From: Darksidea phi
Taxonomy: Eukaryota > Ascomycota > Dothideomycetes > Pleosporales > Lentitheciaceae
Direction: 5' to 3'
Assembly (NCBI GenBank): GCA_030770425.1
Contig: JASJFT010000232.1
Span: 1-64,000 of the forward strand
Length of the DNA: 64,000 nucleotides
In this document: positions 1-64,000 of the stretch, one piece after another
Layout: each line of letters starts with the position of its first letter
Numbering within the stretch: position 1 is the stretch's first letter
Made by a program: the position numbers and the translations under genes
The notes under the pieces: generated by a model
The model's database searches: none
Told to the model about the DNA's origin: nothing
The model's input: only the letters and a program-made list of their open reading frames with translations

Positions 1-608
1 TTAGTAATATAGGCTAAACCTAAATAGGAAATAACCTATTAAAGGTTACTTCTTAGGAATTCCTTAATTCCTTATAACTTTACCCTATATTAGATTATAA
101 TATAATACTTACTATCTACCTATTATATAAACTTAAAATAATACTTAAGTTATTATATCTTATTAGGTTCCTTATATTATATAATATATATATACTATCT
201 CTCTTTTCTAATTTAATCTTCTTACTATTTATTCTATTCTTTACTTTCTAATATTTCTCTCTATAAACGAGTAATTCTATCTATAAAGACTATTATTATA
301 AAAGAAGAAATCTAATTCCTTAGACCTATACTTATAATTTCCGTCGTCTTTTATTAATATTATACTAGTCTTTTTTTCTTTAAGCTTATTAAGTATCTTA
401 GCTATTATACGAGATTTCTATTCGCTCTATTATACTACTATTTAGAAAGAATAAGGATTTCTAATCTTAAGTATTTATTATAGCCTTAGTTTCTTTATAG
501 ACGTCGTAGGTATCTCTATTATTAAACTATACTTTACTAACGTCTAGGATAATAGTAACTTATTCTCTTCTTCTTTAGTTAGGGTATTCCTAAGAATTAT
601 ATATAATA

Positions 609-1010
609 TACTATTAGCTAGAGTATAAAATAAACTTATTAGATATAACTTCTTACTACGATTAATAAATTCCTCTTTACTATTCTAAACGCCGTCTATA
701 ATACTATACTATTAGCTAAAGTATAAAATAGAGTTATTAAATAGGACTCCTTACTACTATTAATATCTATTTTATTTTTACTATTTCGAGCGCCGTCTAT
801 AATACTATACTATTAGCTAAAGTATAGAATAGAGTTATTAAATAGAACTTCTTACTATTATCGAGGTTTATTTTAGATTTACTACTCTAAGTACTACTAG
901 AATCTATATACTATACTATTAGCTAAAGTATAAAATAGAGTTATTAGATAGGACTCCTTATTCTTTTTTATACTAGTAGCTTCGCCTAGTAAGACTATAA
1001 TACGTAGATT
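609..1010. repeat. Degenerate ~100-bp tandem repeat, four copies
   Basis: A block beginning ACTATTAGCTAAAGTATAAA recurs at about 609, 708, 809 and 914, a spacing of 99, 101 and 105 bp. Each is followed by a similar 'gttatta..taggactccttac' segment. The first copy has GAG in place of AAAG. A related single copy occurs near 7423. The copies differ mostly by C/T and G/A changes, as RIP would produce. No coding capacity is left; it may derive from a subterminal or internal repeat of a transposon. Confidence 0.7.
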
Positions 1011-4000
1011 ATAATAGTCGCGCGGTCTATTAATAAAGTTATTAATTTTAGTTATAAAGATTATATTATCTTTAATTTTAATACTATTATAAGTAATAGT
1101 TAGAACTTTATAGTTCTAGATCTAAGTAAATTTATTATCTACCTCTAAGTATTCTAGAAGTACCTTAGTTAATATCTTAATAAGAAAACTACTATCGTCT
1201 ATATATATATCTAGGCCTAGAGGTATATAATTTAGGTTAGAAAATCGAATAAAAGATATTTTTATAATAATACTATTAATATATAAGTTAATAAACCGGA
1301 CGTTAAAGGTTATAAAGGACTTAATTAGTTAAGTAAGAAAATAGTAGTTATTATATAGAACTAATTCTTACTTAACTATAGTTATTAACGAACTAGACTT
1401 AAATTAAATAATCTTTTTACTTTTTTTAGTATCTTCTTTCTTAGTTTTCTTCTAAACTTTTTCTTTAATTATAAATATAATATTGTATATTACCTCTTAC
1501 TTTAAAAGTTCTTTAGTATTCGATATAGAATAATCTCTAGTCTAGAAGTTCTTACTAAAGATATTAGTATAGTTAGATTAGTTAATTAACTAATTTTTAA
1601 TTTTTTTTATTAGTTACTTAAAGTACTTATATATTTTATACTTCTTTACTAACTTACTATAATTCTTAGTAATAAAATATAGTATTCTAGAAGTTTCCTT
1701 AATCTTAGCTACTATAAGACTAATTAATTCCTCTAAGTATTTCTTTATAATTTAAAATAGTATCTATATACTAAGTTTAGTTATATAATTAAATCTAGTA
1801 AAATCTTTTAAAATCTTTTTCTATTCTTTAGGTATCCGTAGGTATAGTAGTATAGTAACTTTCCTTACTATAGGAAATAGGTAAGATAGATAGATAATAA
1901 AAAAGTAAATAATAAGATAGCTAAAGGAATTATATAGTAGTTTAGTAAGAGTACTTAAAAATATAATTATAATAATAATTAGTAAGACTCTATATTAAAA
2001 AGAAGTAATACTATTAATATAAGCGGTTATAGAGATAATGTAGATAGTAAAGGGTAGAAAGAAGAAGTATATCTAATTTTTTATATTATTACTATAAGGA
2101 TATAGTAAAGTACTTATATAATATAATAGATATAAGTTCTTATATTATACTTATAGTAAAAGTCTAATAGATATTAATATAATAATAAACTATTATAAAT
2201 ATAACTTTTAAAATATAAAAATTATATATATAAAATTATACTATTAAGTATAGTATTAAGTAAAGATAATAAAGGTAGATATATATTAGTTAGAGCTATT
2301 ATATATATAGTAATATAAATAGCTTTATTAATTATAACTTAAGAATAATACTAGACTATAAGATATATATATTATATAAGAACTAGTATAAATAATATCT
2401 TATAAAGAAGAAGCTTAAGAGATATAATATTAAGTATTTATAAACTATATTCGATAAAATTACTTTCTACGTTATTATACTTATAGTATTAAACTAAAGG
2501 TAGTAAGATACTAAGAGATTCTAAGAATAGCCTAGTCGTATATTCTATACTATACTATATAGTATATCTTATACTAATACTATTATAATCTTTATAATTA
2601 TATATACTCTCTATATTATATATAGAATCTATTATATAATATTAACTACTATAATAGATCTTATCTACTAGTACTATATACGAAGAATTATCTTATATAA
2701 TAAAATAAGGTAATATCTCTACGTATATAAAAAGTACCTAGTTAATAATATTAAATAGTTAATATCTAGTAATCTTTTTACTTATAGATATAGAGTAAGA
2801 CTAATTTAGACTAGTCTTATAATAGTAATTCTTATAATATATACGCTAGAGTAGAATAATATAGTTAGATATCTAATATAATAAAGTATAATTAGAGAGT
2901 AGTTATTAAATACTCTAGTAATATCGGCTAAGAACGAAGATAATAAATTTATATTCTATAGTAGAACTAAAATATTTTAGTAATTCTAACTCTTAGACGA
3001 TAGTACGTACGATAATAATAAGCCTACTAAGATAGAGTTAGATAATAGGTTCTAAACTAATCTATATCTAAACGACTAACTTTTAAGTACCTCTTAGATA
3101 GTAAATATAAATAATATATAAAGAGTAAATAGAGAAAGTAAACTACTATTAGTAATCTCTATATAATTACTATATAAAGTAGTATATAAATATACTAATA
3201 TAATAGAAGTAGGTATAAGCTTTAAAGCTATAGATAGTTATAAAGGGTATATAGACTAACGTAAACTACTATTCCTAGCTAATAACTAAATAGAGTCGAT
3301 CCGAACGACTTTATAGCGTATAGATTCTAGTTATAGTTTAATTATACCTTTACCTTCTAATTATATAAAACTTAATATATTAAGAATAATATAAATAGAT
3401 TATTAGAAGACGGCTAATTATTAGAACTATATAATAAATTATTATTTAAGACTAGTAAGTAGTAGTCCGAGTTACTAGAAAGACTATCCTTTAATATTAA
3501 TAATAATAGTTTTATAACTAATAAGCTTAAGGTTATATTAAATATTAAATATATATTACTAGCTATATATAATCTAGTATACTATAATATAGTCGAGGTT
3601 ATATAATTTCTAATTAGATACTAGCTATTTATAAAGTATATATAATATACTTCTATTTATCTATTTTAAAATAAATCTTATAACGTACGTATATATAATA
3701 AGCTAAATATAGAAAATTAGTAGTAGAATATATAGAAAAAACTACTACCTAGCTTAACTATTCTTCTAGTACTAATATTAGTAGATAAGATATTAATAAT
3801 AATATTATATAGTAATACTATATACTAGCCGGTCTATTTAATAATTAGAAATATTAATAGAGATATTTAAAGAGTATATAATTAATACGAAATTATCCTA
3901 ATAGGGTTTATTCTAATTATTAATTATAAAGATAAAGATATTAAGTTTAAAGTATATTATAAGATAATAGTATATTTACTAAAGTATAAGCTAATTAAAT

Positions 4001-6170
4001 TAAAATAGTACTATACGCGATAGTATATTTATTCTATACTAATTAATACTAGCTCTTAAAAAACTCGCTATAAATAATAAACTAATATACTATACTAATA
4101 GATAAGTTCGAAAATACTATTCTATATTATATAAGATAATCGTAGATTACTAGAAGTAAATACTTATTACGGGTATAAAAAATAATAGATATTATATAAT
4201 ATATAAAATACTACTAGAGAAGAGAGATAATCTTCTCTCTAAGCTATAGGAAATATAAATATATAGTAGTATATAGGCTTAAATTTAGAAGTAATATAGA
4301 AATAAGATTAAATAAATAAATAATAAGTAGATCTATAATATAATATATTTTATATAAAAATACCTATACTTTAATATATATAAGAGTATACTAGTAGATA
4401 TATTATATTAACTACTAAAGGGTCTTATTATATATACGGTTAAATAGTTATAATAGCTAGTAAAGAATATAATACCGATAAAATAAGCTTATAAGGGTAC
4501 TAAAAGGTTAACAAATAATATTAAAGGAAAGGTATAACTAGACTACTAATTTAAGATAGTACTAGAGTATTCTAGTCTATAATAATTTATCTATATTAAC
4601 TTTAGTAAGATATCCTAGTAGATAGAAGATAAATAGAAAGTAATTATATAATAGCTAGTAATAGTAGTAATACTAATACTATATAATAAAGAATTATATA
4701 CTATCTATTTTACTAAAGTAGTATACGACTTGATTACTATAGTATAATATTAAATATATAATAATAATATATTATTATACTTAAACGACGTACTTAGATA
4801 TATTAATATCTTAAAGTATATATTTAAAGCCTTTTAACCCTATACGAAAGATATAACTCTAATTAACTATTTTAATCTTTTAAAGTTATATAGTCTTATT
4901 TATTAAAGATATTTTATCTAATTAAGAGGAAGTTTAAATAGCTATAATATTAGACTAAATAGAGAGGTACTATATAGTTTCCTTCTTAAGGAAGTATATA
5001 AGTTAACTAATAAATAAGACCTACTACTATAACTTAGATAACTAAATAGCTACCTAATAGTAGTACTCTCTATAGAAGTATAATTTATATTAAGTAGTAG
5101 TACTATTATATCTAATATAGCGAAGTAAATTTATAATATATATATTACTACTTTATTAAAAATACTACTATTATATAATATTAAATAGTAGATAGATTCT
5201 AAGGTATAAAAATTAGGCTAACTATATAGTAAATAGATTATAATTTAATAAGTAATAGTACTATTTAGGATTACTAACTTAGCTAATATCCTTATAGTTT
5301 TTATTTATTATAAGAGAAGGCGCCTTATTAACTCTTAAATACTAATAATTACTATTAATCTATTAGATAAATTTATATATAAAGAATATCTAATCTAGAT
5401 TTATTAAATAGTAATATAAATATACCCTTTAATATAGTATTAGTATAAAGCTAAAAAGTATCTAATAGATATAGAGGTTATATTACGTTAGTTAGTATAC
5501 TATTAGCTATAGGAATATAAAGATAATTAGTAGAAGAACTATATTATTATAAATAAGTTTAACTATAATACTTAAATAAATCTATACCCTATAGATTTAA
5601 GATAGAGGCTATATAGAAAGGTTATTAGTTAGATTAATCTAATCTTTACGATATAGAATACGGGTAATAAGAATAATATATATAAATAGATAATATATAC
5701 TAGAACTATAGTAAATAGACTATAAATAATAGATAAAGGGTAACTATATCTAATCTATAGTATAATCGAACTAATTAAGAATAATATAACGGCGTTAACT
5801 TCTAAGATAACTCTAGGGAGTAGACGAGCCTTCTTTATATTAATAATATAGAGAGGTATATATATTATACTATTAATTAAGGGTTTTAAGAAGATATTTA
5901 TTAATAACTATATTTACTTTAAACTATATAATTAGCTATATTCTCTATTATTCGAATCTAACGGGGATAAGATAATAAAGGTATTTAAGTAGTATTAGAA
6001 ATAGAAAATAAAGAAGAAAAGTAAGAATAAGAGGATATAGACTAGAACTAAGACTAAAGAGGAGGCTAGTAGTAGTTATTATAAAGAGCGACGCCGGGGA
6101 TATAGATATATTATAGATAGTAAAGATAATATAGTAAATAATATATAACCCTAATATAGATAAGGCTATA

Positions 6171-6578
6171 ATAATAGCCCTTTTATAGAATAATATAAGT
6201 AGACTCTTTAGAAAAAGTAAACTATAGATAATAGTATAATAATAACCTTTTTATAGAATAATATAAGTAGACTCTCTAGGAAAAGTAAACTATAGACGAT
6301 AATATAATAATAATCTTTTTATAAAATAATATAAGTAGACTCTTTAGAAAAAGTAAACTATAGATAATAATATAATAATAATCTTTCTATAGAATAATAT
6401 AAATAGACTTTTTAGAAAAAGTAAACTATAGATAATAGTATAATAATAGCCTTTCTATAGAATAATATAAGTAAACTCTCTAGAAAAAGTAAACTATAGG
6501 TAATAGTATAATAATAGTCTTTTTATAGAATAATATAAGTAGACTCTCTAAAAAAAGTATATTTTAGATAATAGTATA
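6171..6578. repeat. 68-bp tandem repeat, six copies
   Basis: Units start at 6171, 6239, 6307, 6375, 6443 and 6511 with an exact 68-bp period and no indels. Each unit carries 'agaataatataagtagac' followed by a 'gaaaaagtaaactata' segment. Differences are nearly all transitions. Because 68 is not a multiple of three the array does not keep one reading frame. It sits in otherwise unstructured RIPed DNA. Confidence 0.85.
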
Positions 6579-9500
6579 AAGTAGAAGTTAAAAATAGATC
6601 TATTAAGTACTTAGCTAAGATCTATAACTACTCTAACTTTACTAGTAAATCTTTATTATATTAACCTTCCTATATAATACTTTATACCTATTATAGTAGT
6701 AATATAAATAATATATATTTTAATAAAGAACTATTATTTATAATAGTAAGTAGTACGATATATAAAATCTATATACTATAAGATAACGACCTAATAAAAG
6801 ACTCTATCTACTAATATCGTAAAATATAAACTTAGACTTAATAATATATAATATAAATTAATATATAATAATATAAAGAAATATATAAAAGATTCTAAAT
6901 TACTAGATATATAACTATATAGTATTAAAGTAAAGATAGAGATAATATAAATAGAGTAACTTATTAAAATAAAATATTCTTATATATTAAGTCGTATACT
7001 AGATAGTACCCTAAATTTAAATATAAAATAATTAGTATAATAAATAAATAGTAATATTCGCCGAAGTAGACTCTAGGTATAACCGTTAAATAAAATAGAA
7101 AATAAGAATAATTAAAAGATAGATAAAAATATAACTAGATATATAATAATCGTATTTATAGAAATCCTTATTCTAACTAAAAATATATATAGTAAGTATA
7201 CTAGTTAGACTATACTATTATTACTAATATTATATAGTAGAAGCTAAATAATAAAACTAATAAAAGTAGAATAAGAGGATATAATAGAAGATTATAAGAG
7301 CGAGATATAAATATATAAATCTATATATAATCTATATTTATAATTACTTTAAGTAGTCTTATATAATATATATATACTACTATAACTAGATAGTTATTCT
7401 ATCTCGGATAATATAGATTTATACTATTAGCTATAGTATAAAACTAGAGTATTAAATAAAATAAAAACTATTCTATTATATATTTATTATCTAAAATATT
7501 TATAACTTTAATATTACTTTAATAAATAAAAAGTAATAAGTAATTATCGCGAAAGAGTATATAAATAAGTTATTCTTAAATAGATATTACTTATTTAAAG
7601 CTATATACTACTTATCTAAAGCCGCGTACTACTTATTCTTATTAAACTAGACTAGTAGTAAAGTAGTACTATATTAGAGTTTATAAAATAGTCTTTTAAA
7701 TAAAATACTATTAATCTATTATAGATATTATTAATACGACTATATTCCTATTAAAGAAATACCTATACCTAGTATACGACCTAGAAAGTCTAGAAAAGAT
7801 AAGGTAAAATAACTAAGAAGATACCTTCTAGTATATAGTACTAATAGATATAAATATATAGATAATAGTATTAATAAAATATAAAGTAACTAGTAATATT
7901 ATTCCTACTATTAAAAAGTATATAAAGATAGTACTACCTAAGTTAAGAAAAAAGAACCCCTTTAATAGTTATATATAAGTAAGGTATATAACTAGGTACT
8001 TATAATCTCTAGTTTTTAACTTTTATATAGGGTTTAATAAGGTCTAAGTCGACTAAGATATTAACTAAGTTAACTAAGATATTAATTAAGCCGACTAAGA
8101 TATTAAATAATATATCTTAATTATTATCTAATCTACTATATAGTAGTTCTAATATTACCGAACTAAATATCTTATTTACTAGTACTTCTTCCTACGTCGT
8201 AACTATATATTAAGGTTTAATTATTAGAATAAGTTCTACGGAAAAGATAGAACTATAGGAAATTAATATAGATATAGATATAGATAATATATTAATTATA
8301 GAGAATAATAATTATAAATAACTATATAATAAAATAAATATAAAATTAAAGCTTACGAGTTATATAAGCTATATCTTAATTAGTTTAATTTATCTATTAA
8401 TCTATCTATTAAAATACGTATATATATAAAAGAATAACCTATCTCTCTATAAACTAGCTAGAATAATAGTACTATTTAGAATAGTCTATAATAAGATATA
8501 TAGTAGCTATATTATTTATTTATAGTTTAGCTTAATAAAAAGACTATTTATATACTTTATAGTAAGAGTTTAATAAAAGGTATAAGATAGCTTAGATATA
8601 AAGATTAAAGGATATATCTCTAAATTATCTATCTTATAGGTAATAGCTAAGATAAGTATTACCTATTAAAAGCTACTATAGAAGAGAGTATAAAAGATAA
8701 TACTCTATTAACTAGGACTTTAGATTATTACCTTTTATATATAAACTATATAGAAGATATAATAGATAATAAATAGTAAATATAGTTTCGACGTAGTAGA
8801 TAGAGAAAGAATTATAGAAAGAGTAAAGAAGTTATTTAATAAATTTATCTTTATTACGGAAGACCTAGAAAAGATAAGATTTAGATATAATAATATATAA
8901 TATATACTAATTAATATAGTCTAACTAAAGATAGTTTTTAAATAAGAGTATTTAGTTAGTACTAATATCTATATTATAGGGGAAGGACTAGAAGGTATTA
9001 GTAGTACTTCTTAAAGATATATAATATTTTAAAGTACTAAGTAGTATAATAATATACTTTATTATAATCCTAATATAGTAGATAATTAAAGAGTAGAAGT
9101 TAGGTAAATACTAAGTAATATTTAAAACTAGAGTATTACTATAAGATACGTACTAGTTTTAAATATATATAGAGTTTAACGTAAGATAGAGGTATATATA
9201 ATACTACTTATATAGTAAAATAATTAATATAAAGAGAAATAAGATCTAGTTACTAAAATAATTAAAAAAGAAATAAGAAGATATATAAGTAAAGTAGATC
9301 TCGAGCTAGTATATATACTAATTATAGTAAACGACTATATAAATAATATATTAAATTTAATTAGTCTAAGTAGTAATAGAAGTATTTATTAAATAATAGA
9401 TACTAAAGAGATAGGTCTAAAGGAGAAGAATATAATATAAGATAATATAATAAGTTTAAAATTCTCTATACGTAGAAGACTAGATATAAAATAAAATACT

Positions 9501-10247
9501 AACTATTAAAACTATCTAAAATCTTAATTTAACTAGAAAATATCTATTAAACGATTATCCTATACTATAATGATAGTTTCTAATACCTAAAGTAGATTAT
9601 AAGGGATATAGTACTAAAGGATTTTTTCGATATATATATAGTAGATAGGATAATAGTAATATTATAGAAGGGTAATTATATACTAGTTAATAAGGCTATA
9701 CTTAGTAATTTAAAGAATAGACTATAAAATTAATTAAAAAAGAATAAAGAAATAATAGAGGTTAGTCTATTTATATAGACTAATTTAAAAGAGAATAATA
9801 ATATTAAAAGATTCTATAATAGGAAATATAATAGTACTTTAGAAAGAAAGAAAGTCTAGATAGATAAGGATAAGAATAAAGAGAAGTAGTAAATATATAA
9901 AGGATAAAAAGCTAAGATAATAATACTATAGAATATAGTATAGATCTATATAAATAAAGTAATCTAACTATTAAGAATTATAATAGTATAAGAGACTAAT
10001 ATATCTAATATACTAGTACTATAGATAAACTACTAGTAAGATAGAAAATATAAGATATAAAAGGAATAAATATAATACCTAGATATTATATTAAGCCTAA
10101 TATATATATAATAGCTACTATTATCTATATATCTAAAAATAATTAAATTATTATACGTAGTATATAGAAATAAAGTATAGCTAGTAATATATAGTATAAT
10201 AATCTATACTTAATAAATATCTACTAAATAATAGTAATTTATACTAT

Positions 10248-10312
10248 AAGCTATAGTACGAATATTACTATATATAATTACTAGAATTATATTTATATTA
10301 TAAGCTATAGTA
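10248..10312. repeat. 54-bp direct repeat that hosts the island insertion
   Basis: A 54-bp unit starting AAGCTATAGTA lies at 10248-10301, and a second begins at 10302. The second is interrupted after 11 bp by the GC-normal island and resumes at 11243 with 'taaatattactatatata', closely matching the first unit. The empty site can therefore be read directly from the neighbouring copy. Confidence 0.75.
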
Positions 10313-10641
10313 GGTATCTCGACCGAGACCTATAGGCAAACATCACACAGTTTGATTATATAACAATTGGAGAACTTTTCTAATTCTAGCACGAAACTCC
10401 GCCGGCCCCCCCTCCCCCTTACTCCTATATTGCCGCCTTGATTACTAGGGCGTTCGCTAGCCATTCGGATCCTCTGTACTCTACCAAGGACTCGAAGAAT
10501 TGGGTATCTAGATCGGTATTGCTAATTATCTGTTGTAGCCTTGTATTCTGATCGCGAATGAAGGCGTCGTTCGCCGGAGTTAAGCCTGTATCGCTGGTCA
10601 GCTATATTCCCGCGTCAATACGGATATACTATACCGAGCGC

Positions 10642-10911
10642 CTAGAGGAGGACCTCGCCATCGAAGATAAGAAGACGCAATATCCTAGCGCTATCTAGGT
10701 CTACCGCCCCCTTATCCCCTAACCCTAGTTCTCGTAGCTTCTTCTTTAAACGTCCCTTCGCTTTCTTAGAGACATCGACAACGCGGACGATCGTAGTTTG
10801 GTAGGTAGCGTTCGGCTTATCGCGGGAGATTGGTCGATTCATCGTACTTCGTGTGGTGTACGGTATTCGATTATTAGACGGACGGCCTTTTATACCTTCG
10901 TATGTAGCCAT
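10642..10911 (-). CDS. Unidentified 89-residue ORF inside the island
   Basis: An open frame of 89 codons runs antisense to the poly(A) tail of the island. The product is basic, with a lysine/arginine-rich middle (KKAKGRLKKKLREL) and no transmembrane segment. I do not recognise it. Since it lies antisense to the presumed transcript it may be chance. No introns or supporting context are visible. Confidence 0.2.
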   Translation of the reverse strand: MATYEGIKGRPSNNRIPYTTRSTMNRPISRDKPNATYQTTIVRVVDVSKKAKGRLKKKLRELGLGDKGAVDLDSARILRLLIFDGEVLL

Positions 10912-10939
10912 TTAGTATAAGCGGTAGATGAGCGCTACT

Positions 10940-11037
10940 CCCTTGGTTCGCATCCTTTGGTTCGCATCCCTTGGTTCGTATCCCTTGGTTCGTATCCCTT
11001 GGTTCGCGTCCCTTGGTTCGCATCCCTTGGTTCCAGC
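10940..11037 (+). repeat. 14-bp tandem repeat, seven copies
   Basis: The unit CCCTTGGTTCGCAT repeats seven times at exactly 14-bp spacing (starts 10940, 10954, 10968, 10982, 10996, 11010, 11024). Single changes occur in some copies and the last diverges after TTGGTTC. The core GGTTCGCATCC resembles the RNA polymerase III B-box (GGTTCGANNCC). The array lies in the middle of the retroposed island. Confidence 0.9.
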
Positions 11038-11242
11038 AGTTCCCCTCTCCTACACCCTACCCCCTTCCTCTGGGCCGGGCCGACGTCAAGCGTTCCACTC
11101 TTTTCATGTGTAGTTGAAATTTTAGTACTGGTTTTCAGATGTATGTAGTTTATTATTGAGTAGAAAAACTCCCCTACAATAGCATAGTTGCGCAATGTAG
11201 CTTTTCCTCAGGAAAAAAAAAAAAAAAAAAAAAGCTATAGTA

Positions 11243-12477
11243 TAAATATTACTATATATAATTACTAGGATTATATATTTACGATAAAGTTATATAAATA
11301 GATTACGTTATATAGATATTATATAGACGTATAATTTAACGACTAGTCGTAAAGAATATTAAGTAATATTAAGTAATATTAAGTAGTATTAGGGGTATAA
11401 AGAGTATAGAACGTATATACTATAGGTATAGACTACCTACTAGCTACGTTAACTCGTAGCGAATCTTTTACTAATATTATTTAGTACGTTAAGCTCTATT
11501 TAGATATAAGAACCCCTCGTTCTTATACCTTTATAGTACTATCTTAGAATAGCTTTAATATACTAGTTCTACTATTAGTTAATTAGAAGGCTACCTTAGC
11601 TATTATAACTTCTAGTTAATTATACTTAGTCCTAGGGTCTTATACTAAGATTTACTATAAAAGATAAGATCTTTATAGATATAAGAAATATAAAAACTAA
11701 TAGACTAATAAAAAAAGAAGATAATAAGATAATAGATTTATTTAAAGTTCTAAAAGTTTATAATCGAGTATATACTCTAGAACTCCTAATAACTATAAAA
11801 ATATTTATAGTATTCTATAATTTATTACTCTAACTAAAATATCCGTCCTAAGAACTTCTAGAATAAAATATAATAAATAAAACTAAGTTCTAATATCTTA
11901 GAGAAAGAATACTCGAATAAGAAGATAGAATAGAGGAACTAATTAAATAATAAAAATTTAAGTTCTTATTAGATTATTATAATAAGAATCTATAATAACT
12001 AATATATCTAATTAAATAGAAATATTATTCTACTACTTAATAGCTAGCGTTCGACCTAAAAGACTAAGAGAGTATAGTCTATTAATTCTATATTAATTAT
12101 CTAGATAAACCCGCCCTAAGATAGATTCGAAAGATACTAGTATTAGTAAATTTTCTTTCTATAGAGCTATTTAAGACGTATAGCTATTTAGAGAGAAGAT
12201 ACTATTATAGTACTAATTTATAACTATTTATATCTATTATATACTATATCTATAGCTATAATACTCTTTTTATTAGATCTTATTATATTAGGTATATATA
12301 ATCTCTATTTATTTTAATATTAGCCCTTTATAGTATAACTTATATTCTACTTCGATTATAGTATATCTATACTATAATACTAACTAAAGAAGAAAAAGTA
12401 TATAGTTACTAAAATAATAAAACTAAAAAGCTCTATTAAAAATCGAGTTATAATAATTCTTAATTAATTATTATATA
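11243..12477. other. RIPed DNA between island and LTR element, no identifiable feature
   Basis: Continuation of the AT-rich, CA/TG-free sequence. Stops are frequent in all frames. No terminal repeats, conserved motif or RNA gene could be recognised. Confidence 0.6.
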
Positions 12478-12482
12478 CTATT

Positions 12483-12922
12483 TATTAAACGGGGTCCGAG
12501 CCTAATAGGTTATTTAGCCTCGTTTAGGGTTTATACTTAAGATAGAAAAGAAGAAGTAGAAATAAGTAGATAATAGTTTAATTATATTAATAGGTAAGAA
12601 TTAATCTAGATTCGAATTAACTATAAGAAGAGAAAACTATCTAAGAGATTTATAGTTATTATATATTAATTTGGTTTTCTTAGATCTATAGCTTTATACC
12701 TATAGATCTACTAAGCTATAGCTCTATAGCTCTATTCTAATAGATCTACTAAATTATTACGTAACTATTAGATCTATTCTTACTAAGGTATAGATCTATT
12801 ATATAACTTCTTATCTAAAGTCTATATTATAATCCTCGTATTCCTTATTAAAGTTAGTAATAGACTCGATCTCTAGTAGCTCTATCTACTAGTATTCTAT
12901 AGTATATATTTAGTTTATAATA
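12483..12922 (-). repeat. 3' LTR of the Ty3/gypsy element
   Basis: A 440-bp direct repeat of 19033-19472 at a constant offset of 6550 bp. It begins TATTAAAC and ends TTTATAATA. The copies differ mainly by transitions, as expected of RIP after insertion. For the minus-oriented element this is the downstream LTR. Confidence 0.9.
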
Positions 12923-14349
12923 TTATCTTCTCTCTTTAAATCTTCGACTTAGAGGTTATTCTAAGTTTAGTATCCGGTTATATTAGTATTAGGACCCTAT
13001 CTTAGAAGGCTATTATCGTCTATTATAGTATTATATAAAACTCGAGAGTATATTATATTTACTAATAAATTTTTTTATTATAGTTCTAAAATATTTTCTT
13101 ATAATCGTTACTTATAGTTAGAAATATTATATATTACCTTATCTAAAGATAGTAGATACTATAAGACGTATATATATACTAATATACGAAGTTTCTATTA
13201 CCTATCTAGTATTTTATTATTAGAGGGTTTATTTATATTAAGTAGTAAAACTTATATATTAGAACTTATTTCTATTAGTAAAATCTATTAACTATACGAA
13301 AGAGAAACTTTAATAATAGTTAGATAAGACTTAGAAAGCCTAAGACGAGCTTTTTAATAAGCTAGTAGAGATTTAAACGCGAGTATATTATCTAGAGAGA
13401 TAGAGGGTAGTTCTTTATAAGAAGTTAGTAGCGTAATCCTAGGTACTAGAAGCTAAGCTAGATAAGAAAGAGACGGAGCTCCGGTAGCTAGAGTAGTAGA
13501 AGGATCTAGAGACCTCTTTAACTATTTTAGACGTTACTTATAATATTATAGATAATATTATTCCTTCTAACTTATTAAATATCTCTTACTATATTATAGA
13601 TAATAGTAATCTTCTTAACTTATTATAAGGTAAACTCGCCTTATCTCTAGGATTCTTTTAGAATTATAGTTTTAGTACTCTATAAGCTTCTTAAGATAAC
13701 TAAGGTTATCTTTAGATTCTTAAATTTATTTCTATAGTTTTCTATTTTTATCTATTTCTTATTATTAGATTAGATAGTAGTTTTTCCTATTTCTAATATC
13801 TTTATCTAGGATTTCTTTTACTTTTTATTCTTTAAGATCTTCTCTATATATATCTACTTTATAGACTACTAGTTTAGTATCTTATAATACTTTTTCTAAT
13901 AAGCTAATATAGAATATAGGATAGATTCTTATTTATAGGAGTAGTCTTAATTAGTAGTTTATAAGTAAGACTTATTTTTTAATTTTATAAAGGTCGATTT
14001 TAGTATAGTCTAATTTACTATTAGGTTACTTACTCTTAATATTCCTTTATAGTAATTATACCTTTTCTCCCTCTTTAAAAGTAGATACTTTCTTTTACTT
14101 CTTATTATAGTACTTACTTATTCTATTTTAAAAAAAATCTATATCTTCTTTAAGTTATTAGTATATTTATAGAATAACTTTTATTATTTATTCTCTATTT
14201 TAACTATAAGATTAAAGTAGTCTAGGTTTCTTATATATTTCTAGTTTAATTCTATAGTTTATAAAGAAAGGTATTATTTTCGTTATACTATATTACGAAC
14301 TATTATATATAAATTATACTATAGGTAAAAGTATAATCTAATTATTTTA

Positions 14350-14860
14350 TTAATAGTTTAGATAGTATCTAAGGTATTATTCTACTATTTAATTTATTTA
14401 TTCTATTAGTCTATCTATCTATAGATAGTATATAGTTAATATACTATATTTTATTTCTAGTTTAGCTATAAGAGTTTACTAAAACTTTATTATAAACTTA
14501 ATATCTTTATTTAAGATTATTTTATCTAGTATTCCGTACTTATTAATTATATATCTTAGTAGAGTATAGGTAAGCTATTCTATAGTATTTCCTTTATCTA
14601 TATATAGGATAAAGTAGATATACTTAGTAAACTTATCTACTACTACTAGTATAATATTATAGGATACTTTAGTTATTAGTTTTTTAGAACGTAGTAACTA
14701 TATAATAAAGTCTATAGTTATAGTCTTTTATAGTCCTTTTATATTTTCTATTAGTTATAATATTCTATAAGGTATATATCTAGTATATTTATTATAGTAA
14801 TAATTAGTATATTCTAAAAGAACTTAGATAATTAATTATTATATATATAGAAAATAATAT
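14350..14860 (-). pseudogene. Integrase remnant (Ty3/gypsy pol)
   Basis: Reading the minus strand through stops gives an integrase core. It has an ITIDFI block (first catalytic Asp, about 14709), VVVDKFTKY (about 14622-14650), YGILDKIILNKDIKF (second Asp, about 14496-14516) and a terminal segment with IE, IN and YLRYY spaced as in the family's C-terminal catalytic Glu helix (about 14362-14410). Several Gln, Trp and Arg codons are now stops or altered, the usual RIP outcome. Confidence 0.85.
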
Positions 14861-15394
14861 ATTCTTATTAATTATTTAAGAGTCTTTTCTACTCCCTAGT
14901 ATCTATATACTAGTACCTTATAATATTATCTAATAAATTTTTTTATTATTATCTTAGGTATATAAACTTTCTAGAATATATAAATAATTCTATCTTTTTC
15001 TTAGATTACTCCTTAAATCTCGTTTTATTTTATTAATAATTCTTAAGTAGTCTACTAAATCTACTAGGTCTATTTATTTTCTTTTAATTCGAGTATTATT
15101 TCTTATATTTCTACTAGTTTTAGGCGGTTATACGTAATCGTTCCGTTTATTTCTAATTTAAGAATAGCCGTACTAGGCTTTTCTATTCCTTAGTAGTCGG
15201 GTCTTCTACTAAGTATATCTACTCGTTTATTTTCTAATTCTTTAGTATATATAATCTTAATATTATAGATTATAAGGATTTATACCTATTATATCTATCT
15301 TTCGATTAATAGTTTATTTATTAAGAATTCTATTAGATTCTTATAATCTATATAAATTATAATAAAGTATTTAGATTCTTATAGATTAGATCTT

Positions 15395-15580
15395 TATTCT
15401 TTTAATACTTTAATAATTACTAATAACTTCTTACTATAGATATCGTAGTTAAGTTTAGCTAATAATATCTTTCTTAAAAAGTAGTATACTAGTTTAAGAT
15501 TATCTTTATTATCTTTTTATAGTAGTACTACTTCTATTATATAGTCTAATATATCTATTTTAATAATTAATAGTTCTTTA
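15395..15580 (-). pseudogene. RNase H remnant (Ty3/gypsy pol)
   Basis: Minus-strand translation shows IIKIDILDY, then a run containing KDNKDNLK, then the segment LNYDIYSKKLLVIIKVLKE. The order and spacing match the family's 'TDAS...pVaY.SrkL...E.NY...dKElLAi' RNase H signature. The Ala and Pro codons of the motif have changed by C-to-T. It lies directly downstream of the reverse transcriptase trace. Confidence 0.85.
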
Positions 15581-15949
15581 GAGTTATATATCTTAATTAT
15601 AGATTTCTTTATAAACTATTCTTTAATCTTTTTAAAAACTTATTAGTACTCTTTCTTCTACTTAAAGGGCTAATTCTTTCTAGTAAGCTATATAAGGGGT
15701 ACCGTCGTTATACTCTAATATAGTATTAACTTTTAGTAAAAGTTATAAAATTCTAAGAATAACTATAGTTCTTTAAGATTCTTTAGTATAGACTATTCTT
15801 TAATCTTCTTAATTCGTTATAGGTCTACTTTAATTTCTCCTAGTCTAATAATAAATTTTAGAAATTCTATTTCTTATATATAGAACTTATATTTTCGTAG
15901 ATAAAAGTATAGTTCTACTTTTTTAAGTACTTATAAGACCTTTTTTATA

Positions 15950-16330
15950 TATTCTTTATATTTCTATTCTATTTCGAAGTAGATTAGAATATTATTAAGG
16001 TATACTATTACGAATTAATCGAGATATTTTTATAAAATATTATTAATTTATTTTTAAAATATCGCGGGTATATTTATAAGTCTAAAAGGTATTACTTAGT
16101 ACTTATATAGTCCTTTCTTAGTTTTAAATACTATTTTCTATTCTTTATCTTCTTTAATTTAAATCTAATAATACGCGTTTTTAATATCTAGTTATATAAA
16201 CTATTTAGCTTTTTTTAGTCGGTCTTATATTTCTAATATTAGAGATAGAGGGTATTAGTTTTTAATCGTAATATTATTAAATACTTAGTAGTTAATATAT
16301 AATCGTAGTTTTATAGTATCTTTCTTAGGT
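15950..16330 (-). pseudogene. Reverse transcriptase remnant (Ty3/gypsy pol)
   Basis: The catalytic box is readable on the minus strand at 15982-16005 as VYLNNILI; both catalytic Asp codons (GAT) have become AAT. Upstream blocks KNAYY and GLYKY and downstream EYIK fit family positions. The loss of the catalytic pair alone would abolish activity, and internal stops are numerous. Confidence 0.87.
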
Positions 16331-18039
16331 ATAAAGAGAACTAGGTATTTTATAGATAAATTTAAGTACTAAATATACCTTTTTATAAGATTCTCTTTAA
16401 GGTACTTTATTATAATAGCTTCTTTCCTTTCTATTAACTTATAGATTAGCTTAAATCTAGACGTCTTTCCTTTCTATAATAGAATTATATAGTTCTAAGA
16501 TTAGTACTTAGATAAGCTCTCTTTTAGTTCTTTAAATAATATTTCCTATTTTTTATATTACTCTAGAATATTATAATCTTTCTTTTTAGTCGTATTAGCT
16601 TTTTATAGAAATATTACTTATTAGTTCGTCTACTTAATATAGAGATTAGCTTCTTATAGCTATAGTATCTCTAGGATTATATTCTAGTCTTTTAATATTT
16701 CTATAATATTAAATATTTCGTCTTCTTTCTTCTAATTATATAGACTAAGTTTACCTCTAGTCTCGTATATTATAGATTCGTTAAAGGATTCTTCTTTAAT
16801 AGTATATACTATATTAGGGTATTATTTTTTTTATTAAGAAATCTTTCTTTATTAGATAAAATTCTTACTAATAAAGTTTTATATAGCTCTACTATCGATT
16901 AATATAGTAATTCTTTTTTTAAGGTAGATTCTATAGATATAAATATAATTCTATCCTTTAATTCCTTAGATTCTTATTTTCTTAGACTAATATTTTATAT
17001 TAATCTTAGTCTAGACGTATTTTAGATATTTATTCTCTAGGTATTTATACTATAGTCTTTCTAGGATATAATTTAGGGGTAGAAGTAGTCCTAGTACGAT
17101 TTATACGTATTCTTTTTATTATTAATTCTCGAATTATTACTATCTATATACTACTTCTAGTATAACTACCTAGATAATCCTTTTATTATAGTCTTTTACT
17201 AGGTAGTAGTTATTTTTCTACTTTATCTCTTTATAGAGTCTATATTCTCTTTATATATATAAGATCTATATAATCTTAAAGTATACTAGATATCTTATTT
17301 TATACTATAGGTTATCCTCTAAATTAACCTTATATCTCTAGTTATTATATTTTATAAAGGTTATACGTACGAGAATCTATCGTTTAATTACTATATATTA
17401 TAGTTATTTCTTATTAACTATTTAGGTAATATACTATATCTCTTTCTAAGTTTCTTAGTTAGGTATAATATTAGTTATAATAAAGTTCTATTTAATTTAT
17501 TATTTAAAGTCTTTAAATAGTCGATATATTAGATAAGATCTAGACTATTCCTTATAAATCTCCTATATTATAAGAGGTATTATTATTTTTTTTATAAATT
17601 ATAGGCCTTAAGTATAAGTTATATTAAGATTCTATATTAGTTCTATTTCTTTCTTTAATAGTTATATTATTTATAAGTATCTAGTATTCTTATATATCGT
17701 AACTAGATTTTTATCTTCTAGTTCTAAGAACTTATTACTATTATTAATCGTCTATAATAGTATATTTATAGTATTATTAAAGTCTTTCTACTTTATAGAT
17801 AAGTCTTTCTTAGATATTTCTTTCTATACTTCTAGCGAGAATAAAACTCTCCTCTAAGACTCCTAAGTTATAGCTATCTACTATTTTTATAGCTAATAGC
17901 TAGTATTTAACTTAGCTTTATAGTATATCTTATACTAGTTATATATATAAGTCGTCTAGTATATAGTATTATATTCTTATATTATAGCTACTCTATTTCT
18001 CTTACTCTACTAAGTATAGTAGGGTTTTTTCTTTCTTAA

Positions 18040-18084
18040 TCTATAATCTTTTACTAGGTATTCTTACTTCTTATACTTAAAGTA
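18040..18084 (-). pseudogene. Gag CCHC zinc-knuckle remnant
   Basis: Minus-strand codons read YFKYKK-stop-EYLVKDYR. The three Tyr and one His-derived Tyr fall at the C, C, H and C positions of CX2CX4HX4C if each TGY or CAY codon was mutated by RIP. This places gag between about 17.7 and 18.95 kb, next to the 5' LTR, as expected. Confidence 0.75.
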
Positions 18085-19032
18085 TACTTATTTTTTATAG
18101 AGCTCTTATTTCTTAAGATTCTATTTCCCTTTCTTAGGCTCTAGACTAGTCCCTAGGACTATTAGTTCTAGTCTATAGTATTTTTCTTCTTTCTTCTTCT
18201 TATAAAATCTAATTTTCTCTTTCTTTTTCTAATTCTATAGGTAGAAGTTATCGTTAATTTTAATAGCTTATTTAATTATATCTTATATAGTCTATAGTCT
18301 ATCTATTCGTATTATTTTATATTAAATATTATCCTTTAGTCCTTTATAGTAGTATAATATAAGGGCTACTTCTTCCTACTAGATCTTAGTAGTAAGTTAT
18401 TTAAACTTAGACGTATATATAGTAGTAGATTTAATCTATCTAAGATAGGTAATCTTCTATTCTACTAGTCTCTTCGAGTTAATATTTTTAAATATAATAT
18501 ATAACTTATTCTTAAAGTACTTATAACTTAAGAAAATAGCTCTAATTTTATTACTTTAATAGGTTTTATTAAGTTATAATTATTTATTTAAATAGATTTT
18601 AAACTAAGTAATAACTCTATTTATAAACTATACTACTACGAATAATACTTTTAAAATTTTATTAGATAGTCGTATCTTATTAAGGTCGAGATAGATTACT
18701 ATATTAGCTAGAAATCTCTTAAGTTTAGATTATATTCTATTAAACTTTTCTAGTTCTTTTAATTTTAATAGTTTTCTTATATATTTCTATAATTTCTTTA
18801 TTAATACTATAATTTATACTTCTAGTATATCTTCTTATTTCTTAAACGTATACTAGTTCTTAATAACTTTTTTAAAGTTTTCTATAGTTATACTATCTTT
18901 TAGGGAACTAAACTCCTAATAACTTTCTATCTCGGAGGTCTTAGGCTATAGTACCGGGCGCGTAGTAGTACTAGGGTTAGTTTCTTCTTCTACTATCGTA
19001 GTTAGTAGTTCCTACCTACTAGATAGTTAAGG

Positions 19033-19472
19033 TATTAAATAGGGTCTAGGCCTAATAGGTTATTTAGTCTTATTTAGGGTTTATACTTAAGATAGGAAAG
19101 AAGGAATAGAAATAAGTAGATAATAGTTTAATTACGTTAATAGATAAGGATTAATTTAGATTTAAATTAATTATAAGAAGAGAAAACTATCTAAGAGATT
19201 TATAGTTATTATATATTAATTTAGTTTCCTTAGATCTATAGCTCTATACCTATAGATTTACTAAGCTATAGCTCTATAACTCTATTCTAATAGATCTACT
19301 AAGCTATTACGTAACTATTAGATCTATTCTTATTAAGGTATAGATCTATTACGTAACTTCTTACTCGAGATCTATATTATAGTCCTCGTATTCCTTATTA
19401 GAGCTAGTAATAGGTTCGATCTCTAGTAACTCTATCTACTAGTATTCTATAGTATATATTTAGTTTATAATA
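19033..19472 (-). repeat. 5' LTR of the Ty3/gypsy element
   Basis: Partner of the 12483-12922 repeat, 440 bp, followed at once by the right-hand CTATT target duplication (19473-19477). For the minus-oriented element this is the upstream LTR, so the promoter region would lie here. Confidence 0.9.
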
Positions 19473-19929
19473 CTATTATCTATATATAAACTATCTATAG
19501 ATTATATTTAAAAATAACGTTATAGTTAGAATATTCGAGAAGATAATAAGAACTTTCTAAAAAAGAGTAAAATATTATAATTCTAACTAATTAGTAATAA
19601 AGTAGAAACTAGCTTAAATAACTATATTAAATAACTAGGATTATTTCTAATAACTAAAATTAAAAGAGAAAATATTTAGTTTACTAAAAATAGTATATTC
19701 TTATCTATTTACCTAATTATTTAATTATCTAACTATTTAATTTATACTATATAATTACTCTATTATAACTAATATAATTTATTTATACTACTACTATTAT
19801 AATTATATCTATTATTACTATCTTTACTATTATAACTAGAAATATCTATTATAGATTTATCTTCTAATTCTTCTTCTATATTTATTCTACTATTACTACT
19901 ACTAGTTATAGTATTTCTTTCTTTATTTT

Positions 19930-20196
19930 TTTTAACTCTTTTCTTTTTACTTAATAGTTTATTATTGTTTATTTCTTCTTCTTCGTCTCCTATAATATTT
20001 CTTTCTTTTAAAATAATTAGTTTTTTAATAGTACTAGGTAATAGTCTATTTTATTTTTCAGTTACTATATTATCTACTTTAGAAAAAGTAGATTCGCTAG
20101 TATTAGAAGTAGATAGAATAGCTAAATAATCTTTAGCTATTTTATAAATTATAGGAAATCTAGTTTTATTAGAATTATAATAGTCTACGATTTTTT
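19930..20196 (-). pseudogene. hAT transposase C-terminal dimerisation remnant
   Basis: The minus strand from about 20191 to 19975 reads FPIIYKIAKDYLAI, then STSNTSESTFSKVDNIVTEK, a stop, then NRLLPSTIKKLIILKE. This matches the hAT-family C-terminal dimerisation region ('FP.L..iA.dyLaI.aTSa.sER.FS..g.i.t..RnrL.p.t'). The frame is lost at about 20196, exactly where AT-rich DNA ends, so the catalytic part of the transposase is absent. Normal-composition DNA beginning 'acgtcagtgc' follows. Confidence 0.75.
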
Positions 20197-20962
20197 AACG
20201 TCAGTGCAAAAAACGGTGCGCTCGTTCCTTTTCAAAACGTTTCCGGGCGATTGGGTCGACTAGTCGCTGTTATACAGGGTACCAATGCAGGGCTAACCCG
20301 AGGTTATTTGCGAGGTTATTTGGACCACGCATGTCTTGATATGGCGTTTAAGGGGTTGCTATAGAGCATGCTGGACAGTGGTATATGTAGCTGTTGGATT
20401 GAGGACTCATCGCGGGAAAGGCCGTTAGAGTGGTGGTTTTTTGGTTTTTGAGATGTTGGTTATCGGACTGATGAGTTTCACTGTATGATCTGAGCAGCAC
20501 GACGCCCGGTCAAGACATGTTACAAGGCCAGAACGGAGCTGTATAGTACATGTGCCAACTAAGAGTGGCCATGTACTGTAACTAGGCATCTAATAGTCTT
20601 TCTCGTGTTGTCAGATCGTTGCACAGTGGGTTTCGTCGCATGAGCGAGAGCGACACGCTGCGGACCGGACGCACCGTAACCTACCGTAGCCTATGGGCAC
20701 TCGCTCGCTTTGGAATGACTATTTCCCGTGGAAAAAGACGTCCGCGTTTGCCAATGCCAAAATGAACCTCATAACTTTAATGATGCCTTTCCTATAGCGG
20801 GATCGTGAGGAAATGCGACAAAGCTCTCCTCCCCATTGAACTTCCTAAAGGCGTGCTAGGTCAGCATCGTAGTTGTCCGTTAGCGCCTCTGCCTGCGACT
20901 GCCGGACTCGTCGGACCCCGAGTCTGGCCGGATAGATCAAAGAGGTAAACGAAATGAGAGAG
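20197..20962. other. Intergenic, no gene recognised
   Basis: Normal-composition DNA between the AT-rich block and the 3' end of the histidine phosphatase gene. No ORF of note, tRNA or repeat was seen. Confidence 0.5.
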
Positions 20963-21896
20963 TTACCATCCCCGCTCAGCACCACCAGACAAAAATCTTG
21001 TCTCTGAGTTTAGCGCGCAGTCCCAGTTCCCAACCACACCCTTATCAGACTCCATGCTCCTGCGCACAAACTTGGACAACGAAGCAGTATAACACTGGAA
21101 GTCGTCTTCGTCCAGATCAGCGGGCATGCTGCCTGTCAACACACGGCCAATCGCAATCATGGTCGCTGCATGAGTACATATCAGGACAGTCTTGGGCTGT
21201 GCGAGATGCTGGTCCAGCTCAGTAACGATGTGATTCAGCGCCCTGGCGACGCGCTCGTGAAGCTCAGCAATCGACTCGCCCTTAGACGCAGGAGCATGAG
21301 TCGACACATAGTGCTGATCCAGATGTTCGAAATGCAGGCTTAAGATGGTGAGGCTTGGCGGCGTGGGATGCTCGAAATGGGCACGACCGAAGAACTCGCT
21401 AGGAAAATCAGCGAGCGTTCACGCGACCAATGGAGAAATGCGAGCCCCACCCAACCCCACGCTCTACCCTGATTTTCCCGCCCCCCTTTCCTTGGGCAAA
21501 GAGCCTCTGCGCAGTAGGCTTTAGCGTCTGTAAGCACCGATAAAAAGGGCTCGAGTAAATCTGGTCGATTGGCGGGTCAAGACGGCAAAGGTACTCGGCA
21601 AGCTCTTTGGACTGCTCAACTCCCTTTGCTACCAGCGGCGGGTCGGTCGGGATGCCCGTGGGCGTGCGCGTCGAGGCGGTGTACTCGCCAGTCTGGGAGT
21701 TCACAGCCCAATTTGCACGAAACTATACTGGCCCGGTCAGCGAAGTGCCCTGAGGAGACGGCATGTTACAGTATTTGCGGGTTGGCGCAAGCGTCCTAGA
21801 GGGGCAAGTTTTACGATGTGGCTGCAGGCCACCACAACATTGGACTGGCGACCTGGAACATACCGCGTGGCGTATCACGTATACGACTTCTATCAT
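20963..21896 (-). CDS. Histidine phosphatase superfamily protein, TFC7/tau55-like
   Basis: Three exons: 21864-21896, 21451-21722 and 20963-21398, giving 246 residues. Introns are 141 nt (GTATGT...TATAG) and 52 nt (GTGGGG...CCTAG). The start MIEVVYVIRHA puts the catalytic RH(A/G) motif at residues 9-11, and it continues FRANWAVNSQTG across the first junction. Further signatures are YSSPFYRCLQT and VLICTHAATMIAIGRVL, the second catalytic His. In yeast a protein of this family, Tfc7 (tau55), is a TFIIIC subunit, while other fungal members are uncharacterised phosphatases. The family call is firm; the TFIIIC role is inference. It is the first gene beyond the heterochromatin edge, with its 3' end towards it. 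Confidence 0.85.
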
Positions 21897-24030
21897 GGTG
21901 TCGTTCTCCTGGGTTTTCAAAGCAAGGCCGTCGTGATCGGAACCGCACACGTATATTATTGCAATTGGGCGTATCGCTGGATCATGGTGGAGATGCATGT
22001 GGTGTCCTCGGCTATTAGCGTCCACGTGAGAGAGCACATGTAGGTACATAGGAACAACTACCGTAGAGGTATACATGACTGGGCCCCAATTGGCAGTTAG
22101 TCGCTAGTGCATCGGCCCCGTGGAGGTGTTATCTTCTAGTAACACTAAATACCGCTCGCACTTCCTAATGGACCCCCACACTGTCGTCCCAAGCTCTCTG
22201 GACAGCCGTTCGTGCTTGGCAGGACGAGGCCTACGTGTGTCACATATTTGACTCCGACGGGCCTCGTCGTGGCCATTGGACATCAACCCAACGTTTGCAT
22301 CAATGCCCACAGCTCCACGGTGGCGCCCCGTCTTTCGTCATTGTCTGTTAACCGGAAACTGACAAATGCCAAGCCCCCTTTTGCGGCCTTCCTAAGGTAG
22401 GAAGACAAGTCACAATAAATCGCGCGTTGGGGGCAGGCAAACGAATCCTTCCAAAAGCAAGATCAAACTGGGAGTGTGGGGTTTAGTATGGCGCATTGCT
22501 CGTGCACGAGGACACTACTCGGTGATAGGTTGTTGGATGCGGCAAGTTGATGGTAATTGCAGAAGCCGCAAGAGGATGTCTGGCTCGCCCAAAAAATGTT
22601 TTGGACGAGAACAATTGTCTGCTTAGAGAACCAGAGTAGCGGTTTATTCTACGACCCATCGAGGCCATCAACGGAAGAGAACCTCGAAAATTATCTTCCG
22701 CTTTCGGCGTAAAAAGTTTCGCTTTCCACCGCACGGTGTTTGTGGCGGAAACTGCTACTGGTTGGGAGAACACCACCCTCTGAGGTTGTTAGGCAAGAGT
22801 GGGGGAACGCATGCGGCATTATTGGGGTTGTTCGCTGCTATTAATATAAGGTAATCAATCTCCATACTAAAACGCGTGTTTTCTTGGGAGACTTGCAGTC
22901 AACTTCTTGTTGGTCTAGATCCACCAGATGCCAACACTTCCCATGAAAATAACGTCGTCTCTAGGCCATCAAAGGAAAGTGACCAGGCTAGTACTAGCAT
23001 AGTGTACAAACGTCCCGTTGGAAGCCGTTGCTGCACTACATCCCTAAATCCTGAGCTGTCCTAGGAACACTCTGCACTCAGGCCAGAAATTGCATCGGCA
23101 ACAGCGATTCATACAGCCATGTAAAGGCTAAGCAAGTGGGTCAATGCCTCGGACGGTAACCATAGTGTCCGTCTTTATGCTCGAGTCGTGTTGCTTCTCG
23201 GGGCCCTATCATGCCTAGATACGAGTCACGGCGTTAAGTTTCTAGAAGCCAACACACACGCTATGCCGCAACGATTGACCATAGAGTGGTGCATGCGTAG
23301 TCTGTTGATCCACCGGCCAACTGCAGGACTCATGTGCGTTACTGATTGGTGGAGAGCGCTCAAGGACGATAGAAAGCCACTTGAAATCGTACGATTGCTA
23401 TCTTTGACATGCTTTGTGCCGGTTAAGGATTTAGATAGTCTTTTGGCTGAAGATACGATTCTTCTACAGGCTAAGTACACCAAACGATCTTGTCGAAGGG
23501 TTAAGCTGACAACGGCCCAAGTGTCCCACGCGGCACGAGCACGCAATCTGCAAGTTTAACTAATGCCAAACGAGGATGTAGCAAAAAAAGAAAGCACCCA
23601 GGCGCAGGCAAGCAGGATAGGATTTACATTACGGTTCAACACTCTGGAATAACGATCCCACCGTGTAACGTGCAGTGTCCTGTTGGTGGAACTAGGGGCT
23701 AATGGAGTCGAGTTCTGTATGGTCCTTGAGGTGGTACGCAAAAGCAAACACCGGCACAGTAGCTCCACCCATGTACCAACGACAGGGACCGCTAGCAACG
23801 CACAGACGACGTACTTTGCCATACGGCTTTTAGTAAGAGAGGCAAAAGGTACCCCTGCAGAGCTTTCAGGCGATCGTTGACCAGGTGTCTGAAGGAAAGA
23901 AAGTTTGCTAAGAGGACAAGGATGCTCAGGGACGGGACCAGATCAGATTTGCGCGCCATAATCGACAGGATATGTACGTTCGATATGGTACGGTATGGAA
24001 CATTAATGTAGAAAGCCGGAAAGAGCTGCA
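21897..24030. other. Intergenic, no supported gene
   Basis: Only short overlapping ORFs on both strands are present, the longest 123 codons at 23188-23559, with no recognisable motif, splice pattern or start context. I see no RNA gene or repeat. Confidence 0.45.
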
Positions 24031-24911
24031 CTACTTTCCACTTACGCCGTGCAACGGTATATTCTTCCCGTGTTCTTCATCACTCCTCCTTCCACAGCGG
24101 AACTTCCCGCCCATTCCTAACTTCTTCTCCGTTATCCAAACGCGCAGCATGATGACATACCTCACAATGAGGAACACAACGATTGACCCAATCAAAATGC
24201 CGACAATATAAGCGACCACTATGCCGTCCGAGTTTCTGTCGAGATCGAGGAAGTCGTAGACGTAGAAGCCTTCGGTCGCGTGGGTAAGGTATGCGAGGCC
24301 TAGATATAGGGCCAAAAGTAGGACGATAGGAACAAGGTGTACAAATGGCATCGGTTCCGTTCGAGGGAGGATGATCTCAAACAGAGCATACGCAGCATTG
24401 AGCGCATGTTGCGAGGCATTGGACCAAGTCTCAAAAATAGACAGGAATCCACCGGAGGGTGCAAGAAGCGCCCAGTACACAGCTGTCAAGGGTCAGCAGA
24501 GCCCTTTAGAAGCAATCGTGGGAGCTTACCCGTCACGATCCAAGGGTAGACAACAATGGTCGAATAGAACATGCTGTGAGCCGTCTGCAGCGCGCGGGGC
24601 CAGCGAGCTAGGAACGAGGTGCCTGTGAGCCAGTAGCTGCAGGTATGCAGTGCGCTGAAGACATAGTAGAATGCGAGACCCCAGTACGTCAAGTTCGTGA
24701 AGTACGAGAACGAGTGCTGAGACGCCTCCGACAAGCCGTGGCTTCCATTCCAGCCAAAGATGGTGAACAGTGTGACGAAAGCATACAGGCCGAACAAGGT
24801 CCGGAGGGTAAAGAGCGCAGCAGGTGTGAGGACCCAGGAAGTCTCGAAACGGAACGAGGGATCACATCCAGCGTGCTCACGAGAAGCTATGGAGCGCTCC
24901 CAGATAGGCAT
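24031..24911 (-). CDS. Multipass membrane protein, FAR-17a/AIG1 or rolling-stone type
   Basis: Two exons (24530-24911 and 24031-24482) joined over a 47-nt intron (GTAAG...GACAG) encode 277 residues. At least six hydrophobic segments are visible, including ALFTLRTLFGLYAFVTLFTI, LTYWGLAFYYVFSAL, IVTAVYWALLA, VHLVPIVLLLALYLGLAYL and VVAYIVGILIGSIVVFLIV. The block FSYFTNLTYWG and the conserved WSNASQHALN and FEIILPRTEP are typical of a fungal membrane family related to FAR-17a/AIG1 or rolling-stone proteins. The biochemical role is unknown; animal AIG1/ADTRP hydrolyse fatty-acid esters of hydroxy fatty acids, but I do not claim that here. The C-terminus is charged and likely cytosolic. Confidence 0.7.
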
Positions 24912-25501
24912 GTTGGGGTCGGTGCGGGATGTTGTTGTGTGCGGACAAGAGATGTCATCCGCGGGCTTTCATGGATGTTCGCTGAAGCGGCGGCGTCGCG
25001 ATGCAGTAAGACTGCAATAAATCGGCGGGAGAGCCCAAGGTGTATTGTAGGGTAGCGGTAGTCTGCGGTGTTGTGTATATGGAGCCATCTGAAAGGCGCT
25101 GCGAGGAAGGCCGCCGAGGCTGAGGCTGAGGCTGAAGAAATCGGAGATTACAATCACATGAACAGGAATAGGGTGAAGCTACGCTCGAAATAGCAACAAT
25201 ACTGTATGGTCTCCAGATATTTGTCACATGTTAAATTACATAGTCAGCATCCTAATCAAAGCTAACATTATTTAGCGCGTGCTGCAAATGCACGACTCAT
25301 TCTGATCCCGCACACGTCTTCAACCATGTACCCTGCGAGTGGCGTCATATCCATGCTCCGTCGGCACATCCCTAGATTGACCGTTGCGTACATATCCTCC
25401 ATGGCCGCTCTGCATTGATCGAAATGTCAAGAACAGCCTTACTCTGACCTTCTATACACTTCGCTCCTGCTCACCCGTACTACTATTTGCCAAAGACCAC
25501 C
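24912..25501. other. Divergent intergenic region
   Basis: Lies between the start of the membrane-protein gene (minus) and that of the bZIP gene (plus), so it should hold both promoters. A short GAGGCT/GAGGCTGAG-rich stretch occurs at about 25110-25135. No other feature was recognised. Confidence 0.4.
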
Positions 25502-26439
25502 ATGAGTGAGTCAAAGGCAAGCGTAAGATGGACTACTTCTCAAGCTAGGCTAGGTACTGACTGTCGTCAAGAAAGCACAAAATCTTGCTCGCATTCGCGA
25601 TAACCAGCGTTAGTCTACCCACTACCAAGGTTCAAGTGTTTAATGTCCTAACTGAAACTAGGGAGATCCCGAGCTCGGAGAAAAGAATACCTGCATGAAT
25701 TGGAGACCAAATTGCGCAGCTGTGAGCAAATGGGCATCGAAGCTTCGGCTGAGATTCAAAGTGCAGCACGGAGGGTTCTCGACGAAAACCGGAAACTCCG
25801 CACACTTTTGCATGAGCGAGGCGTCTCCGACACCGAGCTTGTTGTAGCCATGGGCGGTCCAAGTGATAAGCCCTACGAACACACATCGGCAGCACCCTGT
25901 CTCAGTGCGATGCTTGACCGGAAAACCGCATGCGCCATCCCGTCGATTCCATCGTCCACGGCTCGCCGGCGAGCACGCACTCATCACTCGTAGGGATTTC
26001 TCCTCACACACCGGCTGTCCCAAGGTTCTCTATACCTGTCCCACGCTCTGCCGCTCTCAACAGTCACGATATACCCAGCCCTCACTCAAGCGCTTCCGAT
26101 ATGGACTCTCCAGCTAGCTTCTACCGCGGTCCGTTCTACAGGTCCCCGATGACTCCAGAGCCTGATGTCAAGGATGGAGATGTACCACCTTATATTCCCT
26201 ACGACCGGGCATACGACAACTCTTGGGTCTATCAAGAGAGCACTCAATACGTTGCCCACCCCCTTAGCTATTACAATATGTCATCTGGCGTCGATGCTGC
26301 GAATGTTATCCAAATGATGCGATTTGAGGCTCAATACGAAAGCAATATTAGTCACCGTGTTCCGCGTCAGGAATTTCATTTCGATAGTCCGGCCATATTC
26401 ACGGTCCTCGGCAGATACGAGAGCCCACAGAGCATATGA
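25502..26439 (+). pseudogene. bZIP transcription factor, frameshifted
   Basis: Likely exons are 25502-25522 (MSESKAS), 25572-25608 and 25662 onward, with introns of 49 and 53 nt (branch sites TACTGAC and CCTAAC). The second junction assembles the basic region ARIRDNQRRSRARRKEYLHELE, followed by a leucine-zipper-like helix. The N-terminal exon is the least sure; GTGAGT just after the ATG is an alternative donor. The frame then hits a stop at 25991-25993 (ending RRRARTHHS), while coding continues in another frame from about 25930-25970 to a stop at 26439 (ISPHTPAVPRFSIPVPRS..., rich in Ser, Pro and Tyr, resembling the tail of fungal bZIP proteins). A one-base loss or two-base gain near 25940-25975 explains this; no plausible intron fits. 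It may be a real lesion or a sequence error. Confidence 0.65.
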
Positions 26440-27399
26440 AGAGTCAAATGACTGCTACGTTAGTAGTATGTTGCCTTCGCCGTACGCCTGTGTAACGGAC
26501 CTAACAACCTATCACGACAATGTACTGAGCTCAAATACTCCTGAAACGTCGCTCGGCATGTTAAGACAACAGAGTATTCCAGCACAGCAATGGATTTCAT
26601 GACATACACGAAACAGCTTCCAAGTTACAGATGCCCCCGTAGTGAGGGTACAAGAGAACAGAAGCGGATTTGCGACGCTGCACGAGGAGTAAGCTATTAG
26701 TAACATCGCTCACTAGCGCCAAGCGGACTTCGACCGTATCGGTCACTACTACCTCTATCCCTCCCGAAACACGCTATTTCACAAATGCGAGCCAATGCTC
26801 TCGTAATTACATTACAGCTCACATCACTGCGCATACCATCAAGGTTTTCTCGGGCCGCTCTCCATTCCTCCCTTGACCGCTTGGTAGCATGAGAAGCACG
26901 TTCCACACCACGTCAAGTACACTGGAATTTAGACGCAATCATGTTCAATATAAGTTTTGTACCATAATCTACGGAATTGGTTGCGTTTGACATTGTAATT
27001 CGTTGAGTCTGTTTTCTATACCCGTCCGTTCTCATTGTCCCACAGCAATAAAGCGTAGATTCCGCCAGAGCCATATCGTCTTATTCGCGCCTTGGTATAT
27101 GCATTTGCGCGTATACCGAATGATCATACTCATTGCGGCGAACTCTTCGCCCAGAGGCTTGACGGGTCTTACAGGAGAAAGTATTGATCAGTAACGCTAT
27201 AGAGGCCAAGACTCGAGACAATACGTAAGAAGACTACGCGCAGAGCCGAAAATGAAACTTAGCGCCAAAGTCAATATCTATTAAAATCCTTCCGCGCGGG
27301 GGTGACCATGAGGCCCGCGTTGACTCTGAGACAACCGGGCGGTTTGTCTAGTATCAACACGCCCACTTGCGGTGCTTATCTCTCTATATGGAAGGGGCA
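26440..27399. other. Intergenic, no supported gene
   Basis: A 92-codon ORF at 26324-26602 overlaps the bZIP end in another frame. Nothing else recognisable is present. Confidence 0.4.
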
Positions 27400-28004
27400 T
27401 CACCGTCCAAACAAGCCGCCAAATAGACCACCCCCACCACCGCCTTCACGACCTCCTCTTCTAGCCTCCTTTAATAACCAATTTTTCAGAAACTCTTGGT
27501 CCTTCATTTGTTCAGGCTTCACAAGCTTCGTGTCAAACTGCGGTTCTTGCCTGCTAAAAGCCAGCAGAGTGGGCATCGATGTGATCTAAGCGCCATGTAT
27601 CAGCATCTATCCAGTTGACAAACTCCTTGGGACGTTAGGACATGACGTACCATGTATTTTACACCCAAATCCCCAATCAAGGTACTATCCAGCTCCACCT
27701 CGGCAAAACCCAAACCACCCTCTGCTTCTCCAATGCTCTCATCTTCAATCAAACCCTTAACAAGCGGCTTCACGGCCTGACAGGTGGAGCACCAGCCTGC
27801 ACTCCAGAACGTTATAAGCGGTCGGGTTTCGGCGGCCGAGAGGAGCGTAAGTGTGTGAAGGTCATCTGGTCTTCGGATGCTGTCGAAGATACGGTTTTGG
27901 TGTGGCCGCGTGGCCGAGGCACCGAATAAGTGCCGCCGAGGCGCAGGTAATGACGTACGCTGTGCAATTGAGCGTGAGAGGGAAGGTGGTGGCCGGAGTA
28001 TCAT
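27400..28004 (-). CDS. Mitochondrial thioredoxin-like protein
   Basis: Two exons (27651-28004 and 27400-27585) with a 65-nt intron (GTACGT...CTTAG) give 179 residues. The first 30 or so residues are basic and lack acidic residues (MILRPPPSLSRSIAQRTSLP...RRHLFGASA), typical of a mitochondrial presequence. A thioredoxin fold follows: FWSAGWCSTCQAVKPLV carries the CXXC redox pair (C-S-T-C), and MPTLLAFSRQEPQ after the junction contains the cis-Pro loop. The tail is a Gly-rich GGREGGGGGGLFGGLFGR, common to fungal homologues. It probably acts as a thiol-disulfide protein in mitochondria; the partner is unknown. Confidence 0.85.
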
Positions 28005-28657
28005 GGTTTTTGTGCTATAGTGTTGCCGTGCAATGCATATGGTGCTGGACGCGATGTCATTGCGTACGCCAAGGCGCTAATTTCGTGCTTACTTCCCATC
28101 ATCCTCATAGACAATGTCGATAACGAATGAAATGTTAGTGACGTGTCCATCTTGACAATGAGGTGGGCGGGACTTGTAAGTATACAGCAGAACGAGGTAT
28201 ACTAGAGTGTGGGCAAGGGTTCCTAAGGAGCTTCAGTGATACCTTACAGTCTCGAATCATGGTCGGTTCCACAACTCTTCGGACCATTGATTCCAGCAAT
28301 GAAGTGATGAAGGGCTCTACTAGCGCAGCACGCATTCGGTACCACTCATATTTACGTATTAGCTATTGTACGTTCGCGGCTCATCCAAAACCCGCGTCAG
28401 GAACGTCTCTATCTCCCAGTGCGTAACCAACGGCGGATGATTTCGGTCTCAACGACATGCATATCGCGCCAAATAAGCTATATCGTAGCAAAACCATGTC
28501 CTCCAGCGCCGCAAGATGCAGAGGGCGAGCCATGATCGCCATGGAATACTATCATATCCCGTGACACTCCAAGAAGCTGATGCCGTAGACTTCGACTGCA
28601 AGAATCGCCATCAATACTCGAACCTGGCAGGTTGCTGAGCTGAATCAAACTTACACC
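28005..28657. other. Intergenic, no feature recognised
   Basis: Holds the promoter of the thioredoxin-like gene and the 3' flank of the SNF2 gene. ORFs on both strands are under 90 codons and unconvincing. Confidence 0.4.
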
Positions 28658-31600
28658 TCAAGTCTCGTTACTCAAGTAATCTGTCAGCAACGGATTCGCT
28701 TGGTCCGGCCATTGGTACCTTCCGAGCCGAGCCTTCTTCTCTACATGGTTGTCTCTGTACTTGTCATCCACCTCCGACTCGTGCCGCTTCTTGCGTTGCA
28801 CGCGGGAAGCAACATGCGAGCGAGGCGTGCTGACGCCGGATTCGCCAGCTGCTGCAAGCGACGTGTCGGTCAAAGCAGGCGGAGAGTCGCCATCAGCTTC
28901 CTCGACCACGATGGGGCGAGCTCGTTCATGTTCAAGACCCTTGATGTGCAGGACCTGCAGTTGCCGGTTTGCCGTGTCGTTCTCGGCACTTTGACGTAGA
29001 GTTTCTTGAATGGCATCCTGCTCCACCTCTAATCGCTGCTGCTCCTCCTCTTGCTGCTTGGTCCACTCTTCGTGCTGCTCACGATAGCTGGAGTCCATAC
29101 CTTCCACCCACTTTTTCCTTTCATCGTCTTCCTCAGCTGCCTCAATGCACCCAGAGCACTTGATGTAGAAACCCCCGGCCATGGGTCCTTCACCTAGCAT
29201 CTCGAATTCGGGCAGGTTAAAGCCGACGAGCTCTTCTCGATTATTAAGACAATCATCGCAGAAACCACGCGGGCACCAACGGCATCGATATATAAGGCCG
29301 CCGGCGTCAGTAGTACTCTTGCCACATTGGTAGCAGGTATGCTGAGGACAAAAGAAGCCGCTGAAACCCTTGACCTTGGCCTGATAATCCGGTTCCAAAC
29401 AATCGAAGTGGTAGGCTCTGGGGCAACTCTTGCATTCGACCAAGTGGCCTGTGTCCGGTCCATCGAAACAAGCGACACAGTGCTCTTCATGGTTGAACTC
29501 ACGGCGTTTGTCACGTTGAGACTCCGCCAAGCGAGGGTCTTTTCCTGCCAAGGTGGGGACAGCCTCCCAGTCGGCACAGTTCAAAGACTCTTTGCTAATC
29601 GCGAACCCATCGATCATGACGGTAGTGTTCTTACCCTTTCTTCTATCTTCGCGAGTGACCGAGGTGGGTAGGAGATTGCTAGTGGAGGTCTCGGCTGTGT
29701 CGAGTTGGCGCTGGTAGCGCTTTCCATCAAACACTGCGCATTCGACACGCTCCATCACTGACAGCCACTTCTCTTCGTCGACCTCGGTGCTAGCCACATC
29801 GGCGTTGACGTGCGGATCGGCAGGCTTGTCACGGCACTTCTGCATCATTGTATCCAGATCCCATGACAACATCTCCGTTACGTCTATCTCTGGATGAGAC
29901 AGAGTTTGAGCCCCACGACGTACCAGAGTTTTGAGCTGATTAGTATTCAATTCCGGCATCTCGTCGGCGAGAGAGGGGCGTCCTCTAGTGTTGACAGCGC
30001 TCTCCCCGTGAACGCTCCTCATTGACTCCGTGATCTTGGCTGAAAGGTACAACTTCTTTCGGATTCGGCCCATCATTTGCTCTTCGATAGTGCCTTGTGT
30101 GCAAAGTTTGTAGATGGTCACCTTCTTTGTCTGTCCGATTCGGTGGGCCCGGGCTTCGGCCTGTAGAGTGACTTGGGGATTCCAGTCCTCGTCCAAAAGG
30201 ATAACATCTTCCGCGGTAGTCAAGTTAATGCCTAAGCCACCTGTTCGGGTTGACAAAAGCATGATCTTGTACTCGGATTTCAGGTCGTTAAACAACCGCA
30301 TATCAAGGTTCCTCCGTGCCCGAGACGTGCCCCCGTCCAAGCGAAGAAATTTGAAATCTCGGCCAAAGTTGCTGATAAGTGAGAGCATATCTTCACAGCA
30401 GTCGAGCGTTTGTGTGAAGCCAGAGAAAATCAACACCTTCTTTCCTTGGGTGAAGATGCTGCTCCTGAGCAGCTTTTCAAGAAGGATGAACTTGCCTGAC
30501 GCTCGGATGACATGTTGACCAACATAATAAGGTTCAGGGATAGTGCCGGGCAGAAGGTACGGATGCGAACAGCACTTACGCAACTGCATTACGAGATTCA
30601 TCAGCCTCCGCCAGGCCGAAGTGACCCTGGTGTCTCCGGCGCTCTGTTCCTTCTCGATAGCCTGCCGCGTAATCTGTGCAGTCTCTTCCCATCCGTCTTG
30701 CTTTTCTTGGCTGTTGGTTGCGTCCAATCTCTCCATTCGGGCCAACAATTCGGCATCTTGCTTGTCTTTGCCAATGGCGGCCTGCTCCTTGCTCTTCCCA
30801 TCGACGAAGAGATCATCAAGCATGTTGTCATCCACACGGGTAAGAAGACGTGTGTACCAAAAGCGTTGCATCGGTGTCAGGGGAACGTACAGAAGGACTT
30901 CTTCTTTAGGTGGGAGCCCTAGGTCAACACCAGCACTGTCCTTCATTCGCCGCAGCATGATTAGTTCAAGCAACCGCCGGGCGTCGTCTAGGGTTTGCCG
31001 ATTCACCTGACCGCGATTGAGATCGAACGACTCCTTGAATAGGGCTTGTGTGTTGTCGGTGAACACATCAGGGTAGAGCCAGGCCAGCAGTGCCCACATC
31101 TCCAAAAGGTTGTTTTGAAGGGGTGTACCGGTCAGGATGAGACGGTATTCGGAGGCAATGGTCCTCAACGCAGTTGAGATCTGCGAAACACTGCTCTTGA
31201 TCTTATGACCTTCATCAAGAACGACATATCGCCAGACGAAAGAGTGCTTGAACCAGCTCTGTTCCGAGTGGAAGGTGTCATATGTGGTTACTATAATCTT
31301 GTAAGAATCAGAGCCCGCCTCGGTCGGTAGTTTCGAGACCTTGAGGCCGGCTTTCTTGGAGGCTTTGCGGTCTTTGGATTGCAGAGTCTCGTTGCCGTAC
31401 TGGTCTTCAATATTGAGCGCGAGTTTCCTGAGACGATCGCGCTCATTGGGTGAGCCGTGGAATGCAAGGACCCTGAGTCCGGGCACCCACTTTTGTGCTT
31501 CATGTACCCACGAACTAAGCACGCCGAGCGGGCAGACGACGAGATAGGGGCGCAATTCCTCGGACGTTATGCCGGATTTTTGATCTTGTTCTTCCAAGTA

Positions 31601-32467
31601 CTGGAAGAGTGAAAGGGTTTGTAATGTTTTTCCAAGACCCATCTCGTCTCCAAGGATGCCAGAGAAGCCGTTGTTGTGCAGGTGAACCAGAAAAGACAGA
31701 CCGTCAAGCTGGTACGGCTTCATAGTTGCGGTGACGCCTTTTGGCTGCTCTTGTAGGCGCTCGTACTTGATAGTCGAACTGGGCTGGTCGATTTTCAACA
31801 GTTTGGAGACATGGTTGTGCTCGGGAAGCAACGGCAAGAAACAATCCTTGTTGGCAATGAGGAAATTGTTCGCCTTTGCTTTAGTCTTCCTTGCGATGTC
31901 GTCTCGCAGGCGGGCCCGGGCGGTGTCGAGCTTGCGGGGCGGGGCCTTGCGCTTGGTCGCGCAGGGAGGCTTTTGCGGAACGGTGTCTGACCCCAAGATG
32001 TCGCTGGTGCGGTTGCGGGCGCTCCGTCGCGGGGCCGTCCTCTCTTGCTTGCGGGCCTCCATCTTCAACTCGCCTAGATGGTCTTGTGAGTAGGCTTTCC
32101 GGACAGCGCGGACTGGTCTGGCAAGCCCGTCGTCACTGGAGGGATCGCTGGACCCGTCAGAGGCCTCGCTTGAGTCTTCGCGCCTGCCGTCGTTGCAGAT
32201 GGTAGGGGAGGTGGCGCTTGAGGCGTTGGACAGGTCGGAGACGGCGTGGTTAAGTTTGGACCGTTGCCGCGGGGTGGGTTTGCTCTCGGCATGCGCCTGA
32301 CGTGAATCGACGGTGAAGGACGACGATATGCGTCGGGCCTTGGTTGCCGACGTGGCCGAACTCTGCGAGCCAAATTGCTGCAATAGTTCCTCGAGGCGAC
32401 CTCCTCGTCGCTTTATGGGCGTGATCGGAAGCGGCGAGCCCAGTGGAATACGCGGCAGGTCGCCCAT
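28658..32467 (-). CDS. SNF2-family chromatin remodeller with C-terminal PHD fingers
   Basis: A single exon of 1269 residues. A low-complexity, Ser/Arg-rich N-terminus (about 1-190) precedes the two-lobed ATPase: GDEMGLGKT at 273-281 (Walker A), LDEGHKIKS with DEGH at 418-421 (Walker B), LTGTPLQNNLLEMWALLAWL at 445-464, then the second lobe with LLSTRTGGLGINLT and RAHRIGQTKKV near 737-783. Residues 997-1075 form PHD/zinc-binding clusters (CVACFDGPDTGHLVECKSC, then CYQCGKS, CRWCPRGFCDDC) with a further CSGC at 1104-1107. A Glu/Gln-rich coiled coil follows (about 1120-1170). It should couple ATP hydrolysis to nucleosome movement in the nucleus, with the PHD module reading histone tails. ISWI-like in the ATPase, but I see no clear HAND-SANT-SLIDE. 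It is divergent from the Clr2-like gene. Confidence 0.93.
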   Translation of the reverse strand: MGDLPRIPLGSPLPITPIKRRGGRLEELLQQFGSQSSATSATKARRISSSFTVDSRQAHAESKPTPRQRSKLNHAVSDLSNASSATSPTICNDGRREDSSEASDGSSDPSSDDGLARPVRAVRKAYSQDHLGELKMEARKQERTAPRRSARNRTSDILGSDTVPQKPPCATKRKAPPRKLDTARARLRDDIARKTKAKANNFLIANKDCFLPLLPEHNHVSKLLKIDQPSSTIKYERLQEQPKGVTATMKPYQLDGLSFLVHLHNNGFSGILGDEMGLGKTLQTLSLFQYLEEQDQKSGITSEELRPYLVVCPLGVLSSWVHEAQKWVPGLRVLAFHGSPNERDRLRKLALNIEDQYGNETLQSKDRKASKKAGLKVSKLPTEAGSDSYKIIVTTYDTFHSEQSWFKHSFVWRYVVLDEGHKIKSSVSQISTALRTIASEYRLILTGTPLQNNLLEMWALLAWLYPDVFTDNTQALFKESFDLNRGQVNRQTLDDARRLLELIMLRRMKDSAGVDLGLPPKEEVLLYVPLTPMQRFWYTRLLTRVDDNMLDDLFVDGKSKEQAAIGKDKQDAELLARMERLDATNSQEKQDGWEETAQITRQAIEKEQSAGDTRVTSAWRRLMNLVMQLRKCCSHPYLLPGTIPEPYYVGQHVIRASGKFILLEKLLRSSIFTQGKKVLIFSGFTQTLDCCEDMLSLISNFGRDFKFLRLDGGTSRARRNLDMRLFNDLKSEYKIMLLSTRTGGLGINLTTAEDVILLDEDWNPQVTLQAEARAHRIGQTKKVTIYKLCTQGTIEEQMMGRIRKKLYLSAKITESMRSVHGESAVNTRGRPSLADEMPELNTNQLKTLVRRGAQTLSHPEIDVTEMLSWDLDTMMQKCRDKPADPHVNADVASTEVDEEKWLSVMERVECAVFDGKRYQRQLDTAETSTSNLLPTSVTREDRRKGKNTTVMIDGFAISKESLNCADWEAVPTLAGKDPRLAESQRDKRREFNHEEHCVACFDGPDTGHLVECKSCPRAYHFDCLEPDYQAKVKGFSGFFCPQHTCYQCGKSTTDAGGLIYRCRWCPRGFCDDCLNNREELVGFNLPEFEMLGEGPMAGGFYIKCSGCIEAAEEDDERKKWVEGMDSSYREQHEEWTKQQEEEQQRLEVEQDAIQETLRQSAENDTANRQLQVLHIKGLEHERARPIVVEEADGDSPPALTDTSLAAAGESGVSTPRSHVASRVQRKKRHESEVDDKYRDNHVEKKARLGRYQWPDQANPLLTDYLSNET

Positions 32468-32792
32468 GGTGTCGGTGTCGTGACCCGAGACGTGGCGGAG
32501 CTATGGAGGTAAGTGGGGGTGACGATGAGAGCGCATCGCGGAGGCTATCAACGCGTTGTGCTGAGCGGTGAAGGTGAAGGCGTCGTCCTGGTGGACGCGG
32601 TCCTGATGGACGCGACATCTTCAAGAACGTTCAATGGTTTGCAAAGTCGCGTTCGCTCTAGCGCCGGAGATTGGCCGCAAACGCCGACGCGCCTTGGGAC
32701 ATTCAACATTTGGGGTAGTAGGACATTTGAACAGTCATTACCAACCTCCAACCTCGCCACGCCCGCTCGCGTGCATCCACCGCGCGCCCACC
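32468..32792. promoter_or_regulatory. Bidirectional promoter, SNF2-PHD / Clr2-like
   Basis: Only 325 bp separate the two start codons (32467 minus and 32793 plus), so both genes must share control sequences here. An ORF extends upstream of the Clr2 start in frame (from 32634), but the ATG at 32793 has the better context (CCACCATGG). No TATA box is evident. Confidence 0.6.
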
Positions 32793-34766
32793 ATGGCCCA
32801 GCCGCTAACGCAGTTCTGGCCCATCTTCACCGGCAAGTCGGACGGGCAGGAGGTCGTCAACCAGAAAGGCGTCGTGCTGCGTAATGGACCCACGCAGGAA
32901 CAGCTCGACCGCACGCCCAACGAGCAGGGCCAGAGCGACTACTACCGCCTGATCGAGAAGGATGAGCCTAAGCACATGGACTGGCGCAAGAAGCTGGGCG
33001 GCATGCTGCTGCGCGAAATCGGCGGCAAAGCGCACGAAGGTGGGCCTCTCACGGCGCATTCGAGATGCAGGCTGACAAGCGCAGACAAGTGGACGCAGTG
33101 CATCCTCTGGGATTTCCCCGATGGCTATAGGCTGTACGAGCACATCAAGTCAAAGGCCAATGGCGAGGCGAAGGCGGTCAAAAACCACTCGGGCGGCGGC
33201 CATGACAGACAAGACGCCTATCTGTATGGCTACCCCAAGGGGCCGAGGAAGCGCTTCAGAAGCCCCATCGAGTTCTTCCCGCACCTGCTGTGGCTCTCCA
33301 CCGACGAGACGAGCGACTACCAGAACTGCGCCTGCCGTATCTGCTCGCCAATGCAGCTGGACGCGGAGAAGCCTGCGCCGGCAGTCAAGCCAGAGCTCAA
33401 GCCGGACGGCCAGACATCCGTCGTCGGCCGTAATCCAGCCGTGCAGGTTCCACTGCGGCGTCCCAGCGCAGGCACACCAACGACTCAGAGTCCTAGCATC
33501 AAAGCTGCTGCCCCCAGTTCCGCCCCGAACCCAGCCCAGATCAGGGTTCCGCCGCGGTTGGAGCCCTCGCCCCTTCCACAACCCCGCAACATTGACCAGC
33601 AAGTCGACAGCCAGTACGGCAAGTTCGTCGCCCGCACCGGCGAGGTGGTGTGGTTCTTCAGACCGTCGACGTCAGCCTGGGGCTTGGGTCTTGTGGTTCG
33701 GCGTTGGGTGCCCAAGGACAAGCCCGCCGACCGTTGTTATTATATACAGCCTCTCTCGCATCCCTTCAGTGCGCCTGTCCAAGAACTCGTCACCTCCGAC
33801 CAGAACCTAAAGCCTTGGCTCGCATGGTCTGCGCCTTCATGCACGTACGCTTACCTGCAGCAGAATCCAACCCTCCGCTACGAGCAGGTCGATTGGAATG
33901 CTCTACTCTCCGGTCAATTTGGCGATGGCGTTGCTGATGTGGACGCGTCCATCCTCGCAGCAAAAGCCATTGACACCACCTACACCCTATTTGAGTGCCT
34001 GAAGACGACTACACACATGGGCGTGGAAGAGCGGCATTATAACGGCATATACCTTGGTGCCGAGAAAATCTGGAACGGCGAGCCGGTGCGTCTGCGTATG
34101 GCCATCGGGACCGATGTCTTGGTCATTAACAGCATCATTGAAAAAGTCTATCCAGGACCAACGAACCAAACCAATGCCGGATCCTCGAAGATCGAATTGC
34201 GAGGAGACGTATACTCATATGACACCCTCCCAGCGCCCAATCCCAGTGCTCCTCCACAAGCTCCATCTAGCAACAACATTCCACTTCGCATGCGCGAAGA
34301 TTTGCGTTGGCGCAACCAGACGCTCATCCCAGCTACACGCACACTTGCTTACTGGAAACTCATGAGCGCAAATGTGTCCATCAGTCTAGAAGATATCAAA
34401 GGCCGCTGGTACGAGACAAGCATACTCTTCGTCGAGTTCTTCACCAAGGCAGTCAAGAGCAACGAAGGTGGCAACGGCGTCTGGATGAATTCCCGAGGCG
34501 ACGCTACGGGCATAGGCAAAGCAGCTGGTACAATGCAGCTTAGTCGTGTTGCAGCTTTCGGCAACGCGGTCCCCAAAACCTTACACCTCACCGAAGGTCT
34601 TGAAGTGCCGGACGAGCAGGGCAAACCCTCCACCTCCGCAATGCCAGGAATGGAGCTGGGCATAGGTGCCGGGCCCAGTGATGGGGCTTTTGCGCTTGAC
34701 GATTTTATGAATTTCGATGGCACAGAGGACGGAGGGATGACGTTTGGCCAAGACTTTGCGTTTTGA
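32793..34766 (+). CDS. Clr2-like transcription-silencing protein
   Basis: An open frame of 657 codons from the ATG at 32793 (CCACCATGG). A 45-nt segment, 33040-33084, has intron features (GTGGGC donor, GCTGAC branch, CGCAG acceptor). It is in frame and stop-free, so the unspliced frame is also open; splicing joins KAHE to DKWTQCILWDFPDGY and gives 642 residues. DAYLYGYPKGPRKRFRSPIEFFPHLLWL with CACRICSP is the signature of the Clr2 transcriptional-silencing domain. In fission yeast Clr2 is part of the SHREC complex for heterochromatin silencing. A Pro/Ser-rich linker (about 190-270) and an acidic, Gly-rich C-terminus follow. It is paired head-to-head with a SNF2 remodeller, the other enzyme type in SHREC. 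Confidence 0.87.
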   Translation: MAQPLTQFWPIFTGKSDGQEVVNQKGVVLRNGPTQEQLDRTPNEQGQSDYYRLIEKDEPKHMDWRKKLGGMLLREIGGKAHEGGPLTAHSRCRLTSADKWTQCILWDFPDGYRLYEHIKSKANGEAKAVKNHSGGGHDRQDAYLYGYPKGPRKRFRSPIEFFPHLLWLSTDETSDYQNCACRICSPMQLDAEKPAPAVKPELKPDGQTSVVGRNPAVQVPLRRPSAGTPTTQSPSIKAAAPSSAPNPAQIRVPPRLEPSPLPQPRNIDQQVDSQYGKFVARTGEVVWFFRPSTSAWGLGLVVRRWVPKDKPADRCYYIQPLSHPFSAPVQELVTSDQNLKPWLAWSAPSCTYAYLQQNPTLRYEQVDWNALLSGQFGDGVADVDASILAAKAIDTTYTLFECLKTTTHMGVEERHYNGIYLGAEKIWNGEPVRLRMAIGTDVLVINSIIEKVYPGPTNQTNAGSSKIELRGDVYSYDTLPAPNPSAPPQAPSSNNIPLRMREDLRWRNQTLIPATRTLAYWKLMSANVSISLEDIKGRWYETSILFVEFFTKAVKSNEGGNGVWMNSRGDATGIGKAAGTMQLSRVAAFGNAVPKTLHLTEGLEVPDEQGKPSTSAMPGMELGIGAGPSDGAFALDDFMNFDGTEDGGMTFGQDFAF

Positions 34767-35045
34767 TCTCCATTGCTTTTCTCATCTTTGCTGACAGTTC
34801 GTCTGTAGCTTCCATCGCGGATACTGTTATAAACAGGCAGCAAGAACAACAACATCTATTCTAGCACCAACAGCGAAAATGATTCAACGGCGCCTAGCAC
34901 GAATGAGCTGGGTCCTCCGCGAAGCCCGATCGCGGACAGCGGGAAACAAAGATTAAATTTTGGCACCACGTACAACGAAGACGCCACAGCTCCTAGCACC
35001 GTTAGCGGAAAAATTTACGATGATCTTGCCACAAGGAACGACGCA
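34767..35045 (+). other. Clr2 3' flank and coding-like segment before the gap
   Basis: From about 34834 to the gap one plus frame stays open and reads a Ser/Thr/Asn/Asp-rich peptide with two APST motifs (APSTNELG, APSTVSGK). It has no ATG in good context and no known domain. The gap interrupts it. It could be part of an exon or chance. Confidence 0.25.
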
Positions 35046-35052
35046 GACGCTC

Positions 35053-35114
<62 letters not shown>

Positions 35115-35217
35115 CGGGGGGGGGGGGGACGNNNNNNNATTTTGCCCCCCCTCAAACCCACACCCCCCACCCCCTATCCACCTTTTCGGTAAAAATTTAC
35201 CTTTTTTTTGCCAAACG

Positions 35218-35251
<34 letters not shown>
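35046..35251. other. Assembly gap with homopolymer artefact
   Basis: About 80 G with one C (35046-35128) is followed by seven N (35132-35138), then low-quality-looking T/C-rich sequence and a 31-base C run (from 35221). The pattern looks like failed sequencing or forced joining, not biology. Any reading frame across it is meaningless. Confidence 0.9.
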
Positions 35252-35252
<1 letters not shown>

Positions 35253-38200
35253 CCCACAAAGGACTCTCAGCTTCTATGGAGAGCAAGACAGACGAACTTG
35301 ATTCCAGCACACATGAGTTGAAACGCCTAGATTCTCGTTCACCCAGTCCATCTAGGGATCTAGGGATAGTAACACTAGAGTACGGAACGAGGTGGGATCA
35401 CATCATTAGCTTACACACCAAGCAATGCTATAGTTTTCAGCACCTATGGGACACAATGTTTACGTACACGGCGCCAACTTACGCGCATGATTATCAACAA
35501 CACTTTGTCCTCCAGAAATGAAGAAAACAACGTGTGTACTTACATAGCACTCGCGTAAACGCACGAATATCAATTGCGATACCTTGTCCCCTAGCGCCTT
35601 GTAACCAAGGGATTCATAGCCTCGGCGTTGGCGCAACAGTTGGACAGCAAAGAACACCTTGCCTCGTAGCACAAACGTTTCAAATCGTCTCAATTCAGGA
35701 GGCCAGAGTCCCGAGGTTTGAGCAAAGATCAAGGGATGCTGGAAAGGATGGAAAAGACGACCGTGCAATGGACATTGGGAAAAGATGGTTGATATCAAAG
35801 GTGTTCTTTTTGCATGTCTAGCGATTGATGGGGCATCCATATGCGTTTAAGGAGAAGGAGTTTACAGAAATGTTCGGAAGCAAGGCGCGGTATCTGGCGG
35901 TGTGGCTTGTCTTTTCGATATACCCGTAGACGTCGTGGAGATAAAATTACTATGGTTACAACTTTGTTGCATGGGCCTGAGCGTTGATTCTGTTCTATTA
36001 CCTTCTAGGGCATTTCCCGTCTCTTGAACCAAGCGATTGAAGTCGTTAATATGGGTTCGAGAAGTCTTGGATGGGCAAAATGCAACCACATGGTGATAAT
36101 GATGAAATTTTAGGTTATACATATGCAGTAAGATGCTATAGAGAGTTGTGCAAGCGTCTTCTCCGCCTGTTTGAAAAAGAAGTGATGAAACTATAGAGAA
36201 GACGATGCGACCTAACTTGCGCCACGAGGTTCCTCCTCGATGTACTTGTGAGGAAGGTTTGAACTTTACCCGTTAGCTTCAATATCTGAAAGGCTATAAT
36301 GTATTTTGGTAATTAGGGTATTTCCATCCGAAGTCGTCTCGGCGATGATTTTGAGTGCCGAATGGCCCTTTGGTGGCGTCACAAGTACGAGCGGCCGGAG
36401 GGTGTCAAGAGGGAGGGGTTCCTGTGCTGCGTCCTCAGTGCCAGCGCCTTCATGTTTCAGACCGTCCCGAGCCTTGTTTCGACACTAGCAATTGTAACCG
36501 GCTTCCATCGCCCCTCTCCCATCTCGACCGGTGAGCGAGATATTCCCACGCGCGTTTGCTTTTTACCGGTGCAAGCGAGCCTCTTCCCCTTGATCGCTTC
36601 TTCCAACTCACCAAGTCGGTCATCGCACAAAAAGAGTGTGCCGCTGAAGGAATGGATTGTGGCTTGTTGAAAAGGAGCAGAGACGATCACGTACGGCGGG
36701 AGCAACGCGTAAAGTTCCGCCTACTAGGGTACCTGCAAGCACGGCCTTGCATGCCTCTTTGTGCAGAGAAGCTTCGACGTTAGGTTTCTTCGGTGTTGGG
36801 GGGAAGGCGTGCGCCGGATGGGGAAAAGCGAAGCGAGGCGCGTCGAGGGTGATGCGGAGATGCAGGGCTGAAGCAATTCGAGGGACTCGAGGCTGTAATA
36901 TCGAAACTCAAAACCGTAGTGGGGGGTTGGCAATGGGTTCCAGAACGATACTAAGAGGCTATCCAGTGACCCGGTGGAGAGATGCATTGCGTGAGACGCG
37001 AGAGAGGATTGGGTGTTCCGGGTGCTAGATATTGGGAGGGCTCCGACATGCAGCTCCTCAGGTTGACGGGCACCACTCCGTGCAATTCGGGTTCGTTGCC
37101 AAAGGTGACGTCCATCAAAGGCACACGGTGCATCTGCACTTCGGGCAGACTTTGCTGGTTTCCGTCTCAGGTTCGCAACGCCAGCATCATCCCCAGACGC
37201 CCGAATCACCACTGGCATCGCTTTCGTATCCGTATTCTCTTTGTTCAGCCTTGCGCTATCACGACCACATGGATTCACCCGGTAAGTCTGCGACCAAGCT
37301 CCCTTCCTCCCTGGGAGTTTGCACCTTACCACATTAGTCCGTGGAGATTAAGCTCCTGACGGAACAGCGGACGGGTTGTTCCACTATTATATTGATTGGA
37401 AACGTATAATCCGGCTGACGCACAACATCCTATTGGTCGTTCTGAGCAACATTTCAGGCGAAGATGGTGAGGGTTTCCAGGATCTCGGAGACAGGGATTC
37501 GTCGTAAGCGAGGTGAAACGCCATGTCCATCAATATTGGATTTTCCGTTCCTTTTCTTCTGCGCCGCACGGTTTTGCGCCCGAGTTCTCGGGGCTGGGCA
37601 CGGTTGCGCACGCGAGCTGTTCTGGGATCAGAGTGGTGGGTGAATGAATATTCATTCATGGCTGTGAAACATATGCGCAAAGTTTTGCACGGCTCCAGAG
37701 TCGTTGGTGCTGGTCTAGGCTCTTAAACCAAAAAAAAAAAAATCAAAAAAATCGGAAAGTCCCGGAGGAATGAATAACATACAGCCCGAATCACAGCCCG
37801 ATATGCATGGCGAGTAAGGTTGACGCTACCCGGAGCGGAATTTAAGTCGAATGCGGAGGATCAGAATTGGAGGTGATCAAGGCAATACGTATTTTGGATT
37901 TGGTGCGTGCGTAATTGCAATCGAGATGCGAAGTGAAGGCATGTGAAGAGCAAATTCAGGTCTTGTCACATTTCAAACTCATTTCTGGCACCCGCACGGC
38001 GCAAGCCACGGTACCGGGGCCTAAGAAACCGTGCAGAGAATTCTAACTGGAATTCGTTGGGCAATGCCACCCGATGCTAGGGTTTCTGCATTGCGCATTC
38101 AAAGTAGCGGTGAGCATAAGCCTTCCAAATGACAGGCGCGCATAAACATCCGAACAACGTGGCGTTCCAAAGCTTTCAGTCGGAAGCGAAAAACTACTCG

Positions 38201-39525
38201 ACCTGGTGTCCGGGAGCCTTGGGAGGTTTTGGTTTGGGTCTGGGGATGCCAGATTCATGCCCTGGGGTGACCCGTAGTTCTCGAGCTCCTAGCTGCCACT
38301 TCGAGGACACGGCGTCTGTGGAAGCGGAAAAATCGTTACGAGACCGGGAAAGGGAGCCGTAGAGGATGGCAGGGGTCAAGGAGTTGGAGTGGGATGTGGG
38401 AAGAAAGTTCTGAGCACGCCATGTTGGGGCGGGTGGCTACAGCGACATCTCAACGTCCGGCCGCACGCACACAAACACTGCTTAGCCGCCGATGACTTCT
38501 CGATGGGTGAAGAGCGTGGCACAGACGGCAGTGGGGCCTCCTGCACCTTGGCATGGAACCCTTCCGTGTCGTTGATATCATCACCAACCGCGAGTGACGA
38601 TGCTATTATAGCGCACTAGAGCGTGATGTCAAAGGAGCGACGTCGAGATCTGTACTCACCGGCCTCGCCCGCCTCAAAATGTCACCACAATAGCACAAGC
38701 ACCGCGTGCGACATGTGCGACCCGCAGAACCCCCCACTCACGCCCCGCTGCTGCATCCCCTGCACCACCAGTCAGACCACAGCCCGCAAACATCGTACGA
38801 GCAACCGTCTGCGCTGGCGGGTGAATTCAAGTGCACGTAGCACAGAAGTGCAATCGTCCAGCGTCCATGTTGCGCCGTTTGCCGGTGCGAGCCCCCCGAC
38901 GGGATTGTCACGGCAAGGGAGCGATCATCATCATCACGCTGTGGGCTCATGACGCGATTAGCAACATGATGTAGCTTTCCAGGCCCGTAGTGCTGGGGCT
39001 GTCACTTTGTGTGCTAGGTGGTAGATACAGCTTGAATTGGGCATCAGAAGCGAGACGGGCATGGGAGCGACGTTTCACTGAGCGCATGGCGTTGTACGGA
39101 CGTCGGGCTGCGCTCGGATACGGCTGGTGGTTGTACGAAGAGCCATCCCATCGGACGGGTTGCGGCCAGGGCAGTGAGTAGCGAGGAAGTCATGGCACGC
39201 TGCATGGCCTAGCTGTGTGAGCTGGACAGGCGGTGTCGGCCTGAGGGACACGAGCGCAAAGGACGCACAACATGATCGAGTGGGAAAGGGCACAGGGTAA
39301 GAGGAAGCAGGGCCTAGTGGTATTCTCGTACGTGTGACCGATAGCGGAGGGCGTGTGACGCTGTTAACGATGCGCTCGGGCGACAATGGTACTGCAGAGA
39401 TTCCAGTAGACGTGCCCTGGTTGATGGGAAAGGCATGGAGAAAGCGGTGATGGAAGAAGAGAAGCGTTGAAGTGGAAATTTTAGAGGCTGCAACTCAGCA
39501 GCTTGAACAAAAGGGAAAGCCGGGG
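35252..39525. other. Gene-poor stretch, no supported gene
   Basis: Over 4 kb with only unconvincing ORFs. The longest is 202 codons (36724-37332, minus) with no recognisable domain or homologue-like pattern, overlapped by ORFs on the plus strand. An A-rich run lies at about 37730-37757. No transposon ends, tRNA or RIP signature was seen. Confidence 0.4.
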
Positions 39526-40740
39526 TCAGGCGGCTTCTGGGCTAACAGAACGCCTTCCGTCTCCTCCCACCTCGAGGGCCCTGAGCTTGGCTTCGACAGC
39601 CTTTACCACTTCTGGATCAAAGTTCCGTTCCGTTTTGATCTTTGTGATGCTGCAAACGCTATTAGCAGGAGCCCATGGGGAAGAAGAGCAGCGGGACTGA
39701 CGGTTTTCTAACACACTTCTCGCAACGCGCGTGGCCGCACCCGGGACACTGCGGGGAGCCTTCCAGGAACAGGCTGTGGCACTCCTCGCACTCCCATCGC
39801 ACTCTGGTGCGCGGCTTCCTCCATATGCGCCTGGCCTGGTCCAAGGCACGCTCGAGCTCTACGTCGCTGTCGGGATCCACGTCGCCGGGATAGCCGTGGG
39901 GCCACTTGGTGAGCTTCGCGGGGTCTCTCGGGCACTTGATGCAGCGGATATGGCGGCACTGGTCACAGGTGGTGGCCGTCGGAGGGATGAAGAGGGCGTC
40001 GCATTTGTGGCAGGTGCGACGGACACGCTGCTTGGCGGGCTGGTAGGCCAATTCGCCGCCCGACTTTGTCGTAATCGTCAGCAGCTTCTTCTTCTTGGGC
40101 GCGGCCGGGCCCTCCTTGTCCTTGGCCTTGTCCTTGGCCTTGTCGCCGGGCGTCCGCTTCTTGGGATAGCGGGGGCACTTCTTGCAGCGCTTGTGCTCGC
40201 ACTTGGAGCACACCTTGTCGGCGCCGTACGTGGTTCCGCAGTGGTGGCAGGTGCGGTGGACGCGCATGCGGATGGGCTTTTCGACGCGCTGCACGCTGAT
40301 GGGCTGGGTGGGCGTGGTGATCCACTCGTGGGACTCGAGCGTCAGCCCGTACTTTGCAAACAAAGCGCGGGCTCGCTCCTGCTGCAGAGCGCTGCGGTTG
40401 AGCTCCTGGGTGACGGGGTCGGCCCGCCTGGAAACAGCGCTGGCAGCGGCGCGAGCTGGAGCGGTAGCTGGCCTGCATGCCGGTCAGTATCAGTGTGCGT
40501 GTGGGCAGTTCGCCCCGGCGGGACCTACGCAGACGCGGCGGCCTTGCTCTCCTCGGCCTTGGGCGACGCGGGAGGCTCGGTCGAGGCCAACGGGCTGCCC
40601 TTGCCCTTGCCCTTGTCCGACTTCTCGCGCCTGAAGACGCTGCTCATGCGCTTGACATATTTGCCCAGGCTCTTGCGACGGTCGACGTCCTTTCCGTCCT
40701 TGGGGGGGTCTGCCGGAGGCGTGGCACCGGCCGACGACAT
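39526..40740 (-). CDS. Protein with three cysteine-rich zinc-binding modules
   Basis: Likely exons are 40529-40740, 39713-40472 and 39526-39639, giving 361 residues. The first intron (56 nt, GTAGGT...GCAG) is well supported by frame; the second (73 nt, GTTAGA...AAAG) is less sure, and without it the protein ends GSC at 39662. The basic N-terminus holds a Lys/Arg-rich stretch (RRKSLGKYVKRMSSVFRREK). Three similar modules follow, each C-x2-C, a spacer, C-x2-C-x4-C-x2-C: CHHCGTTYGADKVCSKC with KRCKKC; CHKCDALFIPPTATTCDQC with IRCIKC; CEECHSLFLEGSPQCPGC with ARCEKC. This fits zinc ribbons or treble clefs repeated within one protein. I recognise no named function. A Lys/Ala-rich low-complexity linker lies between modules 1 and 2. 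Confidence 0.75.
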
Positions 40741-41760
40741 TCTGCTTTTGCCCGGGGGTGGTCGTCGTCAATGGATGCGGCGGTGGAGGATTTTGCGGCG
40801 GGGGTGGGGGTGGTGGTTGTGCTGGTGGTTAGCAGTCGGACATGCAGGCCCAATTATCCCCGGATCTGGCTGCGGGCGCTGAGTGAGACACGAGCGAGAC
40901 CTTGCGACGACCGACGGGGCGGGACAAGGCAACCAGGCAAGGGCGCTGGACACTTGCACGATGGCGGCGGCGGCGCGAGCAACGGACGGGTGTCGGAGGC
41001 GACTGGACTGATGATGATGGCGGCGGCGGCGGCGGCTCGGGCAGGTTGAGGACGGCGGGCGGTGGTGAGTTATGTAGCAGCAGCAGCAGCAGCAGTTGGC
41101 CGGATTGCAGCGTTCCAGCAGGCTGGATGCGGCCCCGACGACGACGCAGGCGTCGCTAAGCAGGATAGCGCGGGCCGTTCGTCGAGCTGGCCGGGACTGG
41201 GTAAAACGGGCTATTGTGCTGCCAATCGTCGCAGCGGTGGCCCGCAGGCATGAACCCGGCAGCAGCAGCTTTCGCGTTGGGCGGGTCGGGGTCGGGGTCG
41301 GGGATGGGGGGGAGGGGGGGGTGGTTGGCTGGCTGGCTGGTTGGTTGGAGGGTTGGGGGAGGGGGGCGTGTGCGCGCGCAGCAGCAGAGCAGCAGCAGCA
41401 CACAGACAGCTCGGCAGCGGTGACGGCAGCAGGCCCTCCTGGCCTGTCTCGCTGCGCGCGGGCGGCGAAAGCTCACGTCCCGGCGGCGTGGGTGCGCGCG
41501 CGGAGGGGGCCGCCGCTTCGAGCCTAGCGCCTTGCCCCCTCCGCGGAGCCCCTCCGCTGCTCAAAGCTTCTGCCACCACGACTCCGCACTCACACTCTCC
41601 ATACCCATCTCCGTCGGCATCTCCCGTCTGCATCTCCATCTGCCTCTGCAGGCGCATCTCCATCTGCATCTGCAGGCGCATCTTCCTGCGCCCATCGCCT
41701 CCGTCATGTAGCCAGCCAGCAAATGCCGCCGCTGCCAGCCCGCCCACTCCACCCCCCCCC
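40741..41760. repeat. Low-complexity, microsatellite-rich upstream region
   Basis: Contains runs of GGC triplets (about 41015-41037), GCA triplets (41076-41095), GGTTGGCTGGCTGG-type sequence (about 41320-41355) and AGC triplets (41385-41400). A perfect-length 24-bp tandem pair lies at 41631-41654 and 41655-41678, with one mismatch. Several long overlapping ORFs here are explained by biased composition and are not supported as genes. Confidence 0.7.
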
Positions 41761-44700
41761 TCCGCCCATATTGATTTTCATTAACACGTGCACCCTCGCG
41801 TCCAACGCCGCCGCCGGGCAGCCGCATGCCCTTCGACGAGTCCCGTCGTGCCTGTCAAACCAGCATGTCTAGTCGTCGCTCAGCCGACCCACCTCCACTC
41901 TATCTCACACTCGTCGTGTGCACTGCCAGCGTATAGCGACAACGGAGATGGTCGCCGCAAGACGCCGCCTGATCGTCCCCGTCTTCCTCGCCCCGCCACC
42001 GCCCATCATGCCGCTACTGCAAGGCGGCCGAACTCGCGCCACTCGATGCATCCCATGTCTTTTCAGTGCATCGCGAGAGGCTCCCAGACATTCAACCTGC
42101 GTGGCCCCGCCAACCTGGATGCGACGCACGCTTCCCCTTGGCGGCGCTTGTGTCGCCACTTGATTCGCCGTGCCACCGTGTGCGTAGGTGGCCTGAATCG
42201 CCAAAACCACCGCCTTGGGACATGGAAAGATTTTGACGCTGTAACAGCTGTGACTACGCAGCGCAGTTGTGTCAAGGATAGGGCGACTAGGTCTCGAGTT
42301 CCCGTAGCTTTCCCACATCGCGCCGTAACCTGCCTCGGCGATATATGCCATTCTCGCTGAGCTTCCCACATAGGCATGCACCTCATGTTTGCTGTCTCGG
42401 GATCTGCTGTCGATTACGTAGTGCCCTTCTTCCAGGCTCAAAGCTGTTAGGTGCCCAACCCGGTGGTCGTGGTTGCGGGACTGTTGAACATATTCCCTGC
42501 TTCGATCAAACACGGACCCCAGCTGCACCGCGAGTCAGTGACAATCCCCAGAGCCTAGAACACGCTGCTCGCCTCACCCCTCTCCGCAAAACTGCCACGG
42601 CCGCCGCACGTCTAGTGCCCTGGATTTCGCAGAGACGAGCTGCGCCGTCGTGCAGGTATGTTCGGAGTGAACTGCAACGACGGCTTCGGTTAATGCAAAG
42701 CATCGTCTGACCGACGGTGCGATAGCTGTTTTCGAACCATTCCCATAATATCCACCAAACCACAGTCTACTGCCTCTAACCCTGTTTCACGGGACCGGCT
42801 ATTAGTAAGTCTAAAACAGGGGAGCTCTTCGCACTTTTCTTGCCACGCTCAGGGTGTGCTGGCATCTTCAATATTAACGTACGACCGCCTACGGCTTTCC
42901 TCCCTTCTTCGGTCGAGTTCCCGGCCTACCGTTGACTTCGGGGCGGCAGTTACGCGAGCCCACTCTCATTTTGATCGGCACGCCGTTTCGCCAGGGCGCA
43001 ACCCAACGCGGCTAAGCGATATCAACCAAGCATCATCGCAGCCTTGAGAACTTCGCAATGGAAATGTAGCCAACATTTGACCCTTCGGGACCGATTGGCT
43101 CTACGCTCCGCACCACTTCACTTTCGGCCGCAGCAAAGGTGAAGGGGGGACGTTGTTCAGGCCACCATGGTCTTACAACCAGATCTTTCCCTGCATATTT
43201 GTCTTGAACGGGTTAGGTATCCCTTCGCACATGTAGCAAGTCATTCGGTCTTTCATTCATGGTGCTTTCGATGCGGATCCCCTGCTTGACCGGCAGTCGG
43301 AGGCGCTTCGTTGCATGTCACCTTCATGACCTCGATCGGAGAGAGGTGAGACGGCACAGATAAACACCCAGCGCCAATGGCAAGCACTCGTACGCACCTA
43401 TATGGCTGGGACCGACACGATCGATCTCACGCGTATGTTGATGTGTGGCCTTAGCAATGGGTTGCTTCAATTAATTAATCTCTGTTATTTCCGGATACTA
43501 CCTCTCCAAGGATGCTTGCTCAAGTGCACCAATCACATCGCCCCACCTCGTCTCGCCCCACCGCGGCCCGCCGGTTCCCTCCCAATCCGAGCCTCGCCAC
43601 AGCCTGCCATGTCACGTCACGCATCGCGTGCACCACATCACTCATCCGCTCTACCAAGTATCGATCGACATCGAGTTCGCATCCGTGGCTGCACGGGACG
43701 AGAAAGATGTACACTCGTGCTCTGCGGTCCACGTGTCGGGGGCGAAAGATGCGGGGGGAATGCATCCCGAACTTCCTGCCCGTAGCAATTGGGACCAATT
43801 GCAGGTTGAACGTGGTAGCTCTGTGACTGAATTCCAACCTCGCGAGTCAGTCATTCATATATGCCAGTGCACATGAGTCATACCCTGCCGCAAGAGTCTT
43901 TCTCGAAATGGTAGAATGCGGCATACACTACTCTCGCTATCTTGCCCGTTTCTCGCTGTTCCGCCGTTGTTGCATACCGTACCAAATGCGGTTAGCTGCG
44001 TGCGGGAGAGGCGTGGGAAGGGTTTGTTGCTATTAATCCAAAAAGTGGTTGGAGATGGCGGCCATGTAGCAAGAAGGTTTGAAGAGCGACTCCGACCCAT
44101 GATGTCCTTTGCACCGTGCAGAGTACCTTTGGCGTTCCGCCAAATGCTTGAAATTATTCGCAGGAAGCTGAACATTGCATCTGCGGCGAGATGGAGACGG
44201 TAGAGCTTAAAGAGGCGCAGCACATTTTAGTTCATGTCCGAGATATAAACAGCGCAAAAATACCCATGACCTGGAGATCATACCATCGAGTGTACCACCG
44301 CCCGAAAGTGATTAGGGGACACCGTCCACAAGATATACCTAGACACAGACTTAGATCCATGTTGACCGCAAAGAATACGACTCATGGTAGAGTAGCATAC
44401 TAGCATACTAGCCTTACTTGGCTCAAGAGGTTCTAGAATCAAACTTGAACTACGCTGGACTTGATATGCCAATCGTAGCATAGAACTCACAGGCTGCAAT
44501 CCATCCCACTTGGCGCTTTTCATCTGCTTCCCATGCCGTTCCCTTGCTGTCCCGCTGTGTTGATCGATGACATGGTGAACGTACTGTTGAGTGTATTCAA
44601 TCGATCAACATCTCGGAGCCGGAGGTACACCTGCCTTCCCCCAATGTAAGATAACAGCATAATTATAGTCCTCAAGCGCCTTGGGATGCGCAATTTGCAG

Positions 44701-44964
44701 GAAGAATTTGAAAACCTCGCTGTGCCGTCACATGTCAAGTACTGATGTCATCCGAAGCGACTCGAGTCGACTCATTCTCCTCCGCCCCACCATCGGCTTT
44801 TAACACATCCGAATCGGCCTGGCGCACAGCCCACATCAGGATCCACTCAAATGCGGCCTCATTACTGATTCTAGCCTTGCATAGCACTGTTTCTGATTTC
44901 TTAATCGAAATATATATTAAATATGAGGGCCTAAGTGTAAAATGTCCGACAATAACTTTCTGAG
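41761..44964. other. Gene-poor stretch, no supported gene
   Basis: ORFs up to 190 codons (41788-42360, plus) overlap others on both strands and have no recognisable domain or splice logic. Nothing else was recognised before the tRNA gene. Confidence 0.4.
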
Positions 44965-45001
44965 GGTTTTGTAGTGTAGTGGTAATCACTCCGGATTTTG
45001 A

Positions 45002-45013
45002 TTTCAGTCGACC
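45002..45013 (+). other. Canonical tRNA anticodon-loop intron
   Basis: Twelve nucleotides between positions 37 and 38 of the tRNA-Gln, the only site at which the eukaryotic tRNA-splicing endonuclease normally cuts nuclear tRNAs. Removing it closes a 5-bp anticodon stem and 7-nt loop. Confidence 0.85.
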
Positions 45014-45028
45014 TTCCGGCAACCCCGG

Positions 45029-45080
45029 GTATGTCTCCAATATACCATACGGTTGGAATCAGAATACTAACGTACAGAAG
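45029..45080 (+). other. Spliceosomal-type intron in the tRNA T-arm
   Basis: Fifty-two nt starting GTATGT (45029-45034), with a consensus branch site TACTAAC (45065-45071) and ending GAAG, so GT...AG. The ends match the T-stem/T-loop junction exactly, and deletion restores CCCGG-TTCGAAC-CCGGG. An earlier CAG at 45075-45077 would leave three extra bases (AAG). Length and signals are those of an ordinary fungal pre-mRNA intron, not of a tRNA intron. Confidence 0.75.
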
Positions 45081-45113
45081 TTCGAACCCGGGCAAGACCT
45101 TGAGTGAATTATC

Positions 45114-45121
45114 TTTTTTTT
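45114..45121 (+). terminator. Pol III terminator of tRNA-Gln
   Basis: Eight consecutive T starting 15 nt after the last tRNA base, a standard RNA polymerase III stop signal. It supports this being, or having recently been, an active Pol III gene. Confidence 0.85.
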
Positions 45122-45430
45122 CTTCCTTTCTCATCTGATTGGTTCAGAAAAGATGTAAATTTTCCTTTTGGAGGGAGATAGCCTTTTCAGTGCGGGGTAA
45201 ACGAGGACGGAAAACCGAGTGCTAACCCCACCATAGACTTTGGAAAAATCATCGCTGAGGAGACAAGGATATGCATAAAACATAGGTCACATAGCAAGAG
45301 GCTGCACATTTATCAACTGGTATCTACGTGGATTGTTATCGCTCGGGCAAGACGCAGTACACATAAGTAATTCGATGTTTTATGAAATATCGAGTGATCC
45401 ATTCGACATCTCCCTGTACTGCGATAGAAT

Positions 45431-46900
45431 CTACATTGTGCTTGCTGCATTTGCCTGCTTGATGGCAAACCACATGCTAAGGGCAGCCGATCCACCCATT
45501 AAAGCAACTGCAAACAGGACCATCGCGAAAGGCGTTACCGGCGGACGCGGCTTCTTCACCATGTCCCGAATTTCCGACTCAAGTGTTTCCGCCATCTTCT
45601 CCTTCGAGAAATCAGATATGACCCTCTCCCTACCCCACTTGCCCATTTCCTTGAGCCTCTGGTCGCCATCTCCATCCTCCAATGCTATGCGCATGACCTC
45701 TGTCCATTCCTGTACCTTACTCGCGTCCCTTAGCCACCCAGTCTGGCCGCTGACGACGGTTTCTGTCGGTCCACCTTCGTTTGCTGCTAATACGGGTGTG
45801 CCTGCCAACATGGCCTCGAGCGGGACAATACCGAAGTGCTCGTTACGTGGGGTATAGACCAGGAGCCGCGATGTGTGGAGAAGGGTGATTTTGAAGGCAT
45901 TCGGCACGGAGTGGAGGAAGAGGACCGAGATGTAGTCCGGGATGCGCTGTGCAGTAATGACGGTCGTTGCGGTCGCGTGCTTGAGCTTTAAAGAGTCGGC
46001 GAGCTCGCAAAGTTCGGCGTATGTGGAAAGGTTCTCTGCTACCCGTGGATCGTAGCCGCCTGCTATAACAAGCCTCGTGTCTTTGCGCTCGTTCGCTGAC
46101 AGCCCTGCGTATGCTTTGATTGCAAGCGCAACGTCTTTCTTCTTTTCGAACCGATTGATGCTCAGCAACACCTTCTTCTTTTCCCACAGTGGCTTAATTT
46201 CTTCAACCCCATCTTGGACCTTGGTGTCTACGCACGGGTACACGACGCCGGGCTTTCGGTGCCTCAAGCTAGGGAAAGCGTCGGCGAACACGCCCTTCGT
46301 GAAGTTGCTATTGACAACGATGGTGTCGCTGCAGCCCGTACTCCAGCTCTCCAGCCAATCAAACGGACCCCTATATAGAGTCTTGAGTATGCCTCCCTTC
46401 TTCACTAGCAGCTTATCGGGAAAGTGGCAGTAAAACATTATTCGCACGTTCGACTGGAGCATGCGGAGGAGGGGAATGCCGGCACTGAGCTGGTCGACAA
46501 AAAACGAGGTAGGCTCGAGATTCTGCAGTTCGCCAGTGAATAGGGCTATTTGCAGTATCAGGTGCACCTGACGAAGAATGGCGCAGAGAATGGCGAAGCG
46601 GCCAAGTACTGTCGGCGGCACGATGGAGTTTCCGCGTACTCGCACATCGAGGGTTCCTTTGTGCCCGGGCAAGTCTCAGCTACCTTTGGCCTAATAAGCG
46701 GCGGGGGTTGCAGACACAGCAGGGTGCTTACCGTCGCGGGCCTCGTCGAAGCAGTGGCGGGCATCGCAATGTGACGTGAAGATGGTGACCTTGTGGCCGC
46801 GGTTCTGCAGCCCGACTGCGGCGTCAATCACCAGGCGCTCGGCCCCGCCGATGCCCAGATCCGGATGGAAGAAGACAACGTGCTGCTTCTTGTCTGTCAT
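45431..46900 (-). CDS. ALG2: ALG2 mannosyltransferase
   Basis: Two exons (46732-46900 and 45431-46656) with a 75-nt intron (GTAAGC...CAAAG) give 464 residues. It adds the second and third mannoses (alpha-1,3 then alpha-1,6) from GDP-mannose to dolichol-linked Man1GlcNAc2 on the cytosolic face of the ER, an early step of N-glycosylation. Features: [19 protein letters not shown] near the start (donor fold of GT family 4), [33 protein letters not shown], and the EX7E motif in [22 protein letters not shown]-terminal hydrophobic helix ([21 protein letters not shown]) should anchor it to the ER. Length is typical. The start at 46900 is fixed by family alignment. It is head-to-head with VPS15, and its 3' end faces the tRNA-Gln. 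Confidence 0.95.
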
Positions 46901-47263
46901 GGCGGTTTGTGTCTGAATGCAGCCTCGCATACGTGTTGCGCAGTTGACGCCGGCGAGACGCGGCTTTTCCTCTTGCGGTAAGGTAGCGTGGACCCTGGAC
47001 GCAGTCCCCTGGTGCACGTGAAAGATGACCTCGACCACTCTGCCAGCACTGAGCCACATGCACACCTGCCATGCATGTGACCTCCAACCTTTAACCATCG
47101 CAATATCGCCCATCGCCGACCTCTTTCTAGAACCCCAATCGATACGGAACATGATAGAGTGACCCCGGAACCCCCAGTCGTAAGACAGATCGCTCTCAAC
47201 ATGCGGCCTGAGAGGCTCCAGCGCCGCGCTACACCTTGACATCCCGAATCATCAAACAACACC
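46901..47263. promoter_or_regulatory. Bidirectional promoter, ALG2 / VPS15
   Basis: A 363-bp intergenic space between two divergent start codons. It must hold promoters and 5' UTRs of both genes. No obvious TATA box or repeated operator was seen. Confidence 0.6.
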
Positions 47264-50200
47264 ATGGGCCAAGGTTTCTCAGCCACGACGCTCTCGGCCG
47301 GCTCGGCCACTATCGAGGTGTCCGAGCTGGAGGACCTTCGTCCCGAGAAGTCTCTCGGGACAGCCCGGTTCATGAAATCGTTGCGAGCGAGGCATAAAGA
47401 TGGCCTGGTCGTCGCCCGGGTGGTGATGAAGCCCTTTGCAGATTTCAAGCTCGAGGTTTACGTCAAACGCCTACTAGAAGAACGGCGGTTGCTTGCCGAT
47501 GTCCCGAACGCCCTGGCCTACCATCGCATCTTCGAAACTCCCGTCGGGGGTTATCTGGTCAGGCAGTACATCCACAGCTCCTTGTACGATCGGTTGAGTA
47601 CCCGTCCATTTCTCGAGGAAATAGAGAAGAAGTGGCTCTCGTTTCAGCTCCTTTGCGCGGTGCGAGATTGCCACGCCCGCAATATTTACCATGGTGACAT
47701 CAAGACTGAAAACGTTCTTGTCACGTCATGGAACTGGCTCTATCTCGCAGACTTCTCCGCCTCCTACAAACCCGCCTATCTACCGGAGGACAATCCAGCC
47801 GACTTCTCCTTCTACTTCGACATGTCCGGGCGGCGAACCTGCTACTTAGCCCCTGAACGCTTCCTGGGCCCCGGATCTCCACCGGAAAGCGAGGACGTCG
47901 TAACTTGGGCAATGGACATCTTTAGCGTAGGGTGTGTCATTGCAGAACTTTTCCTGGAGTCCTCCATATTCTCGCTCAGTCAACTATTTAGGTACCGGCA
48001 AGGCGAGTACGACCCCGCTTTATCGCAGTTGAGCAAGATCCAGGACAAAGACGTCCGGGAACTCATCACGCACATGATTCAAGTCGATCCCAACTCACGC
48101 ATGTCTGCCGAAGATTACCTTGAGCATTGGCGGGGCAAAGTTTTTCCCCACTACTTCTACGGGTTCCTCCAGCAGTACATGCACTCAATTACAGACCCGT
48201 CTTCTGGTCGTAAGCCAGTCACCACTGAGATCGAGCATCTGGGTGAGCCGGACGAACGCATAGAGCAGATATATGGCGATTTCGACAAGATCTCGCATCT
48301 CCTGTCGAATGGAGAAGGCAACGAGCCAGGGAAATCGCTACATGCGCCGCCAAAACCAAACTCCCGGCTGTTCCCCCTCTACATTGACATCCCCAATTAT
48401 CAGCACCGGGCGTCTCCCACACCAAGCCTCTCCGTAGATGACGGCAACCTCATCTTCCTCACTATTGTCGTTTCTTGCTTACGCGGCACTGCTAGGGCAT
48501 CGGCTCGTCTCCGAGGCCTAGAACTGCTTCTGGCATTTGCAGAGAGGTTGACCGATGAGGCCAAACTCGACCGTGTTGTTCCGTACGTTGCAACATTGCT
48601 GACCGACAAATCAGAGCAAGTCAAGGTTGGGGCTTTACGTACGGTCACTCAGATCCTCGCCATGGTCCACGTTGTTTCGCCTATCAACGCATACGTTTTT
48701 CCAGAGTATATCCTACCTCGGCTGGAGCCGTACCTTCTAGACTCGTCCCCAACGGCTACCTCGCTCGTTCGTATGCACTATGCTTTGTGTATTGGACCAC
48801 TTGCTACCACTGCGGCCCGATATCTTGACATTATCCAGGCCCTCCGTGCTGAGGGTACTTTGCCGGCCACAGATCCTGAGACTGAAGATGACATGACATC
48901 GTCTGCGCATCGGAACCAGTTCGATTCGGATCGGCAAAACCTTCTTGAAGCGTTCGAAAAACATACCAAGGCCCTACTCACAGATTCCGATGCCTCTGTG
49001 CGTCGCGCCATGCTCACATCCGTCTCAGACCTGTGCGTCTTCTTCGGGAGCCCGCGAGCTAACGATGTGGTGTTGAGTCATTTGAATACGTACCTCAACG
49101 ACCCGGACTGGGAGCTCAAATGCGATTTCTTCGAAGCTATTATTGCCGTTGCCGTCTTCGTTGGTGGGGCTAGTCTGGAAGGCTATATCTTGCCATTAAT
49201 GGTACAGGCACTGACCGACCCGGAGGAGTGTGTTGTGGAAAAAGTCATCAGAGCCTTCTCGTCAATAGCAGAGCTCGGTCTGTTCCAGAGATCCAAAACA
49301 TGGGAATTGGTGGATATTGTTGCCAGGCTTACGATGCATCCGAACATCTGGATTCGAGAAGCAGCTGCTCAGTTCATCTCAGCTGCCTCGAAGTACCTCT
49401 CCACGGCGGACACCTATAGCATCATGATCAATCTAATTAGACCATACCTCAAAGTTATACCATCTGAGCTCACCGAATTGCGACTACTCGACTCGCTAAA
49501 GAAGCCTTTACCAAGGCTAGTCATGGATATGGCATTCAACTGGGCAATGCAAACACAGAAGGGGCATTTCTGGGCGCCTGCAAGGCAGCAACAAACATTT
49601 ACATTTGGATCATCAGAGGACACGCTACCAACAATATCTGGTCGAGAGCTTGACCAAAAAGTCCTCCAACGGCTACCAAAGAACGAAGAGGACGAGCTGT
49701 GGGTCCGAAAGCTGCGAAATGCCGGAATGACATTGGAGGACGACTTCAAGCTTGTTGCGCTACGCGAGTTCGTGTGGAGGGTAGTCCGTCGCCGACGATC
49801 GGATGGTTCGGCTTCAACTCCTTCAAAATTTAACAATATAGTTGCTCTGAAGGATCTTGGCATCAAACCGCTCACAGTGCTATTTGAGAACAATGCACGT
49901 AATACGGTAGAGGAGGCGCGGAAGTCCGAACCACCGAACGACAGCTATCAACCAAAGACAATTAGAGACGCATTACTAGATGCGTCCACATCCGAACTTG
50001 ACGGGCGAGCTTCATGGAGAGTCTCACATATCGACAGTCAAGCGGACCGTCTAGCACGTGAGGAGACTGGTCATCGAGTATCTATTCCAAATCGGCCGAA
50101 GCTTGCATCGTCACCTAGCGATCTCCGCTCCGGTCCTGACTCGCCTGCATCTGATACTACCGACCCCCGCCGAAACTCGCTTCAGGTGCCTAGAGGATCA

Positions 50201-51946
50201 CCAAGCACTCAGTCGCCCATCGGTTCCCTAGCTAGAGGTGACCCTACACAATCACTTCGCCACCGCAACAGCGCATTGAACCTCCTAAACAGAGGAGATA
50301 AGGCACATGCTGAGATTGGAACCACCTCAGCAAACGCGTTGGGCAAAGTCGACGGTGCAGCTGCGCGAGAAGTTTCTCGGACACGTCAGCTACCATCACT
50401 CGCGGCGGAGCAACGCGATAGGAGTCCGTCTCGCGTACGCTTCCGCGATGCCCACAACTACACAGGTAATGATCCTGCGGTACTGAAGCTACTAGACTCG
50501 ATGCTTTTGGAGAGGTTCCCTTCCGGCCAAATGGAGTTCGGCCCTCGCATACAACCAACCATTCGGCCGCAGCCAATTAAACATAAAGACAGCCACCATT
50601 CACCGACAGGCACACCTTGGAGGCCGGAAGGCACCCTTGTAGCCACCTTTAGCGAACACACAGCTGCTGTGAACAGGATTCTGGTGGCTCCCGACCAGAG
50701 TTTTTTTATAACTGGATCTGACGATGGCTCTGTCAAAATCTGGGATACTTCGCGGCTAGAGCGCAATGTGAGCCGACGTTCGCGACAAACATATAGGCTC
50801 AGCGAAGAAGTTAGAGTTACAAGCTTAGTTTTCGTTGGGCAGACTTTTTCTTTTGTGGCCACAGGCAGTGATGGCAGCATACATGTTGTCCGGATGGACT
50901 ATTACGAGAGTAACGACGGCAACAGGAGGTTTGGTAGGCCCAGACTTCTTCGTGAGTATCAACTCTCGGATAAAGATTACGCGCTGTGGTCGGAACACTA
51001 CAGTGAGGACAACAAGTCGGTCCTTGTTTTAGCCACCAACACGTCTAAGATCATTGCGCTCGATCTGCGGACTATGACCGAGCTTTACACGCTGCAAAAT
51101 CCTCTCAATCACGGCACTCCGACTTGCTTCTGTGTAGATAGGAAGGCACACTGGCTGTTACTGGGAACATCCCATGGTGTTTTAGACCTGTGGGATCTTC
51201 GCTTTGGGCTCCGCTTGAAGGCATGGTTATTTCAAGGCGCTGCACCCATCCATAGACTTTACCTTCCCAAAATAAGGAATCCGCGACTGTACATTACGGG
51301 AGGAACGGGCCAAGGCGACGTTACAGTCTGGGACTTTACACGTCTCATCTGCAAAGAGGTGTATCGGACCGGAAATAGTAAAGATGTCGGATCAAAGAGT
51401 ACTACTCTCATCGACCTTGATGATGAAAAGTCCGGAGGTATGCTTGGCCGTTTCGCTGCAAACCTAGAACCAACGGCAAATTCCTCAGCCGACCGTAGCA
51501 TTCGCGCTCTCGTTGTGAATACTCAAGCCGCAGATGATAAACCCGACGCAAAATCCCACACTTTCCTCCTTACAACGGGGCCTGACTGGAAAGTCCGATA
51601 CTGGGACACGCATCGTCCAGACGCTTCCGTGGTGGTAAGTGGACTGGAAGCCGACGAATCGAAACCACAATACACAACTTCCCAGCCTAGTCCGGACACC
51701 ATTGTTGTGAGCGAGCGGCTGTTACAGCCTCAGAATCAGAGCTCGGTGGGAAGGGATGGCAAGAGCTCCGGTGGTTCGAAAAGGCCGGCACCGCCGAAAA
51801 GTGGGAGGTCTGCTTTGATCAGTTTACAGCAGCAGCATTTGTTAAAAAGCCATTTGGACACGATTATGGATGTAGCGCTTTTGGAGCAGCCGTATGGAAT
51901 GGTCATTAGCGCGGATCGGTCGGGTGTTATTTACATGTTTATGTAG
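47264..51946 (+). CDS. VPS15: VPS15 regulatory kinase of the class III PI3-kinase complex
   Basis: One exon of 1560 residues. VPS15 (human PIK3R4/p150) scaffolds Vps34 with Vps30/Beclin in autophagy and endosomal sorting. The N-terminus MGQGFS is a myristoylation site for membrane attachment. The kinase domain (about 25-310) has HGDIKTEN at 143-150, with DFS at 163-165 where active kinases have DFG, and PEDNPADF, all typical of this family. HEAT-type helical repeats fill about 400-760, a low-complexity Ser/Pro-rich linker about 920-1060, and WD40 repeats about 1120-1560 (SDDGSVKIWD, VLDLWDLRFG, GQGDVTVWDF, DWKVRYWDTH). The length matches fungal orthologues. The gene is intron-free although its neighbours have introns. 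Confidence 0.97.
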   Translation: MGQGFSATTLSAGSATIEVSELEDLRPEKSLGTARFMKSLRARHKDGLVVARVVMKPFADFKLEVYVKRLLEERRLLADVPNALAYHRIFETPVGGYLVRQYIHSSLYDRLSTRPFLEEIEKKWLSFQLLCAVRDCHARNIYHGDIKTENVLVTSWNWLYLADFSASYKPAYLPEDNPADFSFYFDMSGRRTCYLAPERFLGPGSPPESEDVVTWAMDIFSVGCVIAELFLESSIFSLSQLFRYRQGEYDPALSQLSKIQDKDVRELITHMIQVDPNSRMSAEDYLEHWRGKVFPHYFYGFLQQYMHSITDPSSGRKPVTTEIEHLGEPDERIEQIYGDFDKISHLLSNGEGNEPGKSLHAPPKPNSRLFPLYIDIPNYQHRASPTPSLSVDDGNLIFLTIVVSCLRGTARASARLRGLELLLAFAERLTDEAKLDRVVPYVATLLTDKSEQVKVGALRTVTQILAMVHVVSPINAYVFPEYILPRLEPYLLDSSPTATSLVRMHYALCIGPLATTAARYLDIIQALRAEGTLPATDPETEDDMTSSAHRNQFDSDRQNLLEAFEKHTKALLTDSDASVRRAMLTSVSDLCVFFGSPRANDVVLSHLNTYLNDPDWELKCDFFEAIIAVAVFVGGASLEGYILPLMVQALTDPEECVVEKVIRAFSSIAELGLFQRSKTWELVDIVARLTMHPNIWIREAAAQFISAASKYLSTADTYSIMINLIRPYLKVIPSELTELRLLDSLKKPLPRLVMDMAFNWAMQTQKGHFWAPARQQQTFTFGSSEDTLPTISGRELDQKVLQRLPKNEEDELWVRKLRNAGMTLEDDFKLVALREFVWRVVRRRRSDGSASTPSKFNNIVALKDLGIKPLTVLFENNARNTVEEARKSEPPNDSYQPKTIRDALLDASTSELDGRASWRVSHIDSQADRLAREETGHRVSIPNRPKLASSPSDLRSGPDSPASDTTDPRRNSLQVPRGSPSTQSPIGSLARGDPTQSLRHRNSALNLLNRGDKAHAEIGTTSANALGKVDGAAAREVSRTRQLPSLAAEQRDRSPSRVRFRDAHNYTGNDPAVLKLLDSMLLERFPSGQMEFGPRIQPTIRPQPIKHKDSHHSPTGTPWRPEGTLVATFSEHTAAVNRILVAPDQSFFITGSDDGSVKIWDTSRLERNVSRRSRQTYRLSEEVRVTSLVFVGQTFSFVATGSDGSIHVVRMDYYESNDGNRRFGRPRLLREYQLSDKDYALWSEHYSEDNKSVLVLATNTSKIIALDLRTMTELYTLQNPLNHGTPTCFCVDRKAHWLLLGTSHGVLDLWDLRFGLRLKAWLFQGAAPIHRLYLPKIRNPRLYITGGTGQGDVTVWDFTRLICKEVYRTGNSKDVGSKSTTLIDLDDEKSGGMLGRFAANLEPTANSSADRSIRALVVNTQAADDKPDAKSHTFLLTTGPDWKVRYWDTHRPDASVVVSGLEADESKPQYTTSQPSPDTIVVSERLLQPQNQSSVGRDGKSSGGSKRPAPPKSGRSALISLQQQHLLKSHLDTIMDVALLEQPYGMVISADRSGVIYMFM

Positions 51947-52409
51947 AGGTTTGGAGTTAGGAAGATTGTTGTGAGTCACGAGCCCATTTCGTCTGATCGT
52001 TCGATTCGTTCAAGCCTCGTTGTAGGTTCCGCTCTTCACTAGATCAATGTAGTACAAGGCTAGACGTGAAACTGTTTGGCGGGTTACATAGGGAGGCAGC
52101 TTCCGCGTTTTTTCCCTCTATCGTACGTCTTTCTTCTTCCGAATAGTCATGCATGACATTTATTACGAGCATATCAAGAGGCGAAGGCGGGGCTGATTCC
52201 GAAGCCGGTCAAGGACCGGTGAAGGCCGCCACGCCTCGCGGCATCGTTGGTGTATGCAGCCTTATGTCATGCGGGAGGCTCTTTTGTAAATACACTGGAA
52301 TTTTGGGGTCGCTTTGAGCCACTCAGCCTGACGTGGACTCCAGGCATCCATCTCACTTCGTCATTTCTTCTCATCCCCAAGATACTCTCTATCGTCGTCT
52401 TGATTTTGA
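51947..52409. other. Intergenic between VPS15 and the small zinc-binding protein gene
   Basis: The 3' flank of VPS15 and presumed promoter of the next gene. A 66-codon ORF (52247-52447) overlaps the next start in another frame and is not supported. Confidence 0.4.
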
Positions 52410-53108
52410 ATGATGGCTTTCTGCGCCACCTGTGGTATTCACTTTAATGGGAGAGGAAGCCACTGCACTCTCCATAACCCTTACATACAAGACTTCCACA
52501 ACCAGTATGTCAGCGACTCTCGAGACCTTACACCGGTCAAATACCGCACCGGTCGTCTTCGCAGCAGTTCTCATCACCGTCATCGCAAACCTCGTCAGGT
52601 CGGATACCACGACAGCTACGACGCGCTCGATACATACAACCCCCAGACCACCCTCGCTCGGTACACCAATCACAGTGACGTCGCCTATGGCGGAATCCAA
52701 GATGAATGGGCAAACGGTTCAGACCCTATCACCCACCCCATGACCCTCCGTCCCCTAACAACAACTTTTAACCACCTCACCACTACTCACTCGATCGCAT
52801 CCCTCACATACTCTGTCTCCCCGGCCGGAATCCGCAGCATAACCGCTACTGCGAACCTCGACCGCGAACAATGTCCCGTCTGCCTGCAGTACTTTCCCGA
52901 CCGCCATCGCTTGGATACGCACACGTGGGATTTCCCGATCGGGTGCGAGCAGCATAGAGTCTGTTTGAGAGATGAGGATGTCGCGTGGCATGCGCAGAGT
53001 GAGAGACATGAGAGGTGTTTTGTTAGGGATTGTGGCAGTGTTTACCGAAGGGAAGGGGGATGGAGGGGCAGTGTTGTTGAGGGACATGTTAGGGGGTGGC
53101 ATGGGTAG
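52410..53108 (+). CDS. Small Cys/His-rich protein, possible zinc finger
   Basis: A single-exon frame of 232 residues beginning MMAFCATCGIHF; initiation could be at either Met. An N-terminal CATC...C...H cluster (about residues 5-22) suggests one zinc site. A C-terminal C2H2-like region (CPVCLQYFPDRHRLDTH, about 155-171) is followed by CEQHRVC and ERHERCF, which could bind more zinc. The middle is Thr/Ser/His-rich and likely disordered. I do not recognise the family; composition and the ordered Cys/His pattern support a real gene. Nuclear location is possible but not shown. Confidence 0.6.
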   Translation: MMAFCATCGIHFNGRGSHCTLHNPYIQDFHNQYVSDSRDLTPVKYRTGRLRSSSHHRHRKPRQVGYHDSYDALDTYNPQTTLARYTNHSDVAYGGIQDEWANGSDPITHPMTLRPLTTTFNHLTTTHSIASLTYSVSPAGIRSITATANLDREQCPVCLQYFPDRHRLDTHTWDFPIGCEQHRVCLRDEDVAWHAQSERHERCFVRDCGSVYRREGGWRGSVVEGHVRGWHG

Positions 53109-56100
53109 TGAGGTTATCACGAGGTAATGACGGCTGCTTCAGACCAGAACGACTTTCCTTTGAAAACCTTTGTTTGCTTTATTCAGCCAAGCCTTACACG
53201 CGCGCGAAGTTGCAAGTATCGAAGCATGAGTGCTGAAGGTTCTTTTCCTGTAATTTGAATCGAACAATTTGGTAACCATGCACCTATCTGCCCTTTTTGT
53301 GGAGAAACGGCAGCTCAAATCAGAAGGGGCTGCGTTTGGCACGTCAATCATCATCACTTCCGCCTGCCACTTTCCGATGCATATCGAATTTGTCAAGGAG
53401 TGGCAACAGCTTTCGCAACATCCCCTACGAACTTCGTTCACATACTACATGTGCTCTCTGTGAGATCGCCAATTGAACCACCCAGATGCCAAGCTCTACC
53501 ACCGACCCTCACTCCCCTCCAACATTCCCTTTTCCCCATATTAGCTAATATTAACTTATCTAAATCTAACATACTTCGCTTGGGTACACCATGTTCTCGT
53601 AGTGAATCCCGCATATTTCCAGAAGAATATATGTCTAGGTTTAGCTTTAGTTTCTGATGGGACTTTCTCGTAATGCACGAGACACTAAGCTGCAAAATAA
53701 CAATAGTGTATGCTGCCGGCTATCATATGTAGGTAGTTGTATTGCGCGATTGCCCCGCAAGAGTAATTATGGAAGTGGGAAGATAATAAAGCGGCCAAGA
53801 ACATCATGGTTCTAAACTACGCCTTACATATGAGATGCGCTCTCAAGATAGGTAGAGACAACATCGCTCAAAGCGGGTACGTCATAGATCTCTATTAGCG
53901 CATCCCCTATCCTCCTTGTTCCTCTGCACCAACGAATATCACTACATCCACTCTCACGTCAAAATTTCCCCGCAAATCTCATCAAAAGCCCATCGAATAC
54001 CTACCGGATTGGTCGTGGCGAGCAAGGCGTTCTAACGTTCGAGCCCTACAAATCCGAAATTTGCCACTATGGCAGTTCAAGACACCCACCATTGCGCGGA
54101 AGAGCGCAAAGCTAATCTACGATAAGTTTATCGAGTAGGGTGAAACTGATGATTTTATTGGTATGGACATGTGTTGCAGGTTTCTCCAGATGGTACGTTA
54201 CTTTACTATTTCTTCCCCAGAAGCCAGTGTTGATAGACTGCTCAGGGTATGACACGAGCGAAGCGGGATGCGAATCGGAAAAGAGCTGGAGAAGAGCGAG
54301 GGCCATGAAGGTGCGAAGGAGAAGTTGGAAGCGTCATTGATCTTTCGCGAGGTGTGGGAGGAGGCGAAGAAGTATGACAGATATGTTGAGAAGAAGGAAA
54401 TATTTATGAAAGAGCCGAAGGAGCGGGATAAGGTATTGAAGAGAGAATCGAATGAGCGTTGATCTGTGTTAATTTCGATTTCGGCTCTCGGCACTGAAAA
54501 AAAACCCAAGCCTCAGAAGACTCAACACACCGCGAATCGAACGCAGACCACTCGCAAGCACCGCTCGAACCTCAGTACCCGGAGATCGTTAGAACAGAAG
54601 ATTAGCTTATGCAACCTTAATGTAGCCCTAGCCTGTTAGGCATGTTGTCGGGATGAAGGATGTGCGGATTTCCCTGCCGAAAACATCTCCTCTATGAGGG
54701 AACGCAGGAGACTCGCCTTGGCCAAGACATTGCCATGGTCAGAAGCTTTGTCGTGGAGCCTCGGAGGGGGGAGTTAAAGGAAGAGTGAGAACGTTCCAGT
54801 TGTAGGCGCGCGTCATAGCCGTTACACTATATTTCCATATGATTGGTATGTGGGTATCCAATTATATGGTATACCGAGGACGGAGAGTAGAATCAGTTGG
54901 GAAGTTGAAGTGTAACATGGTGCATGTGATGACGTAGCAAACAATCAGTGACTTGCGATGCGACGGAAGTTCATCCTGTGCGGAAATGGATACACAGAAC
55001 CGCATCAGCTGCTGGGATCATCACCTTCACGTCTTCAGTACAGTTATTGACTAGCATGTGAGCCTTCTCTAGCATTCATACCGCTATCCCGCTCGTACTC
55101 TTGCCCCGCACTATCTCGCTTCGCAACGAGAAGCACTTGAATACTAACGCTGGTAAACCACAAGTGTGCTACAAAAGTCGTCCGACAGGCGGAATACAAC
55201 ATATTCTGGAAACATGATGTGCTGATCGTGTTGGACAATAACCGATGTCGTCGCTCTTGGCCTAGTGCAGCGACGAGACTCGGCTATCACAAGACCTCCC
55301 AAGCGGCATGCTACCCTCTCTTGATTATACCGTATTCGAGGGTTATGGTTGCGCTCTTCAAGCCCACTTATCACAGCGCAACGAAGCGTCCCATTAATAT
55401 ATTGCTTGTACCAGGGTTTCGATAGATTTCGTGCGAGTCTCAATCGATACGAAAGATTTTGCTATGACCTGTGTGAAGGGCACGTCTTGTTGTTATTCCA
55501 ACACCTCGGAATGATCGAGACCGCCTAATATACATGAGGGATTACCGTCACTGATCAAATCACCGTTCACCAGGCTAACTCTGGGAGAAATACCTGGGCA
55601 TAACAGCCCCGACAGCCTCACAGCCGCTTGCACGCGATCCACATAACTTAAAGCCGTTTACACACCCTTCTCCTCTCTCATTTCCCCATCATCTCGCCAA
55701 AATCTCCAGCAGAAATTCCAGGTGATGGTTGAGGAACCTCATCCTTCTAGGTCTTGGTTTGTGGAAAGAAAAAAGAGGGCCACCAATTGAGCGCACCCCA
55801 TATCCAACGCTACGTGGATGCACCCACATGCAGCATCCTAAATCACGCTGTGCCAAAAAGATTGAGCTGGGACAGCTAGCAAGGATCCTGGCCCAAAGTC
55901 TATACGGGTGACATTTGAGGACCGCCAGAAACAGCTCATGCACGGATTGATGGTCTAACTGAGGGTTGAAAATAGTGCACGCAGCTTCCGGGTGTTTGCC
56001 ACTGTAGGTGCCGTACATTTTCGATACTAAAAAAGCGCACTATTTTATCTTCGACCTTTGGTTTGACATTGGGCGTGCAGGTATCAGCAGATGCAGAGCT

Positions 56101-56559
56101 AACGTATATATGGCTAAACAGAAGGAACCATAGGTAAAGGTAAACTCGTCTCACTGTCATAATGTGAGACATGGGTTTTCAGCAATGAGAACGCCTCTCA
56201 ACTCCTTAATTGGTCGATATACCAAGGACGGATGCACACCTAGCCTGCATGTGACTTATCCGTAACTGACCAAGGCAATCACAAGCCACAAGCCGTTGTT
56301 CCTCGATCTCGCTTCTGTGAATACGTTCTTGGCTTTATCTTCTTTCCAAGCTAGCGGACTACGGCATGCAGAGGAAATTTCGCTAATTGAGAAAGGCACA
56401 ATCAACTTACCTTCTTGGGGTCTGGATGTAAAATATCCTCTCCGCTCTGAAAGCGAGCAATCAGTATCTTTGCTCTCCCTTTCTCGCAGCTTCTTTTACG
56501 GTGGACCGGTCTTGCAAAGACATTCACTTTCTGGGACAACTCTCACTCACACGGCAACA
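53109..56559. other. Gene-poor stretch, no supported gene
   Basis: Short ORFs only. One at 54268-54462 encodes a highly charged 64-residue peptide (Glu/Lys-rich) without context. A tRNA-like T-arm with a T run at about 54500-54560 (minus) was examined and rejected. No repeats of note. Confidence 0.4.
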
Positions 56560-57813
56560 ATGTTCCATACGATAGCCTCAGGACCTAGGGTCGGGCAGAT
56601 GCTCGCTGCAATAGTTCTTACATACATAGCAGCTTTTACTGCTGTGGTGCTCAGGATTGTGTCGAGAAAACTAGTCAAGATAAGGCTAGGTTTCGACGAT
56701 TACACGGCAATAGCTGCGCTCGTAAGCCCAACCTTTCTCTCTAACAGCACCTTTCCGACCCGTACACTAGTTATGTGCAACTGGATGGTTCAATTTACAA
56801 CTTATCGGTAAGTCAATGGCTTCAGGGTGTTACGAAATTGCAAAGCTAATCACCACTTTCTAGGTACTCGGTTTGGCCTCGGCCGCCATCTCGAGGACAT
56901 ACATGACTACACCACAGAGCAAGTCAATTACAACCTGCTGCGAATCCTGTGGGTGTCCGATTTTTTCTACGTATTCGCTTGCGGGCTAGCCAAATTCTCT
57001 ATTCTGGCCCTTTTCTGGCGTCTCTTCAACTGCTCTAAGCCATCAAAGCTCGCCATCAGGATCCTGTTTGCCCTTTCGCTGATGTGGTTTGTGTCACGCG
57101 TAAGTTATGGACCGTCGATTGCCATTGTCATTTGCTAATGGGATCAGCTCATCCTCACTTCCATCCAATGTCGACCTATCAAGGCTGTGTGGGATTTTAG
57201 CATCTCCCGCAGCCACTGCATGAACAGCTCGCTCACATTCCGGGTCACTTCTGGGACTCATTTCGCCATCGATTTCCTGATACTGCTCCTTCCCGTTGCA
57301 GAAATTCGCAAACTACACTTAGCCCGGAAACAGCGCTTCCAAACTACGCTTATGTTCATGTCTGGAACAATGTGAGTGTTATCCCTCTCTTTGTACGCTG
57401 TGTGGACTGAAATGAACCTTCTTCGCAATGTAGCACGTGCGTAGCATGCCTCATTCAAGTCTGCAACAATTTCTCATACGACTACATGAGTAAGGATCGA
57501 GGCTGGACTTTGGTTCCGATCACTACATGGCAGTCTGTAGAAACATTTCTCAGTGTATTTACCTGTGTGTCGATCCTCCCACCACCTGATGGTCACATCC
57601 TTACACATGCTTATCTTCATAGGCTCTCTCCCTGTACTCCGCCCCGCGTGGAACGTTTTCCGCGGCCGCGCTCCACTCAGTAAAGGAAATTCCCCTGGAG
57701 GCGCCACTACACAACCCTTCAAGGTCAAGTTTGGGGGAACTACATGGTCATCCTATGGCTTTCGCAAGCGATACGCCGATATCGAATCCGACTCCACGTA
57801 CGAGCTCACATAA
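56560..57813 (+). CDS. Fungal rhodopsin-domain 7-TM membrane protein
   Basis: Six exons: 56560-56721, 56771-56807, 56864-57099, 57148-57371, 57434-57564 and 57623-57813. They give 326 residues with all phases consistent; introns are 48-62 nt with GTAAG/GTGAG/GTGTG donors. Seven hydrophobic segments are visible, starting MLAAIVLTYIAAFTAVVLRI. Diagnostic blocks of the fungal rhodopsin-domain (PTH11-like, non-opsin) family are FDDYTAIAAL, GTRFGLGRH, FACGLAKFSILALFWRLF, SIQCRPIKAVWDF and ETFLSVFTCSLPVLRP. The C-terminal tail is basic and cytosolic. Members are putative surface receptors of unknown ligand. The ATG at 56560 is preferred over the in-frame ATG at 56296, since the added residues have no place in the family. 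Confidence 0.87.
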
Positions 57814-60800
57814 GTAGAACTTGGAAAGTTTCATGTTCGCGCTACGACCACAGAGAGTACAAGACCTTCGACGTTTTGCATAGGAAATAACACGAAAAGT
57901 CGGGAGAATTCGTGGGATATGTTGGAAAAGGAGGTGATAAACACTCCCACCAGTGTTGAGGTGGAAGCGCTAAGGGCATAATGTTCCCTTGCAGGGTTTG
58001 CCGTGCTATGTGGTGGGAGGATGAGTCGATTGAAGGAGATTACCAAGTGTTTCGCCATCATGGTTAGATGTGGGCCTAGGACATGGAAGATGTTGACCCT
58101 TCACTTGATCCACTGCGCAAAAGGGTTCCAACATTGAGGAACCGCGGAAGCTCTACAACTTGATCATTTCTCGTCATACTCTTTGTTCACTAAGACAGGA
58201 ATAACTGACCAAAGATCAACTGCAGAAACACTAGCCACTACCCAATCCGAAAGGAGAGATGTTGATTTTTGTCGAGATATCTAATACCGTTTACGCCGGA
58301 AAGTGGGACTAAACGCATCTCTGGAATCCCTATTTCTATGGAGTTTCGTAGTGGGAGCCTTGTTTGTAAAGTCCGTCCGAAATATAGTAGGAGTTTGTAC
58401 ACAGTAGAGGTGCTTGTATACGATATCTGGGATACCGGGAAGCTTGGTTGTCAATTAGCCTCCTGGGTTATCCACAGGTGGGATCCATATTTATTTAGAC
58501 TTACATTAGAATACAAAGCTCGATGCTGCAACAAACACCTCGCCCTTATACCCTTGAACCTGTTCCCCACCACATGACTGCATGTTTAATTTATCGTTAG
58601 GAGCAAAATGCATGCCTGGGAAACACTAGTTCTTTGCTAGTTTAGCAACCTACGTGTTACATCGTCCCTAGTGTTCGTTGACACCCATCCGCCACAATCT
58701 CCTTATCCACCATTTAAACAATAGCACTGTACTATGGCCGCATCTAGCATCCGAACTGCTAAATATTCACAACGCAAACCACACGCTCGGGAGACCGACC
58801 TGGCGCCTTCGGCAGAAACGAACGCTCTACATGTACACCATGCGTTTCGGGACCCGGGTACGATAGTGAAGTAGTCAGCATTACGATCACCCTACAAGCC
58901 TCACAACACCAAGCAAAGCATAGAACCGGGGCTCCCAAATTACTCAGCTGCCCAACCTTTCCCTACTGGCATCCTCCCACCCGAATTCACAAGATTGTCA
59001 TTCAGGCAAGGCTTCTCATCTCTTGCAAAGCCGCAACATCACGTTCCCCCAAATGCGCATAAACAGCCGTTTCGTCTCTCTGCAGCTGACGTCGGACACG
59101 TTCGACTGCAACCTCATAGGCCCTACCTAGATTGGAGTCCACAACGCGTGCCACAAGTAAGATGCCGTGCTCGTTTACCTCAGGGAACTCCTGGGTAGGC
59201 TTCGGGGATCAATTCACCGTTTTGCGGGTCCGCTTAGGTTGGATCCTGGAGGAGACATTGAAGGGCTGCTATGGGAGAGGATAAGTTTGAGCTTAACAGT
59301 GGCGTTATGGCGTTTCTGTTTTGGCCTCATATGGGCGAAGAGTGCCGATGTCCGAATTATAGTGATGAATAGATTTTGCGAATCCAACATGCCGCGAGTG
59401 TAATGTGGAAGGTGCCGCGAGCCCAGCTAGGTCTTGGTTTTCTTTGCAAGGATGTTTGATTGGGCATATGCGATTTATTGTTTGAGATAGACTCTGAAAA
59501 TTGCGTGTGCTATATCACCCCATTTACACATGGAACTACAATGTCACATCTTTTGTCAGTAGTAGAAAGCTTGCATACTCTCCACGGCCAGGCCGAGTGA
59601 AATCCGAAGCCGTACAGGTGGAACATATCTACATGTGAGAAGGGGAAGTTCGAGAATAACCTGTGTGGAGCACGTCGGAAGGGTGAAAACTGGAGGATGT
59701 CTGAAACAGCGGTGGACGCTTCTAAACCTTAACTGAAGACCAAAGTGAACGGGAAAGCAAGTAGGAGACTTTAGAGAAGGAAGCAAATGTTCCGATGAGT
59801 ATTTTCATCTCTGCGGCGTTCTTTCGGGTTGACGACGAAGAGAAAAGCTCAAAGCAGAGGGCATGGATAGAGGTAGACGAGAATCCCCCCCCTGCGTCAG
59901 CACGCCATCCCTCATCTCACCCGAACCAACAACGTGTTCGCATGTATCTCGTCAGCGTACCCGTAGCTTACTTCTGACGCGGCTGTGGGCGTATTCGGTC
60001 GCGTTCGTGTTCACGAACAAGTTGACGCGATTCCAGCTTCTGCAGGCACAGCGTCAGCCTCGGGAAGGGCCGCAAGCTCCCGGCAGTGATAGCTGTCGCC
60101 AGCCACTCGCACACCGATCAACCGGGATCTAGGTGAGTTTTCAATGTTCAAGCTGCAGTCGTGTCTGGCTGGACGAAATATCCTAGGAGGAAAGGAGCTT
60201 GAAGTTCGCCGATCGTCCATTTCGAGTGGTCTCGTTGTCGAAAGCTGTAGTGCGCTCTGTGCGCATTTGGTTCCAACTCCGCCGCGCTGTTCTTGACGTG
60301 GTATGATCGCGCACCAAAGCACACTCCGCTCCGACAATTAGTAAGACCCCTGTGAACTCACCATCCACGACAGACTCGGAATCCGGTAATCGATTCACTC
60401 ACACAAAACGCCCCAGTGGGCTGCGGTCAGCTGATCAAACATCCATATTAGGTTGCCGACGCACGGATGGGGAAGCCATCCACCTCCGCGGCACGCAATC
60501 TCAACTCATTCCAAACCACACTCCGTGGCTCTCTTTCAGGCTCTACGGAAATGCAGCACCCCGCAGCTCACCCATTGGCTGCGGGGTAGAAAAGAAAAGG
60601 CTATCAGAACCACCAATCAGCATGCGTTCCCGGCTGTAGGGATGGGGCGAGCAGAAAGTGGCCGTATCTGCGGCCCCCTTGTTGCTATACATGGGTCTTT
60701 AATATATTGCCGGAGTCCGATGAATGGCTACCGCTGCATCGATAGGTGTGGTGAGATGGTGAGCGTGACACCGCCGCGGGGCTTACACTGTGATGTACAC

Positions 60801-61691
60801 GGCCAAATGTCAACTCGAGTAGATGCGATTACAGTTGTTCTAAAACAGGCTCAAAGGAGGCTGGGCTGGGCGGAGGAAATAGACAGTCGAGGATGGACCC
60901 GAAGTGACGTGTAACGGTGATATACTATTGGGCGGGGGTGGTTGGGGGGAGTAACGAATTGGAGACACGGAGATAGAGGGGGCGAGATATTGAAGAGGCA
61001 TAGCGGAGAAGGACCCGGTAGGTAGAGAGGAATCGAGATAAGGGGGACGGTCCGGTACCGTCTTGCGATGCATCGTGGTACTGTTGCACATGGTCGAGTA
61101 AGGCGCGAAGTCTGGATGGGGGAATCTTCATGACATCTCGCGCTTTCGGATTTCTCCCAAGCCATTGCGGGTCCGGGTACTGTACAGGCTAGTAGGAAGA
61201 GTGCAGACGAATTAATTCTGTACAGGATAAATGCGGGATTGGAAAAAGACTCGAGGGAGAGAGAAGGTAACAGGAGTAGGAAAAGGAAAATGGAACATTT
61301 TCATTCAGACGGCCGCACCCTACCACCTCGCAACTGTAGCTGCTGGAGCAAGGAAATACAATTTACCAAAATGCCACAAAGAAAGAGTCTAGACAGGTGA
61401 TGCCGGCGCGGAACCGTGGGCAAACAAAATCGGCCCAGCAAGGCAATGTTCGAAGCATCGTATCCGGGGTCGCGCCCAGCAACCGTAGATCCGTGTCAAC
61501 ACCGAGTCCCAAAAGCGAACCCAAAGAGTAGCCGAGAAAGGTAATTCGGTCTCATGCAGACCAAGGGAATTAACTGGCAGTACGTAAAGGTATCAAGAAG
61601 ACGCCAGTATGCGACCGCTCGTGCGGCGGCTCCGAACAGCGACAGGTATCTTCCTCCTCATTAAACGTGCATGTCTCCTCATCGCCCCCCT
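57814..61691. other. Gene-poor stretch, no supported gene
   Basis: Nearly 4 kb with ORFs no longer than 153 codons, overlapping on both strands and lacking recognisable domains. The right end (about 61200-61691) should be the RAS 3' UTR. A perfect hairpin at 60558-60587 is listed separately. Confidence 0.4.
60558..60587. repeat. Perfect 10-bp inverted repeat
   Basis: ACCCCGCAGC (60558-60567) and its exact complement GCTGCGGGGT (60578-60587) flank a 10-nt loop, TCACCCATTG. It is GC-rich and could form a stable hairpin or a dimeric protein-binding site. No T run follows, and the loop/right arm carry ATTGG (inverted CCAAT). Confidence 0.7.
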
Positions 61692-62497
61692 TTACATGAC
61701 CACACACCCGCAGCAGCCCTTCTTCTCGTGGTCCTCGTCCATGCCCGGCTTGGGCGAGCCGTTGGGGTGTAGGCCCGAGGGTGCGCCCGTGTATGATGAC
61801 ATCTCCTTGTTGTACCTGCGGATCTCCCGTACGATGTCGTAGAAGGCGTTGTCGACGTTGATGCGCGATTTCGCCGACGTCTCGATGAACTTGCAGCCGA
61901 ACTGCCGCGCCAGGTTCTGTCCCTCTGCGCAAAAGGGTTAGCATGCTAGGGATGGGCGGCGAGACACGGACGCACCTTGTGTCGACACCTGCCTCTCGCC
62001 ATCGAGATCGCACTTGTTGCCCACGACGATCATGGGGAAGTAGTCCTTGTCCTTGACCCGGAGAATCTGCTGCTGGAAGGTCATGATCTCCTCGAAGCTC
62101 TGGCGGTCGGTTATCGAGTAGACGAGCAGGAAGCCCTCGCCGGTCCGCATGTACTGCTCCCGCATGGCCGAGTACTCCTCCTGGCCGGCCGTGTCGAGCA
62201 CATCGAGCAGGGCAACCTCGTCGTCGATGACGCACTGCTTGCGGTACGAGTCTGTCCGTGTTACCCAATGTTCAGAGCACCGGCGCCGATGCGGGCGTCC
62301 GCGGCGACTCACCCTCAATTGTCGGGTCGTACTCGTCGACGAAGTGACTCTGGATGAGCTGGATGGTCAAGCACGACTTTCCCACGCCGCCGCCGCCGAC
62401 CACCACCAGCTTGTACTCTCGGAGGAACTGTGCGCGGGTTAGCGGGTCACGGGCGGGAGGGAGGGAGGTGGCGAGCAGCACGCACCTTTGAAGCCAT
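61692..62497 (-). CDS. RAS1: RAS small GTPase
   Basis: Four exons: 62486-62497, 62313-62427, 61976-62251 and 61692-61924. They give 211 residues; introns are 58, 61 and 51 nt. Ras is the GTP switch controlling growth and morphogenesis through cAMP and MAPK pathways. Features: [22 protein letters not shown], with the P-loop Gly pair at 17-18 (human Gly12/13), switch I YDPTIED, switch [11 protein letters not shown] with the catalytic Gln, NKCD and ETSAK for guanine specificity, and a C-terminal CVVM CaaX box for prenylation with a second Cys pair upstream for palmitoylation. No activating substitution is seen. The 12-bp first exon, four codons long, is easy to miss. The symbol follows common fungal naming; the paralogue number is uncertain. 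Confidence 0.95.
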
Positions 62498-63827
62498 TGC
62501 GTGAACGGTGTGGATGCCTATGGGGGGATGCGAGTGCTCAGCGCTGTGCGCTGCGGCGGAGATGGGCAGGAGAGGAAGCTCTCAAAGGAGGAGGAGGAGG
62601 AGGACGAGGCGGCGGCCGGGGGGGGAGGGGGGGAGGGTAAGTCGCTGGGGCGATCAAGGGAGCAGGGCGCGGCGACGGAAGGAGCTGCGCGGTGCAGAGC
62701 AGCAGGAGCAATTGGCGAGGGCGAGGGCGGGGGCGAAGGAAGCGGCGGCGAGCGGAGAGGGACGAGAGGGCATTCACTTGAGGGGGTGGTGACCTTGATG
62801 CTCGACTTTGCTTTGGCTGCTTTGACTGCTTTGACTGCTTGAGGGCTGGCTGGCTTGGGGGGGGGAGACAGAGGAGCGGGTTCACGTTCGGCAGCAAAAA
62901 CGACCTTCTACTAGCTTGTCTGGGGCCCTGAGGGCTAACCAGGACGCGTGCGCTGATTCGAGCGACCTCTGGGCTTCTTAGCGCGGTGCAGCAACCGGCC
63001 TCAGCGCGTGCGCGCGCGCGACGAAAAAGGACACCCACGAACGACAGCGGGTAGCGGGCAGCAGCAGAGCAACTGCAGCAGCAGAAGATGCCGACGTTTT
63101 GGCGCTTCCCACGTCGGCCGACGGGGGGGCGGAGAAGGGGGGAAAGGGCTGCATGCAGCACCGCGCGAAGGGCCACCACCACCACCACCACCACCACCAC
63201 CACCCACACCCATACCCACACCACACCACACCAGACACCAACGCCCACAGCAAACACCAACGCCCACAGAGGCACCACGCCCACAGAGGCACCACGCCCA
63301 CAGCACCACGCCCTCCGCGCCCGCGCCCACGCCCACTACGCCCACCCTGCCCGCCACGCACACCGCGCACACCACGCACACCACGCACACGCACGCCACA
63401 GAGGAACGGCTCGCGCGTTGGGACCCTGGCCGCGGTTAAAGCGGCGCTTGCACAACACGGTCAAACACCGCCTCCAGCCTCCCCAGAACATTCACTCATG
63501 GCATCCCCAGCCCGCAGCGGGTGGCACGGTTTGCAGCCTGCCCCCCGTCCCAGCGAACCCCTCGACAGGGCTCGGCAGCCGGGGACACGCCTCTCGCATG
63601 ACTGGCTGCCTCTGCGGGCCCCTGGCAGGCCGAAACGCGAAACGGCAACACCTCGCCTGCATCTTATCACCGTTATCGCGCCCGTGGATCGTGCAGGCTC
63701 CTCGCTAGTCCGCCAACCGCTTGCTTCCACGGCCCTTCGAGAAGCCCCATGGCATTCTATTTCGACATCTTGTCTTGCGTGCCACTACTACTGCCTCTAT
63801 CTACATAAAGGTCCGACAGGCACGCCC
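62498..63827. repeat. RAS 5' region with triplet and low-complexity repeats
   Basis: Upstream of RAS are GAG-triplet runs (about 62586-62605), G-rich runs and CTG/CTTTGACTG repeats (about 62810-62845). (CCA)n lies at about 63172-63203, and a long CAC/CCACGCCCACAG-type repetitive tract at 63204-63395. The long ORFs on both strands here follow from composition and are not supported as genes. Confidence 0.65.
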
Positions 63828-64000
63828 TCAGCCCGACGCCGGCTTGCCCGCGCTAGCTTCGCCGTCGTCTGAGTCGTCCTCGCCCTCCACGCCGACGCGC
63901 CGCCCCTGGACCGCCTCCTCCACCTCCTCCACCAGAGACTCCATAAACTCCACGTCGCGCCCAACCAGTGTCACCGTGTTTCTGCTCTTCCCCCACCTGG
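63828..64000 (-). CDS. 3' end of an unidentified gene, cut by the window edge
   Basis: The minus strand is open from the right edge to a TGA at 63828-63830, giving the last 56 or so codons. The peptide ends in an acidic region (GVEGEDDSDDGEASAGKPASG) preceded by NTVTLVGRDVEFMESLVEEVEEAVQGRRV, a likely amphipathic helix. No domain is recognised. The absence of stops and the ordered helix support a real C-terminus, but it is short. Confidence 0.5.
   Translation of the reverse strand, partial: RWGKSRNTVTLVGRDVEFMESLVEEVEEAVQGRRVGVEGEDDSDDGEASAGKPASG

Follow-up and report, generated by a model that had tools for sequence, protein, structure and literature searches.

Spliceosomal introns are known from the structured non-coding RNAs of fungi. 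U6, a Pol III RNA that is also a component of the spliceosome, carries an mRNA-type intron in fungi; such introns in fungal U6 snRNA genes, inserted several times to go by title, were reportedly described by Tani and Ohshima in 1989 and by Canzler et al. in 2016, and spliceosomal introns in ascomycete rDNA are said to have been described by Bhattacharya and by Cubero, both in 2000. Published work also places spliceosomal introns in ascomycete rDNA (PMC11889510) and in fungal U3 snoRNA, U3 being called a Pol III gene there (PMC5832005).

In eukaryotes, the tRNA endonuclease acts at position 37/38 and requires a mature tRNA body, and the human complex contacts the D-loop/T-loop elbow (PMC10539383, in excerpt). 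tRNA introns outside 37/38 have been described for the Guillardia theta nucleomorph, Cyanidioschyzon merolae and archaea, the T-arm included and several to a gene; the excerpts of these papers assign them to the splicing endonuclease, give their length in G. theta as 3-24 nt and make no mention of GT-branch-AG signals (PMC4090602, PMC3978253). The U6 and U3 introns of fungi and the ectopic tRNA introns of algae and nucleomorphs are the nearest known cases to the one described here. The initial annotation of this DNA knew of no described case, and we likewise came upon no account of nuclear tRNA genes that carry spliceosomal introns among the open-access matches listed, a scope outside which preprints and most subscription papers fall, such that an earlier report is possible.

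The window that we analyzed, a stretch of 64,000 nucleotides from Darksidea phi, contains a tRNA-Gln(UUG) gene with a 52-nt insert between T-stem and T-loop. We hold it very probable, judging by its sequence, that with this insert a working Pol III tRNA gene contains a spliceosomal intron of the ordinary U2 type, and that the gene is one of at least 15 of its kind. As in fungal U6, introns would have been inserted several times in short non-coding RNA; here, however, the host is a tRNA, many genes are involved, the B-box is split and a second splicing system would act on the same RNA. The U3 and rDNA introns also reside in structured non-coding RNAs of fungi, but these belong to other RNA classes and lack a second, tRNA-type splicing system. 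The ectopic introns of Guillardia, Cyanidioschyzon and archaea resemble the present inserts in position and differ in the assigned enzyme, size and signals noted above, whereas the canonical nuclear 37/38 introns co-occur with the inserts in 12 of the 15 genes and differ from them in position, length and signals.

The tRNA-Gln(UUG) gene of the window

The gene (44965-45100, forward strand, contig C149) scores 31.9 bits against Rfam RF00005 (cut-off 29), in an alignment where a 59-nt unaligned block separates the two T-stem strands. Direct reading of the sequence bore out the initial annotation, which had placed a 12-nt intron in the anticodon loop and a 52-nt insertion between T-stem and T-loop, the latter starting with GTATGT and holding TACTAAC 10 nt before its terminal AG (Table 1). 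The annotation had also stated that removing the insertion restores a canonical T-arm, and it does: without the 52 nt the arm reads CCCGG-TTCGAAC-CCGGG, with 5/5 pairs, compared with 1/5 in the contiguous DNA. When introns were allowed, ARAGORN found no tRNA in the unspliced gene and a tRNA-Gln(ttg) in the joined one. The junction proposed earlier, 45028 to 45081, is right provided that the T-loop has 7 nt; a nearer CAG (45075-45077), 7 nt past the branch A, would yield a 10-nt T-loop and could compete with the AAG. Folds of the unspliced and joined RNAs were uninformative (z of -1.43 for the unspliced gene), although the minimum-energy fold of the joined tRNA, which differs from the cloverleaf, counts against the reading favored here.

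Table 1. Features of the window and interrupted tRNA genes of the genome (C numbers denote contigs; positions of the form 53/54 are tRNA positions of the insert)
Feature	Position	Strand	Basis or remark
SNF2-like ORF	28658-32500	-	
Clr2-like ORF	32607-34766	+	
TATA-like stretch	44911..44920	+	~50 bp upstream of the tRNA-Gln gene
tRNA-Gln(UUG) exon 1, positions 1-37	44965..45001	+	Rfam RF00005; acceptor stem 7/7 pairs
Canonical 37/38 intron, 12 nt	45002..45013	+	excision leaves a CCGGA/TCCGG stem closed by a 7-nt anticodon loop
tRNA-Gln exon 2, position 38 to end of 5' T-stem strand	45014..45028	+	sequence reading, RF00005 alignment, ARAGORN
Spliceosomal-type GT-AG intron (putative) at 53/54, 52 nt	45029..45080	+	sequence signals, T-arm repair, shuffles
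5' splice site GTATGT	45029..45034	+	sequence
B-box-like GGTTGGAATCA within the intron	45051..45061	+	pattern match, 8/10 specified bases
Branch-site motif TACTAAC, branch A at 45070	45065..45071	+	sequence
3' splice site AAG	45078..45080	+	sequence; branch A to last G 10 nt
B-box-like AGTTCGAACCC spanning the 3' junction	45079..45089	+	pattern match, 8/10
tRNA-Gln exon 3, T-loop to discriminator base	45081..45100	+	RF00005, ARAGORN
Eight-T run, Pol III terminator-like	45114..45121	+	sequence; 14 bases downstream of the gene
ALG2-like mannosyltransferase	45434-47035	-	intron by eye
VPS15-like kinase ORF	47240-51946	+	
Gln-UUG, interrupted	C149, 53/54		window gene
Gln-CUG, interrupted	C335, 54/55		
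Glu-CUC, interrupted	C335 and C440, both 52/53		
Ala-AGC, interrupted	C79, 52/53; C132, 58/59		
Initiator Met, interrupted	C312, 54/55		L055
Arg-ACG, interrupted	C124, 45/46		L084
Lys-UUU, interrupted	C436, 28/29		
Pro-CGG, interrupted	C157, 58/59		
Pro-UGG, interrupted	C179, 58/59; C467, 53/54		
Gly-GCC, interrupted	C79, C290 and C437, all 60/61		

Interrupted tRNA genes in the genome

Searching the genome (51.35 Mb, 477 contigs) with the window gene as a DNA query gave a single other match, the tRNA-Gln(CUG) gene on C335, which carries a canonical intron and a T-arm insert of its own (GGT/GTAAGT...GCTAAT...CCAG/TCG, junctions marked by slashes). Weak tRNA matches and D-arm patterns brought the set to 15 nuclear tRNA genes on 13 contigs, each with a GT...YTRAY...AG insert of 49-55 nt. 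Counted from the stems, the inserts occupy seven positions and lie in the T-arm in 13 of the 15 genes; none is at 37/38, the sites being 28/29, 45/46 and 52/53 to 60/61. By reading, 12 genes have a canonical 37/38 intron alongside the insert, 10 of which ARAGORN also marked. Altogether, 53 nuclear tRNA genes were read, a non-random sample in which 15 are interrupted (one of them, Arg-ACG, decayed) and 38 uninterrupted; six D-arm pattern searches, which are blind to the T-arm, gave 13 interrupted among 26 nuclear genes, again a non-random sample. Left out of the 53 were mitochondrial tRNAs (C304, C417 and C382, by reading), genes with a short T-loop (C51, C119), a rearranged one (C29), repeat-borne ones (C187, C425, C158) and pattern matches that are not tRNAs.

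Scoring in the family search covered 63 of 1735 candidates, and intact genes that this search missed turned up later (e.g., Asp on C466 and C467); the D-arm patterns were aimed at the isoacceptors missing from it and see only D-arms that are alike. Patterns were controlled by the same pattern read backwards, and every tRNA was accepted only after its sequence had been read. For three patterns the backward control gave 15, 8 and 17 matches against 19, 6 and 15 for the pattern itself, so most of their matches are due to chance; the second of these, aimed at interrupted genes (6 matches vs 8 in the control), added only the Arg-ACG gene on C124. Controls of other searches gave 0 for the Gln 5' half, 0 vs 7 matches for Pro-UGG, 3 vs 6 for Lys-UUU, 2 vs 4 for the second Gln search and 0 vs 3 for Gly-GCC. 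A tRNA covariance model that tolerates T-arm inserts, built partly from these genes, was run over 85 sequence sources and produced 58 matches up to E 1: every one of the 15 interrupted genes, the uninterrupted genes apart from L087 (37 of 38), L027, L052, L054, L057, L059 and a weak match (L016:1216-1264) that was left out of the tRNA count. Collections not meant for fungi yielded no relatives: exact matching of the 5' half of the Gln gene gave 0 in viral contigs and 0 in genome contigs, and the joined Gly tRNA had no match among phages.

For several isoacceptors, every copy found is interrupted: Gln-UUG (1/1), Gln-CUG (1/1), Gly-GCC (3/3), Pro-UGG (2/2) and Lys-UUU (1/1). Allowing up to 3 mismatches over the first 32 bases of the Gln gene retrieved the 2 interrupted genes, a second pattern retrieved no further tRNA-Gln, and no uninterrupted nuclear tRNA-Gln was found; the number of tRNA-Gln(UUG) genes, raised earlier as a point to settle, stands at one nuclear copy, interrupted, in an incomplete census, the tRNA-Gln(UUG) on C417 being mitochondrial by reading. 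Similarly, pattern searches of the genome, also an incomplete census, found no uninterrupted Gly-GCC, Pro-UGG or Lys-UUU gene. The sole Pro-CGG gene found is interrupted and the sole Pro-AGG gene is not. Intact genes for Gln, Gly-GCC, Pro-UGG or Lys-UUU may have escaped the searches or lie in unassembled DNA; as found, these isoacceptors would depend on the spliceosome for their supply. The codons that need them are in use, as seen in the VPS15-like ORF of the window (24 CAA, 30 CAG, 28 GGC, 22 GGT, 33 AAA and 27 CCA).

All 15 inserts begin with a GTRNGY donor and end with CAG, TAG or, in the window gene only, AAG. YTRAY is present in 15/15 and the stricter CTRAY in 13/15 (TTAAC or TTGAC in the other two), and the distance from branch A to the last G is 9-12 nt throughout, with 10 nt in nine inserts. 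When the 15 inserts were shuffled base by base (n=20,000), no shuffle combined a donor, an acceptor and a branch motif at the 9-12 nt distance, and the branch-like motif alone occurred 901 times; when only the interiors were shuffled (n=20,000), YTRAY appeared at that distance 996 times and CTRAY 437 times. In all 15 genes, 9-12 nt separate the branch A from the AG that is compatible with the tRNA, and for the tRNA to be whole, nearer AGs would be skipped at +4 from the branch A (Gln-CUG, Ala on C79) and at +7 (window gene). To compare, candidate coding introns were collected from 326 kb of the same genome: with frames of at least 240 nt, CTRAY stood near the end of 14/83 GT-AG candidates vs 2/105 and 2/87 for control dinucleotides, with frames of 300 nt 8/44 vs 1/50 and 1/38, and with frames of 400 nt 3/14 vs 0/12 and 1/17. 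The 14 frame-joining CTRAY candidates, which are presumptive introns and some of which will be due to chance, measure 46-77 nt and have motifs like those of the tRNA inserts, which thus appear to share style and length with the coding introns of this genome.

The tRNA bodies around the inserts are largely whole. Acceptor stems have 7/7 pairs in 14 of the 15 genes (5/7 in Arg-ACG on C124), and the T-stem has 5/5 pairs in all 15 after insert removal; in the 13 T-arm genes, removal gives those 5/5 pairs with a 7-nt loop where the contiguous DNA offers 0-4/5, and the T-arms of Lys and Arg are whole regardless. Decay of the kind seen in tRNA pseudogenes is limited to the Arg-ACG gene, the sole tRNA-Arg(ACG) seen (a dedicated pattern found no further one in the genome), with its poor acceptor stem, a D stem broken by eye and a decayed 5' part. 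Once joined, 14/15 genes (again not Arg) are recognized as tRNAs by ARAGORN, three with a wrong isotype because the program misplaces the canonical intron. In their unspliced form, with introns allowed, it finds a tRNA in only three (Ala on C132, Met and Lys) and none in 12/15, and for this reason tRNAs that fungal annotations seem to lack may in fact have interrupted genes. Among the three Gly-GCC genes, the mature sequences are identical, with introns that have diverged outside the splice signals. Upon comparing six pairs of intron bodies with shuffles, Gly C290/C437 and Gln-UUG/Gln-CUG came just above the 95% level and four pairs below it; common descent is therefore plausible for the inserts of those two pairs and not shown for the other four.

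Proposed removal and origin of the inserts

Two explanations had been put forward for the window gene: a precursor processed by two splicing systems, or a mobile introner that inactivated one copy. The sequences favor the former, with 15 genes, seven positions, and both Gln and all three Gly-GCC genes found among them, and suggest that this fungus relies on its mRNA-splicing machinery for making tRNAs as well. In the pathway that we propose, Pol III would transcribe the window pre-tRNA, with its upstream TATA-like stretch and downstream T-run; the spliceosome would remove the T-arm intron via GTATGT, TACTAAC and AAG; the T-arm and elbow would then fold, and the tRNA endonuclease would finally excise the 12-nt 37/38 intron. 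We infer this order, spliceosome before endonuclease, because the human endonuclease contacts the D-loop/T-loop elbow.

That the interrupted genes are dead copies on which mRNA-type introns have landed, with unseen intact copies doing the work, strikes us as improbable: splice signals expected to be lost in dead genes are kept in 15/15, acceptor stem (7/7) and T-stem (5/5) are intact in 14/15, the three Gly genes combine one mature sequence with differing introns, and in an incomplete census Gln, Gly-GCC, Pro-UGG and Lys-UUU genes turned up in interrupted form only. On the other side, short D- and T-arm insertions in eukaryotic tRNA genes mostly hit a gene with many synonymous counterparts and are taken as a sign of pseudogenes (PMC4090602, in excerpt), insert-free Glu, initiator Met and Ala-AGC genes do exist here, and Arg-ACG is partly decayed. 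Alternatively, the tRNA endonuclease and ligase might remove the inserts as they do the ectopic introns of red algae, nucleomorphs and archaea; precedents are Cyanidioschyzon and the G. theta nucleomorph, with D- and T-arm introns of 3-24 nt in the latter (PMC4090602, PMC3978253, in excerpt). BHB pairing at the 15 junctions is at background (mean 3.67/10 vs 3.94 at other offsets; 0/15 reach 8); however, according to the same excerpts a defined BHB motif is missing from many of the introns in G. theta, so its absence alone neither excludes the endonuclease nor decides the matter. What we regard as decisive for the spliceosome are the GT, branch and AG signals with their spacing, present in 15/15 and without a role in the endonuclease pathway, which makes removal by the endonuclease highly improbable.

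A further reading, that the inserts form a mobile introner family, concerns their origin and is compatible with spliceosomal removal. Introner-like elements are present in Dothideomycetes, and the several positions and the presence or absence of inserts among paralogues fit repeated gain; introner-like elements in fungi are also the subject, by title, of work cited in PMC11889510 (in excerpt). Yet when the 15 inserts were compared with ~0.3 Mb of the genome at E 0.01, only self-matches and one 20-nt piece of tRNA-Thr emerged, and matches between different inserts extended over 8-13 bases only, mostly around the branch site. Of other copies of the 52-nt segment, which it had been suggested to look for, the ~0.3 Mb contained none, and genome-wide, the query with the entire window gene led to the two Gln genes only, in a search that skips very common words. 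Moreover, empty sites are at hand. The joined exons of both Glu genes are identical over the 3' half to the insert-free paralogue L076, those of both Ala-AGC genes likewise to L039, and those of initiator Met to L010 over all 72 nt; comparison of the joined genes with these paralogues revealed no target-site duplication at the Glu, Met and Ala sites, and therefore precise gain or loss (e.g., by reverse splicing) fits better than insertion of a target-duplicating element. We accordingly rate a mobile family as quite improbable, and an introner that silenced one copy, the second of the earlier explanations, finds no support, as the inserts match nothing in the ~0.3 Mb compared beyond themselves and the tRNA-Thr piece, and the incomplete census gave no uninterrupted Gln, Gly-GCC, Lys-UUU or Pro-UGG gene.

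Returning to spliceosomal introns in working genes, we lean toward a broader view, namely that in this fungus, and perhaps its lineage, the supply of tRNA-Gln, Gly(GCC), Pro(UGG) and Lys(UUU) has become spliceosome-dependent, most of these tRNAs also needing canonical splicing, and that introns in the T-arm or anticodon stem were gained repeatedly and left no target-site duplication, which is what reverse splicing into tRNA would predict. Should it hold that every gene for several essential tRNAs carries a spliceosomal intron, the separation of tRNA splicing from pre-mRNA splicing would break down and translation capacity would be tied to the latter. The spliceosome would, in addition, have to accept Pol III transcripts that are short and whose 3' exons measure ~12-20 nt, and the genome would document naturally how RNAs with a fixed structure gain introns, with empty sites next to occupied ones.

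Promoter elements and neighboring sequences

The TATA-like stretch and the T-run flanking the window gene may be outward signs of its transcription by Pol III. A loose TATA pattern occurs in the 60 bases upstream of all 12 interrupted genes with enough sequence, compared with 1081 of 5000 random 60-mers of the same genome, and by eye a TATA-like stretch precedes the three Gly genes too. The B-box is not whole in the DNA of 10 of the 13 T-arm genes, which might weaken their transcription. In the three 52/53 genes, the last intron G and the exon rebuild a perfect B-box (GGTTCGATTCC) directly after the intron; the 58/59 and 60/61 genes have a B-box of 7-9/10 bases left before the intron, the 53/54 genes one of 8/10 across the 3' junction, and Gln-CUG retains 7/10. 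A 20-base stretch of the Met intron agrees in 19 bases with the T-arm of tRNA-Thr(CGU) (L029), and this intron thereby carries a B-box-like sequence of its own (GTTCGATTCC). Such remaining, rebuilt or intron-borne B-boxes may explain why T-arm insertion is tolerated.

The ALG2 protein encoded beside the window tRNA gene shares 89% identity with its counterpart in Lentithecium fluviatile, and the best named relatives of this protein belong to Pleosporales. A Ras/Rab-like reading of the ORF at 61570-62271 found no match and was dropped.

Several other tRNA-like sequences came up in the searches. L052 (C187), L054 (C425) and L059 (C158) are three copies that are alike, in L052 and L054 also in their 3' flanks, and are probably a dispersed tRNA-derived repeat. 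A tRNA-Thr(UGU)-like gene (L027/L061, C51) and a Cys-like one (L049/L060, C119) each miss a few T-loop bases and are perhaps pseudogenes or products of inexact intron loss, and L057 (C29:73791-73885) is tRNA-like with an internal duplication around the T-arm.
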